NCBI GenBank assembly: GCA_020853775.1
Contig: JADYYH010000016.1
Coordinates: 1-58,737, forward strand
DNA: 58,737 nucleotides
Source of the DNA: Nitrospira sp.
GTDB taxonomy: Bacteria > Nitrospirota > Nitrospiria > Nitrospirales > Nitrospiraceae
Reading direction: 5' to 3'
Within the stretch, counting starts at the first letter, position 1. Each line of letters opens with the position of its first letter. Both the position numbers and the translations under genes were made by a program. This document shows positions 1 through 58,737 of this stretch, one piece after another. The notes below the pieces were generated by a model, which was not told the DNA's origin, ran no database searches, and worked only from the letters and a program-made list of their open reading frames with translations.

Positions 1-135
1 ACCGTCTGTCGCCATCGGGTGCCTCCATCGCTGTACGTAGAAGCTGCTTGGTCGCCGCTCCTATAGCACAGGGAGGAGCCTCGATGGCTTTTTTTATGAC
101 GCGAGTCGTGAATTTTCCGGGCTAGCGACAATCGG
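1..135 (-). other. open frame of unknown identity at window edge
   Basis: On the minus strand an open, coding-looking frame runs from about position 135 off the left edge. It is in a different frame from the hsdR start that precedes it and begins just after an in-frame TAG. It reads KKAIEAPPCAIGAATKQLL in its middle. I do not recognise it. It may be the DNA that replaced the body of hsdR, or the 3' part of a gene whose start was lost. The window ends before this can be decided. Confidence 0.25.
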
Positions 136-339
136 AAGATCTGGATTCAGTCGTGCGAGCGCTGCCTGAAGATCCCTCACCAATACAACATCTCGCTCGG
201 TTGAGCGCCCTAATACACCTTGCGGCCCGAAGGTCTCGGCATTGTAGGCATAGACGCTTTCCCAGCCCAGGCGATCACGCAGGTGGTCGGCGAACGTCTG
301 CTGAACCAGTCGGTCTTCGCTGTTAATGTCAGTGATCAT
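94..339 (-). pseudogene. hsdR: hsdR remnant: N-terminal stub of type I restriction subunit R
   Basis: The first 68 residues look like the start of a type I restriction endonuclease R subunit (MITDINSEDRLVQQTFADHL, then GWESVYAYNAETFGPQG and a run ending ARLNPDLP). In intact enzymes this leads into a nuclease and an SF2 translocase of roughly 750-1100 residues. Here the similarity stops near position 134, and 13 unrelated residues lead to a TAA at 94-96. No nuclease or helicase motif can follow in frame. The start overlaps the abiEii stop by 4 bases, so it was the last gene of the hsdM-hsdS-abiEi-abiEii unit. The locus can probably still methylate but not cut with this copy. A complete hsdR elsewhere, or an assembly error, cannot be excluded. 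Confidence 0.75.
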
Positions 340-1205
340 GCGCGCACGCCCAATCGGCCGGCCATATTCTCCATCACCTCGAAGGCTCGATCCAGATCAA
401 ACGCACGAAAGTCCTTCTCACGGAGCACCGGTCGCAGCTGCGGCGCAAGCTGCCGCCGGAGAATGGCTAATCGTTCTGCGGATACATTGATCGGCTCGTT
501 GCCGGGGACCGCCAACTTAGCCTGGACCAACCCGATCAGCTCTGTGTCTTGTGGCTCCAGGCCGAGTGTCTGTACGGCGTAGTCGATATCGAAGAAGTCA
601 CGAATGGCCACTTCCCGACGAGTGAAGGCCGCGCGAAATTTCTCGGCGAAGGCCTCCGCCCGGGAAATGCACCGCACTTTTTTCGGGGGAATCAACGTCC
701 GGCCGGACACCGGGTCGAGCAGAATCGTCTTGGCATCGCCGCTCACAACCGGATGCAACAGCGGCTCGCGTAACCCCACTTCAATCTTGATCGTTTCTTC
801 TCGTGGCCCGACGAAAGATCGATACCCGACCAGGGCATTGTACTGCGTGGAGCTATTGGCGCCAGTTAGCGGCTCGATCACCGTCACGGAAGGAAACCTG
901 GTCGGCAACGCAGCAATAACGGCCTTGAGCCCCTCCGCCATTCTACTCCTGGCCGCGCGAGACGCATCGGTCGGCATCGGAATCACAAAGTCCAGATCTT
1001 CGCTGAGACGATAGAAATCGGCATGGACCTTGGCGAGGCAGGTTCCGCCCTTAAACACCAGGTTCTCATAAGCGTCGCTTAGATATTCAAGCAAGAGGGA
1101 GCAGAGATAGTCTTTTTCGATCAGTCGCTCGGGAAATCCGTAGTATTGCCTCGTGAACCCGAGCGCTTCACGAAAGAATCCGGCTTCCGCGAATAGATCC
1201 GTCAT
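336..1205 (-). CDS. abiEii: AbiEii-family nucleotidyltransferase toxin
   Basis: 289 residues of the AbiEii/AbiGii nucleotidyltransferase family, the toxin of type IV toxin-antitoxin systems that cause abortive phage infection. Near residue 50 it has FKGGTCLAK, followed by RLSEDLDF; these are the glycine-rich nucleotide-binding motif and the paired aspartates of the polymerase-beta-like fold. A C-terminal helical part contains the family's RAEAFAEKFRA stretch. The start ATG overlaps the stop of the antitoxin gene by 4 bases, and its own stop overlaps the hsdR stub start by 4 bases, so all are probably translated as one coupled unit. Catalytic residues look intact. The family is known to be bacteriostatic and controlled by AbiEi. 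Its position inside a type I restriction-modification operon suggests a combined defence locus. Confidence 0.9.
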   Translation of the reverse strand: MTDLFAEAGFFREALGFTRQYYGFPERLIEKDYLCSLLLEYLSDAYENLVFKGGTCLAKVHADFYRLSEDLDFVIPMPTDASRAARSRMAEGLKAVIAALPTRFPSVTVIEPLTGANSSTQYNALVGYRSFVGPREETIKIEVGLREPLLHPVVSGDAKTILLDPVSGRTLIPPKKVRCISRAEAFAEKFRAAFTRREVAIRDFFDIDYAVQTLGLEPQDTELIGLVQAKLAVPGNEPINVSAERLAILRRQLAPQLRPVLREKDFRAFDLDRAFEVMENMAGRLGVRA

Positions 1206-2011
1206 GCGGATGATGCCTCATCGTTGACGACCACACCCCAGCGCCCGGCAACGGGACCGCGCTTCGGCTTGCCGGGAATCCAGGGGATGGGCCCCTTCGT
1301 GGGTGTGAGGGCCCGCTCCAGCTTGCGTAGCAGCTTTTCTTCGACGCCTTCCTTCTCCAGCAAGACCCCCATGCGTCGGATCGTGCCCTTGTCGCCATAG
1401 CGTAGGGTGCACAGGACCAATTCCGCCGCGCTAATTCGCCGCGCGGTCAACTCGCGACGAATCCACTCATACCCGCGTGGGATGCCATTGAAGCGGGACC
1501 AGTCATAGACGGCATCCACCAGCGTTCGCACCCGGGATGAATAGACAGTCGTTTCCCCGTCCGGCGCCGCAACCACCGCGGTATCCCCGAGCCGGCTATC
1601 GGCGACTTTAATCAACGTCATGTCCAGCGCGCCGATTTTCCAGTCGCCCGATACCCGGTTGTTATACGCATACAGCCGGACGGGAATCTGTTCATCGAAA
1701 CCGTAAACGTTAAACGCGTTCGGGCCGGAGAGTTGATAGCGCCCGTTGCGTGCTTTCATCAGGGTGTTCAAGGCCAGCGCTTCGCTCGGACTCCACTTGC
1801 CGCCGAGCGGCAGTTTCTGCGGCGCAAGATAGAGCCCACGTTGAACACGAACGATCCAGCCGGCCTTGGCCAACCGGCTGAGGAGCTTTCGTTCTCTGGG
1901 TGCGGACAAGTGCAGGGGGCGGATCAAGTCGCCGGCCCGGACAACGGCTTGTCCCCGCATCTGGACGTAGGCAAACAGGAGCCGCTCGATCTCTCCCAGT
2001 CCTTTTTTCAT
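1202..2011 (-). CDS. abiEi: AbiEi-family antitoxin / transcriptional repressor
   Basis: 269 residues. The N-terminal 70 or so form a winged-helix domain (LLSRLAKAGWIVRVQRGLY, then LAPQ), the usual start of AbiEi antitoxins. The middle contains the family pattern around SGPNAFNVYGFDEQIPVRLY and an arginine-rich C-terminal region. AbiEi is known to bind inverted repeats upstream of its operon and to neutralise AbiEii without a stable complex. It lies directly upstream of abiEii with a 4-base overlap and 67 bases downstream of hsdS. That gap could hold a separate promoter, but I see no clear -35/-10 there. Start ATG at 2011. Confidence 0.88.
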   Translation of the reverse strand: MKKGLGEIERLLFAYVQMRGQAVVRAGDLIRPLHLSAPRERKLLSRLAKAGWIVRVQRGLYLAPQKLPLGGKWSPSEALALNTLMKARNGRYQLSGPNAFNVYGFDEQIPVRLYAYNNRVSGDWKIGALDMTLIKVADSRLGDTAVVAAPDGETTVYSSRVRTLVDAVYDWSRFNGIPRGYEWIRRELTARRISAAELVLCTLRYGDKGTIRRMGVLLEKEGVEEKLLRKLERALTPTKGPIPWIPGKPKRGPVAGRWGVVVNDEASSA

Positions 2012-2078
2012 GGCTGCACTGTATGTGTGGGTAAATCCCCTGTCAAGGGATTTTCAATGAAATAGTGTACGACCTCGC

Positions 2079-3233
2079 CTAGACCGTAATCTCCCCGCTC
2101 ATCAGGCGCGGCAGCAGCAGGTCGCGGGCGGCGCGGAGCTTTTGATTTTGTAACGCCAGGACCTCGCGCTGTCGAAAAGACGTCGAAGCCATCTCGCCAA
2201 ACTGCCACATCAGCGCCTCTGCTGGGAGTACGATCTCGAAGTTGGCTATCATTTCTTTGGTTAACGCTTCTCTCGTTGATCCCTTCTGTGCATAGCTCAA
2301 GAGCTGCCGCTTTCTTTCGTCGCTGGTGATTGCCTTCTGAACAAGGAAAGGATCCGCTTTCTCAGGATCAACGCGGATGATCATGACATGCTGGTTGACT
2401 CTGGCAGGGAGATATCGTTCCGGGGCCATGCAGCATCGCGCCACCGAGGCTCCTGTGATATTGAGCAGGATGTCTTTCGACTCGACAGTGACCCCCGCTA
2501 GGTCAGAAGCATGAGCTTCACTCACGAACGCTAGACCGTCATCCTGAAACAGATCGTCATGCACATTCTGGCTGCGGATCAGGGGAACGCCTTGCACCAG
2601 ATAGGAAGATTCGCCGCCGCGAGGCGTAAATCCGCTGCCGATTTTGATAGTGATTGCGCCCAACCGCACTTTGCGCCACCCTTCCGGCATGCCGTTGGTA
2701 ATGCGGGTATGTTCGTGACCGGGGAAGCGGAGGCGGATGAACCATTCGCGGTAGAGCTGCCGCGCCGCCTCTTCCAGCAGCACCATCCGCCGCCGGTTGT
2801 TCTCAATCAGGTCATCATAGGTGTATAGGATTTCGCCGATGCGTTCTTGAACCTTCGTGTCTGGGTACCGTACCTTAAATTCGTGGAGAACATTTCGGTT
2901 TACGCCGGGAACGGCGGCCTTGTCGCTCTGGCAATTCCGCAAGACGTCCTGAAGGAAGTAGGCGACGAACCGCGGGTGATTACCCTTGAAGTCGGTGACA
3001 TAGAGAGCCGTGTTCAACGGCCAATAGTCTTCCTCAATGTAGAATACCTCGCCGAGCGTGCCATAGCGGCCAGTCACGACACCTGGAGCCTTCGCCTTCG
3101 CTTCGGCATGCCGGCCGGTGACGCCGGATGAAGACACAACCGGTATATCGCCGTCCTGCCGTTGAGAGTCCGGAAGATCGTGCCCACGCTTAAGTGTCAC
3201 GACATCGCCAAGGCGTGAGACTTTCCAGCTCAT
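2079..3233 (-). CDS. hsdS: type I restriction-modification specificity subunit S
   Basis: 384 residues with two target-recognition domains. The first has the typical start WKVSRLGDVVTLKRGHDLP and the central conserved region ERIGEILYTYDDLIENNRRR. The second begins GWRKVRLGAITIKIGSGFTP and ends in the conserved helix LRAARDLLLPRLMSGEI. HsdS decides which bipartite sequence the complex recognises. Length is usual for the family. The start overlaps the hsdM stop by 4 bases (ATGA at 3230-3233), showing translational coupling. Both recognition domains and both helices are intact, so the methylase is expected to be active even though hsdR is broken. Confidence 0.95.
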   Translation of the reverse strand: MSWKVSRLGDVVTLKRGHDLPDSQRQDGDIPVVSSSGVTGRHAEAKAKAPGVVTGRYGTLGEVFYIEEDYWPLNTALYVTDFKGNHPRFVAYFLQDVLRNCQSDKAAVPGVNRNVLHEFKVRYPDTKVQERIGEILYTYDDLIENNRRRMVLLEEAARQLYREWFIRLRFPGHEHTRITNGMPEGWRKVRLGAITIKIGSGFTPRGGESSYLVQGVPLIRSQNVHDDLFQDDGLAFVSEAHASDLAGVTVESKDILLNITGASVARCCMAPERYLPARVNQHVMIIRVDPEKADPFLVQKAITSDERKRQLLSYAQKGSTREALTKEMIANFEIVLPAEALMWQFGEMASTSFRQREVLALQNQKLRAARDLLLPRLMSGEITV

Positions 3234-5356
3234 GCTCCCAACTCCTCGAAGTTCTCTTGAATCTTCGCTGCCAGCTGTACCGCTTCCTTGTTGAGGTCGG
3301 CCAATTCGGTGTAGATGTCGCGCAGGGTCTGCTCGAAGTCGAAGTCTTCGTCCTCCTCCGGAGGAGCGACGCCGACATAGCGACCGGGAGTGAGGCTCCA
3401 GTCGGCGGCCTCGATCTCTTTGCGGTCCACCAGCTTCACCAATCCCGGCACAGCCTGAAGCTCGGCCTTCGGAAAGCGGTCTTGCAGCCAGGCCACTTGC
3501 CGATGGAAATACACGGCCTGCTTCAGTTGCTCGACGGCGGCTTTGCGCTCGTCATCGAGCAACTTGACCAACTTGCCCGTTGCGCGTCGGTCGTAAGCCT
3601 CCGCAAGGACATCGTCCGTCGCCAATTCAGCGCCCATGTCCGCATTGCGCGCGGCAAGCTTGTAGAGCAGGTCCACCTGCTTGATGAGGTCGCGGACCGA
3701 TGTGGCGCTTGCGTCATAGCTTTTACGGGCGCTGTGCTGCGCGTTGTTCTTGTCGGGCAAGGCCTTCGCATATTTTTTGACGAAGTCGCCAAGAGCGGCG
3801 AGCAACTGTTTTCTATCGATCTCATACAACGACTGCGCCTCCCGCAGCTCGGTTACCGCTTCTTTGAGCGTCTGCTTTTTCTCTCCGTCGAGCGTCTCAT
3901 GCTTCTCCGCTGCAGCGGCGAGACGGTCGAAACGCCCTCGCAGATCCGCGAGCCTTGTGTCGAAGGCAGACAGCGCTGCTGGAATGGCCCCGCTCTCGGT
4001 GCAAACCCGGCCGATGTAGTCCCGGATGAGGGCCAGGAACCGAGCCGTTTGGTCACGGTAGAGCCACACGATAGCCGCGAGGTTTTGCATCTGTTCAGGC
4101 GAGAAGTCGTAAATCTTGCGTGTGACCTTCCGGTAGACATTGCGCGCGTCGAGCATCAGGATTTTGTCTTTGCGGGCAACCGGCTTGTCCCGGTCGAAGT
4201 ACCACAACTCGCAGGGGACGGTGCGGGTGTAAAAGAAGTTGGAGCGGATGGAGATCATCACATCGACATCGCCTGTCTCGACGATCTTCTGTCGGACCAT
4301 TTTCTCGCCGTGACCGGCACTCGATGCCTGGGACGACATCACGAACCCGGCCCGACCTTTTGTATTGAGATAGCTCCAAAAATAGGAGATCCAGAGGTAG
4401 TTGCCGTTGGAGACTTTCTTTGCCTTGTTCACGCCGGGCAGACCAAAGGGAAGGCGTCGCTTGTCCTCCTCGGCTTTCACCGCATCCACCAGATCCACAT
4501 TGAACGGCGGATTTGCCATGACGAAATCGCACGCGCCGACGAGGCTGTGTTCGTCCTGGTAATAGGTGATGGCCTCGGCGATTTTCCCTTCCAGCCCGTG
4601 CACGGCGAGATTCATCTTGGCGATGCGGATGGTCTCTCGATTCTTCTCCTGGCCGTAGAAGATGACTTTCTTCGCCGTGTCGCCACCTTCATGCTCGATG
4701 AAGTGGCTCGACTGCACGAACATGCCGCCTGAACCACAGGCCGGATCGAACACCGTGCCATGATCCGGCTCGATGACGTTGACGATGGTTTGCACGATGG
4801 ACGCAGGCGTGAAGAACTCGCCGTTGTCGTGCGCCTTCTGGATCGAGAATTTGGCGAGGAAGTACTCGTAGATGCGGCCGAACACGTCGCCGGTGGCTTG
4901 CTTGATCTGCTCGCTGTTGAAGAGACGCATCAGATCTTCGAGCACCTTCGGCTCAAAGATGCCATAGTCTTTCGGCAACACGCCTTTGAGTGGCATGAAC
5001 ACATCTTCGATCGCCGTCATGGCGTTGGTCACGAGCGTGGGAAGACCGGTAGGATTAACGGTCGCCTCCGACATGATCTGGTCATAACGCGCTTCCACCG
5101 GCAACCACAGCGCCCGCCTGCGAACGTAGTCCTCAGGCAGGACCTTACGTTTCGGCATCTTCCCGCTGGTCCGATCTGCATCAATCTGCTGTGTCGCGGC
5201 ATCGAAACGATTCGCCGCATGGCGCAGAAAAATCACACCGAGGACCGGCATGAAATAATCGCTGGAGGTCAGTTTGGAATTGGCCCGAAGGTTATCCGCC
5301 GCCTCCCAGAGTGAGGTTTCGAGTTTCTCGATATCTTTGTAGCTTCCGTCGGTCAT
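3230..5356 (-). CDS. hsdM: type I restriction-modification methyltransferase subunit M
   Basis: 708 residues, N6-adenine methyltransferase of the type I complex. It has an N-terminal HsdM helical domain (residues 1-150), the SAM-binding motif DPACGSGGMF and the catalytic motif NPPF. The region after the methylase core is a long charged helical extension that probably contacts HsdS; the protein is longer than the roughly 500 residues of classical HsdM. I chose the ATG at 5356 (MTDGSYKDIEKLE) because AAGGA lies 6-10 bases upstream; a longer frame opens upstream but has no family similarity. It is first in the operon, with a plausible promoter at 5415-5443. Confidence 0.93.
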   Translation of the reverse strand: MTDGSYKDIEKLETSLWEAADNLRANSKLTSSDYFMPVLGVIFLRHAANRFDAATQQIDADRTSGKMPKRKVLPEDYVRRRALWLPVEARYDQIMSEATVNPTGLPTLVTNAMTAIEDVFMPLKGVLPKDYGIFEPKVLEDLMRLFNSEQIKQATGDVFGRIYEYFLAKFSIQKAHDNGEFFTPASIVQTIVNVIEPDHGTVFDPACGSGGMFVQSSHFIEHEGGDTAKKVIFYGQEKNRETIRIAKMNLAVHGLEGKIAEAITYYQDEHSLVGACDFVMANPPFNVDLVDAVKAEEDKRRLPFGLPGVNKAKKVSNGNYLWISYFWSYLNTKGRAGFVMSSQASSAGHGEKMVRQKIVETGDVDVMISIRSNFFYTRTVPCELWYFDRDKPVARKDKILMLDARNVYRKVTRKIYDFSPEQMQNLAAIVWLYRDQTARFLALIRDYIGRVCTESGAIPAALSAFDTRLADLRGRFDRLAAAAEKHETLDGEKKQTLKEAVTELREAQSLYEIDRKQLLAALGDFVKKYAKALPDKNNAQHSARKSYDASATSVRDLIKQVDLLYKLAARNADMGAELATDDVLAEAYDRRATGKLVKLLDDERKAAVEQLKQAVYFHRQVAWLQDRFPKAELQAVPGLVKLVDRKEIEAADWSLTPGRYVGVAPPEEDEDFDFEQTLRDIYTELADLNKEAVQLAAKIQENFEELGA

Positions 5357-5414
5357 ATGATCCTTCGCGTTGATGCCGTACCGGTGGGAGCACCTGAACT
5401 TTTGAATTCCACGG

Positions 5415-5443
5415 AGAATACTGCTTCGGCCCTCGCCACACAA
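5415..5443 (-). promoter_or_regulatory. predicted sigma-70 promoter of the hsdM operon
   Basis: On the minus strand TTGTGT (5438-5443) and TATTCT (5415-5420) are separated by 17 bases. The expected transcript start is about 50 bases upstream of the hsdM ATG. Inferred from consensus only. Confidence 0.45.
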
Positions 5444-5533
5444 GCGGCCGCACGAGCCATTTCAGACTACCATCGCACGGTGACATCGGAGGTCATTTCG
5501 CGGAAGATTTTTCCATGGACTAGGACGCAATTC

Positions 5534-5563
5534 TTGCATTTGCCGCAACCAGCCCCGTATGCT
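5534..5563 (+). promoter_or_regulatory. predicted promoter of the RelBE-like pair, near-leaderless
   Basis: TTGCAT (5534-5539), an 18-base spacer and TATGCT (5558-5563). The antitoxin ATG is only 10 bases after the -10 box, so the mRNA leader would be about 2-4 bases and no Shine-Dalgarno site fits. Confidence 0.45.
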
Positions 5564-5572
5564 CGAAACACT

Positions 5573-5791
5573 ATGACCGAACCAACCGTGACCATTTCCA
5601 ACTTAAGCCTCGCCGAATTGAAGACCCTGGTGGAAGGTCTCGTCGATGACCGGCTGCGAACCTTGCTGGGCGATCCCGATCTCGGTGCGCCACTGGGTGA
5701 GTCCGTCCGCGAACGACTGAAGCAGTCCCTCGCCTCGACGGCCCGCATCTCCGGTGACGAGGTGGCCGACACGCTCGGTCTGCGGTGGTAA
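5573..5791 (+). CDS. small antitoxin-like protein (RelB-type position)
   Basis: 72 residues starting MTEPTVTISNLSLAELKTLV. It is acidic and helical, ending DEVADTLGLRW, with a composition typical of the small antitoxins found before RelE/ParE toxins. The downstream gene starts one base after its TAA, so the two are coupled. No DNA-binding motif is clear enough to name the subfamily; similar proteins occur beside RelE toxins in many bacteria. The gene is divergent from hsdM, with 216 bases between the two starts. The antitoxin call rests mainly on context. Confidence 0.65.
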   Translation: MTEPTVTISNLSLAELKTLVEGLVDDRLRTLLGDPDLGAPLGESVRERLKQSLASTARISGDEVADTLGLRW

Positions 5792-5792
5792 C

Positions 5793-6068
5793 ATGCCCTG
5801 GTTTCGCCTCGCCTTCCGCCCCGATGTGATCACCGACCTGCGTGCTGCCGATCCCGCCATGGCGCAACGGTTGTTCGACAAAACCAAATGGCTGGCGTCC
5901 AATGTGGAAAATTTGCGCCATGAACCGGTGGCGTCCGATTTGCCCGGCATCCATAAATATGCCGTAGGTGATTGGCGCATCTTTTACTCCATCGACCGGG
6001 CGGAGCAGTTGGTGGACATTCACTATATTCAGCACCGGCCGCCCGCAGGCCGGGCATCCGGAGCCTGA
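5793..6068 (+). CDS. RelE/ParE-family toxin
   Basis: 91 residues starting MPWFRLAFRPDVITDLRAAD. It has the RelE/ParE fold signature: an early AxxDLR-type helix, then LPGIHKYAVGDWRIFYSID, which carries the basic and tyrosine residues of the beta-sheet, and a final HYIQHRP strand. RelE-type members are ribosome-dependent mRNA interferases, ParE-type members attack gyrase; the YxVGDWRIFYxI pattern fits the RelE side better. The ATG follows the antitoxin stop by one base. C-terminal residues RPPAGRASGA are a little longer than usual. Confidence 0.8.
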   Translation: MPWFRLAFRPDVITDLRAADPAMAQRLFDKTKWLASNVENLRHEPVASDLPGIHKYAVGDWRIFYSIDRAEQLVDIHYIQHRPPAGRASGA

Positions 6069-6070
6069 CG

Positions 6071-6379
6071 ATGCTCACACTCACACCGAAGGCTGTCGAT
6101 CGCCTGCGGGCCTTGTTGCTGGAACATCCGGAAGATCCGGTCGTGCGGATTGCCGTGCGCGATGTGAACGCGCAACGTCTGTCCTTCTCGATTACGTTAG
6201 AAGAGGCGGCTCGCGAAGCGGATGTGGTTGAACGGATCGAAGGACTGACGATTGCGTTGGACCGGTCGAGCGCGCACCGGACGAGCGGGATGACCGTGGA
6301 CTTTCAGGCAGGCAAGGGCTTCCTGTTCGCGCATCCGCCGGCTGATGAGTTGGGGTTGATCATGCCCAGCAGCAACTAG
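6071..6379 (+). CDS. HesB/IscA-like protein without cysteine ligands
   Basis: 102 residues. It starts LTLTPKAVDRLRALLLEHP, the usual first helix of HesB/IscA A-type Fe-S carriers. Near residue 80 it has TVDFQAGKGFLFAHPP, matching the family's IDYVEG...GFKFxNPN strand. A-type carriers need one cysteine after strand 2 and a C-terminal CGCG; this protein contains no cysteine at all, so it cannot bind a cluster in the usual way. It starts 2 bases after the toxin stop and may be co-transcribed with the toxin-antitoxin pair. It may be a structural homologue with another role. A TIR repeat begins one base after its TAG stop. Confidence 0.65.
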   Translation: MLTLTPKAVDRLRALLLEHPEDPVVRIAVRDVNAQRLSFSITLEEAAREADVVERIEGLTIALDRSSAHRTSGMTVDFQAGKGFLFAHPPADELGLIMPSSN

Positions 6380-6380
6380 T

Positions 6381-6501
6381 CAGGATGTTGAAAAAGGCCG
6401 CCAGCGGCGTTCTCGCGTCGCGCAGAGACTCAACGTACTGGCAAGTACGCTTCGCCTCCGCGCTCGCTACGGCCTTGCCGGACGACCTTTTGACCATCCT
6501 G
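6381..6501 (+). repeat. TIR hairpin repeat, copy 1
   Basis: 121 bases with terminal inverted repeats: CAGGATGTTGAAAAAGG at the left and CCTTTTGACCATCCTG at the right. Inside are GCCGC-CA-GCGGC and a perfect CGTACT-GGCA-AGTACG hairpin. Related copies lie at 12094-12216 and 49352-49475. This copy starts one base after the TAG of the HesB-like gene and sits between convergent genes. It could act as a terminator or a 3'-end stabiliser, or be a non-autonomous mobile element. No transposase is nearby. Confidence 0.85.
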
Positions 6502-6541
6502 GGGCTAACTCTCCGCGGCGAGATACGCGTGACAACTCCCG

Positions 6542-7084
6542 TTACGATTTCATCCGCGGAAACACGCTGCCGAAATGCATGGGGAAGGTGCCCCTGGCTA
6601 CATCCGCCACATATCGTTCCAGGGCTTCCTGAATGACGGGAAACGCCAGGTCGTCCCAGGGAATGGCATCCAGCGTGAACAGTTGCACATCCAGGCTTTC
6701 CGTACCGGCTTTGAATTCCGGCGCGCGCATGGTCCCGCGAAAGATCATATGCACCTGGCTGATGCGGGGCAGGCTCAGCACGGCATACAGCGAGGTAATG
6801 TCCACCTCCGCATGCGCTTCCTCGAAGGTTTCGCGAACGGCGGCCTGCTCGGTGCTTTCGCCGATTTCCATGAAACCGGCGGGAAACGTCCAGTGGCCGA
6901 CACGAGGTTCGATCGCCCGGCGGCAGAGCAGAATTTTATCTTCCCACTCCGGAATACAACCGGCGACGATTTTCGGATTGATGTAATGGACGACCTGGCA
7001 GGTTTCGCAGACAAACCGCGGCAGGTTGTCGCCGGGAGGAATTTTTTTCGACAGCCCGGCCCCACACTCGCTGCAGAATTTCAT
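6542..7084 (-). CDS. Nudix hydrolase with N-terminal zinc ribbon
   Basis: 180 residues. The N-terminus has CSECG and CETC, a four-cysteine zinc ribbon as in NudC-type NADH pyrophosphatases. The Nudix box follows near residue 75-97: GFMEIGESTEQ, then AAVRETFEEAHAEV, with the G, E, RE and EE metal-binding residues present and only the last glycine changed to alanine. Family members hydrolyse nucleoside diphosphates linked to another group (NADH, ADP-ribose and others). The substrate cannot be read from the sequence. It is divergent from the RNA methyltransferase gene, 34 bases away. Confidence 0.88.
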   Translation of the reverse strand: MKFCSECGAGLSKKIPPGDNLPRFVCETCQVVHYINPKIVAGCIPEWEDKILLCRRAIEPRVGHWTFPAGFMEIGESTEQAAVRETFEEAHAEVDITSLYAVLSLPRISQVHMIFRGTMRAPEFKAGTESLDVQLFTLDAIPWDDLAFPVIQEALERYVADVARGTFPMHFGSVFPRMKS

Positions 7085-7118
7085 TGCGGCTCCCGATCAC
7101 GACGAGAGAAAGACAGAA

Positions 7119-8288
7119 ATGGATAGCACAATTCAGGCATTCTTTGCACCCTGCCCGCGCGGCCTCGAAGCCGTGCTCGCCGAAGAACTCACCGAGCTGG
7201 GCGCCGCCGGCGTCAAAGCCACCGCCGGAGGGGTGGCCTTTCGGGGGCCCCTCGCGCTCTGTTATCGCGTGAATCTCCACAGCCGCATCGCCAGCCGCAT
7301 TCTGTTGCGGATTGCGGAAGGGGCCTATCGCGATGAACACGATGTGTATGCCGCGGCCCACGCCATCCGCTGGCAGGACTGGTTTACCCCGCAGCAACGT
7401 ATCAAGGTGAAGGTCAGTGCGCACCGTTGCCCGCTGAAGAGCCTGGACTTTGTGACACTGCGGGTCAAGGATGCCGTCTGCGATCGATTCCAGTATGCCA
7501 GAGGCAAACGCCCCTCCGTCGACACCCATGCACCGGACATCCTGATTGCCGTCTACTTAGACGGCACGCAGTGCACCTTTTATCTGGATACGTCCGGTGA
7601 GCCGCTGTTTAAACGCGGGTGGCGAAAATCCGCCGGCGAAGCGCCCATCAGGGAAAATCTCGCGGCTGGCATCCTGCGTCTGTCCAAGTGGACGCCGGAC
7701 ACCCTGCTCTACGACCCCATGTGCGGTAGCGGAACATTCGTCGTCGAAGCGGCCTTGATGGCCCGCCGCATCGCGCCCGGCATCGGCCGGCGCTTCGCGT
7801 TCGAAAAGCTGCTCTCGTTCGACGCGCCACTGTTGAATACCCTCCGCGCCGAACTTCAGGCGGCTCAAATCGGCGCTAAGCCCGGGTTGATTCACGCCGC
7901 CGATCAGAGCGCGCAGGCGATCACGTCGATCACAGCCAATCTCGCGCTCGCCGGGCTCACGGAAGCGGTGACGCTGCAACAGGGCGATGTGCTGGACCTG
8001 CCCGCGCCGGCGGAGGCCGGTCTCCTCGTGACGAATCCTCCGTACGGCCACCGTATGGGAGAGCGCGAGGCATTACAGACATTTTATCCACGATTCGGCG
8101 ACCATTTAAAACAACTCTTCTGCGGATGGACCGTCCAGATTTTTACCGCCGACCTGAAGCTCCCCGGCCTGCTGCGTCTCGCGCCCTCACGCCGGGTGCC
8201 GTTGTTTAACGGAGCCATCGAATGCCGCCTGTTCGAATTCCGCATGGTCGCCGGCAGCCTCCGGAAGAAAAGAGCTGATGGCACATAG
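7119..8288 (+). CDS. THUMP-domain 23S rRNA guanine-N2 methyltransferase-like protein
   Basis: 389 residues of the RlmL N-terminal/YpsC type. Residues 1-160 form a ferredoxin-like plus THUMP RNA-binding region (FAPCPRGLEAVLAEEL at the start). The methylase half has DPMCGSGTF, the SAM-binding motif I, and TNPPYGHR, the catalytic NPPY motif. The E. coli homologue methylates G2445 of 23S rRNA at N2; this protein lacks the second RlmK domain, like many bacterial relatives. I chose ATG 7119 because the homology begins there. Its last codons and TAG stop (8286-8288) lie in the first unit of a repeat cluster, so the C-terminal tail RADGT comes from repeat DNA. Confidence 0.9.
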   Translation: MDSTIQAFFAPCPRGLEAVLAEELTELGAAGVKATAGGVAFRGPLALCYRVNLHSRIASRILLRIAEGAYRDEHDVYAAAHAIRWQDWFTPQQRIKVKVSAHRCPLKSLDFVTLRVKDAVCDRFQYARGKRPSVDTHAPDILIAVYLDGTQCTFYLDTSGEPLFKRGWRKSAGEAPIRENLAAGILRLSKWTPDTLLYDPMCGSGTFVVEAALMARRIAPGIGRRFAFEKLLSFDAPLLNTLRAELQAAQIGAKPGLIHAADQSAQAITSITANLALAGLTEAVTLQQGDVLDLPAPAEAGLLVTNPPYGHRMGEREALQTFYPRFGDHLKQLFCGWTVQIFTADLKLPGLLRLAPSRRVPLFNGAIECRLFEFRMVAGSLRKKRADGT

Positions 8289-8473
8289 CTAGGGAAATAA
8301 GAGCTAATGGCGTATGGCCGATAGCTAGGAGTTACAAGCGGATCTCTTCCATTCCAACCACCAGCTTTTCTCATTCCTGCCATCAGCTATACGCCATCTG
8401 CTCCCCTGTGCGTTTCCGCCATCGGCCATACGCTCTTGTTCTCCCGCCATACGCCATCAGCCATAAGCTCCCC
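8272..8473 (+). repeat. cluster of about 28-base imperfect repeats
   Basis: At least five related units occur in both orientations with the core GCCATCRGCYATACGCC. Forward units are at about 8378-8405, 8416-8444 and 8445-8473; inverted units are at about 8272-8293 and 8301-8331. The first inverted unit overlaps the end of the methyltransferase gene and provides its stop. A decayed relative is seen at 39208-39295. Inverted units can fold into long hairpins. No protein-coding sign. Function unknown; REP-like behaviour is a guess. Confidence 0.7.
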
Positions 8474-8484
8474 CTCTTCCGCGC

Positions 8485-8513
8485 TTGACAGCGTCGCGAA
8501 AGACTCCTATTTT
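8485..8513 (+). promoter_or_regulatory. strong sigma-70-like promoter of the GT20 gene, leaderless
   Basis: TTGACA (8485-8490), exactly 17 bases, then TATTTT (8508-8513). The ATG is at 8520, six bases after the -10 box, where transcription should start. The predicted mRNA has no leader and no Shine-Dalgarno site. Confidence 0.65.
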
Positions 8514-8519
8514 CAGCGT

Positions 8520-10046
8520 ATGAACGCGTCTCACGCGCCCCTCGAAGAACTGCAGCCGGAGCAGGATCTCTCCCTTTCGCGCCTGATCATCGTCTCGAAC
8601 CGCGAGCCCTACGAACATCGGCTGGTGAAGGATCATTTGATTTGGGAGCGCACGTCGGGGGGACTCATTTCGGCGCTCGACCCGATGATGCGGCGGCTGG
8701 GCGGCACGTGGATCGCGTGGGGCAGCGGCAAGGCCGATCGGGATGTAGTGGATGAGGAGATGGTCGTCGAAGTCCCTCCCGATGCTCCGACCTATCGCCT
8801 GCGCCGCGTATGGCTCGAAAATGGAGAGGTGAAGGGCGGGTATCAAGGATACGCGAACCAGGTCCTCTGGCCGCTCTGCCACCTCACCTTGGACCGGGTC
8901 GCCTACCGGAAAGCCTTCTGGCATGCCTATCAGGCGATGAACGCACGCTTTGCGGATGTGGTCCTCAGTGAGCTTGCTGAAAAACCGGGATTCGTCTGGG
9001 TGCACGATTTTCATCTCGCCCTGCTCCCCGGTCTTATCAAGGCCTCCCTTCCCAATCAGCCGGTCGCGGTCTTCTGGCATACGCCCTGGCCCGGTCCGGA
9101 TGCATTTCGCATCCTGCCCGAACGAAGAGAAATCCTGGAATCTCTGCTGGCCGCCGACCTGGTCATGTTCCAGACGCACAGTTTTCTCCACTGTTTTCTT
9201 GAATGCGCCAAGGAGTTTCTCGACACGGAGATCCTGCCCGACGACCATCACATCGAATCTAAGGGCCACCGCACCAGATTGGTGGTTCGCCCCATCAGCA
9301 TCAGCTATCAGGCCTGGGCCGAACGGGCACAATCACCGCAAGTCACGCGCGCCATGGACGTGCTGCGTAATCTGCACATCTTTCAACCGACGATACGTAT
9401 CGGGCTGGGCGTCGATCGACTCGACTACACCAAAGGCCTCCTGAAACGGTTGTGGGCCATCGAGGCGTTTTTCCAGCAGTACCCGCAGTACCGCGGCCAG
9501 TTCACCTTTATCCAGATCGCCGTGCCGACGCGCGGCGATGTCGAAGCCTATCGCAGCTATCGCGAACTCATCCGCGAAACCGTCAACGAGATCAACATGC
9601 GGTATGGCACGATTTCTCACCCCGGCAGCCCGCAGGCCTCGCGCTGGCGGCCGATCGAATTTCGCGAAGGGCGCATCGGGATGGACACGCTGGCGGCCTA
9701 TTACCGCATGGCCGATCTGGCGTTGGTGAGTTCGGTCTACGATGGCATGAACCTGGTGGCAAAGGAGTATGTCGCGAGCCAGATTGAAGAGAAGGGCGTG
9801 TTGCTGGTGAGCCATCTGGCGGGGGCGGCAGACGAAATGACCGATGCCCTGGTGATCAACCCCTACGACCCGGAAGGGGTCGCCGATTCCATCCGTCAGG
9901 CGCTGGAGATGCCGTTGGGCGAGCGCCGTGACCGGATGCGACGCATGCGCGCCTATCTGGAAGCGCATGACATTCGCGCCTGGGCCGATGACTGCCTGCG
10001 CGACGCGGGAATCCTTCCGCATCAGGACAGCCCTGCCCTTGGATAA
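8520..10046 (+). CDS. otsA: GT20 glycosyltransferase: trehalose-6-phosphate synthase family
   Basis: 508 residues of glycosyltransferase family 20, which joins a UDP- or ADP-activated glucose to a phosphorylated acceptor. It starts SRLIIVSNREPYEHR and has TSGGLISALDPMM, WVHDFHLALLPG, FWHTPWPGPDAFRILPER and, near the C-terminus, the sugar-nucleotide region DGMNLVAKEYVASQ. These cover the donor and acceptor sites of OtsA. Differences from E. coli OtsA include PISISYQAW where PIGID is usual. No phosphatase (OtsB) gene is adjacent, so the related glucosylglycerol-phosphate synthase activity remains possible. The expected role is compatible-solute synthesis under osmotic stress. The start follows the promoter at leaderless spacing. 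Confidence 0.82.
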   Translation: MNASHAPLEELQPEQDLSLSRLIIVSNREPYEHRLVKDHLIWERTSGGLISALDPMMRRLGGTWIAWGSGKADRDVVDEEMVVEVPPDAPTYRLRRVWLENGEVKGGYQGYANQVLWPLCHLTLDRVAYRKAFWHAYQAMNARFADVVLSELAEKPGFVWVHDFHLALLPGLIKASLPNQPVAVFWHTPWPGPDAFRILPERREILESLLAADLVMFQTHSFLHCFLECAKEFLDTEILPDDHHIESKGHRTRLVVRPISISYQAWAERAQSPQVTRAMDVLRNLHIFQPTIRIGLGVDRLDYTKGLLKRLWAIEAFFQQYPQYRGQFTFIQIAVPTRGDVEAYRSYRELIRETVNEINMRYGTISHPGSPQASRWRPIEFREGRIGMDTLAAYYRMADLALVSSVYDGMNLVAKEYVASQIEEKGVLLVSHLAGAADEMTDALVINPYDPEGVADSIRQALEMPLGERRDRMRRMRAYLEAHDIRAWADDCLRDAGILPHQDSPALG

Positions 10047-10071
10047 CCGACGCGAGTTCGCAACCATCGGT

Positions 10072-12093
10072 TTGCAGTGCTTCCGCCGGAAACTCCCACT
10101 CTTCCTGCTTCTCAGCTGCTGCACACTCCTGAGCGGCTGCGCACAGCTGTCCAAACTATTCGCCGTCACGCCGCCGGTAGACCAACAGGTGGATCGACAA
10201 CAACAGGCGATGGTGGCTCAACTGGCCCCCCTTATCGAGGCCGAACTGCAGGACAATCTCAACGTCATGCTTCCCGCAGTTCGCAAGGGCCTGGCCAATC
10301 AGACGAATAAGGCGGCCAAATTCAAGGGCGATCTCGTCCTACACGCGCTGGCTGATCCCTGGCAGGGCCTGACGACGATCGAACAGACCGGCCTCTTAGC
10401 CGCGACTGCCGCCGAATCGGGAGTTGAGGAACTGCCCGCCGTCATCGAAATTCTGGAAGAAGGGATGGATCGACACGGCGCACCGTTCAAGCCGCTCAAC
10501 TTCCCGATCACCCTGGCGCCGGAGGATCTTCTCGGATTCATGATGGAAGCGCTTGAAGATGCCCATCAGGACCGCGAACAGGCGCTCCGCCACCTGTCGC
10601 CACAGGATCGGGACTTTCTCTTCACCCAGGCGCGCCCGTTGGCGGAACACTTCATTCCGCACATTACGCCGCCGACCGGGTTGGCGGAAGCGGAAGCGGC
10701 CGGCCGCTATGCGACGTTGCTCATACAGCAGGTGGATTATGCGCCGCTCATTGCCGCCGCGCAGCGATTGGCCCGGCTGGGCAACCGGAAATTTTTGCAA
10801 CAATTAGACATCGCGCTTCACCATCGAAAGCCGATTACGCAGGCGGTTTCCGGCATAACGGGCGATCTGCTCCTCGTTCAGCAGACCTCCTACGGCCTGC
10901 TCGTGATCGGCGGCCATGGCCCCAATACGTATGACCTCGACAAAGGCGCCGCGCTCATCATCGACCTCGGCGGCAACGACACCTATCGAGGACTCATCGG
11001 CGCAAGCCCGAACAGCGACCTCGGCAACAGTGTGGTGATCGACCTGAGCGGCAACGATCTCTATCAGCCCGCCGCGCTCGGATTGGCCACAGGGCGCGCC
11101 GGCATCGGCATCGTCATCGACCACAGTGGAGACGATACCTACCAGTTAGCGCTTGGTTCCGGAGGGGTCGGCTTTGCAGGGCTCGGGATCCTGTATGATG
11201 GAGAAGGACAGGATGTGTACGAAGGAACCCGGTTTACTCAAGGCGCGGCCTTCGGCGGATTCGGTCTCCTGCTGGACCGCGCCGGCGACGATCGGTATAC
11301 GAGTTTCGGGTACGCGCTGGGCTTCGGCGGGCCGTTGGGTGTGGGCGCCCTCATCGATGTGTCCGGCAATGACTCCTATGAATGCGGGGGAAAATATCCC
11401 AGCGCCTACAATGACACAGATGCGCCGCATGCCCGACCGCAGGATCCGGGCTTTCAATACGATTGTTTCGGGCTCGGTACCGGCGCGGGGCTCCGCGTCT
11501 TCAGCAAACAGTCGGCGCACCGGGCTCAGAGTCTGGCCGGTGGATGGGGTCTGCTGATCGATCTGGCGGGTCGGGATCGTTATCGCAGCGCAAACTTTTC
11601 ACAAGGGCACGGGTACTTTTTCGGGCTTGGCGTGAAACTCGATCTGGCCGGCGATGACGAACACCAGTCAGCGCGGTACGGCGTGGGAACAGCCGCCCAT
11701 TTCGGCGTCGGCCTGAGCCTGGACTATCAGGGGAAGGATCGGTACGGATCCAAGGGACCGTTCTACAACGGCGGCACAGCCTGGGATGGCAGCGTCGCCC
11801 TGGCCGTGGATGGTGGTCCGGACAGCGACTTCTATGACCTGCCCACCTCGACCGGCCTGGGGATGGCGGATCTTGGCGGCTGGGGTCTGTTCATTGAAGA
11901 AGGCGGCGCCGATCAGTACTTCGTCGGTCGAGGATTAGGTCAGGGCGCGGACACGAGCATCGGCGCATTTTTCGACCTGGAGGGCAGAGACGACTATTCT
12001 GCCGTTCCACTTCGAAACGGAGAGGCGCGACCGGAACGGTTGAATCGCAAAACCTATATCGAAAATCAGGGTAGCCTCTTCATCGACCGATAG
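10072..12093 (+). CDS. predicted lipoprotein built of twelve D-x-G-x-D-x-Y repeats
   Basis: About 673 residues. The N-terminus reads LPLFLLLSCCTLLSGC, a signal peptide with lipobox LSGC, so it is probably anchored in a membrane. The start is uncertain: TTG 10072 gives a normal signal peptide, and TTG 10039, overlapping the GT20 stop, is another choice. Residues 20-290 are helical. From about position 10945 to 12040 there are twelve imperfect repeats of about 26 residues with the pattern GhhhDxxGxDxY followed by glycine-rich turns, for example IDLSGNDLY and IDHSGDDTY. Such repeats suggest a beta-solenoid, possibly calcium-binding through the aspartates. I do not recognise a named family. It may be cotranscribed with the GT20 gene. 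The TIR repeat starts right after its TAG. Confidence 0.75.
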   Translation: MQCFRRKLPLFLLLSCCTLLSGCAQLSKLFAVTPPVDQQVDRQQQAMVAQLAPLIEAELQDNLNVMLPAVRKGLANQTNKAAKFKGDLVLHALADPWQGLTTIEQTGLLAATAAESGVEELPAVIEILEEGMDRHGAPFKPLNFPITLAPEDLLGFMMEALEDAHQDREQALRHLSPQDRDFLFTQARPLAEHFIPHITPPTGLAEAEAAGRYATLLIQQVDYAPLIAAAQRLARLGNRKFLQQLDIALHHRKPITQAVSGITGDLLLVQQTSYGLLVIGGHGPNTYDLDKGAALIIDLGGNDTYRGLIGASPNSDLGNSVVIDLSGNDLYQPAALGLATGRAGIGIVIDHSGDDTYQLALGSGGVGFAGLGILYDGEGQDVYEGTRFTQGAAFGGFGLLLDRAGDDRYTSFGYALGFGGPLGVGALIDVSGNDSYECGGKYPSAYNDTDAPHARPQDPGFQYDCFGLGTGAGLRVFSKQSAHRAQSLAGGWGLLIDLAGRDRYRSANFSQGHGYFFGLGVKLDLAGDDEHQSARYGVGTAAHFGVGLSLDYQGKDRYGSKGPFYNGGTAWDGSVALAVDGGPDSDFYDLPTSTGLGMADLGGWGLFIEEGGADQYFVGRGLGQGADTSIGAFFDLEGRDDYSAVPLRNGEARPERLNRKTYIENQGSLFIDR

Positions 12094-12216
12094 CAGGATG
12101 GTGAAAAAGACCGCCGGCGTTGTCCTCGCATCCCGCAGAAGCTCAACGTACCGCAAGGCTACGCTTCGCCTCTTTCCTCGCTGCGGCCTCGCTGGACGGC
12201 CTTTTTGACCACCCTG
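12094..12216 (+). repeat. TIR hairpin repeat, copy 2
   Basis: 123 bases beginning directly after the TAG stop at 12091-12093. Left end CAGGATGGTGAAAAAG, right end CTTTTTGACCACCCTG; the ends pair almost perfectly. The centre holds CGTACC-GCAA-GG-C-TACG, the same hairpin position as copy 1 with changed bases. It lies between two genes on the same strand (repeat lipoprotein and lon), so here it could separate transcription units. Confidence 0.85.
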
Positions 12217-12273
12217 CAGGCTCGCTCCGCATTGCGTCCGGCCCGTGAGCGCTCCCCCTTTCCTGACCTGCGC

Positions 12274-12301
12274 TTGACTCACTCCGCCTTGTGGCTATCT
12301 T
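12274..12301 (+). promoter_or_regulatory. predicted lon promoter
   Basis: TTGACT (12274-12279), 16 bases, TATCTT (12296-12301). The leader to the lon ATG would be about 80 bases. No heat-shock sigma-32 consensus was seen. Confidence 0.45.
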
Positions 12302-12387
12302 AACCGGTAAGAACGGGCGTGACCCTGTCTTCTGTCCCGGTCGCGCTGCTCTCACCCGATGACCATCCGAGCACAGCGGAGGATAAT

Positions 12388-14781
12388 ATGACTGATTCGA
12401 ACGGCCCCATACTCACGAACCTGCCGATACTCCCCTTGAAACGCACGGTGCTCTTCCCCGGCACGATGATGCCGTTGACGGTAGGACGCGACCGTTCCAT
12501 CGCGGCCGTTGAAGCAGCGCTCAAAACGGAAGACAAAACCTTGCTGGTCGTGGCGCAACGAGACGCCCAGACCGATCAGCCGACGCTCGAAGACCTGTAC
12601 ACAATCGGGACCAAGGCCGTCATCAAGCAGACGGTTCGAAGCCCGGAAGGTCATTATAATATTTTGATCCAGGGATTGGAGCGGTTCGTACTGCTGAAGC
12701 TGGATCAAGTTGATCCTTATCTGCAGGCGCGGGTGAAGCAATTGCCGGCTCCCAGCGAACGGAGTACGGAGGTCGAAGCGCTGCATCGAGCGATCCTCGA
12801 CATCATCACCGAACTGCCCAAACTGATCCAGACACCGGGAGTGCATGAAGCGGTGGCGGCGCTGGGGACCGAAGAAGACCCGGTGGTGTTGGCGTACCGC
12901 ATCGCCTCGTTGCTGAATCTCACGTTGGACGGCGAACAGCAATTGCTGGAAGCCTCCACCCGTGCGGACCTGTTGCGTGGGCTGTACGCCACGCTGTCGC
13001 GGGAGGTTCAGATTCTTCAGTTGCGAGATAAAATCACCAGCGAAGCCAAGGAAAAACTCGGCAAAACTCAGCGGGAATACCTGCTGCGCGAGCAGCTGAA
13101 GACCATTCAGCAGGAGCTGGGCGAGAGCAACGGCGAAGAAGATGAGGTCGCCGTGCTGCGAAAGAAGATCCAGGAGGCCGACCTTCCTGAACAGGTGAGA
13201 AAAGAAACCGATCGCGAGTTGACGCGGCTGGCGAAAACGCCCAGCGCCTCGCCGGAGCATCAGGTCATCCGGAGCTATCTGGAGCTGGTGCTCGAGTTGC
13301 CGTGGAATACATCGTCGGAAGAAGGTCTAGACCTCGCGCACGTGCGGAAGGTGTTGAACGAGGATCACTACGGCATCAAGGAAGTGAAGGAACGGATCGT
13401 CGAGCACCTGGCGGTCCTAAAGTTGAACCCTTCTGCCAAAGCGCCGATTCTCTGCCTCGTCGGCCCTCCCGGCGTGGGGAAAACCAGCTTGGGGCAATCC
13501 ATCGCCAAGTCCATGGGTCGGACCTTCGAACGGTTCAGCCTCGGCGGGCTGCATGACGAAGGCGAATTGCGCGGCCACCGCCGCACCTACGTCGGCGCCC
13601 TGCCCGGCCGAATCATCCAAGCCGTGCGGCGAGCCGGCGTGAACAATCCGGTCATCATGCTGGACGAGGTCGATAAGCTAGGCCGCGACTTCCGCGGCGA
13701 TCCCGCGGCGGCCTTGCTGGAGATTCTGGATCCCGCGCAGAACCATACGTTCCGCGACCATTATCTCGATCTGCCGTTCGACCTGTCGAAGGTGTTTTTC
13801 ATCACGACGGCCAATACGCTGGAGACGCTGTCGCAGCCGTTGCTCGATCGTATGGAAATCATCCGTCTGAACGGCTATAGCGAACGCGAAAAACGCGAGA
13901 TCGCTCTGCGGTATCTCTGGCCGAGACGGCTGAAAGAAGCCGGTCTGAAGGCAGAAGACGTGACGTTGTCCGACAGCGTGCTCGACCATGTGATCGGCCG
14001 CTACACCAGGGAATCCGGTGTGCGCCAACTGGAGCAGATGTTGGGCCGCATTACGCGAAAAGTGGCGGTCGCCTTTGCCGATCGGCCTGCCGATGCCACG
14101 GCCGCACCGGTGGAGATCACGCAAGCGCTTCTGGACGAATGGCTGGGGCAGGAACGATTCCAGCCGGAAGAGGCGCGCAAGAATCTGCCGGCTGGTGTCG
14201 CTACCGGCATGGCGTGGACGCCGACGGGCGGCGACGTACTGTATATCGAGACGACCCTGCTGCCCGGCAGTCACGAGTTGACGCTCACCGGACAGTTGGG
14301 CGACGTGATGCAGGAATCGGCTCGTGCGGCCCGCAGCTACCTCTGGTCGCATGCGGAAAGCATGGGATTGGATATCTCGCGCTTCAAACGGAACGGGGTT
14401 CACATTCACGTGCCCTCGGGCGCCATTCCCAAAGACGGTCCTTCGGCCGGTATTACGATGGCGACCGCGTTGGCCTCGGCCTATGTCGGCAAACCGGTCC
14501 GGAGCGACACGGCCATGACCGGCGAGATCAGCCTGACAGGGCTGGTGTTACCGGTGGGCGGGATCAAGGAGAAGGTGCTGGCCGCCCATCGAGCCGGCAT
14601 CAAGCGGATCATTCTGCCGAAGGCCAATGAGAAGGACCTGAAAGAGGTGCCACAGGAAGTTCGCGATGAACTGACGGTCATTCCCGTCGAACGGATCGAA
14701 GAAGTCCTGCCGGCGGCTTTCAACCAGGATGCGGCCTCGGCGGAGAAACACGACCCTATGGCGACGTCCAGTGCGTCATAA
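12388..14781 (+). CDS. lon: Lon ATP-dependent protease
   Basis: 797 residues, full length for LonA. The N-terminal substrate-binding domain starts LPILPLKRTVLFPGTMMPL. The AAA+ module has Walker A GPPGVGKT and Walker B VIMLDEVDKLG. The protease domain has the catalytic serine in PKDGPSAG (S686) and the catalytic lysine in GGIKEKVLAAH about 43 residues later. It degrades misfolded and selected regulatory proteins in the cytoplasm. ATG 12388 is chosen because GGAGG lies 5-9 bases upstream and homology begins there. A strong GC hairpin follows the stop. Confidence 0.98.
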   Translation: MTDSNGPILTNLPILPLKRTVLFPGTMMPLTVGRDRSIAAVEAALKTEDKTLLVVAQRDAQTDQPTLEDLYTIGTKAVIKQTVRSPEGHYNILIQGLERFVLLKLDQVDPYLQARVKQLPAPSERSTEVEALHRAILDIITELPKLIQTPGVHEAVAALGTEEDPVVLAYRIASLLNLTLDGEQQLLEASTRADLLRGLYATLSREVQILQLRDKITSEAKEKLGKTQREYLLREQLKTIQQELGESNGEEDEVAVLRKKIQEADLPEQVRKETDRELTRLAKTPSASPEHQVIRSYLELVLELPWNTSSEEGLDLAHVRKVLNEDHYGIKEVKERIVEHLAVLKLNPSAKAPILCLVGPPGVGKTSLGQSIAKSMGRTFERFSLGGLHDEGELRGHRRTYVGALPGRIIQAVRRAGVNNPVIMLDEVDKLGRDFRGDPAAALLEILDPAQNHTFRDHYLDLPFDLSKVFFITTANTLETLSQPLLDRMEIIRLNGYSEREKREIALRYLWPRRLKEAGLKAEDVTLSDSVLDHVIGRYTRESGVRQLEQMLGRITRKVAVAFADRPADATAAPVEITQALLDEWLGQERFQPEEARKNLPAGVATGMAWTPTGGDVLYIETTLLPGSHELTLTGQLGDVMQESARAARSYLWSHAESMGLDISRFKRNGVHIHVPSGAIPKDGPSAGITMATALASAYVGKPVRSDTAMTGEISLTGLVLPVGGIKEKVLAAHRAGIKRIILPKANEKDLKEVPQEVRDELTVIPVERIEEVLPAAFNQDAASAEKHDPMATSSAS

Positions 14782-14787
14782 CCTGTC

Positions 14788-14813
14788 GGGCCCCGGCTGA
14801 GTAGCCGGGGCCC
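14788..14813 (+). terminator. hairpin terminator after lon
   Basis: A perfect 11-base stem, GGGCCCCGGCT with AGCCGGGGCCC, and a GAGT loop lie 7 bases after the lon stop. The U-tract is poor, so efficiency is uncertain. Confidence 0.7.
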
Positions 14814-14970
14814 CGCTCATTACCGCCTTCGCTCTCGACTATTCTTGCACAATGTGACAGCCGTGACTGGCCAATCCGATCGCCTTGCCCTTCCGTAAAG
14901 AGCTATGTCAGGATGAAGAATGTCACCTGGTTGATGCGGGTCTCACATGAACCGGCAAAGGAGAGGATCC

Positions 14971-15390
14971 ATGCCATCGAACATCGAGATCGGACCGATC
15001 GTGAAGGTGTCCAAGCCCGACGAGGAATGGAAGAAGCTGCTGCCCTCCGCCGCCTATCGCGTGTTGCGGCATGAAGATACCGAGCGGGCCTTTACGAGTC
15101 CGCTGCATGACAATCACCAGGTCGGCATTTATCACTGCGCCGGCTGTGATCTCCCCGCCTATTCGTCGGAGCATAAGTTTGAGAGCGGTACCGGCTGGCC
15201 CAGTTTCTGGCAACCCATCGATCCGAAAGTCGTCGAAACACGCACCGATACCAAGTTCTTTATGACGCGGGTCGAAGTGCACTGCGCGCGCTGCGGTGGC
15301 CACCAGGGACATATTTTTGAAGACGGGCCCGAGCCAACGGGATTGCGCTACTGCATCAACGGCGTCTCACTAACATTCGTTCCCGCCTGA
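14971..15390 (+). CDS. msrB: peptide methionine-R-sulfoxide reductase MsrB
   Basis: 139 residues. It reduces the R form of methionine sulfoxide in proteins, using thioredoxin. It has two zinc-binding CxxC motifs (HCAGC and HCARCGGHQGH), the GTGWPSF substrate loop and the catalytic cysteine in RYCINGVSLTF near the C-terminus. The ATG at 14971 follows AAAGGAGAGGATCC; an upstream ATG at 14947 adds only 8 unconserved residues. No signal peptide, so it should be cytoplasmic. It has no MsrA partner next to it. Confidence 0.96.
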   Translation: MPSNIEIGPIVKVSKPDEEWKKLLPSAAYRVLRHEDTERAFTSPLHDNHQVGIYHCAGCDLPAYSSEHKFESGTGWPSFWQPIDPKVVETRTDTKFFMTRVEVHCARCGGHQGHIFEDGPEPTGLRYCINGVSLTFVPA

Positions 15391-15412
15391 ATACTTTGCC
15401 GGATACGTCGAT

Positions 15413-15432
15413 GAGACACAGCCGTGTGTCTC
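15413..15432 (+). terminator. hairpin after msrB
   Basis: GAGACACA-GCCG-TGTGTCTC, a perfect 8-base stem 22 bases after the msrB stop, followed by TCTCGTGTTG. Likely intrinsic terminator with a weak U-tract. Confidence 0.55.
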
Positions 15433-15479
15433 TCTCGTGTTGATGATCGCGATCGCCGCATGGAACGCATCGCCGCACC

Positions 15480-15509
15480 TTGCAATTTGTCGCTGAACAC
15501 TCCTAGACT
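15480..15509 (+). promoter_or_regulatory. predicted near-leaderless promoter
   Basis: TTGCAA (15480-15485), 18 bases, TAGACT (15504-15509). The downstream ATG is 11 bases after the -10 box, giving a leader of about 3-5 bases. Confidence 0.4.
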
Positions 15510-15519
15510 GTGACATTCC

Positions 15520-16686
15520 ATGGCTTCTCTGCCCTCACTACGCCCTGCATTTACCGCCCTCTTGATGGCGGTTAGCTTGCTCGGCTGCTCCCAATCCAAT
15601 GACGTCATTTCAACCAATCTGAACGCCTGTCTCATCGTGACGGAGGCCGAGGTTGAATTCGCCATCGGCACGCCGGTCACCCCGGGCCTACGCCAGAATG
15701 ATCGGCAATGTCTCTATCAGGCGAAGCGGAATCCGCAAGAGACGGTCATGGTGGAACTGAACGCCGGTCCGGATGGGGATCGCAGGAGTGTGTTTCAGGA
15801 TCAGCGCTCAAAAGCCGGCAACCAGCCGGTCCCCGGCGTTGGGGACGGCGCGTTCACGCTTCGTTCTCCCATCGGGGGAATTCAGCTGACATTTTTAAAA
15901 TCTGATGCGCTGGTGACGCTCTCGCTCACGTCCCCGAAGCAAGCCAATCCGCAAGCGGCGGTCACCAACCTGGCGAAGGTCGCCGCGACCAGGCTTGGCG
16001 CTCCGATTCGTGCAACTCCGGCAGCTGCGGCGGAACCAAGCATCACAGGAACTCCTTCACAATGGGCCGGCGAATGGTACGGCTGTGTGCCCGTCGGCAT
16101 GATGTACGGCAAAGGCCACCTGACGTTGAATGAACGCGGCACCTGGTCGATGACGACCGCCGTGGTCATGCCGGGCACGATCATCGCGGACCGGGGACGC
16201 TGGGAAGCCGAATCCTACCAGGAGATTTTGCACGGCACCTATCAAGTTGCCGGCAGCGACCGCTTTTCCACCACCGGTATCCTCAGCGTGACCTGGGATA
16301 AACTGGCGAAGAATCAAGAACCGAGTAAGTTCGATCCGCTCCTCTGGCAGTCGTTCACGGTGATTCCACGGAAGGTCGCCGTCAAACGGCTTCCGGCGGT
16401 TGAACCATCCCTGGTGGGCACCTGGGAAGGGTCGTCCAAGTTTGTCGATCGGCAGGAAGAATTTGTCTGGACGATTACCGCGGCCAATGTCTCGGAATTT
16501 TTCCGAGCGACGTCGCAGACCGGTCGTGTCGAGCAGGAACAAGACCGGTTTCGATTAGTCGTCCCGCAAAGCAAAACGCCACCCCTCTCCGTTCGCGTTT
16601 TGTCCCAGGATAAGATGGAACTGACCGATACGAGCGGCGCGGTGTCTCAATGGAATCGGAACGAAAAACTGCTGTCGCGCTGTTAG
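15520..16686 (+). CDS. predicted lipoprotein of unknown function
   Basis: 388 residues. It starts with a signal peptide ending in the lipobox SLLGC (MASLPSLRPAFTALLMAVSL, then LGC), so the mature protein should be lipid-anchored. Residues 25-165 look like a DUF3558-type or similar small domain; residues 180-388 contain two related segments, around GEWYGCVPVGMMYGKG and VGTWEGSSKFVDRQEEF, each like a beta-rich lipocalin-style unit. I cannot name the family. No enzyme motif is visible. The start fits the short-leader promoter upstream. Confidence 0.7.
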   Translation: MASLPSLRPAFTALLMAVSLLGCSQSNDVISTNLNACLIVTEAEVEFAIGTPVTPGLRQNDRQCLYQAKRNPQETVMVELNAGPDGDRRSVFQDQRSKAGNQPVPGVGDGAFTLRSPIGGIQLTFLKSDALVTLSLTSPKQANPQAAVTNLAKVAATRLGAPIRATPAAAAEPSITGTPSQWAGEWYGCVPVGMMYGKGHLTLNERGTWSMTTAVVMPGTIIADRGRWEAESYQEILHGTYQVAGSDRFSTTGILSVTWDKLAKNQEPSKFDPLLWQSFTVIPRKVAVKRLPAVEPSLVGTWEGSSKFVDRQEEFVWTITAANVSEFFRATSQTGRVEQEQDRFRLVVPQSKTPPLSVRVLSQDKMELTDTSGAVSQWNRNEKLLSRC

Positions 16687-16736
16687 CTGCTGTCATTGAC
16701 CGGACTTTTTCCAGGCCCGAAAAACTTTCGCGCACC

Positions 16737-16766
16737 TTGAACTGATTTTCCTGCCTTCGATAGACT
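16737..16766 (+). promoter_or_regulatory. predicted leaderless promoter
   Basis: TTGAAC (16737-16742), 18 bases, TAGACT (16761-16766), then six bases to the ATG at 16773. Same geometry as at 8485-8520. Confidence 0.5.
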
Positions 16767-16772
16767 AGAACC

Positions 16773-17180
16773 ATGCGGATATGGATCATCGCCACCATCT
16801 TTTCGGCCGCATCTCTCTTAATGACGACTGGGGTCCATCTCGCAGCTGCCGCGGAGGGTCAGGGCACGCAAGCCAGTGAGTTGTTCGACCACCTCATTCC
16901 AAAGGACGCGCTTCGCCACCTCTACAACCAAGCCCTCTCCACGTTGCAGGAATACGTCGACGTGGAGGGCAAGCTGCCCGGCAAAGGGTCGTCGCAGCAA
17001 CAGGCGGGAGAGTTTCGCCTCAAACTGTTTCCTCAAGGCAAGTCTCGCTCACAGGAACACATGAGCGCCGAAGGATCCTTTCGACGCTCACCCGATACGG
17101 ATCAGCAGGAATTCACTCTGCGATTCAAATCCTCCCGCACTCCCCAACAGCCTCCGCTCGCCAATGACGACGTGATCTGA
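16773..17180 (+). CDS. secreted protein of unknown function
   Basis: 135 residues. The start MRIWIIATIFSAASLLMTTG is a signal peptide with a likely cut after AAA near residue 27. The mature part is hydrophilic, with a helix around KDALRHLYNQALSTLQEYVD and a basic, glutamine-rich end. I do not recognise it. It is probably periplasmic. The start codon sits where a leaderless transcript would begin. Confidence 0.6.
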   Translation: MRIWIIATIFSAASLLMTTGVHLAAAAEGQGTQASELFDHLIPKDALRHLYNQALSTLQEYVDVEGKLPGKGSSQQQAGEFRLKLFPQGKSRSQEHMSAEGSFRRSPDTDQQEFTLRFKSSRTPQQPPLANDDVI

Positions 17181-17219
17181 AGCGCGTCGGTCGTGCCCTA
17201 GTCGTCGCCGAGCGTGCAC

Positions 17220-17248
17220 TTGACCAAGGTATGACCGGGGCATAGAAT
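17220..17248 (+). promoter_or_regulatory. predicted strong promoter in the 17.2-17.5 kb gap
   Basis: TTGACC (17220-17225), 17 bases, TAGAAT (17243-17248). The region 17181-17504 has no convincing gene apart from a possible ATG at 17292 after GGAGGTCGGAGCG, which would extend the small membrane protein at 17505 by 71 atypical residues. Confidence 0.5.
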
Positions 17249-17504
17249 ACATTTCTGGTGTACGACCCGCCTCAACCTGGAGGTCGGAGCGATGTTCTTC
17301 CTTGGGACGCAAATCCGACAGGATGAACATGGCAGGTGTACCCTGCTCCCAGCCAACCTCGTCTCTTCACACCGCCGAATTGCAAGCTTCCACTCAACGC
17401 ATCCTTACGCGCTCGCGTACCCTTCATCTGCAGCAGGCATTGCCGTCCGGTACGGCGGCGCGCGCACAGAGGACTCGCGCAAGACCCGCGCGGGAGCGTG
17501 GCCT

Positions 17505-17684
17505 ATGTCAGGAGTCTATTGGGGAATCGTGACCGGTCTCTTGGCGATGGTAGGAACTCTCTTCGTCTGCATAGACATTCTGTATGGCGCAGGGGGCGGT
17601 TCGTCCGACTCGCCGGCAGAGGGGTTCGGTGAGTCGAATCAGACGGTCGGATCCGCGTCGACAGGCTCGCGTCAGGCAGCCTAA
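17505..17684 (+). CDS. small membrane protein, paralogue-like A
   Basis: 59 residues starting MSGVYWGIVTGLLAMVGTLF. One transmembrane helix (residues 4-27) is followed by a polar, glycine- and serine-rich tail ending SRQAA. The ATG has GGGAG 8 bases upstream. The organisation and the tail resemble the gene at 17799. An in-frame ATG at 17292 with a good GGAGG site could give a 130-residue form, but the added segment has no coding character. Function unknown. Confidence 0.5.
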   Translation: MSGVYWGIVTGLLAMVGTLFVCIDILYGAGGGSSDSPAEGFGESNQTVGSASTGSRQAA

Positions 17685-17798
17685 GGCCGTCGCAAGCCGG
17701 CAGCCTGAGGGATCAGAGACGCCATAGATGTTGCGTCAAGCGATGGCTCTATCGGCGTCCCGGCCAACAATCTGTTGTTCGATCAACGGAGGTGCCAC

Positions 17799-17969
17799 AT
17801 GGAGGTCGAGATTATCGGTGTTGGAACGATGATCGCGCTGGTTTGGCTGATTGCCTGGTCCATGGCGGGCGAGAGCGAGTCTGAGAGACGACGCCTCACC
17901 TCGGCGCCTGATGCCGGCCATTCCTTCGACACCGACTCAGGCGAAACACGAGTCAGGCACGCAGCCTGA
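17799..17969 (+). CDS. small membrane protein, paralogue-like B
   Basis: 56 residues starting MEVEIIGVGTMIALVWLIAW, a single transmembrane helix with a polar tail ending RVRHAA. GGAGG lies 7 bases before the ATG, a strong site. It has the same plan as the gene at 17505: a short helix, an acidic and arginine-rich tail and similar last codons. Function unknown; small membrane regulators or stress peptides are possible. Confidence 0.55.
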   Translation: MEVEIIGVGTMIALVWLIAWSMAGESESERRRLTSAPDAGHSFDTDSGETRVRHAA

Positions 17970-18092
17970 ACGGCACTCGCTGAGTACCGGGAGAGTGGGC
18001 GCGCCTTGTCTGACGGCGAGATCGACGCGAGTGGCGAGGTTTGTCGCCAGGTAGAGGAACAATCAAGAATCGATTGTTGTCGTGTGCGACTG

Positions 18093-19376
18093 TCAGGCGA
18101 GAATCTTCGGCTGTCCGATGCCGGCAATGACTTCTTCGGTAATCACGACGGACTTGACGCCGCTTAACGCCGGCACGTCATACATCAGGTCCAGCATCAC
18201 CTCTTCGAGAATCGTGCGAAGCGCCCGCGCACCGGTTTTCATCACCGCTGCCCGGCGAGCCACGGCTTTGACGGCGGCATCGGTAAATTGGAGGTCGATG
18301 CCCTCTAGCTCGAACAGGGCCTGATATTGTTTCACCAGCGCATTCCTCGGCTCGCTGAGGACCCGAATGAGCGCCGGGACGTCGAGATCTGCCAGGGTGG
18401 TCAGGACCGGGAATCGACCGACAAATTCCGGGATGAGCCCGAATTTCAGCAGGTCTTCGGATTGCACACATTGCAACACTTCGCTGTGGCCGTCGAGCTC
18501 ACCGGCAGGAGCGATTGCGCCGAATCCCAACCGCTTGGGCATCGTCCGTTGGGCGACCATGGCATCCAATCCGACGAACGCCCCGCCGGCAATAAAGAGA
18601 ATGTTCGTCGTATCCACGCGGATGTAGTCCTGCTCCGGATGCTTGCGTCCGCCTTTGGGCGGCACGTTGCACACAGTCCCCTCGACCAGTTTCAGGAGCG
18701 CCTGCTGCACCCCTTCGCCGGACACATCCCTCGTCAATGAAGGATTCTCGGACTTGCGGCTGATCTTGTCGATCTCGTCGATATAGATGATGCCGGTTTC
18801 GGCACGGGCGACGTCGTAATCGCAATTCTGGAGCAGCTTGAGGACGACGTTCTCGACATCTTCCCCCACATAGCCGGCCTCGGTCAGCGCCGTCGCATCG
18901 GCAATGGTGAAGGGCACGTGAAGAATACGGGCCAGCGTCTGGGACAGCAGCGTCTTTCCCGTCCCGGTCGAGCCGATCATGAGGATGTTGCCCTTCTCGA
19001 GATCGACGTGTTTGAGCCGCTCCCGATTCACAATCCGTTTGTAATGATTGTGCACGGCGACGGAAAGGACTTTCTTGGCGCGATCCTGCCCGATCACATA
19101 TTCATCGAGCTTGGCTTTGATATCCGTGGGCTTCGGAATCACCAGCGGGAGGGGGGAGGCTGACGCAGGGGAACTCTGAGCCTTGTTCTTGGCAAGGGAC
19201 AGGGAACAGCGCTGAATACATTCCTCGCAGATGGACACCGCTGCCTGGCTCCGACACGAGGTGCAGGCGAACGGCTCCGAATTCGTCACGAGCGTCCGGC
19301 CGGCATCCTGAGGCTTGCCGCAAAACGAACAGCGCCGGTCTGGTTTCTGCGTCGAATGCCGCTGGTCCCAGAACAC
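18093..19376 (-). CDS. clpX: ClpX AAA+ unfoldase with an expanded zinc domain
   Basis: 427 residues, full length. ClpX unfolds tagged proteins and feeds them to ClpP. The AAA+ module has Walker A GSTGTGKT, Walker [11 protein letters not shown], the pore-2 region and [20 protein letters not shown]. The ClpP-binding loop reads LGF instead of IGF, which is a tolerated variant. The zinc domain is unusual: CSFCGK (C16, C19), then an extra CTSC (C38, C41) and then CEEC (C50, C53), where E. coli has only the first and last pairs. No clpP is adjacent; usually tig-clpP-clpX are together, so this may be a second, stand-alone copy. Confidence 0.94.
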
Positions 19377-19464
19377 CGCATTTCCTCCATGCTACGAGAT
19401 CTGCGTGGATGCGATGCCTCATCTTATGCCTCTGGATGGCGACCTGCAAGCAGGGACAGGCTGA

Positions 19465-20214
19465 CTAGAAAGTCATACCGACACCACCGGCGATGATATG
19501 GGTGCGATAATTGAGTGTGAACGAGGGGCCTCGGGAGCCGTCCGTGAACTCACTCTCCCACTGATAATTCGCCACGAAATATTTGTACTCCGTGAAGAGA
19601 AACAGGCGGTCCGTGACATTGGCGCGGACGCCGCCGAGGAACTGGTAGGCAAATGCCCCGTCGGCGGCATTTTCATGCACCACGCCGATCGTGCTGTGCT
19701 GGAAATTCAAATCGCGGGCAAATCCACCCGACAAGCCCGCGCCGACGCCGATATACGGCTGGATCGTCTCCCCCGGATAGCGCAACAGGACGTTGGCCAT
19801 GGCGTTGATCGATTGCAGACGAAAATTCGTCGATCTCGTCACGCCCCCGCTCGTCGCCGTGGGCGCGTTCACCTTCCCGTCGAGGCCCGACAATTCGGCT
19901 TCCAGTCCCAGATAGCGCCCGGCAAATGCCGGGAAAAATCCGATCTTCAATCCGCCGCCCAAGCCACCTTGAACGTCCGTATTCGTGAACGGGTCTTCTT
20001 GCAACCGGGCCGGACGATTCAGCGGCCGGCTGCCTTGCACATACAGGCTGATATACATGTCCGTCTTGGTCTCTTCCGGTTTCACCTCAACCGGAGCGGT
20101 CGAAGACTTCGTGGCACTCGAGGCGGAATCAGCGGCCAGCAACAGAGCGGGATGAGCCTGCGCCAACACCCCGACAAGCAAGACGACGGCGAAAGAAGAG
20201 CAGATCGATTTCAT
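19465..20214 (-). CDS. outer-membrane beta-barrel protein
   Basis: 249 residues. MKSICSSFAVVLLVGVLAQA is a signal peptide, cut near residue 27. The mature part has a short Ser/Thr/Glu linker and then an eight-stranded OmpA/OmpW-like barrel pattern, with IQPYIGVGAGLSGGF and LFLFTEYKYFVANYQWE typical of the opacity/porin family. It ends in VGMTF with the terminal phenylalanine required for BAM recognition. ATG 20214 is used because the signal peptide starts there. Role unknown. Confidence 0.8.
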   Translation of the reverse strand: MKSICSSFAVVLLVGVLAQAHPALLLAADSASSATKSSTAPVEVKPEETKTDMYISLYVQGSRPLNRPARLQEDPFTNTDVQGGLGGGLKIGFFPAFAGRYLGLEAELSGLDGKVNAPTATSGGVTRSTNFRLQSINAMANVLLRYPGETIQPYIGVGAGLSGGFARDLNFQHSTIGVVHENAADGAFAYQFLGGVRANVTDRLFLFTEYKYFVANYQWESEFTDGSRGPSFTLNYRTHIIAGGVGMTF

Positions 20215-20402
20215 GATGGACTCCTGTGAGTACGTAGCAAGACAGGACGGGAGCCGCCTGCCATAGGCCACTCATATCATGAGAGAGAACTCTGACAAAC
20301 TGATTCAGACGTTTGCGCTACTCGGAGAGACAGGTCAGGAAGCGGCACAAACGCAAGACGCGTCGTGAGTGGCGGGGCTCTCGTTCGTACAGGAGGCGGG
20401 GG

Positions 20403-20993
20403 CTAGCCGCGGGTGAAGAATTGCTTGAGGGTCTCCTCGGGAACCAGCCCGACCAACAGTTGGTTGTCCGCCCGTTGCAACAGCGGCACGCCCTGATGGT
20501 CTGCCTCTTCCCAGCGCTCTCCCCATTCGCGGAGCATCAAATCTATGGCGGGCGCAGCCGGGCCAAGCAGGGCTGTTCCTGCAAACCCGTGGCGTTCCGC
20601 TTCCAGCCGCAACAGCTGTCCATCGGAGAGATCCGCCCCGTTCACCCAGAACAGGCGATACAACGAACGGATAAACTCAGCGGCTCGAGTGGCATCCGTA
20701 CGCAGGGCGCGAGCCGAGGCCGTAATGGCTAATCCGGTATTCGGCTTTCCCGCCGGCAGTGAAATCGACAGTTCAGGCGCAAGCCGCCGGACCATCTCCA
20801 CCTCTTGCTTCAATTCCGCCTGTAAATGCCCGGCCCATGTGGCCATGGGCTGCGGCAAATGCGGGGCATGCTGCACCCCATGCCAGGAGACCTGTTCCAT
20901 GAGACCACGCGCATAGAGCCGTTCGTGCATCGCATAACAGAACGGGCAGTTGAAGTCGCTATAGAGGCGACACCGGTTTGCCTCATTCGTCAT
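20403..20993 (-). CDS. DsbA-family (FrnE-like) thioredoxin-fold oxidoreductase
   Basis: 196 residues with the thioredoxin-fold active site CPFC at residues 16-19 (RLYSDFNCPFCYAMHERLY). The helical insertion and the late strand GVPLLQRADNQLLVGLVP carry the cis-proline region of DsbA/FrnE/HCCA-isomerase relatives. There is no signal peptide, so it is expected in the cytoplasm like FrnE. Its ATG overlaps the stop of the cyclase gene upstream by 4 bases, so they form an operon. Confidence 0.85.
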   Translation of the reverse strand: MTNEANRCRLYSDFNCPFCYAMHERLYARGLMEQVSWHGVQHAPHLPQPMATWAGHLQAELKQEVEMVRRLAPELSISLPAGKPNTGLAITASARALRTDATRAAEFIRSLYRLFWVNGADLSDGQLLRLEAERHGFAGTALLGPAAPAIDLMLREWGERWEEADHQGVPLLQRADNQLLVGLVPEETLKQFFTRG

Positions 20994-21817
20994 TTGCCGT
21001 CTCGCGGCGGAAGAAGCGCAATGATGCGAACCGGCGCGCCGGTGCCTCCCGCGATTTTCATCGGCAGCGCCACGAGCCTGGCGCCCGACGCGGGAACCTC
21101 TGCCAGACCTGCCACGTTCTCAAGCCCATAGAGGCCCGCCGCATTCACGATCCGATGCACGACAAAATCCTGCGAGGGCCCGTAATCGATACTGGCCGTA
21201 TCAATGCCGATTCCGGAAATGTGCCGTTCCTTGACGAGCAGCTCTGCCGCCTCCTTCGAGAAGCCGGGGAAATGCAGTGTGGTCGCGCTCTCCGGGGTCG
21301 CGCTGCCGAAGTATCGTTCACGATCGTTCCAATAGGCGCCCCAGCCGGTCAGCATCATGACAATGGCGCCGGCCGGGATGGTCCCATGGCTGGCCTCCCA
21401 CCGACGGATGTCGTTCGTGGACAGACGATAGTCACGGTCATCGGCCGCCGCGGCACGCACATCGATGACCACCGCAGGCCCCATCAGCTGCTCGACCGGA
21501 ATGCCGTCGATCCCCGCCTGGCCCTGCGCGAAATGAATAGGCGCATCCATATGCGTGCCTGCATGCTCCGACAAGGCCACCTGCCCGGTGGCATACCAGG
21601 CTTCGGTGGCCGTGCCGCCCCGTTGGGTGGAGTCCCGATGAAACGGAGGATTGTTGGGCCAGACTTGGGTCGTATCGTCAAATGGATAGGTCAGGTCGAG
21701 CACGCGTGGTCCCGCCTCCGCGGCACAAGACCAGGTTGCCACCGACAACTGCATCGCCGCACAGACGGCCAGCGCCGACAACCGGAGCCGATGAAGACAG
21801 TTTGATTTTGGAGCCAT
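20990..21817 (-). CDS. exported cyclase-family (KynB-like) metal hydrolase
   Basis: 275 residues. A signal peptide precedes the mature start (LRLSALAVCAAMQLSVATWS). It has the family's metal-binding motif HAGTHMDAPIHF, the early DLTYPFDDTTQVWPNNP strand and the later GIGIDTASIDYGPSQDF strand. The family includes kynurenine formamidase and related cyclases; the exported location argues against a tryptophan-breakdown role. It is divergent from the RuBisCO-like gene (99 bases between starts) and couples to the DsbA-like gene. Confidence 0.85.
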   Translation of the reverse strand: MAPKSNCLHRLRLSALAVCAAMQLSVATWSCAAEAGPRVLDLTYPFDDTTQVWPNNPPFHRDSTQRGGTATEAWYATGQVALSEHAGTHMDAPIHFAQGQAGIDGIPVEQLMGPAVVIDVRAAAADDRDYRLSTNDIRRWEASHGTIPAGAIVMMLTGWGAYWNDRERYFGSATPESATTLHFPGFSKEAAELLVKERHISGIGIDTASIDYGPSQDFVVHRIVNAAGLYGLENVAGLAEVPASGARLVALPMKIAGGTGAPVRIIALLPPRDGK

Positions 21818-21916
21818 GATTTCTCGCAACATGAGTGACCACACGCAGACGCTTCCGTGCGGGGCGCAAATACGGTACCCTCTCACGCCTCGGCAGTGCA
21901 ACCGCAAGGAACGAAT

Positions 21917-23065
21917 ATGTCCGATCACCACCTTCATCTTTCCGGGCAACGCTTTTCGGTGGAATATGACATTCACGGATCGGCGGAGGATGCGCAGCGG
22001 CGGGCCGTCGTCCTTTGCATCGACCAGACCGTCGAGGCCGCCGATCACGTGATTCCGGCAGGTGTGATTCGTGAGGAGTTGCTCGGCCATGTGGTCGGCA
22101 TCGACAGGGTGAACGATAGCGTTCACCGCGCGGTGCTGACGTTTCCAGTTGAACTGCTCGATGGAACCATGGGCACCCTCCTCCACATGAGCTTCGGGAT
22201 GGCGGGATTAAGGTACGGGGTTCGCCTCACGAACCTCGCGATCCCGGATGGGGCTCTCGCCAGGATGACCCGCCCCCGTTTCGGAGTCTCCGGACTTCGC
22301 GCAGCACTTGAAGTTCACGCCCGTCCTTTAGTCTGCGCCGTGCTGAAACCACTCGGCTGGTCTCCGCAGGCCCTCGCTGACCTGGCTTACGAATTTGCAC
22401 TCGGCGAAGTGGATGTGATTAAGGACGATCAAAGTCTCGGTGATCACCCGTTCTGTCCATTCGCAGAGCGTGTGACCCGTTGCGCCGAAGCCATTGCCAG
22501 GGCATCCAGACAAACGGGCAAACGCTGCCTCTACGCGCCTCACGTGTCGGGTCCCTGGCCCACGCTCCTCGACCGGGCCTGTCTTGCGCAAAACGCCGGT
22601 GCCGGCGCGCTGCTACTGTGTCCCGGGCTGACCGGCTTTGACGCCCTCAGCTCGATGGCCCGCCTCCCTTCCCCGTCACTCCCCTTGATCGCGCATCCGG
22701 ACTTTCAAGGCAGTCATTACGTCAATCCGGCCAGCGGCATCGCGCCTGCAGTGCTCTTCGGTCTTTTTCCCCGATTGGCCGGTGCCGATGTCTCGATCTA
22801 TCCCACATTCGGATTGGATTTCCCGATCTCGGAGGAGGATTGCCGCAGCATTGGGCGCGCCTGCCGAAACCGTTTGAGCCCCTGTCCTCCGATTTTTCCA
22901 TCCGCCGCCGGGAAGATGAGTGCGTCACGAATCCATGAGATGCTCGCACTCTACGGAACCGACGTGCTCTTCGTGCTTGGCAGCGACCTGCGTCGCGACC
23001 CCACTCGTATCCGAACGGCCTGCCAGGAATTCATTCGCCTGCTCGAAGCACGGGACGCTCCTTAG
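21917..23065 (+). CDS. RuBisCO-like protein (form IV)
   Basis: 382 residues. It has the RuBisCO large-subunit fold order: an N-terminal domain (to about 135), then LKPLGWSP (K144, matching K175 of spinach), VIKDDQSLGDHP (K169-D170-D171, matching K201-D202-D203), LIAHPDFQG (H260, matching H294) and PSAAGKMS (S329, matching S379). Key carboxylase residues are changed: K177 is missing, E204 is Q172, R295 is P261, and the loop-6 VGK lysine is not visible. It therefore should not fix CO2. Known RLPs act as enolases or isomerases in methionine salvage or sugar-acid pathways. ATG 21917 has AAGGA upstream. No mtn genes are adjacent. Confidence 0.9.
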   Translation: MSDHHLHLSGQRFSVEYDIHGSAEDAQRRAVVLCIDQTVEAADHVIPAGVIREELLGHVVGIDRVNDSVHRAVLTFPVELLDGTMGTLLHMSFGMAGLRYGVRLTNLAIPDGALARMTRPRFGVSGLRAALEVHARPLVCAVLKPLGWSPQALADLAYEFALGEVDVIKDDQSLGDHPFCPFAERVTRCAEAIARASRQTGKRCLYAPHVSGPWPTLLDRACLAQNAGAGALLLCPGLTGFDALSSMARLPSPSLPLIAHPDFQGSHYVNPASGIAPAVLFGLFPRLAGADVSIYPTFGLDFPISEEDCRSIGRACRNRLSPCPPIFPSAAGKMSASRIHEMLALYGTDVLFVLGSDLRRDPTRIRTACQEFIRLLEARDAP

Positions 23066-23312
23066 TTCGTCTCTCCACACGAGCTCAAGGTTTGCTCCAT
23101 AACCTTCTAATATCACACGTTATTTCAAGCTCCTGACGTACCCGACCTACTTCGCACAGCCCTGGACGTTTTTCCATCTCTCCTACAAAGCGATCAGGCG
23201 GCGACACAGGCTATCCCCTCGTTTTTTCAAGTTTCCTAAGCTGGCCTCCGATACAGGCCATAGCCGAAGTACGTACCGTATAGAGTGATCCCCTGCCTGT
23301 CTCTGAGCAATC

Positions 23313-24650
23313 ATGGCCACAACCAACACCGACGATTCCAAAAAACTCGACAAGTCTGGCGCACGAACGCTCAGCCCTGAGCACCTTCGTGTGGGGATGT
23401 ACGTTGACCTGAATTGCGGCTGGTTCAGACATCCCTTCCCACGACGTTCGTTCAAACTGAGCTCTGAAAGTCAGATCGCCACGATTAAGGGTCTTGGTCT
23501 CACGACCGTCCTCATTTACCCGCGAGAATCAGATCCAGACCCGGAGACGGACGAAACAGCAGGCGAACCCGTTCCGACATCGACCGACATGGGCGAGCCA
23601 GCGACACACCCGGCTCCTGACGAGACTGCTACCGGGACCCATCCTGCCCACACGGATGAAGAGCTGCCCACGCATGGCGACTATCATCAGGCCGTAGAGC
23701 TGGCCTCGGAAACCTATCGCCAGATGCTCGGCACCACCGGTGAGATGATGGACGCGCTCACCAGCGGATCCGAGGAAGGCATGCGTTCTGCCGAGACGAT
23801 GATCGGCGGCATCAGCACCTTATTGACCAATACTCAGGCCGCCGGCACCGTGGCCAGCGCTTTCGACCCTGAAGATATCGAGGATGCGACCGTCCTCCAT
23901 TCACTGAACGTGGCGACCCTTTCGATGATGGTCGCCCAGCAATTTGGCATCGATCAGCACACGCTGCAGATGATCGGCCTGGCGGGGCTGTTACTCGACA
24001 TCGGAGAGCGACGGATCCCGCGTCATATTTTAGAAACTCGCGCCCGCCGGTCTGAACCCGAACATGTGAAGTACCAGCTGCACCCCTATCTCGGCGTGGA
24101 GATGCTGCGAGGATTTCCCGGCATTCCCGAAGAGGTGCTGGACGTCATCCGCAGCCACCATGAACGACTGGATGGTTCCGGATATCCCGAGAAGCTGAAA
24201 GGGGACCAGATTTCATTCCCCGCGAGAATCGTCAGCGCCGTCGACCACTACGACACGTTGGTCAACAGCCTTTACGCCGAGGAAGCGCTTTCACCGGCTG
24301 AAGCGCTGGCGACCATGTACAAACACCAGAAGCAGCTGTTTTCGACCGAGGTTGTGGTGGCCATGATTCAGACATTGGGCGTGTATCCCCCGGGAACCGT
24401 TGTCTCCTTGTCTGACGGCTCATTCGGCCTCGTCCTGAACATCAACTTCAAGAATCGCATGAAGCCTCTGGTGCTGATCTATCATCTACGGCCGGGCCAA
24501 GACTCTCACATCGTCGATCTTCTGCAAGACCCCGTTCTTACTATCCTCCGTGCCGTGTCACGTGAAGAGTTGCCCCGCCCCATCGTCGAATACTTCCGGC
24601 TGAAACGGTGGACCGGCTATTTCATCCAATCCACCATGCGCACGGCCTAA
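23313..24650 (+). CDS. DUF3391 plus degenerate HD-GYP domain protein
   Basis: 445 residues. The N-terminus LRVGMYVDLNCGWFRHPFP, then RRSFKLSSESQIATIKGLG, is a DUF3391 domain, often paired with HD-GYP phosphodiesterases that cleave c-di-GMP. A proline/glutamate-rich linker (residues 70-115) follows. The HD-GYP part has H196 in HSLNVATLSMM and HHERLDGSGYPEKLKG, but where HDIGK is expected it reads LLDIGER: L228 replaces the metal histidine and E replaces lysine. Enzyme activity is therefore doubtful and it may be a c-di-GMP sensor. The 247-base gap upstream has no clear feature. Confidence 0.88.
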   Translation: MATTNTDDSKKLDKSGARTLSPEHLRVGMYVDLNCGWFRHPFPRRSFKLSSESQIATIKGLGLTTVLIYPRESDPDPETDETAGEPVPTSTDMGEPATHPAPDETATGTHPAHTDEELPTHGDYHQAVELASETYRQMLGTTGEMMDALTSGSEEGMRSAETMIGGISTLLTNTQAAGTVASAFDPEDIEDATVLHSLNVATLSMMVAQQFGIDQHTLQMIGLAGLLLDIGERRIPRHILETRARRSEPEHVKYQLHPYLGVEMLRGFPGIPEEVLDVIRSHHERLDGSGYPEKLKGDQISFPARIVSAVDHYDTLVNSLYAEEALSPAEALATMYKHQKQLFSTEVVVAMIQTLGVYPPGTVVSLSDGSFGLVLNINFKNRMKPLVLIYHLRPGQDSHIVDLLQDPVLTILRAVSREELPRPIVEYFRLKRWTGYFIQSTMRTA

Positions 24651-24715
24651 CGCACGCTGCCGGCTCCTCGTCTGATCACTGGCAGCGGCGCAGTGCAGTA
24701 TGGTATCTCCCAGGC

Positions 24716-26908
24716 ATGGCGCTACCCCGTGTGCTCCTCATCATTCCCCCGCTCACGCAATTAAACACGCCGTATCCCGCGACGGCCTACCTCACAGGCT
24801 TCCTGCGATCTCGAGGGTACGAAGCGGAACAGGCCGATCTCGGCCTCGACATGATCCTGCGTCTATTCTCACGGCCCGGACTTCAGGAGGCGTTCTGTCG
24901 CATCAAATCCAGCAAGAGGCCCTGGCGCGGAGAGGTGCAGCAGTTCCTGGCGCTCGAAGACAGCTATCTGGCGACTATCGAACCGGTCATCGCCTTTCTT
25001 CAGGGGAAGGATCCGATGCTGGCTCCGCATCTTGCCCGGCCCGGATTTCTTCCGGAAGGTCCTCGCTTCGCCGCCGACGGGCGACCGGGATCGAGCCCTT
25101 TCCCTACTTCTCCGACCGACAGCGCCCGTCACCGCGCGACGCTGTATTTGGAAGATTTGACTGACCTCCTCCATGAAACCATCGCGCCCCACTTACTCCT
25201 GAATCGTTATGCTGAGCAGATCATGCAGGCGACCTCCTCATTCGATGGAATTGAACAGGCGCTGGCCGGGCCCCTCAGTTTCACGGACGAGCTCCTCCTT
25301 GAGGCGCTCGCCCCCATCCTCGCCGACCGCTCGCCCGATGTGGTGGGTCTGACCGTGCCGTTTCCCGGCAATCTGTTCGGCGCGTTGCGCATTGCACAGG
25401 CGGTCAAGGCGCAGCGGCCGGCGACTGCCGTCGTCCTGGGCGGGGGCTATGTCAACACAGAACTCAGGCGACTAGAAGACCCGCGCCTGTTCCGATACGT
25501 GGACTACGTTACGCTGGATGACGGCGAACGGCCCTTTCTGTGCCTACTCGACTTTCTGGCTGGGGCACGGCCACTGACCACTCTGTGCCGCACCTTTGTG
25601 CTGGCCGACGGGGAGGTGCAATTTCGAAACGGCAACACCGAGCCCGACATCCCCATGCATGAACTCGGCACACCGACCTACAAGGGCCTCCCGTTGGGCC
25701 GTTACCTCTCGATCCTCGACAGCCTCAATCCGATGCACCGGCTCTGGTCGGAGGGCCATTGGAATAAACTGACCGTCGCGCACGGCTGTTACTGGAAACA
25801 ATGCACGTTCTGCGATGTCGGGCTGAGCTACATTGCGCGCTATGAGATGACGCCCACCGACGTCCTGATCGAGCAGATCGAGGCCTTGATCCAAGAGACC
25901 GGCCAGCGCGGGTTTCACTTCGTCGACGAAGCCGCGCCACCGGCCGCCTTAAAAGCCCTGGCACTTCGCCTCTTAGAAACGAATCAAACCATTTCCTGGT
26001 GGGGGAACATCCGCTTCGAGGAAGCCTTTTCACCGGACCTGGCGAGGCTTCTGGCGGCATCCGGCTGCATCGCCCTCACGGCAGGACTTGAAGCGGCCTC
26101 TGACCGTTTGCTCCGGCAGATGAAAAAGGGAATTACGGTGGACCAAACGGCCAGAGTCGCCGCGGCCTTTCGTCATGCCGGCATTCTGGTCCATGCCTAC
26201 CTCATGTACGGAATGCCGGGGGAAACCATCGCCGACACAGTGGATTCTCTGGAACGGGTCCGGCAATTGTTTGCCGACAATTTGTTGCAATCGGCATTCT
26301 GGCACCGCTTTACGGTCACCGCCCACAGCCCGGTGGGACTCAATCCCGCCGCGGACGGCATCACCATTCTCGGGCCGTCATTCGAAGGGTTCGCCGAAAA
26401 CGATCTCCGTCATGCCGACCCCCGCGCCTCCTGCCCGCCTTGGCTCGGCGAAGGCCTTCGCACGGCCATTCTCAACTACATCGAGCAAGCAGGGCTGACC
26501 GTGCCGGTCCAACAATGGTTTCCAGAAGCCGTGCAACCTCCTCGCGTCGCAAAAACCTGGCTGACCCGGGCGTTGGCCGATGCGGCCCCCGAACCTCTGA
26601 CCGCCGAGCGGCGGTGCGTCTGGATCGGTGGACGTCCGGTCGTGGCGGCAGAAGGCACTATGCGCACCAAGATCATCCTGCCGACTTGCATGGAGGATTT
26701 CTCCATCAGCGTCTCCTCAGATCAGGTCCACTGGCTCCTCGATCTGCTCCGGAATGCCAGTCCCTCACCACACCGGGACGGGCACGACTACCCCCGATTG
26801 GCCGAGGCGCGCGAGCGTTTTCCCCGAACCGGCGCACGCGGATTCGATCGCTTTGCCAAAACCGCTGCCTGGCACAACACTCGCCAAGCAGGACTGCTGC
26901 TGGTCTGA
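24716..26908 (+). CDS. B12-binding-domain radical SAM protein
   Basis: 730 residues. The N-terminal region starts LPRVLLIIPPLTQLNTPYP, with YLTGFLRSRGYEAEQADLGL, as in cobalamin-binding radical SAM enzymes. A Rossmann-like core around VVGLTVPFPGNLFGAL and VVLGGGYVNTEL follows. The radical SAM cluster motif is C358, C363, C366 (HGCYWKQCTFCD), with four residues between the first two cysteines rather than the usual three. SAM-binding features FHFVDEAAPP and LTAGLEAASDRLLRQMKKG follow. The product is unknown. It lies 65 bases after the HD-GYP gene and could be co-transcribed. The start matches the conserved beginning. Confidence 0.85.
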   Translation: MALPRVLLIIPPLTQLNTPYPATAYLTGFLRSRGYEAEQADLGLDMILRLFSRPGLQEAFCRIKSSKRPWRGEVQQFLALEDSYLATIEPVIAFLQGKDPMLAPHLARPGFLPEGPRFAADGRPGSSPFPTSPTDSARHRATLYLEDLTDLLHETIAPHLLLNRYAEQIMQATSSFDGIEQALAGPLSFTDELLLEALAPILADRSPDVVGLTVPFPGNLFGALRIAQAVKAQRPATAVVLGGGYVNTELRRLEDPRLFRYVDYVTLDDGERPFLCLLDFLAGARPLTTLCRTFVLADGEVQFRNGNTEPDIPMHELGTPTYKGLPLGRYLSILDSLNPMHRLWSEGHWNKLTVAHGCYWKQCTFCDVGLSYIARYEMTPTDVLIEQIEALIQETGQRGFHFVDEAAPPAALKALALRLLETNQTISWWGNIRFEEAFSPDLARLLAASGCIALTAGLEAASDRLLRQMKKGITVDQTARVAAAFRHAGILVHAYLMYGMPGETIADTVDSLERVRQLFADNLLQSAFWHRFTVTAHSPVGLNPAADGITILGPSFEGFAENDLRHADPRASCPPWLGEGLRTAILNYIEQAGLTVPVQQWFPEAVQPPRVAKTWLTRALADAAPEPLTAERRCVWIGGRPVVAAEGTMRTKIILPTCMEDFSISVSSDQVHWLLDLLRNASPSPHRDGHDYPRLAEARERFPRTGARGFDRFAKTAAWHNTRQAGLLLV

Positions 26909-27047
26909 ACCTGACCGGCACGCATGCACGCCAACAGCGCCCTTCCCCCTGTCCACATGTCAGTGGCATGCTGCCGGTCATGGCATGGTGTTTCTGGCCC
27001 TGAGCAGCCAAGGCGTCAAGTCGGCAGGGTGCCTGGCTACAACACAA

Positions 27048-27081
27048 CAAGAGGAGTCGGCCTATCGGCCGACTCCTCTTG
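27048..27081 (-). terminator. strong bidirectional hairpin terminator
   Basis: A 15-base perfect stem (CAAGAGGAGTCGGCC with its complement) and a TATC loop. On the minus strand it is followed by TTGTGTTGTAG, so it should end the peroxiredoxin transcript; it may also stop read-through from the radical SAM gene. Confidence 0.85.
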
Positions 27082-27113
27082 CTCTGCCTGGACAATGGTA
27101 GGAGCTGCTGCCG

Positions 27114-27749
27114 TTACTTGTTGGGTTGCGGTGTCAGACGCAGATACGGCTTCACCGACTTGAATCCTTTGGGGAATAGGGTCTTGGCTTCGGCATCGCT
27201 CACCGCCGGGGTGATGATGCAATCCTGGCCATCCTTCCAATTCACCGGCGTCGCCACTTTATATTTGGCAGTCAATTGCAGGGAATCCACCACCCGCAGC
27301 AATTCATCGAAATTCCTGCCGCACGACGCCGGATAGGTCAGCATCAGCTTGATCTTCTTGTCGGGGCCGATGACAAACACCGACCGCACCGTCATGCTGT
27401 CCAGCGAGTTCGGGTGAATCATGTCGTACAAGTTGGCGACCTTCTTCTCGGGGTCGGCGATGATCGGATAGGTCACCGTGCAGTTTTGCGTCTCATTGAT
27501 GTCGTTCATCCAGCCGCGATGCGAATCAAGCGGGTCCACACTGATGGCCAAAATCTTCACGCCGCGCTTCTCGAATTCGCCCTTGATTCTGGCCATGTAA
27601 CCCAATTCCGTCGTGCACACCGGGGTATAGTCCTTCGGGTGCGAAAACAAAATTCCCCACCCGTTCCCCAGCCAGTCATGAAAATTAATCGTGCCGTCGG
27701 TCGTTTCCGCTTTAAAATTCGGGGCATCGTCGCCCAGTCGTAATCCCAT
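27114..27749 (-). CDS. 1-Cys peroxiredoxin (Prx6 type)
   Basis: 211 residues. It reduces hydrogen peroxide and organic peroxides. The peroxidatic cysteine is C45 in HPKDYTPVCTTELGYMA, and the long C-terminal domain with RVVDSLQLTAKYKVATPVNW is typical of the Prx6 class. A second cysteine in YPASCGRNFDEL replaces the usual threonine, so a disulfide partner is conceivable. No signal peptide. It is monocistronic with the hairpin terminator at 27048. Confidence 0.94.
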   Translation of the reverse strand: MGLRLGDDAPNFKAETTDGTINFHDWLGNGWGILFSHPKDYTPVCTTELGYMARIKGEFEKRGVKILAISVDPLDSHRGWMNDINETQNCTVTYPIIADPEKKVANLYDMIHPNSLDSMTVRSVFVIGPDKKIKLMLTYPASCGRNFDELLRVVDSLQLTAKYKVATPVNWKDGQDCIITPAVSDAEAKTLFPKGFKSVKPYLRLTPQPNK

Positions 27750-27951
27750 GATTTCCCTCCTTCAATATCTCGTCGAACGTGGTGAAAGAATTGGCACATG
27801 AAAGCCGACAATCGTGTAAGACTACCGTTTCTGAGCAGGAAGGCGCAAGCGGGAAGGGGTGCTGGCACGCAGCGGGAGCCATGACAACGATACTCCCCTC
27901 AAGTTTCGGCTCCTGGTTCCGATAAGGAACACAGGTGCCAAAGGAGCTCGC

Positions 27952-28320
27952 ATGGACAACATGAGACCACCCGCGACTGGACTTAGGATCGCCAACGATG
28001 CCATGTACCGTCTCCTTCGCGAGGGGTGCATCAAGGAATTTAACGTCAAACGTGCGGCAGGTGAACCGGTCGACCTGACCCGCTGCGATCTGCGCGGGCT
28101 GGATTTGCGCGGATTGGAAGTCGACGGATTGGATTTCAGCGAATGTTATTTCCGGCAGGCGGACCTTCGCGGCATCGACTTCCGCAAAGCCAAGCTGGAA
28201 GGCGCCAGCATCAACGCCGCAAAAATTTCAGGGGCGTATTTCCCGATCGACTTAACCGCCAGTGAGATCGAACTCTCGCTCCTGCACGGCACGCGGATGC
28301 GGTACCAGCCCAAGCCCTAG
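27952..28320 (+). CDS. pentapeptide-repeat protein
   Basis: 122 residues. Residues 40-105 show A(D/N)Lxx-type repeats: VDLTRCDLRGLDLRGLEVDG, LDFSECYFRQADLRGIDFRK and AKLEGASINAAKI, which fold as a right-handed four-sided beta-helix. Such proteins can mimic DNA (gyrase protection) or serve as structural modules; too few repeats are present to choose. AAAGGAG lies 6 bases before the ATG. It ends 14 bases before the convergent DUF748 gene. Confidence 0.85.
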   Translation: MDNMRPPATGLRIANDAMYRLLREGCIKEFNVKRAAGEPVDLTRCDLRGLDLRGLEVDGLDFSECYFRQADLRGIDFRKAKLEGASINAAKISGAYFPIDLTASEIELSLLHGTRMRYQPKP

Positions 28321-28334
28321 CCTCCCCGGATCGG

Positions 28335-31274
28335 TCAGCTCCCCGTCAAACTCAAATGGACTTGAATCTGCGGCTTGTCCGATGCCACGAGTTCGGCCTC
28401 GACGAGAAAGACCCGTTCATCGGGCAAGTGGCCTTGCTCGATCAGATGTTCGCGAATGGCCTTCGCGCGTTCCTGCGCCAGAGCCCGCAGTTCAGAATCC
28501 TCCACCGTCATGGCAGGAAAGAGTTGCTGCCGGAGTTCATCGGCGGTCAACACCCGCTCAACGGATTTTCCTCCGGGAAGATCTTCCCGCTTCATCGGCT
28601 GCTTCCCCAACTTCTCCGCATAGAGGTCGCTGAGGAGCTCGAACTCACGCGAGGGAGAGGGCACAGCTTGCACGTTCTTCGTGCCTCCCTGCGTGAACCG
28701 CCGTTGGACTTCGGTGGCGATCTTCTGCAAAGCAAGGGCCTGTCGATCCCTTGTTGGGTCGGCAATTCCCGTGACATCCACCCGTAGCGCGGGCCGCTCC
28801 TGTAAGGCCTTGGCGATCGATTCCAATTTCCGTTGTTCCGCCGCCTCGAGGCCCTCGCTTCCCGCCTGAAACTCCACAAACTGTAAGTCTTCTCCACCGC
28901 CGCCAACGAGTCCGCCCAGCGCCGAAAACGGAGAGGTGGCCACTTTGGTGAGGAGGTTCACCAGCGCGTTCAACACGACCCGCCCGTACCGGAAATCGGG
29001 TTCGTTCAAATCGCCTCGCACCGGCATATCGATATCGATCCGGCCCCGCCGGTCCTTCAACAGACCCACGGCCAGGCGGACCGGGAGCGTCGTCGCATCC
29101 GGGCTGTCAGTCTTGTCTCCGAACGTCAACTGATCGACCAGCAGCTTATTCTCCCCGACCAATTGCTTTTTGGAGATCTGATACATGAGATCCAGCGAGA
29201 GCTTTCCCTTTGTGATCGGATAGCCCACGAACTTGCCCGCATAAGGCGAGACAGGTGTCAAATCCACTCCCTGGAATACAAACGTCAGATGCGTAAACGT
29301 GTCTTCGCTCAGCGGGTTGATCTGCCCCTGGATCTTCAGCGGTGCGACCTCGTCCACCTTTCCGGCCAAGGCCACCTCTGCCTTGGCAATCTGCCGTGAC
29401 GAAAGGCCCTTGATCGTGCCCGTCAGATCCGTGATACCGGTGGTCACGGTCGGGGTGATCGATTCATCGATGAAGGTCGCCGACAAGTTGGTCAACCGGA
29501 CGGTGGCGATCTCAACCGGTGTGGGGGCCGCAGCCTTCTTAGGTGTATCGGTCTCGACCGGCTTCGATGCGGGAGCCGGAGGGGCATTGGGCGGACGCAG
29601 CACGCGCGAGAGATTGGTCGTCCCGTCCTTGTCGGTGACGAGACGTATCGCCGGATCTCGTAACGCGATTTCGCCGATCTTGACGGTTGTCGGCGCCACA
29701 TCCAACGCCATGTTGCTCAAGCTGAGGGCGGTCCATCCAAGAAACTCCTTCGATGAAACCCGGTCGGCCAGGTGAAGCGTATTGAGCCCGGCCTGGCCTT
29801 TGTACTGCATCATCGGCTCCGCTTCATGGCGGCTCCGATAGACGAGTTCTCCGTCCAACGCACATTCACCGTCCAGGATCTGAAGCTGAACGAACGGATC
29901 GAGGTACGCTTGGAACGGCCGCAGTTCGATATGATCCAGCTTGAGCGCCAGCGCAGCTTGCAGGGAATCGAGACGGAGCGTGCCCTTGCTTTCCACCGTG
30001 CCCCGCTGATTGAGCCGGAAACCGGCCGTGACCGGCATCGCACCCTGAAACGGCACCTGCACATCGTTCATCGTCATATGCAGATCGTCGAGCGTGAGTT
30101 CAACCGGCGTCGCAAGACTTCGATCTTCAAACGCCACCTGAGTGTGTGCGATCTCCACCGCCTGCACGGCCACCTTCCAGGGTTGTCCTGCTTCTGCAGC
30201 AGGAGGCTCCGGCTGGGCAGAGGCTTCCGTCGTGGCGGCAACCGGCGCAAAGAGCGATTGAAAGTTCACCACCTTATCCTGTCCAAGCCAGGCGCGAATC
30301 TCCGCGCCGGTCAAGGCTACGGTGCCGATTCCCAACTCGCGCTTCAACAGGTCCATGCTGATGCCGTCGATCCCGAAAGAGGGCACGGTCAGCACCGGCT
30401 CGCGATTCCCTGCTTCAGACAGCCGGAAATCCGCCAACTGCACCTTGCCCTCTGTCATCCGCAGATTGACCGGCGCGAGGTGCGTATCGAAGTGATAGCG
30501 GGCATCGACCAACAATATCCCGCTCAAGATATCGAAGCGAAACCGGTCACGAAGGCTGGGCCAAAACGTATTCAGGCTGACATGCGACAGCGAGACATGC
30601 CCGTCCGACTCCATGGGATCGAGGTGCAAGGTGCCTTCCCACGCCAGCACTTCGCCTTCCCCGAACTCCGCGGTGAAGGCATAGGCATTTTCCCCTCCAC
30701 GCCGGCTGCTGAAGTTCCGTACCGAAATTTCAATGGGCACTACATCAATCGTCACGGGCCTTTTCTTCGAATCATCCCGATACTCGATCACGCCGCGTTG
30801 AATGCTGAGCAGCCGAACCTCAACAGACGGCATCTCCCCCTTGCTTGGTTGCTCCGCCGGTGGCGCAGGCCGGTTCGCCTCTTCGGAGGGGCGCGGGACC
30901 AGGCCGAGAAGATTAAGTTTCCCGTCTGCCTGCAGATGCACGAGTCCAAAGGGGAGAATCAGACGGATCTCATCGAACAGGTATGAAGAACGGACCAGCG
31001 ACGTCGCTTCAAAATTGACGAACAGTTCCTGAAACCCGAGCATGGGCGTGCGGTCCGGCTCCTGAATCTCAAAGCCGGTGAGTTCCACGGAAAAGGTAAA
31101 GGGATTAAGCCGGACATCGTCAAGCACGACGGGATGCCCTAAACGTTCGGACAGCGCAGGGATGCCGTAGGTCTTTACCGCATAGGGAACGACCAGAAAA
31201 CCCAACAGCGCATACAACGCCAACAGGCTACTGAGCACAAAGAGCAGGATGCGATAGCGGGAGAGGAACTTCAT
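28335..31274 (-). CDS. DUF748 protein of the AsmA-like envelope family
   Basis: 979 residues. An N-terminal membrane helix (RILLFVLSSLLALYALLGFL) precedes a long beta-rich periplasmic region resembling AsmA/TamB-like lipid-transport or outer-membrane-assembly proteins. A central Pro/Ala-rich linker is near residue 555-575. The C-terminal DUF748 end has AEQRKLESIAKALQERPALR and DVTGIADPTRDRQAL, an OmpA-like part. Homologues are about 1000 residues, so it is full length. It starts 20 bases downstream of tRNA-Arg on the same strand. Substrate unknown; an envelope role is inferred from the fold. Confidence 0.85.
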   Translation of the reverse strand: MKFLSRYRILLFVLSSLLALYALLGFLVVPYAVKTYGIPALSERLGHPVVLDDVRLNPFTFSVELTGFEIQEPDRTPMLGFQELFVNFEATSLVRSSYLFDEIRLILPFGLVHLQADGKLNLLGLVPRPSEEANRPAPPAEQPSKGEMPSVEVRLLSIQRGVIEYRDDSKKRPVTIDVVPIEISVRNFSSRRGGENAYAFTAEFGEGEVLAWEGTLHLDPMESDGHVSLSHVSLNTFWPSLRDRFRFDILSGILLVDARYHFDTHLAPVNLRMTEGKVQLADFRLSEAGNREPVLTVPSFGIDGISMDLLKRELGIGTVALTGAEIRAWLGQDKVVNFQSLFAPVAATTEASAQPEPPAAEAGQPWKVAVQAVEIAHTQVAFEDRSLATPVELTLDDLHMTMNDVQVPFQGAMPVTAGFRLNQRGTVESKGTLRLDSLQAALALKLDHIELRPFQAYLDPFVQLQILDGECALDGELVYRSRHEAEPMMQYKGQAGLNTLHLADRVSSKEFLGWTALSLSNMALDVAPTTVKIGEIALRDPAIRLVTDKDGTTNLSRVLRPPNAPPAPASKPVETDTPKKAAAPTPVEIATVRLTNLSATFIDESITPTVTTGITDLTGTIKGLSSRQIAKAEVALAGKVDEVAPLKIQGQINPLSEDTFTHLTFVFQGVDLTPVSPYAGKFVGYPITKGKLSLDLMYQISKKQLVGENKLLVDQLTFGDKTDSPDATTLPVRLAVGLLKDRRGRIDIDMPVRGDLNEPDFRYGRVVLNALVNLLTKVATSPFSALGGLVGGGGEDLQFVEFQAGSEGLEAAEQRKLESIAKALQERPALRVDVTGIADPTRDRQALALQKIATEVQRRFTQGGTKNVQAVPSPSREFELLSDLYAEKLGKQPMKREDLPGGKSVERVLTADELRQQLFPAMTVEDSELRALAQERAKAIREHLIEQGHLPDERVFLVEAELVASDKPQIQVHLSLTGS

Positions 31275-31294
31275 CGCAGGAACACAGCGGAAGG

Positions 31295-31371
<77 letters not shown>

Positions 31372-31380
31372 GTTGCGTCA

Positions 31381-31840
31381 ATGATTTGTATTCTTACTGT
31401 AATGATGAGGATTCATCAAGAGTCATCACCGTGTCAACGGTGGGCTATCTATCTAATGTTGGTGCTGCCTGAGTCAAGTCTCACGGCCCACTCGCGTTTA
31501 TCGCTGTCGTCACTGCCATGCCGCCTTGCCCTTCTCTGGTCGGCCGAGGAGACAATGCCGAGTCGCGTAGACGGGTACTGTATGAGGCTTTGTTCCACCA
31601 GCGCGGTCTTGCTTTACCGGCTAAGTTGCTGATGTGGTCGGTCTTTATACGTGAAGACCTGCTGAACGGCAAGACCGCGAGTGCGAGAACCTCACGAGAA
31701 GATCCGGGTTGGCATCGTGCGTCGAAGGAGCCTGGCAGCGACAGGAGTATGAATAGTCGCAGAGTCAAGCCTCACAGGGCAGCGCGCTGCATGCGATGGC
31801 GGCTTGCAGATTCGAGGAAGGGCCGGTCCGGGTGGGTGGC
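31381..31840. other. 460-base gap with no recognisable gene
   Basis: Several short open frames exist on both strands, but none has a Shine-Dalgarno site together with coding-like codon use. A small inverted repeat CACCGT-GTCA-ACGGTG lies near 31427. It is just upstream of tRNA-Arg and could hold its promoter or be decayed DNA. Confidence 0.5.
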
Positions 31841-31841
31841 G

Positions 31842-31877
31842 CCCTCTCAACGATGATGCGTCATGTCGTTGAGAGGG
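31842..31877 (-). terminator. 12-base-stem hairpin at the end of the metallothionein unit
   Basis: CCCTCTCAACGA and TCGTTGAGAGGG pair perfectly around a 12-base loop. The loop holds the TGA that closes the frame continuing past the metallothionein stop. Likely transcription end of that unit; no long U-tract. Confidence 0.65.
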
Positions 31878-32028
31878 ACCGGCTGATCAGCGTAGTCGCA
31901 GTCTCGTTGTCGGTGGCTTCGATTTCGACACGGTCTCCGCCTTTGAACCCGCCATCGTCTGTGTTGCCGATTGTATTGAAACCCAAGCCGGAAAAAACGT
32001 CCCGGAGTACGGATACGTCTGCACGCTG
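31861..32028 (-). CDS. coding-like in-frame extension past the metallothionein TAG
   Basis: Reading on in the same frame after the TAG at 32029-32031 gives 55 codons to a TGA at 31861-31863. The sequence includes DVSVLRDVFSGLGFNTIG and GDRVEIEATDNETATTLI, with strong RNY-type codon pattern and no rare residues. It has no ATG or GTG start of its own; TTG about 14 codons in has no Shine-Dalgarno site. It could be a read-through tail, the downstream half of a gene split by a stop mutation, or a separate small gene with an unusual start. I do not recognise the sequence. Confidence 0.4.
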   Translation of the reverse strand, partial: QRADVSVLRDVFSGLGFNTIGNTDDGGFKGGDRVEIEATDNETATTLISRSLSTT

Positions 32029-32202
32029 CTAATGCGGGCTTTTGCAGTTTGGATGGGGGCAGGGGCAGATGGCAGAACCGGTCTGCCCGCTCGCCACCGA
32101 TTCACACTCACGACTGCAATAGGCCTCGTCGGTCACCCGGCATCCACATCCGTAGTGGGCACAGGTCTGTCCTTTTTGTTTGACTGTCGTCGTGGTGCTC
32201 AT
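32029..32202 (-). CDS. bacterial metallothionein
   Basis: 57 residues with eight cysteines and several histidines: TCAHYGCGC, EAYCSRECE and ICPCPHPNCKSPH. This matches the SmtA/BmtA family, which binds zinc, cadmium or copper ions as a cluster; the EAYCSxxC core is shared with Pseudomonas metallothioneins. AGGAGG lies 8 bases before the ATG at 32202. An upstream in-frame ATG at 32250 would add 16 unlikely residues. A coding-like frame continues past its TAG and ends at a hairpin. It is divergent from the Nudix gene. Confidence 0.85.
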   Translation of the reverse strand: MSTTTTVKQKGQTCAHYGCGCRVTDEAYCSRECESVASGQTGSAICPCPHPNCKSPH

Positions 32203-32396
32203 GGTCGTGCCTCCTGACAATGATGGTCCGACTACTGCGTATAGCGCCATTCCTCGCGAGTGGGAGCTAGCAATGCGCCTAGAGCTGACGACGGGCGCGG
32301 TCAGGTCTTCAGCGCAGTTTGGCGAGGTTCATCGTGGCGCGAGCAGCACCATCATTGAGGGAGGCCTCTATGAAGCGACGGGAATAGACGATGTGC

Positions 32397-32426
32397 TTCA
32401 CCTGACTGGGGCGTATAGGCTATGGT
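32397..32426 (+). promoter_or_regulatory. possible leaderless promoter of the Nudix gene
   Basis: TTCACC (32397-32402), 18 bases, TATGGT (32421-32426), five bases, then the ATG at 32432. No Shine-Dalgarno site is present. Weak -35. Confidence 0.3.
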
Positions 32427-32431
32427 GCGAC

Positions 32432-32836
32432 ATGGCCGTGCGCAATGTGGCTCTCTTCATTCTGTATACCGCATCGGGGCGTCTCCTCCTCCAGCACCGC
32501 ACCCCCGACGCCCCTCGTTTACCTAATTACTGGGCATTTTTTGGAGGCGGGATAGAGCCAGGAGAACATCCATCGGACGCACTCAAGCGCGAGGTGAGAG
32601 AAGAATTGTCGTATCACGTACAAGACCCGTATTTTCTCATGACACAAGTGTTTAGAGAGGGCGAGGACGAGAATACGAAATATGTCTTCGTTGAACGATA
32701 CGAAGACCAACCGCTTGAATTAGGAGAGGGACAGGCCATGGGCTGGTTTCTCCCTGACGAAACGCACGACTTGCAAATGGTCGACCACGATCGTGCCATT
32801 GTGGAACGAGTGCGGCAGTATTTGCGCGAACGGTAA
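32432..32836 (+). CDS. Nudix hydrolase
   Basis: 134 residues starting MAVRNVALFILYTASGRLLL. The Nudix box GGIEPGEHPSDALKREVREE has the G, E and REVxEE metal-binding residues. It is probably a pyrophosphohydrolase for a nucleotide or sugar-nucleotide; the substrate is not readable. The frame extends upstream to 32180 but without homology, so I use the ATG at 32432. Confidence 0.85.
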   Translation: MAVRNVALFILYTASGRLLLQHRTPDAPRLPNYWAFFGGGIEPGEHPSDALKREVREELSYHVQDPYFLMTQVFREGEDENTKYVFVERYEDQPLELGEGQAMGWFLPDETHDLQMVDHDRAIVERVRQYLRER

Positions 32837-33109
32837 GCGCTGCCGCAGGGCACATGGTTCGAGTCTCATCGAGAGTGGGCCAATCCCCTCCCGCGAATAC
32901 ATCTCTTCTGTCCGCCCCGCCGTGGTGAAACGATACGCCCCCTCGCCGTACGACGGGCGATGCCATTCGAATTTAGCCGAGGATCCGATCGAACTCGCAC
33001 CAAAACGCCGTGAGTGCCGTATAATGCCCGCCCGCAGGAGCTGATCGTCCCACCTTCACACTGGTGGATATGATCAGCCGCTCGTTCGACCTTCATCAAG
33101 GAGACCACC

Positions 33110-33961
33110 ATGTCGCCACGCACACGTTCCACTTCCCCGACTCGACGACCCCGATCCAAGAACTCTGTGCTCGACTATCCAGGATACGCCCTCAAAGCCG
33201 GAGTCATCGCCCCATCGACGATTCGAGCCGTCCAACGCCGATTAAACCAGGTGGGATGCGGGCCGATCCCCGTGAGCGGCCTCTTTGACCGCCGGACGCA
33301 GGAAGCCGTGCGCCTTCTGCAAGCGCGCTCAGTCGATGGGCAGGGACAATCGCTCAAGATCGACGGCGTGGTCGGGCCACTCACCTGGGCCGCACTCTTC
33401 GGAGCGCATAGGATACCTTCGATAGCCACCAGGCCGATCTCCGCTTTGGTGAAAGCCACCCTCAGCGTCGCCTCATCACAGGTCGGGGTGATGGAAGACC
33501 CGCCCGGTTCAAACCGCGGGCCCAAAGTGGATGAATATCTCAGAGCGGCGGGACTCGATCCTTCGGCCGGGAGTTTCGCCTGGTGCGCGGCCTTCGTGTA
33601 TTGGTCGTTCAATCAGGCGGCAACCAGGCTGGGAACTGCCAATCCCGCCATTCGCACGGCAGGCGTGCTGGATCATTGGAACAAAGCCGGAAAGGCCGGT
33701 ATCACCCGTTTGCTGGCAGGGCAGATCTTGGCCGATCTCTCGCTGCTGAAGCCGGGACTTGTCTTTGTCATCAACACCGGCGGAGGCCATGGACACATGG
33801 GTCTCGTGGAAGACTTTCGCGACGATCGGTTGATCACGATCGAAGGGAACACGAATCTCCCCGGCGACCGCGAAGGTGTGGGCGTCTTTCGTCGAAACGG
33901 TCGCACCATAAGCGACATCAATCGTGGTTTCCTGAGTTACGAGATGTCGTCCGACGCATGA
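33110..33961 (+). CDS. peptidoglycan-binding plus CHAP-domain hydrolase
   Basis: 283 residues. After a basic N-terminal stretch, residues 45-105 form a peptidoglycan-binding domain (STIRAVQRRLNQVG, then GLFDRRTQEAVRLLQARSVD and VVGPLTWAALFG). Residues 125-280 form a CHAP domain with the catalytic cysteine in FAWCAAFVYWSF and the histidine in GGGHGHMGLVEDF. CHAP enzymes are amidases or endopeptidases that cut peptidoglycan or glutathionylspermidine. No clear signal peptide, so export would need another route, or it is a phage-like lysin. AAGGAG lies 8 bases before the ATG. Confidence 0.85.
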   Translation: MSPRTRSTSPTRRPRSKNSVLDYPGYALKAGVIAPSTIRAVQRRLNQVGCGPIPVSGLFDRRTQEAVRLLQARSVDGQGQSLKIDGVVGPLTWAALFGAHRIPSIATRPISALVKATLSVASSQVGVMEDPPGSNRGPKVDEYLRAAGLDPSAGSFAWCAAFVYWSFNQAATRLGTANPAIRTAGVLDHWNKAGKAGITRLLAGQILADLSLLKPGLVFVINTGGGHGHMGLVEDFRDDRLITIEGNTNLPGDREGVGVFRRNGRTISDINRGFLSYEMSSDA

Positions 33962-34084
33962 CGATCATGAAGCGGCGATGATCGACGCCCACTTTTCCAT
34001 CGTCCAGGTCCCATCGGCCCTACCATTCTCTATACGAGGTTTGTACTATGGCCTGATGTGCTTCCATGTGTGCGCGTGACCGCA

Positions 34085-34168
34085 ATGAACCCTGACCCCT
34101 CGGTGAAAGAAAAGTAGGCGCGGGAGTTTTTCCACCGCGTCTACCATGACCGGCGCCTTCTCTCGCTC
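34085..34168 (+). other. in-frame upstream segment of the P450 gene interrupted by TAG
   Basis: ATG 34085 opens MNPDPSVKEK, then TAG (34115-34117), then AREFFHRVYHDRRLLSL leading in the same frame into the P450 ATG at 34169. The post-TAG codons look coding. This may be a nonsense mutation that shortens the N-terminus, or an accidental upstream mini-frame. Confidence 0.35.
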
Positions 34169-35554
34169 ATGCAAGATGTCGCATTGAACTCATCGTTCAC
34201 GCTGGTTGATGTGCCGGGTGGGTTGCCCTGGCTCGGCCATCTCCGCGCCTTCAAGCATCGCCCGCTCCGCACGATGTCGGAATGGTGGCGTCAGTATGGC
34301 GATGCTCTCCGTTTTCGTCTCGGTCCCAAGACCATCCATCTGTTCAGCCATCCGGCCCTGGCTGAGAACGTGCTGCTGTCGCAAGCCGAGTGGTTTGGCA
34401 AGGTGTACGAGCAACAGCGTCCTACCGGGCTCGCCCTCGTGCTGGGCAACGGGTTGGTGACCAGTTCCGGCGAGGTGTGGAAGCGGCACCGGCGCATCAT
34501 CCAGCCGGTGTTCCACCGCTCTCGCATGGCCGAGATGGCCGATCGAATGGTGCAGGTAGGAGAACAACGGCTCGCCGGTTGGGCGGCTCATGGTGCACGG
34601 CCCGTGGACATCGCTGCGGAAATGATGCAATTGACGCTGGAAGTCATCTCCCAAACGATGTTTCACACCAGCGTTGCGCAGCATATGGACCAGATCAGCC
34701 ATTCACTGCGCGTGAGTCTGAAATATGCGTTCGATTCATTTCATAACCCGCTGCACCTGCCGGCCTGGGTCCCGACCGCTCGCAACCGGGAGTTCGGTCG
34801 CGCCCTGCAATTCATGGATACGCTGATCTACGAATTAGTCGCGGCCCGGCGGCAGAGCGGCGCGCAGTATGACGACCTCCTCAATCTATTGCTCCAAGCC
34901 CGGGATGAGGAGACCGGCCTGGGATTGAGCGATCAGGAGCTCCGGGATGAAGCCCTGACAATCTTCGCGGCCGGGCATGAAACCACTGCCAATGCGCTTT
35001 CTTGGACATGGTATTTGCTCGCCACCCATCCAGAGGTGAAGACACGATTCCACAGGGAGGTGGACCGGGTTCTCCACGGCCGGACTCCCACAGCAGACGA
35101 TCTGCCACACCTGCCCTACACGCGCGCGATCTTCGATGAATCGCTCCGCCTCTATCCCCCGGTGCCGGCCATCCAAAGAAAAACCCTGTCGCCGACGACG
35201 CTCTGCGGAATCACCCTCCCGGCCAACGCCATCGTCCTCGTCGGCCTGTATAACCTCCACCGGCACCCGGAATTTTGGTCAGACCCCGACACGTTCCTGC
35301 CGGAACGCTGGCTGGACAGGGAACGGCCGCCTGCCCGCTGCGCCTACCTTCCGTTCGGCATGGGACCTCGAGCCTGCGTCGGAACGCACTTCGCGACAGT
35401 GGAAGGTCCTCTGCTTCTGGCACTGATCGGCCAACGCTACGATCCTCAGCTGGCACAAGACAGCGTCGAGCCTGAAGTCATGGTGACGTTGCGGCCGAAG
35501 AACGGCATCCGCATGACGCTTCAGCGGCGGCATCAGCCGGTGATTGCTGGCTAA
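34169..35554 (+). CDS. cytochrome P450
   Basis: 461 residues, soluble class: no N-terminal membrane anchor. It has the I-helix oxygen-activation motif AGHETTANALSW, the K-helix ExxR in FDESLRLYPP and the heme-cysteine loop FGMGPRACVG. The N-terminal part (DVPGGLPWLGHL) is like the CYP102/CYP4-type long-chain or terpene hydroxylases. Substrate unknown. No redox partner gene is adjacent. ATG 34169 lacks a Shine-Dalgarno site; the frame continues upstream past a TAG. It is convergent with tRNA-Pro. Confidence 0.9.
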   Translation: MQDVALNSSFTLVDVPGGLPWLGHLRAFKHRPLRTMSEWWRQYGDALRFRLGPKTIHLFSHPALAENVLLSQAEWFGKVYEQQRPTGLALVLGNGLVTSSGEVWKRHRRIIQPVFHRSRMAEMADRMVQVGEQRLAGWAAHGARPVDIAAEMMQLTLEVISQTMFHTSVAQHMDQISHSLRVSLKYAFDSFHNPLHLPAWVPTARNREFGRALQFMDTLIYELVAARRQSGAQYDDLLNLLLQARDEETGLGLSDQELRDEALTIFAAGHETTANALSWTWYLLATHPEVKTRFHREVDRVLHGRTPTADDLPHLPYTRAIFDESLRLYPPVPAIQRKTLSPTTLCGITLPANAIVLVGLYNLHRHPEFWSDPDTFLPERWLDRERPPARCAYLPFGMGPRACVGTHFATVEGPLLLALIGQRYDPQLAQDSVEPEVMVTLRPKNGIRMTLQRRHQPVIAG

Positions 35555-35651
35555 GGACGAAGGCTGGCAGACGCGTGTTATCCTGGTGGCAACCCAGGCT
35601 GATAAGGTTTGGAAGCTAAGGGAGGGCCAGGATCCGGCTGGAGAGAAGGGA

Positions 35652-35720
<69 letters not shown>

Positions 35721-35730
<10 letters not shown>

Positions 35731-36332
35731 ACTGCATGTTCCGCCATCGCTTGTTGCAGCATCGTCCTCGCTTGTGCGAAGGCGCGCGCACGATGACTGA
35801 TTTGATTTTTCACTTCCGGCGGCAATTGCCCCAACGTCTGACGATACTCCGGCAGAATAAAGACTGGATCATATCCGAACCCGTTGGATCCCACAATCGA
35901 CTCGGCAATGACCCCTTCTAATACGCCTTTAGCCGACAGGGTTTTGCCGCCGGGAAACGCCATGGCGGCAACGGTCACAAACCGAGCCCCCCGTTGCGCA
36001 GGAGGGACGCCACTGAGCTCATGTAATAACTTCCGGCAATTGTCTTCGTAGGTCGCCTGTTCCCCGGCGTATCGTGCGGCAAACGCTCCCGGTCGACCGC
36101 CCAGCGCATCGACTTCCAGCCCGGTATCGTCCGCGACGGCCGGTAATCCCGTGTAGCGGGCGATCTCCACGGCCTTCTTCATCGCATTGGCTTCGCAGGT
36201 CTCACCATCTTCCACCACTTCCGGGGCCTCAGGAAAATCATCGAGGGTCCGAATCGTGATGTCCAGCCCGCTTAGCAGCGCGACCAGTTCTTGCTTTTTA
36301 TGCTGATTCCTGGTGGCCAGCACAATCTGCAT
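35721..36332 (-). CDS. rdgB: non-canonical purine NTP pyrophosphatase RdgB/HAM1
   Basis: 203 residues. It hydrolyses ITP, dITP and XTP to monophosphates and so keeps deaminated purines out of DNA and RNA. It has the start motif IVLATRNQHKK, DDTGLEVDALGGRPGAFAARY and GFGYDPVF, with S-H-R-A-R-A near the end. ATG 36332 is chosen where homology begins; it is 2 bases after the rph stop. The stop TAG lies inside the acceptor stem of tRNA-Pro, so rph, rdgB and the tRNA must be on one transcript that RNase P separates. Confidence 0.95.
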
Positions 36333-36334
36333 GG

Positions 36335-37078
36335 TTAGCCCAACGAGCCGATCAGCGACTTCTGCACATCCACCAACTCTCGGATGGCGCCCCATCCGAG
36401 ATCGAGAAACTCATCCATATCTTTTTTGTTGAAGGGCGTGCGTTCGGCCGTGCCCTGCACTTCGACGTATTGGCCGGCCCCGGTCATCACGAGGTTCAAA
36501 TCGACTTCGGCATGTGAGTCTTCTTCGTACGCCAAGTCCACCATCACCTGCCCGCCCACTTTGCCGATGCTGATGGCCGCCAGATAGTCGGTCAACGGGT
36601 TGACCTTGAGCAGCTCTTTCTTTTTCAAGACGGTAATGGCATCAGCCAGGGCGATGAAGGCGCCGGTGATGGAGGCCGTGCGAGTTCCGCCGTCGGCTTG
36701 AATGACATCGCAATCGATCCAGATGGTCCGTTCGCCCAAACGGCCGGTATCGATGACGGCGCGGAGAGCCCTTCCGACCAGGCGTTGAATTTCCAGCGTG
36801 CGCCCGCCCTGCTTGCCCTTGACCGATTCTCGTGGCGAACGATCGTGTGTCGCCCGCGGCAGCATGGCATATTCGGCCGTCACCCACCCGGTTCCCTTCC
36901 CTTTGAGAAAGGGCGGCACTTTTTCCTCGACCGATGCGGTGCAAATCACCTTGGTGTCGCCCATTTCGATCAGGACGGAGCCTTCGGCATGTTTCGTAAA
37001 ATTGCGCGTCACTTTGACGGGCCGGATTTGATCCCGTCGCCGCCCATCAATTCGCCCCAACGCTGCCCCGCTCGTCAT
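36335..37078 (-). CDS. rph: ribonuclease PH
   Basis: 247 residues. It trims the 3' ends of tRNA precursors using phosphate. It has [20 protein letters not shown], the RNA-binding and phosphate-binding arginines in [20 protein letters not shown], and the C-terminal [16 protein letters not shown]. Its pairing with rdgB is a very common bacterial order, and in this case the tRNA just downstream could be one of its substrates. Confidence 0.97.
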
Positions 37079-37527
37079 TCAGTCGCGCTCCTTCCTGCAT
37101 AGCCAATCTAAAGGAGCGGATTATAGTGAACGGACCATCAAAGAGCAAATCCGGGCGATCGAATGGAGCCGGGATTCTCAAACTGCGTTTCAACTGGCGT
37201 TCAGCAAGTGCCCCTGTATAATTCAGCATAATGACCGACTCGATGTCCGAAAACGACACAGGCCCAGCATCAGCCGCCTGACCGGCGTCAGACTTGACGG
37301 CCAAGCTCTCAGCGCCGAGGAAGATTCTGTCCGGATCTGAATCAGTCCAGCAAATTGTTGGCCATTCATCACGCCGGACAGGGGCCGATGGCAGGAGGGT
37401 GGTATTGGCACAGAAGGTGCAAAACTCAGAAACCAACCACCATCACTTCAGACTGAGCTGCTAAAAACCGATACTGATTCTATCCCTGATTCAGCATCAC
37501 CTTGAACTTAACCCGCGAGCGAGCCGT

Positions 37528-38706
37528 ATGAGCATCCCGAGCGTCAGTGAAGTCACCACGCAGCAATCCATTCTCGAAAACCGCAATATCCTGATCGTGG
37601 ACGACGAAGAGCCTATTCGCCGCCTGTTAGGCTACCTGCTCGAGCCGCATGGCTACAAAGTCACCCTGGCCAGCGAGTCTCGGGAAGCCCGTCAACGAAT
37701 GGAGACCGGGTACTACGCGATGGTGCTGTGCGATGTAAACATGCCCGGCGAATCGGGTATGGACCTCATTCGCCACATTCTGACCCAATATCCCAACACG
37801 GCTGTCATCATGATCACGGGGCTCGACAGCCCCGTCCTGGCCAACGCCGCGCTGGATATGGGCGCCTTCGGGTACATCATCAAGCCGTTCGAGGCGAACG
37901 AAGTCTTGATCAACGTGGCCAATGCGTTGCGCCGGCGCAAGCTGGAAATCGAAAATGCCATGCATCGGGAGAATCTCGAAGAGGTGGTCCGCACCAGGAC
38001 GATTGCCCTGCAGCAAGCCTTGGAATGGCTGGAACGGAGCGAGAAAGAACTGCGGCTTTCCCGCGAGGAGACCATTCAACGACTCGCCATCGCCGCTGAA
38101 TATCGCGACAGCTCGACCGCGCAGCACATCCAACGGATGAGCCATTACTGCGAACTCCTGGCGCGCCGATACGGATTATCGCCCGACCGATGCGATCTCA
38201 TTCGCACCGCCAGTCCCATGCACGATATCGGCAAGATCGGCACCCCGGACCATGTGTTGCTCAAGCCCGGCAAATTCACCCCCGAAGAATTTAAGGTCAT
38301 CACGCAACATACGGAAATCGGGTATCGGATTCTGGCCGGTTCCGATTCAGACCTGCTGAAAGTCGCCGCGCTCATCGCGTGGACCCATCATGAGCGGTAC
38401 GACGGCACGGGGTATCCGCGCGGGATCAAGGGTGACGAGATTCCACTGGAGGGCAGGATCACGGCGATCGCGGATAACTTCGACGCCCTCACGACTCAGC
38501 GGGTGTACAAGCCGGCCTATGATTTCGACCACGCAAAGGAGCTGATGCTGAAGGAACGGGGCAAACATTTCGATCCCGACCTGCTCGATATCTTCTTTGA
38601 TTCCATGGCCGACATCAAACGGATCTTCGATCAGTTTGCAGACCCGTCCTGGCTGTCGTCCTCCCGCCATCGTGCCATCACTCATGATCAAGGGGAAGCC
38701 GTATGA
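37528..38706 (+). CDS. response regulator with receiver and HD-GYP domains
   Basis: 392 residues. A CheY-like receiver (NILIVDDEEPIRRLLGYLLE; phospho-acceptor aspartate in LCDVNMPGESG; lysine in YIIKPF) precedes a coiled-coil linker (residues 140-180) and an HD-GYP domain with intact MHDIGKIGTPDH and HHERYDGTGYPRGIKG. HD-GYP domains break down c-di-GMP, so phosphorylation likely controls c-di-GMP turnover. No histidine kinase is adjacent. The next gene overlaps it by 4 bases. Confidence 0.95.
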   Translation: MSIPSVSEVTTQQSILENRNILIVDDEEPIRRLLGYLLEPHGYKVTLASESREARQRMETGYYAMVLCDVNMPGESGMDLIRHILTQYPNTAVIMITGLDSPVLANAALDMGAFGYIIKPFEANEVLINVANALRRRKLEIENAMHRENLEEVVRTRTIALQQALEWLERSEKELRLSREETIQRLAIAAEYRDSSTAQHIQRMSHYCELLARRYGLSPDRCDLIRTASPMHDIGKIGTPDHVLLKPGKFTPEEFKVITQHTEIGYRILAGSDSDLLKVAALIAWTHHERYDGTGYPRGIKGDEIPLEGRITAIADNFDALTTQRVYKPAYDFDHAKELMLKERGKHFDPDLLDIFFDSMADIKRIFDQFADPSWLSSSRHRAITHDQGEAV

Positions 38707-39200
38707 CCCGCAGGTCACGAAACTGGATCGCCTATTTGTGCGAGAACCTGGCCTCGTCCGGCCTGATGCCGACGTGGGAAGCTGCGACGTACCTGACCGA
38801 CAATCTGTTCGGAGACAAACCCAACCCGAGGCTCTTGCGCACCAGCTGCCCGTATGAGGATACGACGCACTTGCTCCAGCGGTTGTACCAGCCGCTCGTC
38901 GCGGCGGCCACTCGTGATCTGCCGCTGCCGGCGGGAGCCATGATCCACGTGTTCACGGACGTCAGCCTCACCGGAAAATCGGCCGTGCTGGTGGTCTATT
39001 TCCCGGGCCCCAATCAGCCGTACCATCTGCTGCTGTTGGATGCCGCCAAGGCCTGGGAGCTGGTGTTTGAAAATTCAGACGAGTTCAATACCTGGGCGGA
39101 AGAACGGTATCGTTCGATCAAGGCTGCGCTTGCCAATCTCTCAACCGGCGTACCCGCCTCCCCTGCCTTGCCCGCCCCACTCGAAGCCGTCAAAAATTGA
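38703..39200 (+). CDS. protein of unknown function coupled to the HD-GYP regulator
   Basis: 165 residues starting TRRSRNWIAYLCENLASSGL. It overlaps the HD-GYP regulator by the 4-base ATGA, so the two are translationally coupled. It has a helical N-terminus, a strand-rich centre (MIHVFTDVSLTGKSAVLVVY) and a proline/alanine-rich tail. No recognised domain. It may be an output or partner of the regulator. Confidence 0.6.
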   Translation: MTRRSRNWIAYLCENLASSGLMPTWEAATYLTDNLFGDKPNPRLLRTSCPYEDTTHLLQRLYQPLVAAATRDLPLPAGAMIHVFTDVSLTGKSAVLVVYFPGPNQPYHLLLLDAAKAWELVFENSDEFNTWAEERYRSIKAALANLSTGVPASPALPAPLEAVKN

Positions 39201-39207
39201 TTGGAAG

Positions 39208-39295
39208 CTGAGCGCGTACGGCTGATGGCACAAAGGCCGGAGCCTTGCTCGCGCCGCTGTCCGCCATGGGCTAGATGCTATCCGCCGTCAGTTCT
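39208..39295. repeat. decayed copy of the 8.3-kb repeat family
   Basis: Contains GGCTGATGGCACA and a CCATGG...GCTA stretch resembling the units at 8272-8473, plus a CAAAGGC-CGGA-GCCTTGC hairpin that could end transcription between the two convergent genes. Confidence 0.35.
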
Positions 39296-39301
39296 TCGTG
39301 A

Positions 39302-42300
39302 TTACGCGTCGTAGTTCAAATTCGGCGCCAACCACCGCTCGACTTCGCCGATGGAAAGCTTCTTGCGCACCGCATACTCTTCCACTTGATCGCGATTGAT
39401 TTTCCCCACCGCAAAATACTTCGCCGCGGGATGCGAAAAGTAGAGGCCGCTGACGGCTGCCGCCGGCAACATGGCATAGGATTCGGTCAACGTCACACCC
39501 GATTGCGATTCGGCCTGCAGCAGATCGAACAGGAGTCGCTTTTCTGTGTGATCGGGGCAAGCAGGATACCCCGGCGCCGGACGAATGCCGCGGTACCGCT
39601 CGCGAATCATGTCTTCATTGGTGAGCGTCTCCGCTTTCCCATACCCCCACTCGAGGCGCACCTGTTTGTGCAGCCATTCGGCGAACGCTTCGGCCAATCG
39701 ATCTGCCAGCGCCTTCACCATGATGGAGTTGTAATCGTCGTGGTCCTTCTCGTACTTCGCGCAGAGCGCCTCCACGCCGATCCCTGCCGTCACCACAAAG
39801 GCGCCGACATAGTCGCCGCGTCCGGACGCCTTCGGGGCAACATAGTCAGCCAGGGCGAGGTTAAACTGATCGGCCGGTTTCTCCATCTGTTGCCGGAGCG
39901 TATGGAAGGTGGTGAGGACATCCCGACGATCGCCATTGCGATACAATTCAATATCGTCGCCGACGCTATTGGCCGGGAAGAAGCCGTAGACGCCACGCGC
40001 CGTCAGCAATTCGCCGCGGATAATCTCTTCCAGCAACGCCTGGGCATCGGCCAACAGTTCCGTGGCCTTCGGGCCGACGGTGGCGTCTTTCAGAATATCG
40101 GGATAGCGGCCGCGTAATTCCCAGGTGTGAAAGAACGGGGTCCAGTCGATGAAGGGCACCAAGTCGCGCAACGGCAGGCGATCGATCCGACGCGGTCCGG
40201 TAAACGAGGGCGTGGGTATGTCGGCTGCGGCCCAATCGGTGGGCATCCGATGGGTTCGCGCAGACTCCAGACTGCGAAGTGTTTTACTGCCCCGATCCTG
40301 GTGCGCTTGCCTGATGCGGTCATAATCCGCCCGAACCGTAGCGGAAAACTCTTCTCGCTGCTGCTGGTTGATGAGTTGTCCCACCACGCCGACGGCGCGC
40401 GACGCATCGAGCACATGCACCGTGGCATGGGGGTAAGATGGAGCGATCTTCACCGCCGTATGGGCCTTGCTGGTCGTGGCGCCGCCGATGAGCAAGGGCA
40501 CGGTAAACCCCTGCCGCGTCATTTCCTTGGCCACATGCACCATTTCATCCAATGATGGGGTGATCAAGCCGCTCAGGCCGACGATGTCCACCCGCTGTTC
40601 GCGAGCCGTCGCGAGAATTTTTTCGCAGGAGACCATCACGCCCAGATCGATCACCTCGTAGTTGTTGCATCCCAGTACGACTCCGACGATGTTTTTGCCG
40701 ATATCGTGCACATCGCCTTTGACGGTCGCGAGCAACACCTTGCCGTTGGCGCGGGAGGTACCCAGCCGTTGTTTTTCGGCCTCCATGAACGGCATGAGAT
40801 AGGCCACGGCCTTCTTCATGACCCGGGCGCTCTTCACCACCTGCGGCAGAAACATTTTTCCCAAACCGAACAGATCACCAACGACGTTCATGCCGGCCAT
40901 CAAGGGCCCCTCGATGACGTCGAGCGGCCGGGCTGATTTCTGCCGCGCTTCTTCGACATCCTGATCGATATAGTCCGTGAGTCCCTTCACCAGCGCATGG
41001 GCCAAGCGCTCTTCCACCGGACGCTGTCTCCACTCATCGTCTTTCACCGCCGCTTTGCCCTTCTGCTTGACCGTTTCCGCAAACGTCACCAACCGTTCGG
41101 TCGCATCGGGGCGGCGATTCAACAGTACATCCTCCACCAGCGTCAGCAGGTCCTTGGGAATCTCCTCATAGACGGCCAACTGCCCGGCATTGACGATGCC
41201 CATATCGAGACCCGCTTGAATGGCGTGGTAGAGAAACGCGGCATGCATCGCCTCGCGCACGACGTTGTTGCCGCGGAATGAAAAGGAGATATTGCTGACG
41301 CCGCCGCTGACCTTGGCCAGCGGGAGATGCGCCTTGATCCAGCGCGTGGCTTCGATGAAATCGACGGCGTAATTGTTATGTTCTTCCAAGCCGGTCGCGA
41401 CGGTGAGGATATTCGGATCGAAAATAATATCCTGCGGGGGAACTCCGACCTGTTCCGTCAACAGACGATACGAGCGCTCGCAAATCTCGATGCGCCGCGC
41501 CACCGAGTCGGCCTGACCACGCTCATCGAATGCCATCACGACGATGGCCGCGCCATACCGCCGGATGAGGCGCGCCTGCTCCAAAAACTTGGCCTCGCCT
41601 TCCTTTAAGCTGATGGAGTTGACGATGCCCTTCCCTTGAATGTTGCGAAGCCCTTCTTCGATGACCTCCCACTTGGAGCTGTCCACCATGATCGGCACAC
41701 GCGCGATGTCCGACTCGGCCGCCAGGAGACGCAGAAACTTCTGCATCGCTGCCTTGGAATCCAACAGCCCCTCGTCCATGTTGATATCGATGATCTGCGC
41801 CCCGCCCTCGACCTGCTGGCGAGCCACGGTCAAGGCCTTGTCGTAATCGCCGGCCAGGATCAGTTTGGAAAAGGCCGGTGAGCCGGTGATATTGGTCCGC
41901 TCGCCGACGTTCACGAAGTTCGATTCCGGCCGCACGGTCAGCGCTTCGAGGCCACTGAGGCGCAAAAAGGGCTCAACCTTGGCCGGCCGACGAGGCGACA
42001 GCCCACGCACCGCTTCCGCAATATTGTGAATATGATCGGGCGTGGTCCCGCAACAGCCCCCGACAATATTGAGCCACCCGTTCTGCGCCCATTCACGCAG
42101 CTGAGGCGCCAGCGACTCCGGAGTTTCAGGAAAGCCCGTGGGCAACAAAGGATTGGGCAAGCCGGCATTCGGATGGCTACTGACAAAAATCGGCGCGAGC
42201 TGCGACAGTTCCTCGATCAAGGGCCGCATTTCCTTCGGCCCCAGCGCGCAGTTCATGCCGACACTGAGCAACGGCACATGGGAGATAGAATTCCAGAATC

Positions 42301-42985
42301 CCTCGACCGTCTGCCCGGAGAAGCCGCGATTGCTGCCGGCCTGAATGAACGTCACCGACGCCATGATCGGCACCTGCCGGGCGCCTTCTGCGAACAGTTG
42401 CTGTATGGCAAAAAACGCCGCCTTGGCGTTCAGCGTGTCGAAAATCGTCTCCACCAGCAGCAGGTCGACGCCGCCGTCCAGGAGACCGCGTATCTGTTCG
42501 CCATAGGCCTGCACCAATTCCGGATAAGTGGTCCCTCGCGCTGCCGCATCATTGGAGTCAGTCGAAACGGACGAGGTCTTCGTGGTCGGCCCGATCGCGC
42601 CCGCCACGAAGCAGCGCCGCACCGGCTGTGCCGCGACGACCTGAGCCACCGCTCGCCTGGCGCACTCGGCGCCGGCTTTGGACAGTTCATAACCCAGATC
42701 ATCCATGCCGTAGTCGGCCAGTGACACGGATTGAGAATTAAACGTGTTGGTTTCGACAATGTCCGCCCCGGCTTCGAGGTACTGCCGGTGGATTCCCTCA
42801 ATGACGTGCGGTTGTGTGACGTTTAAGAGATCGTTGTGTCCCTTGAGGTCTTTCTTCCACTCCTTGAACCGTTCCCCGCGAAACGCGGCTTCGTCCAGCT
42901 TATGGCGTTGGATCATGGTCCCCATGGCGCCATCGAGGATCAGGATACGTTCACGGAGCAGGTCTTGAATGTCGTGTACCGGCAT
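39302..42985 (-). CDS. metH: cobalamin-dependent methionine synthase MetH
   Basis: 1227 residues, full length, all four modules. The homocysteine domain has the zinc cysteines in [13 protein letters not shown]. The pterin domain has [12 protein letters not shown]. The B12 domain has the cobalt-coordinating histidine in [20 protein letters not shown]. The activation domain ends [14 protein letters not shown]. It methylates homocysteine from methyltetrahydrofolate. A -35/-10 pair is present upstream; no cobalamin or SAM riboswitch is visible. Confidence 0.98.
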
Positions 42986-43057
42986 GACTCCCTATGTCTT
43001 TCTGTCACCGAGCTTCAGATATGCGGCGACTGCGGCGATGAGTGCGATCGAGCGGGC

Positions 43058-43087
43058 ATCATATCGGGAACGGACTTTTTTCAGCAA
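43058..43087 (-). promoter_or_regulatory. predicted metH promoter
   Basis: Minus strand TTGCTG (43082-43087), 18 bases, TATGAT (43058-43063). The leader is about 65 bases and contains no recognisable riboswitch. Confidence 0.5.
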
Positions 43088-43172
43088 GCCATGACGGGCT
43101 TCCCGCCTTGACATTGACTACCCCGGCCGATACGATGCCGAACAGTGTCTGGGCCGAGCCTGAGTCGATTGT

Positions 43173-43952
43173 ATGGCGCATCAGACAGTGACCCGCCTCA
43201 TTTTTTGTTGTCTCCTCTGCATCAGCCTCATCGGACCGGAATGCCCTTCCCTGTGGGCGGGGTCTTATTTTGAGGATGGGTATCTCGGGCTGACTCAAAC
43301 CGAATTACACGACAAACTCGGCCTGCCCCAGGCCGTGCGAGACCGCAAATCGGCCTTGCGCGTCTTCACCTATTACCCCATCAGCGACTGGGAACAATAC
43401 TTTAAGAAGGTCGTCGCTCCTGAAAACGGAGAAGATGTGTACACCTTCAAACGTGACGACGTCGAAGTCCGGTATTCCTTCAGCTTTACCTTCGATCCCA
43501 ACGATCAGAACGAGCAGCGCCCGCTCTTCGTTCGTCTGGTCGATATCGAGTTTTCTCCACCCGTGGCTCTGGGCCGAATTCCCCAGCTCGTCCCGGAATT
43601 CAAACCGCCGGAGGACGCCGCGGCCCCAGTCTTCCGCTCCAATATCATGTTGTTGTTTTTTTCGGGGAGCCCGTCGGCGGATGCGCGCTTCATTGTGCGG
43701 GAAAAAGGAAAGGATGCACTCGACTGGTCGCTCGCCTTCCAGATGTTCGCCCTGCAGGGTCTACCTGATCCACTGACGTCGAAAGCACCGATCGACCGCC
43801 TGGAAATCAGTACGCAAAGCCTGCCGCTGGTCAAACTGCGCCAGCGCAACACGCATGAACCGGTCGTCAATCCCTACTCCACAGCCTTCGCTCAGCAGCC
43901 GCCGCCTAAGCCCGCCGTAAAAAAGATTCCGGTACCCACGTACGCAGATTAG
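43173..43952 (+). CDS. secreted protein of unknown function
   Basis: 259 residues with a signal peptide (LIFCCLLCISLIGPECPSLW, then AGS). The mature part starts YFEDGYLGLTQTELHDKLGL, a BamE/SmpA-like start found in small envelope proteins. Strand-rich middle; ends in a proline/lysine-rich tail KPAVKKIPVPTYAD. No enzyme motif. Probably periplasmic. It converges with the DUF4124 gene, 4 bases apart. Confidence 0.6.
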   Translation: MAHQTVTRLIFCCLLCISLIGPECPSLWAGSYFEDGYLGLTQTELHDKLGLPQAVRDRKSALRVFTYYPISDWEQYFKKVVAPENGEDVYTFKRDDVEVRYSFSFTFDPNDQNEQRPLFVRLVDIEFSPPVALGRIPQLVPEFKPPEDAAAPVFRSNIMLLFFSGSPSADARFIVREKGKDALDWSLAFQMFALQGLPDPLTSKAPIDRLEISTQSLPLVKLRQRNTHEPVVNPYSTAFAQQPPPKPAVKKIPVPTYAD

Positions 43953-43956
43953 AGGT

Positions 43957-44613
43957 TCAAGGAGCTGGTTGTTCGGCTGATTCTACCTGGCGGGCCGTGC
44001 GTTCGTCTTGTGCGCGGTAACTCTGCTCGGTCTGACTCCGCATCCGCCCCAGCATATTGTCTGCCGGCCGACTGGTTCCCGATTGAGAAGGTCCCGCAAG
44101 CGCCTCCAGAGAGGGAGCCTCGATCGCGACGACCTGGTAGAGGGCAGAGACTCCCACCACCACCAGCAGCACCTTGCAGAGAATCCTGATGGCGGGATTG
44201 GCGCTCAAAAAAATGAACAGCAGCAGGGTCAGGGAAGCAACCCCTGCCACGAGCACGACGGCGGTTTGATAGGCCGTCAGCCCTTTGATTGTTCGAGAAC
44301 CGACTTTTGCCGCAACGGCACTCAGGATATCGCCGATCACCCCCGAAGAAGAAGGCTGTTTGGTCTCAGTGATGGCCGGCGCGGCTACAGGAGTGGGAGC
44401 CGACGAGTCCGTACCGGTCATGGTGCGCACGCGGCCCCGGTAGGCAGCCGGAACCTGGTCGATATTATCCGTCAAAACTGCTTGGCCCTGGGCGTCCGTA
44501 TAGACATAGAGAGACCCTGCCTCGGCCTCAATCCCGGCATATCCCAGGAAACAGAACCCCAGCGCACCTAACCATACCCAGGCCTGGTTCCGTCTCCAAT
44601 CCCTATGTCCCAT
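43957..44613 (-). CDS. DUF4124-containing membrane protein
   Basis: 218 residues. A signal peptide precedes the DUF4124 motif LYVYTDAQGQAVLTDNIDQV near residues 35-55, common in periplasmic proteins. Two transmembrane helices follow (TAVVLVAGVASLTLLLFIFL and ILCKVLLVVVGVSALYQVVA). The C-terminal tail is charged (RMRSQTEQSYRAQDERTARQ). It should be membrane-anchored. Role unknown. Confidence 0.7.
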   Translation of the reverse strand: MGHRDWRRNQAWVWLGALGFCFLGYAGIEAEAGSLYVYTDAQGQAVLTDNIDQVPAAYRGRVRTMTGTDSSAPTPVAAPAITETKQPSSSGVIGDILSAVAAKVGSRTIKGLTAYQTAVVLVAGVASLTLLLFIFLSANPAIRILCKVLLVVVGVSALYQVVAIEAPSLEALAGPSQSGTSRPADNMLGRMRSQTEQSYRAQDERTARQVESAEQPAP

Positions 44614-44663
44614 GCTCCGCCCTCCTACGGCCGTCCATTAAGCATAGCAGGTCGAAACAGGGA

Positions 44664-44685
44664 GGACGGCGACAACACGCCGTCC
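44664..44685. terminator. GC hairpin between divergent genes
   Basis: GGACGGCG-ACAACA-CGCCGTCC, perfect 8-base stem extended by AGG/CCT, followed by GGAAGGTTTTCTCC. It lies between divergent genes, where a normal terminator is not expected; it may be an attenuator or operator. Confidence 0.45.
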
Positions 44686-44781
44686 CTGGAAGGTTTTCTC
44701 CTCCCTTGACGGACCGAAAACCTATTGTTTAGCATGCAGCAAGCACCTGGCACTCGCACACTCGTTGACGGAAGGATATTT

Positions 44782-45234
44782 GTGACCGATCAGATGACTT
44801 CGGCAGACCCGGTTTCCTCCCTTCCCCCGACCACGGAGCCCACACCGTTTATCCGCCAGCGGCCGGTCAGGATCATCATTAATTCGTTCCTGGCGCTGTT
44901 CGTGGTCGCGCTGATCGCGTTTCGGTTCGTGCCAGGCTGGTTGGACCCCGATTTCTCCAAACACATTGAAAGCCACCGGGTAATGGTGGGCATGGATCGC
45001 AAGCAGGTCCTGGATTCGTGGGGGTCGCCGAACACGATGAACGTGACCCATACCAGCGATGGGCTACGACGCGAAGAATGGATCTTTGAAGATTGGGAAA
45101 GCCCGGCGGTCGTCAAACACCGGTATCTCTACTTTGAGGAAGGCAAATTGATCGGCGGCCATTTTTCAGGGTCCGACGTACGCCTCCCGCTGCCGACCAC
45201 CCCGGAACCGGTCAAACCCAAAGGCCACCCGTAA
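44782..45234 (+). CDS. membrane-anchored SmpA/OmlA (BamE)-like protein
   Basis: 150 residues with GTG start at 44782 preceded by GGAAGGAT; an upstream ATG at 44734 has no such site. A transmembrane helix (PVRIIINSFLALFVVALIAF) anchors it. The C-terminal part (MVGMDRKQVLDSWGSPNTMN, EEWIFEDW, YLYFEEGKLIGG) has the two helices and strands of the SmpA/OmlA domain. BamE helps in outer-membrane protein assembly; this protein is inner-membrane anchored and not the canonical lipoprotein. Role unclear. Confidence 0.7.
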   Translation: MTDQMTSADPVSSLPPTTEPTPFIRQRPVRIIINSFLALFVVALIAFRFVPGWLDPDFSKHIESHRVMVGMDRKQVLDSWGSPNTMNVTHTSDGLRREEWIFEDWESPAVVKHRYLYFEEGKLIGGHFSGSDVRLPLPTTPEPVKPKGHP

Positions 45235-45281
45235 TCGTTACCTATTGACGCCTCCGGCCAGTCTCCCCTCAAATCTTCGTC

Positions 45282-45551
45282 TCAATCGGCCTCGCTGGTT
45301 GCCTCGCGAACGTGCAGCGCCAGTCGGCTCAAGAGAATCTCCGCCCGTTGCCTGTCGCGTTCCGCAACCATGACGCGGCTGCCCAAGAGCGCCACCCCCG
45401 GATACAGCGCGCCGATGTGTTCGTGCTGAACGGCATAGGGAATGCCATTGCCGTCGAGCAAGCTCCGGATCAGCGCCAGTTCCCCGACATCTGCCGGTTC
45501 GCAGAGACTCACCAGAGCCTGAAGATGTTCAGAATGATCCCCTACCGTCAC
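45282..45551 (-). CDS. DUF2007-type small protein
   Basis: 89 residues. GTG start at 45551 with GGGAGG seven bases upstream. It reads VSLCEPADVGELALIRSLLD, then GNGIPYAV and GVALLGSRVMVAERDRQRAE, fitting DUF2007, a ferredoxin-like domain of unknown role sometimes fused to signalling proteins. The frame continues upstream to 45632, but without homology. Confidence 0.7.
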   Translation of the reverse strand: MTVGDHSEHLQALVSLCEPADVGELALIRSLLDGNGIPYAVQHEHIGALYPGVALLGSRVMVAERDRQRAEILLSRLALHVREATSEAD

Positions 45552-45776
45552 AATCCGCCTCCCGCCAGGCACCGTCGCACATTCACCAAGCCGGAATTGC
45601 CGGGAACCGGCGTCTCCGGCTGCGAACAGCACGTGATTCGTTGCAATTCCTTCGGATGGTCAATACACTCACGGAAGCGCAGACAGGGTCCGGAAGCAGA
45701 AGCTGGCCTTGATATGGAGCGATGACTGCGCGGAGATCGGCGTTGATGTCGTTGCCGCAGGGGGACAACGGACAAC

Positions 45777-46061
45777 TTACGGGGTCTCGGTGATCTGAAC
45801 GCGCCGTTCTTTCCCTGGCCCGCCGGACACGGTCAGAACACGTTTCCATTCACGGACCTGGTAAATGGCCCAGGCTTGCGGCTGATTCTTGTAGAACGCG
45901 TCCGGATCTTCGCCGGAGGCATTGAGGTAAATCGGCTCCGTAAACCCTTCTTCCAGTACATAATCCAGCAAACAGTCCGTGGTGAACCCTTTTCCGTGCA
46001 GGGCGACCTCGGCAAGGAAGTTGAGAATCTCGTCGGAATCCTGAATGGTGATAGGCTTCAT
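45777..46061 (-). CDS. conserved small protein of unknown function
   Basis: 94 residues starting MKPITIQDSDEILNFLAEVA. Acidic, with an aromatic centre (YKNQPQAWAIYQVREWKRV). I do not recognise the family. It is divergent from the CADD-like gene, whose ATG is 48 bases away. Confidence 0.5.
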   Translation of the reverse strand: MKPITIQDSDEILNFLAEVALHGKGFTTDCLLDYVLEEGFTEPIYLNASGEDPDAFYKNQPQAWAIYQVREWKRVLTVSGGPGKERRVQITETP

Positions 46062-46108
46062 CTGACCGGTGGCTGATTGTAGCCAGTAGGCACGAAGGAA
46101 GGCAAGGC

Positions 46109-46861
46109 ATGGCACAGAAGAGATTGACCCGCACGCAATTTCTCGAGCGGCTGTTGTCCCTCATGGATCGTAAACACCATTGGGCCTGGCCGATCATCAT
46201 GGGGCCCGGCATGACCAAGGCCCAGCTGAAGCTCCACTACCAGCAGGAATACCTGGTCTACGTGCGGGACTTTCCCGTTCTGCTGGCTCGAGTGCATGGG
46301 CAAAACCCACCGCCCGACGTCCGGCGGATGTTGGCCGAAAATATTTATGAAGAAGATACCGGTGGCCTGTCGTTTGGACGATCTCATCCCGAGCTCTTTC
46401 ATGAAATGATGCACGGGCTGGGATTCGACAGCCGCGTCTTTTTTCGAGCGACGCTCCTTCCCGCCAGTCTTCGCTATCGGCGCTGGTTGGAACAGGTGAC
46501 GGCCAGCCGCGACTGGGTCGTCGGCGCCGCCGCCCTCGCGGTTTTCGTGGAGGGCAGCATCAAAGACCGCCAGGAAATTCTGGAACCCTCGAAACCAAAA
46601 ACCGAGGCGGAGATCGAAGCCTATATCGACGCGCATCCTCTGATTCGGCATCACAAGATCGAGCGGCAACATATGGATCTCATACGCGCGCACCAGAAGG
46701 TGGAGGCTGGACATCGGCAAGACGCCTACACGATGGTCGTCAACTATGCCGAACGCAGGCGCCAGCAGAACGCGGTGTTGGCCTGCGTCAGGCAAGGACT
46801 GACGTTGTGGATGGCCTACCGCGACGGCATCGCCAAAGCCTGCAAATTGGCCAAGCCATGA
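46109..46861 (+). CDS. CADD/PqqC-like iron-containing redox protein
   Basis: 250 residues of the heme-oxygenase-like diiron group. Possible metal ligands are E82 (ENIYEEDTGGLSF), H93 (GRSHPEL), E148 (FVEGSIKDRQ) and an H-x3-E-x2-H set, H195, E199, H202 (HQKVEAGH), similar to H-x3-D-x2-H in Chlamydia CADD. CADD-type proteins make p-aminobenzoate for folate in organisms lacking pabABC; ammonia oxidisers and Chlamydia carry them. PQQ or thiamine roles are less likely. The SUMF1-like gene starts within its stop (ATGA), so they are coupled. Confidence 0.82.
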   Translation: MAQKRLTRTQFLERLLSLMDRKHHWAWPIIMGPGMTKAQLKLHYQQEYLVYVRDFPVLLARVHGQNPPPDVRRMLAENIYEEDTGGLSFGRSHPELFHEMMHGLGFDSRVFFRATLLPASLRYRRWLEQVTASRDWVVGAAALAVFVEGSIKDRQEILEPSKPKTEAEIEAYIDAHPLIRHHKIERQHMDLIRAHQKVEAGHRQDAYTMVVNYAERRRQQNAVLACVRQGLTLWMAYRDGIAKACKLAKP

Positions 46862-47754
46862 GGAGATTAGACGCCATTCCGCGACTGCTGCCGCTGTGCG
46901 GCTTCGTCATACTCACTCTGGTTCAAACAACCTGGGCATCGATGTCACCTGAGGACATGGTGCTGGTTCCAGCCGGTGAATTCATGATGGGAGCCTCCGC
47001 AGACCAGGGCGGCCTCCCCGATGAGCAGCCGATGCGTCTGGTCTCTCTGGGCGCGTTCTGGATCGATCGGTACGAAGTCACCAACGCCGCCTACCTGCAA
47101 TTCGTTGAGGCCACGAACTATCAGGCCCCTGCCAATGCTGCCGGTCGCTTGACTCTCTGGGAACAGAACCGTCCATTGCCCGGCATTGAGCAACATCCGG
47201 TCGTGAACGTGAGCTGGTTGGATGCCGTCGCATTCTGCCGCTGGGCGAACAAACGGTTGCCGACGGAAGCGGAATGGGAAAAGGCCGCCCGAGGAACCGA
47301 CGGACGCACCTACCCCTGGGGCAATGAATGGAGCACCGACAAGGGAAACAGCGCGAGTTACTGGGCCGGGAAAACCGTGCAATTTGCCGATAGCGCGGAG
47401 TGGGAAGCCTTTTGGCTCAAAGGCCTGGGAGCGGAAATTTCCAAGGCCAAGGGTCTCAGGGGTGAAATCCTCACGTTGCCGGTCGGCAGTTTTCCCGCCG
47501 GCACCAGTCCTTATGGGGCGCTGGATATGGCCGGCAATGCCGCCGAATGGGTACAGGACTGGTACAACCCCAACCATTACCGCTCGGCACCGCTCACGAA
47601 CCCCCAGGGACCCGAGCGAGGCGCCATTAAAGCCATGCGCGGCGGATCCTGGCTCAAACCGGCGATCAGCCTGCGCACCTCTGATCGTGATTGGGGGACG
47701 ATGGACAGCCGGCCTTCCGGGACTGGATTCCGCTGCGCCAAGGACAGCTATTAA
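46858..47754 (+). CDS. exported SUMF1/formylglycine-generating-enzyme-like protein
   Basis: 298 residues. A signal peptide (LLPLCGFVILTLVQTTWASM) precedes an FGE-sulfatase domain: MVLVPAGEFMMGASADQGG, NVSWLDAVAFCRWANKRLPT, EAEWEKAARGTDGRTYPWGN, AGNAAEWVQDW and RGGSWLKPAISLRTSDRDWG. The catalytic cysteine pair of true formylglycine enzymes is not seen, so this is probably one of the many non-oxidase relatives used as binding or structural modules in the envelope. ATG overlaps the CADD-like stop by 4 bases. Confidence 0.85.
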   Translation: MRRLDAIPRLLPLCGFVILTLVQTTWASMSPEDMVLVPAGEFMMGASADQGGLPDEQPMRLVSLGAFWIDRYEVTNAAYLQFVEATNYQAPANAAGRLTLWEQNRPLPGIEQHPVVNVSWLDAVAFCRWANKRLPTEAEWEKAARGTDGRTYPWGNEWSTDKGNSASYWAGKTVQFADSAEWEAFWLKGLGAEISKAKGLRGEILTLPVGSFPAGTSPYGALDMAGNAAEWVQDWYNPNHYRSAPLTNPQGPERGAIKAMRGGSWLKPAISLRTSDRDWGTMDSRPSGTGFRCAKDSY

Positions 47755-47919
47755 TCCAAATCTGCTCCACTGACCACGGCCCTGCCTGAGACCCAAACCC
47801 CGATTTCCTCTCCCTGCCGGTTTTCAGGAGATTCTAGGTCACCCGGGCTTCAACGGCTATACTGCTTCTAAGTACTGTCACATCCGTACCGACTTACGTT
47901 GCTCCTTCGAGTTTTCGCT

Positions 47920-48669
47920 ATGGCATCCCAGCTTTCTCGCGCCCCAGACGCCGTTTCTGGACCAGCATTCCGGGTCTTGCTAGCCGATGACTCGCAAGAA
48001 TCACAGGTCTTGATTCGATTGTACCTGCAAGGCCTCCCCTATCAGGTTGACGTCGCAGGAGACGGAGAAGAAGCGGTCGCCCTGTTCAAGGCCCGGCCGT
48101 TTGACCTCATTTTTCTCGATCAGCACATGCCGGTCATGGACGGTTTTACCGCCGCGCGCCTGATGCGCCAGTGGGAATCATCCAATCATCGGTCGCCGGT
48201 ACCTATTCTGGCTCTGACCGCCGACTCATTGGTCGAAGCCAGGGAGCAGGGGCAAGCTGCAGGGTGCACGGCATTCTTAGCCAAGCCCATCGCTAAAGAA
48301 CAGCTTCTCGACGCGTTGCAGAGGTTTGGCGCCAGCTTCTCAAAGCAGCGCGCTACGACACAGAACAGTGCCCCCGCCGGACTCGCAACCCTCATCGACG
48401 AGGAAATCGCACGACGGCGTCCCCTCTTCCTCGACAACCGCCGTCGAGAGCTGAGACGCCTGCAGAATGCCGTCGAGCGAGGAGATTGCGAATTCATCCG
48501 GATCACGGGACACCGCCTCAAAGGCCTGGCCGGATCATATGGGTTCCCCGACATCGGTCTGGCGGGTGCAGAGTTAGAGGAAACGGCGAAGGATCAGGAT
48601 CTCGCCGGGATGCGACGGACCATCGATCAGCTGGCTGCGCTTCTTGCCCAGGCGAGCCAGGCCGTGTAA
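47920..48669 (+). CDS. receiver plus histidine-phosphotransfer (Hpt) protein
   Basis: 249 residues. The receiver (VLLADDSQESQVLIRLYLQG, aspartate in LIFLDQHMPVMDG, lysine in FLAKPIAK) is followed by an Hpt helix bundle with the phospho-histidine in TGHRLKGLAGSYGF. Such proteins carry phosphate between a sensor kinase and an output regulator. No kinase domain is present. ATG 47920. The next regulator gene lies 37 bases downstream. Confidence 0.92.
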   Translation: MASQLSRAPDAVSGPAFRVLLADDSQESQVLIRLYLQGLPYQVDVAGDGEEAVALFKARPFDLIFLDQHMPVMDGFTAARLMRQWESSNHRSPVPILALTADSLVEAREQGQAAGCTAFLAKPIAKEQLLDALQRFGASFSKQRATTQNSAPAGLATLIDEEIARRRPLFLDNRRRELRRLQNAVERGDCEFIRITGHRLKGLAGSYGFPDIGLAGAELEETAKDQDLAGMRRTIDQLAALLAQASQAV

Positions 48670-48706
48670 GCGGAGTTCCGGGACGTGCTATAGGAAACCT
48701 ACGACC

Positions 48707-49351
48707 ATGAGCATTCTCATCATCGACGATTTTCAAGAGGAGCGGGATCTTCTCCACGCCATCCTGCAGCGGGCCGGATTCGGGCCTCTCCTGCCGGTCG
48801 CGACGGCTCAAGAAGGACTCACTCTCTTGGGGATCGGTAAACGCGGAAAACCCGGCAATGGCATCGATCTCGTTCTCATGGATCTCGAAATGCCCGGGAT
48901 GAATGGATTGGAGGCCTGCGAGAGAATCAGGATGGAAGAACCGCTCCAGGGCCTGCCCATCATTATCATTACCGCCCATACGGCAGAGCACGATATTCAG
49001 GCCGCCTATACGGCGGGCGCCACGGACTATATCCGCAAGCCTGTGATTCCGGTGGAGTTGCTGGCGCGAGCCGCCACAGCGCTGAGCCTGAAACAAGAAA
49101 TCGATGCGAGGAAATTGCGCGAACAGGAACTGCTCGAACGAACGAAGGAACTCGACCATGCCTTGGAGCACATCACCACGCGCCATGGCACCGTGCAGAT
49201 CTGCGCCAAGTGTAAACGCGTCAATACCGAAGGATCCTACTGGCAACGGATCGAAGACTACTTACGACGGCTGGGGCGCTCCACGGTCAAAGAAGCCGTC
49301 TGTGACTCCTGCATGGATCAGGCCTATCCTCATCTGAAACGGATGCCGTAG
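48707..49351 (+). CDS. response regulator with C-terminal zinc-like motif
   Basis: 214 residues. The receiver has IIDDFQEERDLLHAILQRAG, phospho-aspartate in LVLMDLEMPGMNG and lysine in YIRKPVIPVEL. A coiled-coil (KLREQELLERTKELDHALEH) leads to a C-terminal part with CAKCKR and CDSCMDQAYP, a CxxC...CxxC unit similar to that found at the end of some PAS/GAF signalling proteins. Output unknown. The TIR repeat copy 3 begins immediately after its TAG. Confidence 0.88.
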   Translation: MSILIIDDFQEERDLLHAILQRAGFGPLLPVATAQEGLTLLGIGKRGKPGNGIDLVLMDLEMPGMNGLEACERIRMEEPLQGLPIIIITAHTAEHDIQAAYTAGATDYIRKPVIPVELLARAATALSLKQEIDARKLREQELLERTKELDHALEHITTRHGTVQICAKCKRVNTEGSYWQRIEDYLRRLGRSTVKEAVCDSCMDQAYPHLKRMP

Positions 49352-49475
49352 CAGGCTGTTCAGACAGGTCGCCAGCGGCGTTCTCGCGGCGCACAGAAGC
49401 TCCCCCTACCGCAGCGAGTACGCTTCGCCTCTGAGCTGGCGGCCGCCTTACCGGACAACCTTTCTGGGCAGCCTG
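49352..49475 (+). repeat. TIR hairpin repeat, copy 3
   Basis: 124 bases directly following the TAG at 49349-49351. Ends CAGGCTGTTCAGACAGG and AACCTTTCTGGGCAGCCTG pair; compared with copies 1 and 2 the change CAGGATG to CAGGCTG is matched by CATCCTG to CAGCCTG, so pairing is conserved. Shares GCCAGCGGCGTTCTCGC and TACGCTTCGCCT with copy 1. The next gene is convergent. Confidence 0.82.
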
Positions 49476-49585
49476 CGAATAATGCTGATTTGTCCACAGG
49501 TGGCCGAGGGCTCTCGCGCAGGATTCTTGAGTAGTGTGTCTATCACCTGCTACCCAGCACTCCATACATCAGACGACCGGGACGG

Positions 49586-50254
49586 TTATCGATTCAATTG
49601 GGCAGGCAACACAAACGCCACCGCTTCGATACGCACAACCGGCATGATCAGCCCTTGTCCTTCGACGTCGTGGGAGAAATCGTAGACAAGAGATTCGTCC
49701 GGGATCAGTCTGCCGCACAACACCACGTCGATCTCGATGCGCTCGCCCCGTTGCATCCTGGCCTTGAGGTCGGCGGTCGCCTTCCCTGCCGAGGCGATCA
49801 GTGTCGCCGGAAGATCTTCATGTTTGAAGCGCACCTCACCCCATGACGTCCGGGTGAACTTCGGCCCCAGCGCGACACGAAATCCTCCCTCTTCGTCGTC
49901 AAACCGTGACAACTCGCCAAGCCAGACCACAGTCACCAGCCATTGCAAGGGCTCCTTGCCGTCACGCCGGGCATCGCGTTCACGGTTCAAGGCAAAAAGT
50001 CGTTCGTCATGTCCGGGATCATGGTGTCCCTGGCCATAGATCTGAGGCCAATCCGGAGGCGACCCGTCCAGCGCCGCGAGAAACCGTTCGATGGGTTCAG
50101 GATCGAGCAGGAGATGGTTGTCGGGAGGAAGTGTCGCCAGCGCCGCAAACAGGGTCTTATGCAACGGGCGCAGCGGAGAAGCATCTGCTGCGGAACTTAC
50201 TGCGGACATCGACCAGGCCAGCAACAGCACAGCCATGACAAAAAGGGTCCGCAC
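49586..50254 (-). CDS. secreted protein of unknown function
   Basis: 222 residues with GTG start 50254; GAGGAG lies about 10 bases upstream. Signal peptide RTLFVMAVLLLAWSMSAVSS. The mature part contains LLLDPEPIERFLAALDGSP and a beta-rich end (RIEIDVVLCGRLIPDESLVY). No family recognised. Probably periplasmic. It follows the small gene at 50274 by 19 bases. Confidence 0.55.
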   Translation of the reverse strand: MRTLFVMAVLLLAWSMSAVSSAADASPLRPLHKTLFAALATLPPDNHLLLDPEPIERFLAALDGSPPDWPQIYGQGHHDPGHDERLFALNRERDARRDGKEPLQWLVTVVWLGELSRFDDEEGGFRVALGPKFTRTSWGEVRFKHEDLPATLIASAGKATADLKARMQRGERIEIDVVLCGRLIPDESLVYDFSHDVEGQGLIMPVVRIEAVAFVLPAQLNR

Positions 50255-50273
50255 GTGGAGGGCACTCCTCAAA

Positions 50274-50594
50274 TCAGGCGGCAGGGGGCGATAGGCTGCG
50301 AAATACATCCCTGAGCTCGCATGTGGCAGGATGCTCCCAAGACAACACACCGGCGTCCACCAGCACTTGAAGCCGTGGCACAGGGTCTAATCGAGGCAGC
50401 ATCAGGGCATTGAGGGATTGAGACTTCAAGACCTGCGTGTAGGTCCCGATCCAGGATTCGACGACCGCCCGTAATCCGACATCCGTCGCCTTCATTCGAC
50501 CCAACCGGACTTCCTGTAGCAATTTGATCAACGGGTCTGATTGGAGCAGCGTGCCGATCGCACGACGCAGTTGTGTGTCTTGATCGTCCATCAT
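50274..50594 (-). CDS. small protein of unknown function
   Basis: 106 residues, helical, starting DDQDTQLRRAIGTLLQSDPL and ending in a Ser/Pro tail. It sits between the FmdB-like gene (20 bases upstream) and the secreted protein, probably as one operon. No recognised domain. Confidence 0.5.
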   Translation of the reverse strand: MMDDQDTQLRRAIGTLLQSDPLIKLLQEVRLGRMKATDVGLRAVVESWIGTYTQVLKSQSLNALMLPRLDPVPRLQVLVDAGVLSWEHPATCELRDVFRSLSPPAA

Positions 50595-50613
50595 GAATGA
50601 CTCGGCATCGTAA

Positions 50614-50841
50614 TTAATTCATGGAACAGGCACCGGGGCCACGCGGATCGCCACAGGAGCCGCATCCACTGCCGGAATTAGACACCACCGGCCAGCCGCC
50701 GGTTGCGCCGACCCCGAATGCGGAAAATTGTTTATTCAACGCCGTCGCCTTGCAGGAAGGACAGGCCGGCACCGTTTGTCCCTGCACGATGAGCTCGAAG
50801 CGGTGGTTGCATTCCTGGCAGACGTATTCGAAGATGGGCAT
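50614..50841 (-). CDS. FmdB-family zinc-ribbon protein
   Basis: 75 residues starting MPIFEYVCQECNHRFELIVQ. CQEC and CPSC form the zinc ribbon of the FmdB/putative regulatory family; the glycine-rich end carries GCGSCGDPRGPGACS, further cysteines. ATG 50841 is used because the family always starts MPxYEY/MPIFEY. Likely a small regulatory or metal-binding protein. Confidence 0.85.
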   Translation of the reverse strand: MPIFEYVCQECNHRFELIVQGQTVPACPSCKATALNKQFSAFGVGATGGWPVVSNSGSGCGSCGDPRGPGACSMN

Positions 50842-50922
50842 GGGGCTATACTCCTTAGAATTTGAAATATTATAAGTAAGGCTCATTCACTTTCGCAATC
50901 ATCAGCCGATAGGAGCCCACAC

Positions 50923-51177
50923 ATGTGGTCAGAAGATAAATCCTTCGTCTTTCGCATCAGCCTGGAAGCGCAATTTCCCGACGACTACGAGGGCCCGCAC
51001 GATGAGCAGGCCTGGCTGCGTGAGTGGGAACTGCAGATCAAGCCGCTCCTGATCAAGAACCTGTTCGACACGCTGCGGGAATACCCCGCTTGGAAATCGC
51101 ATGTCAGAAACCGGGGGAAATCGCCGGCGGAAGAAATTGAAGTCGCCATGATCCGCGATTTTTCACCAACCCCATAG
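50923..51177 (+). CDS. conserved small protein of unknown function
   Basis: 84 residues starting WSEDKSFVFRISLEAQFPDD, acidic N-terminus with a central helix (WLREWELQIKPLLIKNLFDT). No family recognised. It precedes hemW by 14 bases and is probably co-transcribed with it. Confidence 0.55.
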   Translation: MWSEDKSFVFRISLEAQFPDDYEGPHDEQAWLREWELQIKPLLIKNLFDTLREYPAWKSHVRNRGKSPAEEIEVAMIRDFSPTP

Positions 51178-51191
51178 GCACGCGAGCCGCT

Positions 51192-52343
51192 ATGTCCCAG
51201 GCTACCGCTCAGGGTCTCTACATTCATATTCCCTTCTGTCATCAGCGCTGCCATTTCTGCGCCTTCTACCTCGAGATCCATCACGCGCGCTCCGCGGAAC
51301 AGTTTGTCGCTTCGCTGTTGATGGAGTTACGGTTGTACGGCGAGAGCGGTATCTTGGGACCGGCCCCACTCGATTCGATCTATTTCGGCGGCGGGACGCC
51401 GACAACGCTCTCCTCCGAGCAACTCACGACCATCCTGACGTCGAGCAAGCAGACGTTCGGACTGGTTCCGGACGCCGAGGTCACTGTCGAAGCCCATCCG
51501 GGATCGGTTACGCGAGAGAGCCTGGCGCATCTTCACGACGCCGGATGTACCCGCCTCAGCTTCGGCGCCGAATCGATGGACCAAACGGAATTGGATCGCG
51601 TCGGACGACCAGGGTCTCCCACCAGCACAATCCACGTCATGGCCGTGGCACGTGAAGCCGGCTTCACCAACATCAACCTCGATCTTATGTACGGGCTGCC
51701 GGGCCAGACTTTGGAAAGTTGGGCGACCTCATTGAGGCAGACAATTGAACTGGCTCCGGAACACCTGTCTTGTTATGCCTTGACCATTGAGGAAGGTACT
51801 CACCTCAAGTCAGCGATTCAGCGCGGCCACGTCCCCGCCCCTGATGAAGAGCTTCAGAACCGCATGGAAGACCTGGCCGAAGAGATCCTCTGCCAGGCCG
51901 GCTACCGTCGTTATGAAATTTCCAACTATTGCCGACCTGGATTTGCCAGCCGACACAACCGGCTTCACTGGACCGGCGGGCATTACCTGGGCGTCGGCCC
52001 CAGTGCGCAGTCCTATATTGGAGGTCGGCGATTCGGCAATGTGAGCGATCTGGCGGCCTATAAGGCAGCCCTCGGAAACGCCCGCCTCCCGGTCGCGGAA
52101 TCCGATCAACTCATGCAGGCGGGTGAAAGTTGTGAACGGCTGATCTTCGGGCTGCGCCTCGTTGATGGTATTTCACTCAAGCAGACAGGTGCCCTGTCAT
52201 TTCCGGCACTCACGCAGGAAGTGGACAAATTGCTGGCGGACGACTTGCTCGAACGCCAGGGCGACCTGGTTCGCCTCACCACAAGGGGCCGACGATATGC
52301 GGATACGGTAGCGGTATCCCTCCTGACGAGCCTGAATGGGTAG
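51192..52343 (+). CDS. hemW: HemW-type radical SAM heme chaperone
   Basis: 383 residues. Radical SAM motif CHQRCHFC (Cx3Cx2C) in YIHIPFCHQRCHFCAF, then YFGGGTPTTLSSEQL and VEAHPGSV, then the C-terminal HemN_C part. HemW carries heme to respiratory enzymes and does not act as coproporphyrinogen oxidase; it lacks the fourth cysteine that true HemN has (CxC), which supports HemW. Length normal. Confidence 0.92.
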   Translation: MSQATAQGLYIHIPFCHQRCHFCAFYLEIHHARSAEQFVASLLMELRLYGESGILGPAPLDSIYFGGGTPTTLSSEQLTTILTSSKQTFGLVPDAEVTVEAHPGSVTRESLAHLHDAGCTRLSFGAESMDQTELDRVGRPGSPTSTIHVMAVAREAGFTNINLDLMYGLPGQTLESWATSLRQTIELAPEHLSCYALTIEEGTHLKSAIQRGHVPAPDEELQNRMEDLAEEILCQAGYRRYEISNYCRPGFASRHNRLHWTGGHYLGVGPSAQSYIGGRRFGNVSDLAAYKAALGNARLPVAESDQLMQAGESCERLIFGLRLVDGISLKQTGALSFPALTQEVDKLLADDLLERQGDLVRLTTRGRRYADTVAVSLLTSLNG

Positions 52344-52417
52344 CGACGTTCAATCATCCCATTGACTTCCATCCCCGGCAGAGGGGAGACTGTTGATTCG
52401 AAAGGAGATTCATTCCC

Positions 52418-52615
52418 ATGCCCGTGAATATGGATCCCAGCAAGCGCCGCCGTCGTCAACCAGTCGAAGCTGCCGCGTCCGCCACCGATCAAGACACGGC
52501 TCACGTGAAGCGATTCGGTGAAGACACGGAAGCCGACCGTGAAAAGGCGATTGCGGAAGCCGAGTTGAAGAATTTGTGGGACGCGACCGAAGTCATCGAC
52601 ATGGATAGCTGGTAA
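52418..52615 (+). CDS. small charged protein of unknown function
   Basis: 65 residues, starting MPVNMDPSKRRRRQPVEAAA. Strongly charged, with an acidic helix (EDTEADREKAIAEAELKNLW). AAAGGAG lies 10 bases before the ATG. No family recognised. Confidence 0.5.
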   Translation: MPVNMDPSKRRRRQPVEAAASATDQDTAHVKRFGEDTEADREKAIAEAELKNLWDATEVIDMDSW

Positions 52616-52695
52616 TCCGTCTCTACACACATCCGCACCGTCATCTTCATCTCGCAGGACCCCTTACCGAATCGCCCACTGAACCAGATGTATCG

Positions 52696-53388
52696 ATGAA
52701 TTCCTCGCCCGTTCGGAATGCCCTGTTTTATCCGTTTCACCTCTGCGCTCCGGATACCCTGGATTACCTGCTGGCGCACTATGGATCCATTCACTTTCGC
52801 GACTATATGGCGCTTCGCCTGACGCCGTTCATGGGGACGACGGCCTACCAGGATCGAATGGGAGACGAGCACCCGGACCTCGTCCGCAGCGGCCGCATCG
52901 TGCAAGGCCATGCGGTCAGCGGGCCACTGGATGACGCCGCCGTGGCCGGGATCGATCATGATTTTTCTGATCCGCATTGGAGACAACTGTTCCATGCCGG
53001 ACTGCAGGAGGATCGACGGTTTCAACGAGGCCTTTTTGATCTGACGCATGCCATGCGGATCGGATCGACCCTCGTGCCGGGCCCGGCTGCGTTGCTTCGA
53101 CTACTCGAATCGCAACGCGCCGGCGCTCAGTGTACCGTGGCGCTGGTGCAACAATGGGCTCGTTCGTCTCCTAGCCTGGAGGACGCCTACAACTTTGAAT
53201 ACGGTCTGGCGCTTCTCAAAACGGCTGCGGCTCAGGTCTACACCTTCCGCCTGGCCAGCGCGCATGGGTTGATCGCGGTCACGGATTCCGTGACCCATCA
53301 TCGGTTACTGAGCCACACCATGGCGCGAGAGGGCATCGACCTGTCGAACGAATATGTCGCCCCACCCCGGAGGCACTCCTCTCCATGA
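52696..53388 (+). CDS. conserved protein of unknown function
   Basis: 230 residues starting NSSPVRNALFYPFHLCAPDT. Mixed alpha/beta with many histidines (IDHDFSDPHWRQLFHAGLQE, SVTHHRLLSHTMAREG). I do not recognise a domain. It ends in PPRRHSSP. The context gives no clue to its role. Confidence 0.6.
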   Translation: MNSSPVRNALFYPFHLCAPDTLDYLLAHYGSIHFRDYMALRLTPFMGTTAYQDRMGDEHPDLVRSGRIVQGHAVSGPLDDAAVAGIDHDFSDPHWRQLFHAGLQEDRRFQRGLFDLTHAMRIGSTLVPGPAALLRLLESQRAGAQCTVALVQQWARSSPSLEDAYNFEYGLALLKTAAAQVYTFRLASAHGLIAVTDSVTHHRLLSHTMAREGIDLSNEYVAPPRRHSSP

Positions 53389-53515
53389 CCACTTCGCGCT
53401 ACGGAAGTGACATGCTGGGCATTCCTCTGCTGCAGCGGGGGAACGGAGAAGCTGACGACCTGTTGCACTCGCCCCCGTTTCACCTGGTACACTCGGCGCC
53501 GGACGAGACGACCGC

Positions 53516-53809
53516 ATGAGCACCCTCACCCCCGTCATGACTCCCGATACCCTCGACACCACTGACGTGGGCACCGGCGACGATCTGGAAGCCCGCGTGA
53601 TCGTGTTCAATTGCGAATGCCACACCTACCAGCAGGTGATCGCACTCTTCTGCAAATGTATTCCGGGCATGAACTCCTCCCGGGCCTTCGAATTAGCCTG
53701 GCGCATCGACCATGAAGGCCAGGCCACGGTCTATTCAGGAGCCCGAAAGTTAGCGGAAGAAATCGGAACCAAACTTGCGGCCGGAGGATTGCGGGTGGGT
53801 GTTCAGTAA
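53516..53809 (+). CDS. ClpS-like adaptor with two CxC motifs
   Basis: 97 residues with the ClpS fold order: strand VIVFN, helix QVIALFCKCIPGM, helix SRAFELAWRIDHEG, strand TVYSG and a last helix. ClpS brings N-end-rule substrates to ClpAP. Of the substrate pocket, N32 and H66 are kept, but the following aspartate pair is C33-E34. Two CxC motifs (C33/C35 and C46/C48) are unusual and could bind metal or form disulfides. The N-terminal 25 residues are a flexible Thr/Asp-rich tail. No clpA is nearby. Confidence 0.78.
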   Translation: MSTLTPVMTPDTLDTTDVGTGDDLEARVIVFNCECHTYQQVIALFCKCIPGMNSSRAFELAWRIDHEGQATVYSGARKLAEEIGTKLAAGGLRVGVQ

Positions 53810-53865
53810 CAGGAATTAAGAGGCGGCCCGGCGGTCTGCGCCGACCATCTCGACGCAGACGCAGG

Positions 53866-54213
53866 TTACTTCGCGCGTTTTTTCGGTGTGGCGACTTTCG
53901 TGGATTTGGCTTTGGATGCCGGAGCAGCCGGCGCGGCAGGCTTCTTCGCAGTCCCCTTGGCGCTGCCGTGAGTCGTTTGCGAACTTTTTGCCGACTTGGC
54001 CGGAGTGTGTGCGGCCTTTTGCTCCTGCGCAGCCGCCGCCTTGTAGTAGGACTTGTTGAGCTTGCTCAGCATATCGCCGTTCAGCACACGCACTTGGTAC
54101 AATTCGAACAACTTGCTGATGGCCTTGGGGTCGCCCTTGCGCGCCAGCCCCAACAGCCGTCGCCGCTGGTTCATTTCTTCTTCTTCAGTATGAGACGCCG
54201 CTCGCCGCTCCAT
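53866..54213 (-). CDS. small protein with a Lys/Ala/Pro-rich basic tail
   Basis: 115 residues. Residues 1-65 are helical (RRRLLGLARKGDPKAISKLF); residues 66-115 are low-complexity Lys/Ala/Pro/Ser similar to bacterial histone-H1-like tails. AAAGGAG lies before the ATG at 54213. DNA or RNA binding is possible from composition only. Confidence 0.55.
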   Translation of the reverse strand: MERRAASHTEEEEMNQRRRLLGLARKGDPKAISKLFELYQVRVLNGDMLSKLNKSYYKAAAAQEQKAAHTPAKSAKSSQTTHGSAKGTAKKPAAPAAPASKAKSTKVATPKKRAK

Positions 54214-54389
54214 AGCGCTCCTTTCAAGGAATGCCCGAAACTATGGTACACATTCGCCAAATTGCCGGATGAAATGCCCCGCAGTATAACAGATTCGGCC
54301 TAGCCAGTACTACACAAACCTTGATCAAATGAGAGAAATTGTGCCGACCAGGCAACATGGGATTGTCGGCGAATGGAGAGTCCGCACGG

Positions 54390-54419
54390 TTGTAGATGAA
54401 CGGGAAAGATCACTATAAT
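54390..54419 (+). promoter_or_regulatory. predicted promoter of the DUF3386 gene
   Basis: TTGTAG (54390-54395), 18 bases, and a perfect TATAAT (54414-54419). The leader is about 30 bases and contains AAAGGAG, so this gene is not leaderless. Confidence 0.6.
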
Positions 54420-54454
54420 TATTTTTCACCCCATATGAGACAAAGGAGTCCCCG

Positions 54455-55132
54455 ATGCAACATGCTGCCCCTGCCGATACAGAACCGACCGCAGCCGATG
54501 ATCCCCAGGCACGTGCCCTTCTCCAACGCGCCTTCGAAAGCACCGCCCGCTGGCAACCGGATTTTCGAGGTTTTTCGGCCGACCTCAGCGTCAACACCAA
54601 TGGACAAGTCGTGACCGGAACCGTCGTGGTCAAGGGACCGCGAGAGGTGACCGTTCAACTCGCCGATGAAGCGATTCAAAAATGGGCGCAGGAGCAGATC
54701 GGCATGATCGCCGTGCACCGCGCTCCCCGCAAGTTCGAGGAATCAGACGGAAAACACCGCCTCACGATGGAAGCCGGCGAGGGGCATCCGCTGGGCCGCC
54801 GGCTCGACATTCATGGCGACGGCATGCAGTCCTTCTATCGCATCAAGGATAACCGCATCACTCAAATCAACCGGAAGATGCCGCATGTGGCCTTCACGAT
54901 CAATGTGGAAGAGAGCAGCACGACCCAGGATCAGAAGCAACTGACGACGAAGTACACCGTGTATTATTTCGCGCCGAAGGACGGCACACTGCGCAATGTC
55001 GAGAGCTTCACGGATACCCATGTGCGCGTCGGCGCGTCCGATCTTCCGGCCACACGGCGGATCATCTCGTATGAAAACGGCAGCGTGCTCGTACGAACGC
55101 TCACCTTCACCAACCACAAACTACTGGCCTGA
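54455..55132 (+). CDS. DUF3386 family protein
   Basis: 225 residues. It has ALLQRAFESTARWQPDFRGF, a strand-rich body and DTHVRVGASDLPATRRI, matching DUF3386 proteins of cyanobacteria and relatives. No signal peptide. Function unknown. AAAGGAG lies 6 bases before the ATG, and a TATAAT promoter is upstream. The next gene starts on its stop (TGATGG overlap), giving an operon with the DUF5069 gene. Confidence 0.78.
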   Translation: MQHAAPADTEPTAADDPQARALLQRAFESTARWQPDFRGFSADLSVNTNGQVVTGTVVVKGPREVTVQLADEAIQKWAQEQIGMIAVHRAPRKFEESDGKHRLTMEAGEGHPLGRRLDIHGDGMQSFYRIKDNRITQINRKMPHVAFTINVEESSTTQDQKQLTTKYTVYYFAPKDGTLRNVESFTDTHVRVGASDLPATRRIISYENGSVLVRTLTFTNHKLLA

Positions 55133-55563
55133 TGGATTTACGCACGGCATTCCCGCGTAGCATGAAAACCAGGCTGGCTGGCTATGCCCACCTGGCACGG
55201 ATGATCGACAAATGCCGCGCGGTGCTGGCCGGAACCGAAGGGGAGTATATCTATCCCTGCCCGATGGATGAACGGCTGCTGGACTATGCCGGTATCACCC
55301 CCGGGCAATTCACGGCTGCCGTGAAGGCCCATCCGACCGATGACGGGGTGGCGGAATGGTTCCGACGTACCGCCCCCCCTCGTGGCACACAGGAACTCGA
55401 AGACTGGAACGGCACGTTGCTCGAGCGAGGGCCGAGTTCGCCGGACAGTGCGGCGAAATTCGCAAAGTACCGCGATGCGATAGACCCTTTGCGCACCGAC
55501 ATCACGGCCTGGTCGGACCTCCAGGATCTGGAGGAAGGCAGGCCCGTTCCCCGCAGAAAATAG
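55132..55563 (+). CDS. DUF5069 family protein
   Basis: 143 residues. The pattern AGYAHLARMIDKCRAVLAGT, then YPCPMDERLLDYAGIT, fits DUF5069. Small, soluble, unknown role. ATG overlaps the stop of the DUF3386 gene by one base. A strong terminator follows. Confidence 0.75.
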   Translation: MDLRTAFPRSMKTRLAGYAHLARMIDKCRAVLAGTEGEYIYPCPMDERLLDYAGITPGQFTAAVKAHPTDDGVAEWFRRTAPPRGTQELEDWNGTLLERGPSSPDSAAKFAKYRDAIDPLRTDITAWSDLQDLEEGRPVPRRK

Positions 55564-55569
55564 CCCCTC

Positions 55570-55611
55570 ACCGACGTCATCAACCGGCATGCGCCGATTG
55601 ATGACGTCGGT
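55570..55611 (+). terminator. intrinsic terminator after the DUF5069 gene
   Basis: ACCGACGTCATCAA and TTGATGACGTCGGT form a perfect 14-base stem, followed by TTCTCGTT. Confidence 0.8.
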
Positions 55612-55885
55612 TTCTCGTTACATTTCTTTCGTATCGGACCTCCGAGCGTATCCGAACAGATTCACGCTGTATCCCTCCCGATACGTTCCGGTTGGATAAT
55701 TGAGACTTTGCCATACAGTCGACCGGAGTGGTCGTCATCTATATGGGCTACCGCGTACTACCATCACAGGTTCAGTCCAATCACATTGCGTTAGAGCGGC
55801 CAACCTGGCACGCAAATGGCATTTGAAATTCAGGCATCGCACAATGGCAATGCCCCGTTTCCAACCATCGGCAGGAGGTACGTAC

Positions 55886-56482
55886 ATGGCTCTGGTTCAA
55901 CAAAATCTCGTTCCCGGCACCGGCGACCACCTGATCACGCTCGACACTGACACGAACCTCGAATGGCTCAGTCTGAACGCCACCGCTAACTTGTCCTACC
56001 TTGACGTCCTGGGCGGCGCCGGCGGCTATACCACCACCTACGGCTTTCGCTTTGCCACGGGGCAGGAAATCAGCCTGCTTCATCAACATGCCGGCGTGAC
56101 GAAATTCGGCCTCACCCAAACCGTGCCCTTTCCTCAGAGCAATCATGTCGCGATGGAAACGCTGATTGAATTGATGGGCGGCGCAGCGCTGTACCCATCG
56201 GTCTCCAGCGGGTCGGTCCTGGTTCAGACACAGGGCATGATGAAATTTCGTGGAGCCGGCGTCCCTACGCCGACGACTCCCATGAGCGTCGTACAACTCT
56301 GGCTGTTCAAGCATAATCCTGCCAGCTCCTATGCAGACAGCAATCCGGCCGGACCTGCCGGCAACCGAGTTCCTGAAATCGCCTCCTACCTGGTCCGCAA
56401 TCGAGTGATGCCCCTTGGTGGCATCTCTCGAGGAAAGTCGGCCAAGGCTGCCAAAACACGCGGAACCAAGAAAAAGTTCTGA
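55886..56482 (+). CDS. PEP-CTERM-like repeat-domain protein lacking the sorting signal
   Basis: 198 residues. The segment TDTNLEWLSLNATANLSYLD, then GYTTTYGFRFATGQEISLL, matches a domain usually seen in exported PEP-CTERM proteins (...GLEWLDxTxTxGLSY...GWRYATxxEV). Here there is no signal peptide and no PEP-CTERM anchor; instead the end is basic (SRGKSAKAAKTRGTKKKF). GGAGG lies 7 bases before the ATG at 55886; the frame upstream is not conserved. Role unknown. Confidence 0.6.
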   Translation: MALVQQNLVPGTGDHLITLDTDTNLEWLSLNATANLSYLDVLGGAGGYTTTYGFRFATGQEISLLHQHAGVTKFGLTQTVPFPQSNHVAMETLIELMGGAALYPSVSSGSVLVQTQGMMKFRGAGVPTPTTPMSVVQLWLFKHNPASSYADSNPAGPAGNRVPEIASYLVRNRVMPLGGISRGKSAKAAKTRGTKKKF

Positions 56483-56783
56483 TTCCATCCGCCGCCCTCG
56501 TCCCCTGAAGCCGGTCACACGACTTCAGGGGACACCTGCCACCGCGCAAGACAGCCAGCAGCCCCCTCCAATCTGACTTGCCCCTCGATTGATTTGTGCT
56601 CAAGAGAAGCATAGGCTAATGATTGTACGGATGCGGTACACGTCGGCGGCAGCAGTAGGATTCACACTCCAGCCCGTCTTTCTGAGGACTTCATGAAACG
56701 TCCTCGCTTTCGAGCAGCACATCTCGCTCCAGATTGTCACAGCCACAGGACCGGCACGGCACCAACCCAGGTATGGTGACATC
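56483..56783. other. 301-base gap containing a hairpin
   Basis: Apart from the terminator at 56500-56533 I see nothing recognisable between the PEP-CTERM-like gene and the USP gene; no good Shine-Dalgarno site or coding frame. Confidence 0.5.
56500..56533 (+). terminator. hairpin after the PEP-CTERM-like gene
   Basis: GTCCCCTGAAG and CTTCAGGGGAC, an 11-base perfect stem with a 12-base loop, 18 bases after the stop. No U-tract. Confidence 0.6.
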
Positions 56784-57341
56784 ATGACCACCTCTGCGTC
56801 GCATGACCAATCCCGCTTCGCTCCCGGCCGGAGCTCAAACCCTTCTATTTCGCCGAAAAACCTCCTCATCGCCGTCGACGATTCGAACGCCACCATCCGT
56901 GTCCTCCATTACGTCGGAGTCTTGCTTCGCGAGACGCCAGCGGTCACCATCACCTTATTTCATGTGTTGAACCCCATGCCGCGGGAGTTGATGGAACATG
57001 GAGGCTCGGAAAATCCCGACATGGAGCATCAGCTCGGCGAGCAACTTCGCAAGGATCAGCTAGAATGGATGCAGACGGAGGAGACCCTTGAATATCCCAT
57101 CCTTGAGAGGGCTCTCGAGCGACTCAAGGAGACAGGATTTCCCAGCGAGCGTGTGACGCTCAAATTGGGATACGCGGGCGACCTCGTTGACACCATTCTC
57201 GATGAAGTACGAGCCGGCGGCTACGGCACCCTCGTAATTACGAAGCGCAGCCAGCCGGATGCCGCGCACCTCTTCAGCAGCAACGTTGCAGATCGTCTCT
57301 CACGAGAGCTTTCCGGCGTCGCACTCTGGGTCATGGAGTAG
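56784..57341 (+). CDS. universal stress protein family
   Basis: 185 residues. After a 25-residue Ser/Pro leader it reads KNLLIAVDDSNATIRVLHYV, the USP start strand, and near the end GGYGTLVITKRSQPD. The usual ATP-binding G-x2-G-x9-G-S/T loop is not present, so it is probably a non-ATP-binding member. USPs respond to stress and starvation. No partner gene is adjacent. Confidence 0.85.
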   Translation: MTTSASHDQSRFAPGRSSNPSISPKNLLIAVDDSNATIRVLHYVGVLLRETPAVTITLFHVLNPMPRELMEHGGSENPDMEHQLGEQLRKDQLEWMQTEETLEYPILERALERLKETGFPSERVTLKLGYAGDLVDTILDEVRAGGYGTLVITKRSQPDAAHLFSSNVADRLSRELSGVALWVME

Positions 57342-57540
57342 GCTCAGGGCGTTCATCACGACGCACCCTTGTCTCTCTGGCAGACAAAGCCAGTCACTCT
57401 TCCGACACCTCAACGAACGCCCTTCAACTCCAGCACTCGGCGATCAATCCAACGATCGGATGACTTCGTAGTATGGACAGGGGTCGGCGAACCGGCCGAT
57501 GTGGCAGACACCAGCTCGTGAGATCACCAGGAGGGCTGAC

Positions 57541-57927
57541 ATGTCAGATGAGACAATTCCCGCAGCCGTGCGGCAATACTTTGCGGCCATCGAGAAGAGG
57601 GATGCAGATGCCTGGGTGAACTGTTTTGCCGAGGAAGGTACAAGTCACGAACCAGGCGCACCGGCTCCGTTGAAGGGGCATGTGGCTCTACGGCAATTTC
57701 TGGTGGGAGTGCTCGGAGCGTTTGAGAAAATCAGCATGACGGAAGACCATGTGTTCCAGTCCGGAAACCGGGTCGCCGTTAAATTCACGGGGCGCGGCAC
57801 GGGCAAAAACGGTCGACCGGTTTTCTTCGAGGGTATCGATGTATTCGAGATCAATCAGGAAGGAAAAATCCAAACCATGTGGGGCTACTGGAACCCGGCA
57901 GCAATGATGAAGCAACTGCAGGGGTGA
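57541..57927 (+). CDS. SnoaL/NTF2-like domain protein
   Basis: 128 residues starting MSDETIPAAVRQYFAAIEKR. The NTF2-like cone fold is indicated by ADAWVNCFAEEGTSHEPGAP and GIDVFEINQEGKIQTMWGYW. Members include ketosteroid isomerase-like enzymes and binding proteins; the role cannot be told. AGGAGGG lies 7 bases before the ATG. Confidence 0.8.
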   Translation: MSDETIPAAVRQYFAAIEKRDADAWVNCFAEEGTSHEPGAPAPLKGHVALRQFLVGVLGAFEKISMTEDHVFQSGNRVAVKFTGRGTGKNGRPVFFEGIDVFEINQEGKIQTMWGYWNPAAMMKQLQG

Positions 57928-58070
57928 GGGAAACTTGCCTTCGTAGATCTTTTTCGAGAACCGACTTCATCAGCTAACCAGCGAAAAGACCGCAACATGT
58001 TCTGTGCTTGCACCGATCGGAACTGCTGCGTACATGCCTTTATACACAAGGACAGAACTCAGAGAACACG

Positions 58071-58376
58071 ATGCAGAACATGCTCAAACTAAAAGTCACA
58101 GTGCAGCCCGGCGGAATCGTGCACATTGAGTCGCCGGAATTGGTCCCAGGATCGATCACCGACGTTATCATAACTCTTGAAACACCCGCTTACCCTCACC
58201 ATTTCCCTGTCTCAAATAAGTTCAGTGAACCTCGGACTGTCTTTGCCGATCGCGCCGTGGCAAGCACACTTTCTCCGGAAGCATTAAGTATCTTCTCCCA
58301 AAAGGCCGCAGCGGCACCCCATGGAATTCGCGGTTCTGGTGGGTCAGCTTTCAGCACGCCCACTACACCGGCGTGA
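58071..58376 (+). CDS. possible antitoxin-like small protein
   Basis: 101 residues. The first 35 (LKLKVTVQPGGIVHIESPEL, then VPGSITDVIITLE) resemble the strand-rich start of VapB/DUF2281-type antitoxins. The rest is not recognisable, and no PIN-type toxin follows in the last 360 bases. Either it is a solitary remnant or its partner lies beyond the window. Confidence 0.45.
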   Translation: MQNMLKLKVTVQPGGIVHIESPELVPGSITDVIITLETPAYPHHFPVSNKFSEPRTVFADRAVASTLSPEALSIFSQKAAAAPHGIRGSGGSAFSTPTTPA

Positions 58377-58737
58377 ATACCAAGGATTTCGATATTTCGA
58401 ATCAGGCTCTCAGGAAGAACTTTCAACCTCGTTGAGTCGAGATCGCACAGCCGTTGCACAAACACCAAGCCCATCCTCCAACGTGCCTTGCCTTCCCCAA
58501 CTCCAAAGTCAGAGGGATTGAAGGATGATGCGTACTTCCTGCGACATTCAGCCACAAAGACATCAAGGGCGAGTATCGTGTTCTTACGCTCAACTACCAC
58601 CATTTCCTTAAGGAAGGTCTGATTAATTCCCGTTTGCATTCGGCACGCTGGTCCTGAGCTGATCACCAGCGGGAATTTGGTGGGGATTTGCTGGTCCAGG
58701 CCCCTCTTCCTGTGGCCCACCGCCTCTGCGCTAGCCT
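58377..58737. other. 361-base tail with no recognised gene
   Basis: Overlapping short frames run on both strands, and a minus-strand frame of 174 codons lies opposite the antitoxin-like gene, but none matches a family or has a good ribosome site. Nothing else seen. Confidence 0.4.

Follow-up and report, generated by a model that had tools for sequence, protein, structure and literature searches.

The three related hairpins that follow TAG stop codons in the window (by which we mean the whole stretch of 58,737 nucleotides from Nitrospira sp. analysed here) are, on balance, probably solo or decayed members of a hairpin family of the Nitrospirales that forms the left part of an IS5-family MITE and whose sense copies are retained at mRNA 3' ends. 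The association of the hairpin with stop codons is real and strong and is largely unexplained; an IS5-type MITE that targets YTAR accounts for its insertion side. Descent from such MITEs is supported at the sequence level for some of the solo copies, and we infer it for the rest.

Hairpin copies in the window and their orthologous loci

The window carries the following features.

6377-6379, + strand: TAG stop of ORF 5972-6379 (conserved protein from 6065), 1 nt before copy 1
6381-6501, + strand: solo hairpin copy 1, 121 bp, starting 1 nt after the stop; 121 bits with model R1
12091-12093, + strand: TAG stop of ORF 9928-12093, abutting copy 2
12094-12216, + strand: solo hairpin copy 2, 123 bp, starting 0 nt after the stop
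12274-12301, + strand: sigma-70-like promoter motif of the next co-directional gene, TTGACT-16-TATCTT
49348-49351, + strand: GTAG, putative left target duplication, the TAG part of which is the stop of ORF 48644-49351
49352-49475, + strand: hairpin copy 3, 124 bp, starting 0 nt after the stop
49536-49549, + strand: candidate remnant of the MITE right inverted repeat (GTGTCTATCACCTG), 13/18 match to the right end
49550-49553, + strand: CTAC directly after GTGTCTATCACCTG, read as a decayed right duplication

The sequence-only reading of this DNA had described three copies of about 121-124 bases, all in one orientation at gene 3' ends, starting 0-1 base after a TAG and in two cases reading TAGCAGG across the junction, and all of this was borne out: copy 1 starts 1 nt after its stop (ACTAG-T-CAGG), and copies 2 and 3 start at 0 nt (TAG-CAGG). 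The copies are indeed related, with 79-83% identity over their first 58 nt, and the ends of all three pair, as had also been noticed. Against 200 dinucleotide shuffles, two of the folds were better than every one (z = -3.2 and -4.0), that of copy 1 being unremarkable (z = -1.2, 21 of 200 shuffles as good); strong evidence for the pairing comes from covariation in the family.

The protein ending at 6379 is found in 29 of 29 genomes of the genus with an unchanged C-terminus, and the 721-aa protein of ORF 9928-12093, conserved in 29 of 29 genomes, has the same end, ...GSLF(I/V/T)DR before the stop, whether or not the hairpin is there. At the window loci generally, relatives without the hairpin have the stop at the same protein end, and the element therefore does not create the gene end. 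At the 6381 locus, the hairpin or a remnant sits at the same stop in several relatives, and none is present in G009, G024, G019 and others. At the 12094 locus, G009, G002, G001, G007 and G004 have no hairpin at the same stop, and the hairpin is shortened in G018 and eroded in G024; at the 49352 locus it is present in G022 and missing from G009, G024 and G001. The stop at the 6381 locus is TAG in all nine genomes with the hairpin or a remnant and TGA or TAA in 13 of the 16 without, the species not being independent in this or the other comparisons within the family; the hairpin may fix the stop as TAG.

In some species a version of ~188 nt, with the same arms and a larger branched centre (GACACTG...GGCGGC...GTTCAC...GTGAAC), occupies orthologous stops (L351, L341 and L342 at the 6381 locus, L308 and L312 at the 12094 locus, and L291:5440-5628), which suggests an exchange of modules inside the palindrome.

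A hairpin family of the Nitrospirales

At the DNA level, a search with the hairpin found 41 places in the window's own genome, and a covariance model built from 26 of its full-length copies gave 87 matches there, a few of them antisense shadows or fragments. The family, ~123 nt in length, was present in all 41 Nitrospirales genomes searched, with 1 to at least 87 matches each. In the 26-copy alignment, 92.5% of cells are paired as against 81.9% in shuffles, and 82 cells are changed on both sides as against 22.6, values that none of 500 shuffles reached in either case; internal motifs of the hairpin are also conserved. No Rfam family matched up to E = 5 at eight loci including the three window copies, and literature searches with Nitrospira named turned up no earlier description of the element.

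Integron attC sites are long imperfect hairpins right after gene stops, whose structure is kept while the sequence varies. The Nitrospira hairpins differ in that their ends lack the RYYYAAC and GTTRRRY core boxes and in that copies are dispersed genome-wide, and identity with attC was rejected on the absence of R''/R' core boxes, the ends being CAGG.TG...CA.CCTG.

Hairpins also occur in tandem, two or three with a period of ~131 nt and a spacer of 6-7 nt (G024:C1:2715447-2715833, L281; G000:C45:45592-45845, L300), in clusters where consecutive co-directional genes each end in a hairpin. Two weak matches (42-43 bits; L462 and L475) come from Rokuibacteriota and Methylomirabilota MAGs, with arms that are well paired but different; one of the two overlaps a stop codon, and both are possible distant relatives outside the Nitrospirota.

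Position and orientation relative to stop codons

A hairpin without a clear right end was classed as solo, the split between solo and intact copies being set by a threshold; most copies in the window genome and in G024, taken here as Ca. Nitrospira defluvii (FP929003.1), including the three in the window, have no clear right end. In these two genomes, 78 of 148 solo hairpins lie in sense and start no more than 3 nt from the stop of a coding ORF (called by a simple home-made codon-usage score), and one does so in reverse. Independently of the coding model, 60 of 142 solo copies have a stop triplet ending exactly at their first base, where ~4 are expected per position, and on the reverse side the count is 8 against ~5 expected. 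The other named genomes have 42 of 83 at a stop in sense and 3 in reverse, and other families of the order 13 of 35 and 1, respectively. The genome-wide scan proposed in the sequence-only reading thus shows sense-strand matches peaking sharply at 0 nt after stops, and both the stop and the strand preference that it had anticipated are found.

Stops at solo hairpins comprise 49 TAG, 18 TAA and 11 TGA against a baseline of 71, 65 and 92, a TAG share of 63% vs 31%. The base before TAG is C in 18 cases, T in 13, G in 12 and A in 2, so that Y precedes TAG in 31 of 45 (69%) vs 29 of 71 (41%) at baseline. In a comparison by age, from unshared to shared solo copies, no fall was seen in either the TAG excess or the Y preference, although simple drift following insertion should lower both.

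An intact MITE and its IS5-family partner

The hairpin is carried as the left end of a ~200-bp MITE. G014 and G024 each contain many near-identical intact copies at unrelated sites, whose identity starts sharply after CTAG, TTAG or CTAA, spans the hairpin and ~76 further bases, and stops at GAGTTTTTCCGCARCCTG, after which the same four bases follow. The 63 intact copies from many genomes are 198-203 bp long, and 54 of them have identical 4-bp duplications; the left target site is CTAG in 40, TTAG in 10 and CTAA in 7 (YTAR), YTAR being a known IS5 duplication motif (PMC10359306). The inverted repeats are of IS5 type (left, CAGGATGCGGAAAAAG; right, as reverse complement, CAGGYTGCGGAAAAACTC), and G024 harbors a 1316-bp IS5-family element that has the MITE's ends, CAGGCTGCGGAAAAAC, with TTAG on both sides, and whose product matches Pfam DUF772 and DDE_Tnp_1 as well as NCBIfam transpos_IS5_4 (279 bits, cut-off 140). 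Three further elements of 1314-1317 bp have CTAG duplications. From the shared ends, the YTAR duplication and the matching IS5-family element, it follows that the long form is a MITE of an IS5-family element. The hairpin was not seen in the sequence of the 1316-bp G024 element, and inside the MITE a G-G position of the hairpin is consistently unpaired.

Intact MITEs at stops number 10 in sense and 12 in reverse, and most intact copies lie away from stop codons. Set against these young MITEs (10:12), solo copies are 78:5 sense to reverse, with the reverse counts at 0 and at +74 to +80 taken together (p ~1e-6), and since intact MITEs are unbiased at stops, the sense bias of solo copies does not look like a property of insertion. 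The earlier suggestion that the element targets or supplies stop codons thus survives in part: the mobile form does target YTAR (CTAG/TTAG/CTAA) and duplicate it, but it has no orientation preference, most of its copies are off stops, and it does not make the gene end. The view that the placement is not random insertion stays plausible.

There is no duplication around most solo copies, a right-end remnant above chance is present in ~12 of 142, and the similarity of their right arms to the MITE is at background. Right-arm homology was consequently discarded as proof that all solo copies are MITEs, the right arms being too variable between subfamilies. At copy 3, the candidate right end lies at +74 after the hairpin, which is the expected place, with a YTAR-type site adjoining. 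The flanks GTAG/CTAC would be a decayed CTAG; the empty site in G009 is CTAG, and the position of the window GTAG reads CTAG in both G009 and G022. By coordinates, the distance from the stop to conserved downstream sequence is ~198 nt longer in the window than in G009, about one MITE length. At copies 1 and 2, the right inverted repeat and duplication were absent from the expected place, and the best matches were low and at other distances.

The complete genome G009, with 72 hairpin matches, has no match to transpos_IS5_4 or to a Y1 transposase, and G005, G011, G013 and G036 are similar; G005 (76 hairpins), G011 (68) and G036 have no Y1 transposase. PF01797 (Y1/RAYT) had no match in G002, G003, G005, G009, G011, G013, G021 and G036 (37-82 hairpin matches) and few in some other genomes. 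Solo copies persist without transpos_IS5_4 and Y1 enzymes (INDEPENDENCE from transposases). Another complete genome, G004, has 2 model matches yet 14 identical IS5-family transposase genes, whose loci have no match to the MITE ends. In the window's assembly, the MITE right end was seen within ~200 bases of the start of contigs C49, C55 and C60; recent identical MITE copies probably break this assembly and are thus undercounted there.

Inheritance and compensatory change

The window genome and Ca. N. defluvii share 39 reciprocal orthologous hairpin pairs, 20 of which are stop-adjacent in both; identity is 85% upstream, 84% within the hairpin and 75% over the following 60 bases. Of 468 outer-stem pairs in these orthologues, 47 changed on both sides as against 16 expected if changes were independent, and 24 of the 47 are fully paired in both species. 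Such coordinated arm change would also result from correction of one arm by the other at replication, or from pairing in DNA. Counts of G-T and A-C stem mismatches are similar (74:57 and 95:82; 18:19 after single changes in orthologues), so that selection at the RNA level is not visible, which argues against strong selection on the RNA strand. The antisense strand folds more stably than the sense strand, apparently owing to constant internal positions and not to the variable stems, and folding energy is therefore not evidence for either strand. The idea of a regulatory 3'-end module, also raised in the sequence-only reading, keeps its plausibility.

Gene context

A co-directional gene follows 43 of 76 stop-adjacent copies, and at least 10 lie within 60 nt of its likely start; in apparent operons, copies are separated from the next gene by 15-60 nt. 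By eye, and from start sequences only, the following products begin like UrtE, TrpA, KdsA and PurD. Judged from the sequence, copies before close co-directional genes are probably transcribed within operons. A scan of 12050-12450 found no intrinsic terminator (GC stem plus T run) at copy 2. The T run of the hairpin lies inside its 3' arm, where it pairs with an A run, and in many diverged copies it is down to TTT. The promoter motif 3' of copy 2 is conserved in relatives with and without the hairpin, and also follows the empty site in G009.

Origin and possible function

In the explanation that we favor, namely solo copies left by an IS5-family MITE and retained in sense, a MITE that inserts in a CTAG, TTAG or CTAA stop rebuilds the stop through its duplication and places the hairpin directly after it; young copies do land at stops in either orientation. 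Most solo copies may have begun as such MITEs, and the sense ones would be kept for an action of the transcribed hairpin at the end of the upstream cistron. A terminating ribosome could meet or open the base of the stem, which would alter termination, cleavage or 3'-5' decay of the upstream message as compared with the downstream one. By analogy, the action is likely to be like that of ERIC or stop-proximal REPs. Speaking against this explanation are the lack of a right-end remnant in most solo copies, the TAG and Y preferences that do not weaken from unshared to shared copies, the similar G-T and A-C counts, the better fold of the antisense strand, and the loss or erosion of the hairpin in several lineages at the window loci. 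We put forward more tentatively that these are transposon-seeded 3'-end regulators, the MITE spreading the hairpin to TAG stops, only sense copies being kept, and dozens of stop-abutting hairpins, including those in operons, being maintained within lineages by coordinated arm change and exchange of the centre for a control coupled to translation termination.

That the copies are purely selfish DNA, placed 3' of TAG in a fixed orientation and without duplication by an enzyme of the IS200/IS605 or REP-like single-strand kind, with stops as tolerated TAGs and no host function, seems unlikely. Orientation is fixed relative to TAG, TAG is enriched, most solo copies have no duplication, the G-T and A-C mismatch balance is as expected for pairing at the DNA level, and a supply of TAG stops by GTAG REPs is known (PMC3733652); however, TAA or TGA is frequent at the same spacing, as are stops that overlap the element's first bases, G009, G005, G011 and G036 have no Y1 transposase, and movement of the sister MITE is clearly by the IS5 route. 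We are equally doubtful of an IS5-independent origin, in which the hairpin would be a structured 3'-UTR or intercistronic RNA, inherited vertically and captured later by the MITE as its left end. Solo copies in genera without a transpos_IS5_4 match (G026, G029 and G036), conserved internal motifs, compensatory change in place and the lack of a right end in most copies would all agree with such an origin, whereas CAGG.TG..GAAAAA at the base of the hairpin agrees with the IS5 inverted repeat, solo stops bear a YTAG signature, and copy 3 has both a candidate remnant of the right end and additional DNA of roughly one MITE length.

It is very improbable that an ordinary intrinsic terminator, or a chance hairpin at gene ends, accounts for the copies: a strong GC-rich hairpin at 3' ends is what a terminator would offer, but copy 2 lacks such a site, the T run is paired within the 3' arm, copies precede the next gene by 15-60 nt in apparent operons, and the sequence family is far above chance. 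Insertion of the IS630/TA type was rejected, there being no TA duplication at the hairpin's own ends, as was coding readthrough through the element, since lengths of 121-126 keep no frame.

Relation to known systems and significance

Compared by size, shape and reported behaviour, the hairpin resembles ERIC/IRU, a 127-bp enterobacterial MITE that is an imperfect palindrome, intergenic and co-transcribed; in Yersinia, ERIC is co-transcribed, orientation-dependent and opened by ribosomes (PMC2229807). ERIC ends carry TA, however, whereas the intact Nitrospira form duplicates YTAR via the IS5-family route, and the 0-nt, nearly sense-only stop position of the Nitrospira hairpin is far stricter. 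REP/GTAG (RAYT) elements are likewise extragenic palindromes near gene 3' ends, often supplying TAG stops in the GTAG type (PMC3733652), and ribosome stalling has been reported for E. coli REPs that lie within 15 nt of a stop (cited in PMC12306157). REPs are 20-40 bp long with a conserved GTAG tag, whereas the Nitrospira hairpin measures 123 nt, has no fixed base in front of TAG and also follows TAA and TGA stops; in addition, Y1 transposase is absent from several hairpin-rich Nitrospira genomes. The ~200-bp form, with its IS5-like inverted repeats, YTAR duplication and matching transposase-bearing element of ~1316 bp, is like other IS5-family MITEs, but differs in that its left end is a conserved, covarying 123-nt hairpin that persists alone at stops.

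For the Nitrospira group, one practical consequence is that contigs may end where the intact form has recent identical copies. The element ties a mobile element's target preference, YTAR containing a stop, to a genome-wide and orientation-strict pattern at gene ends, and the presence of young unbiased insertions beside old sense-only survivors amounts to a natural experiment on whether selection favors hairpins at stop codons.
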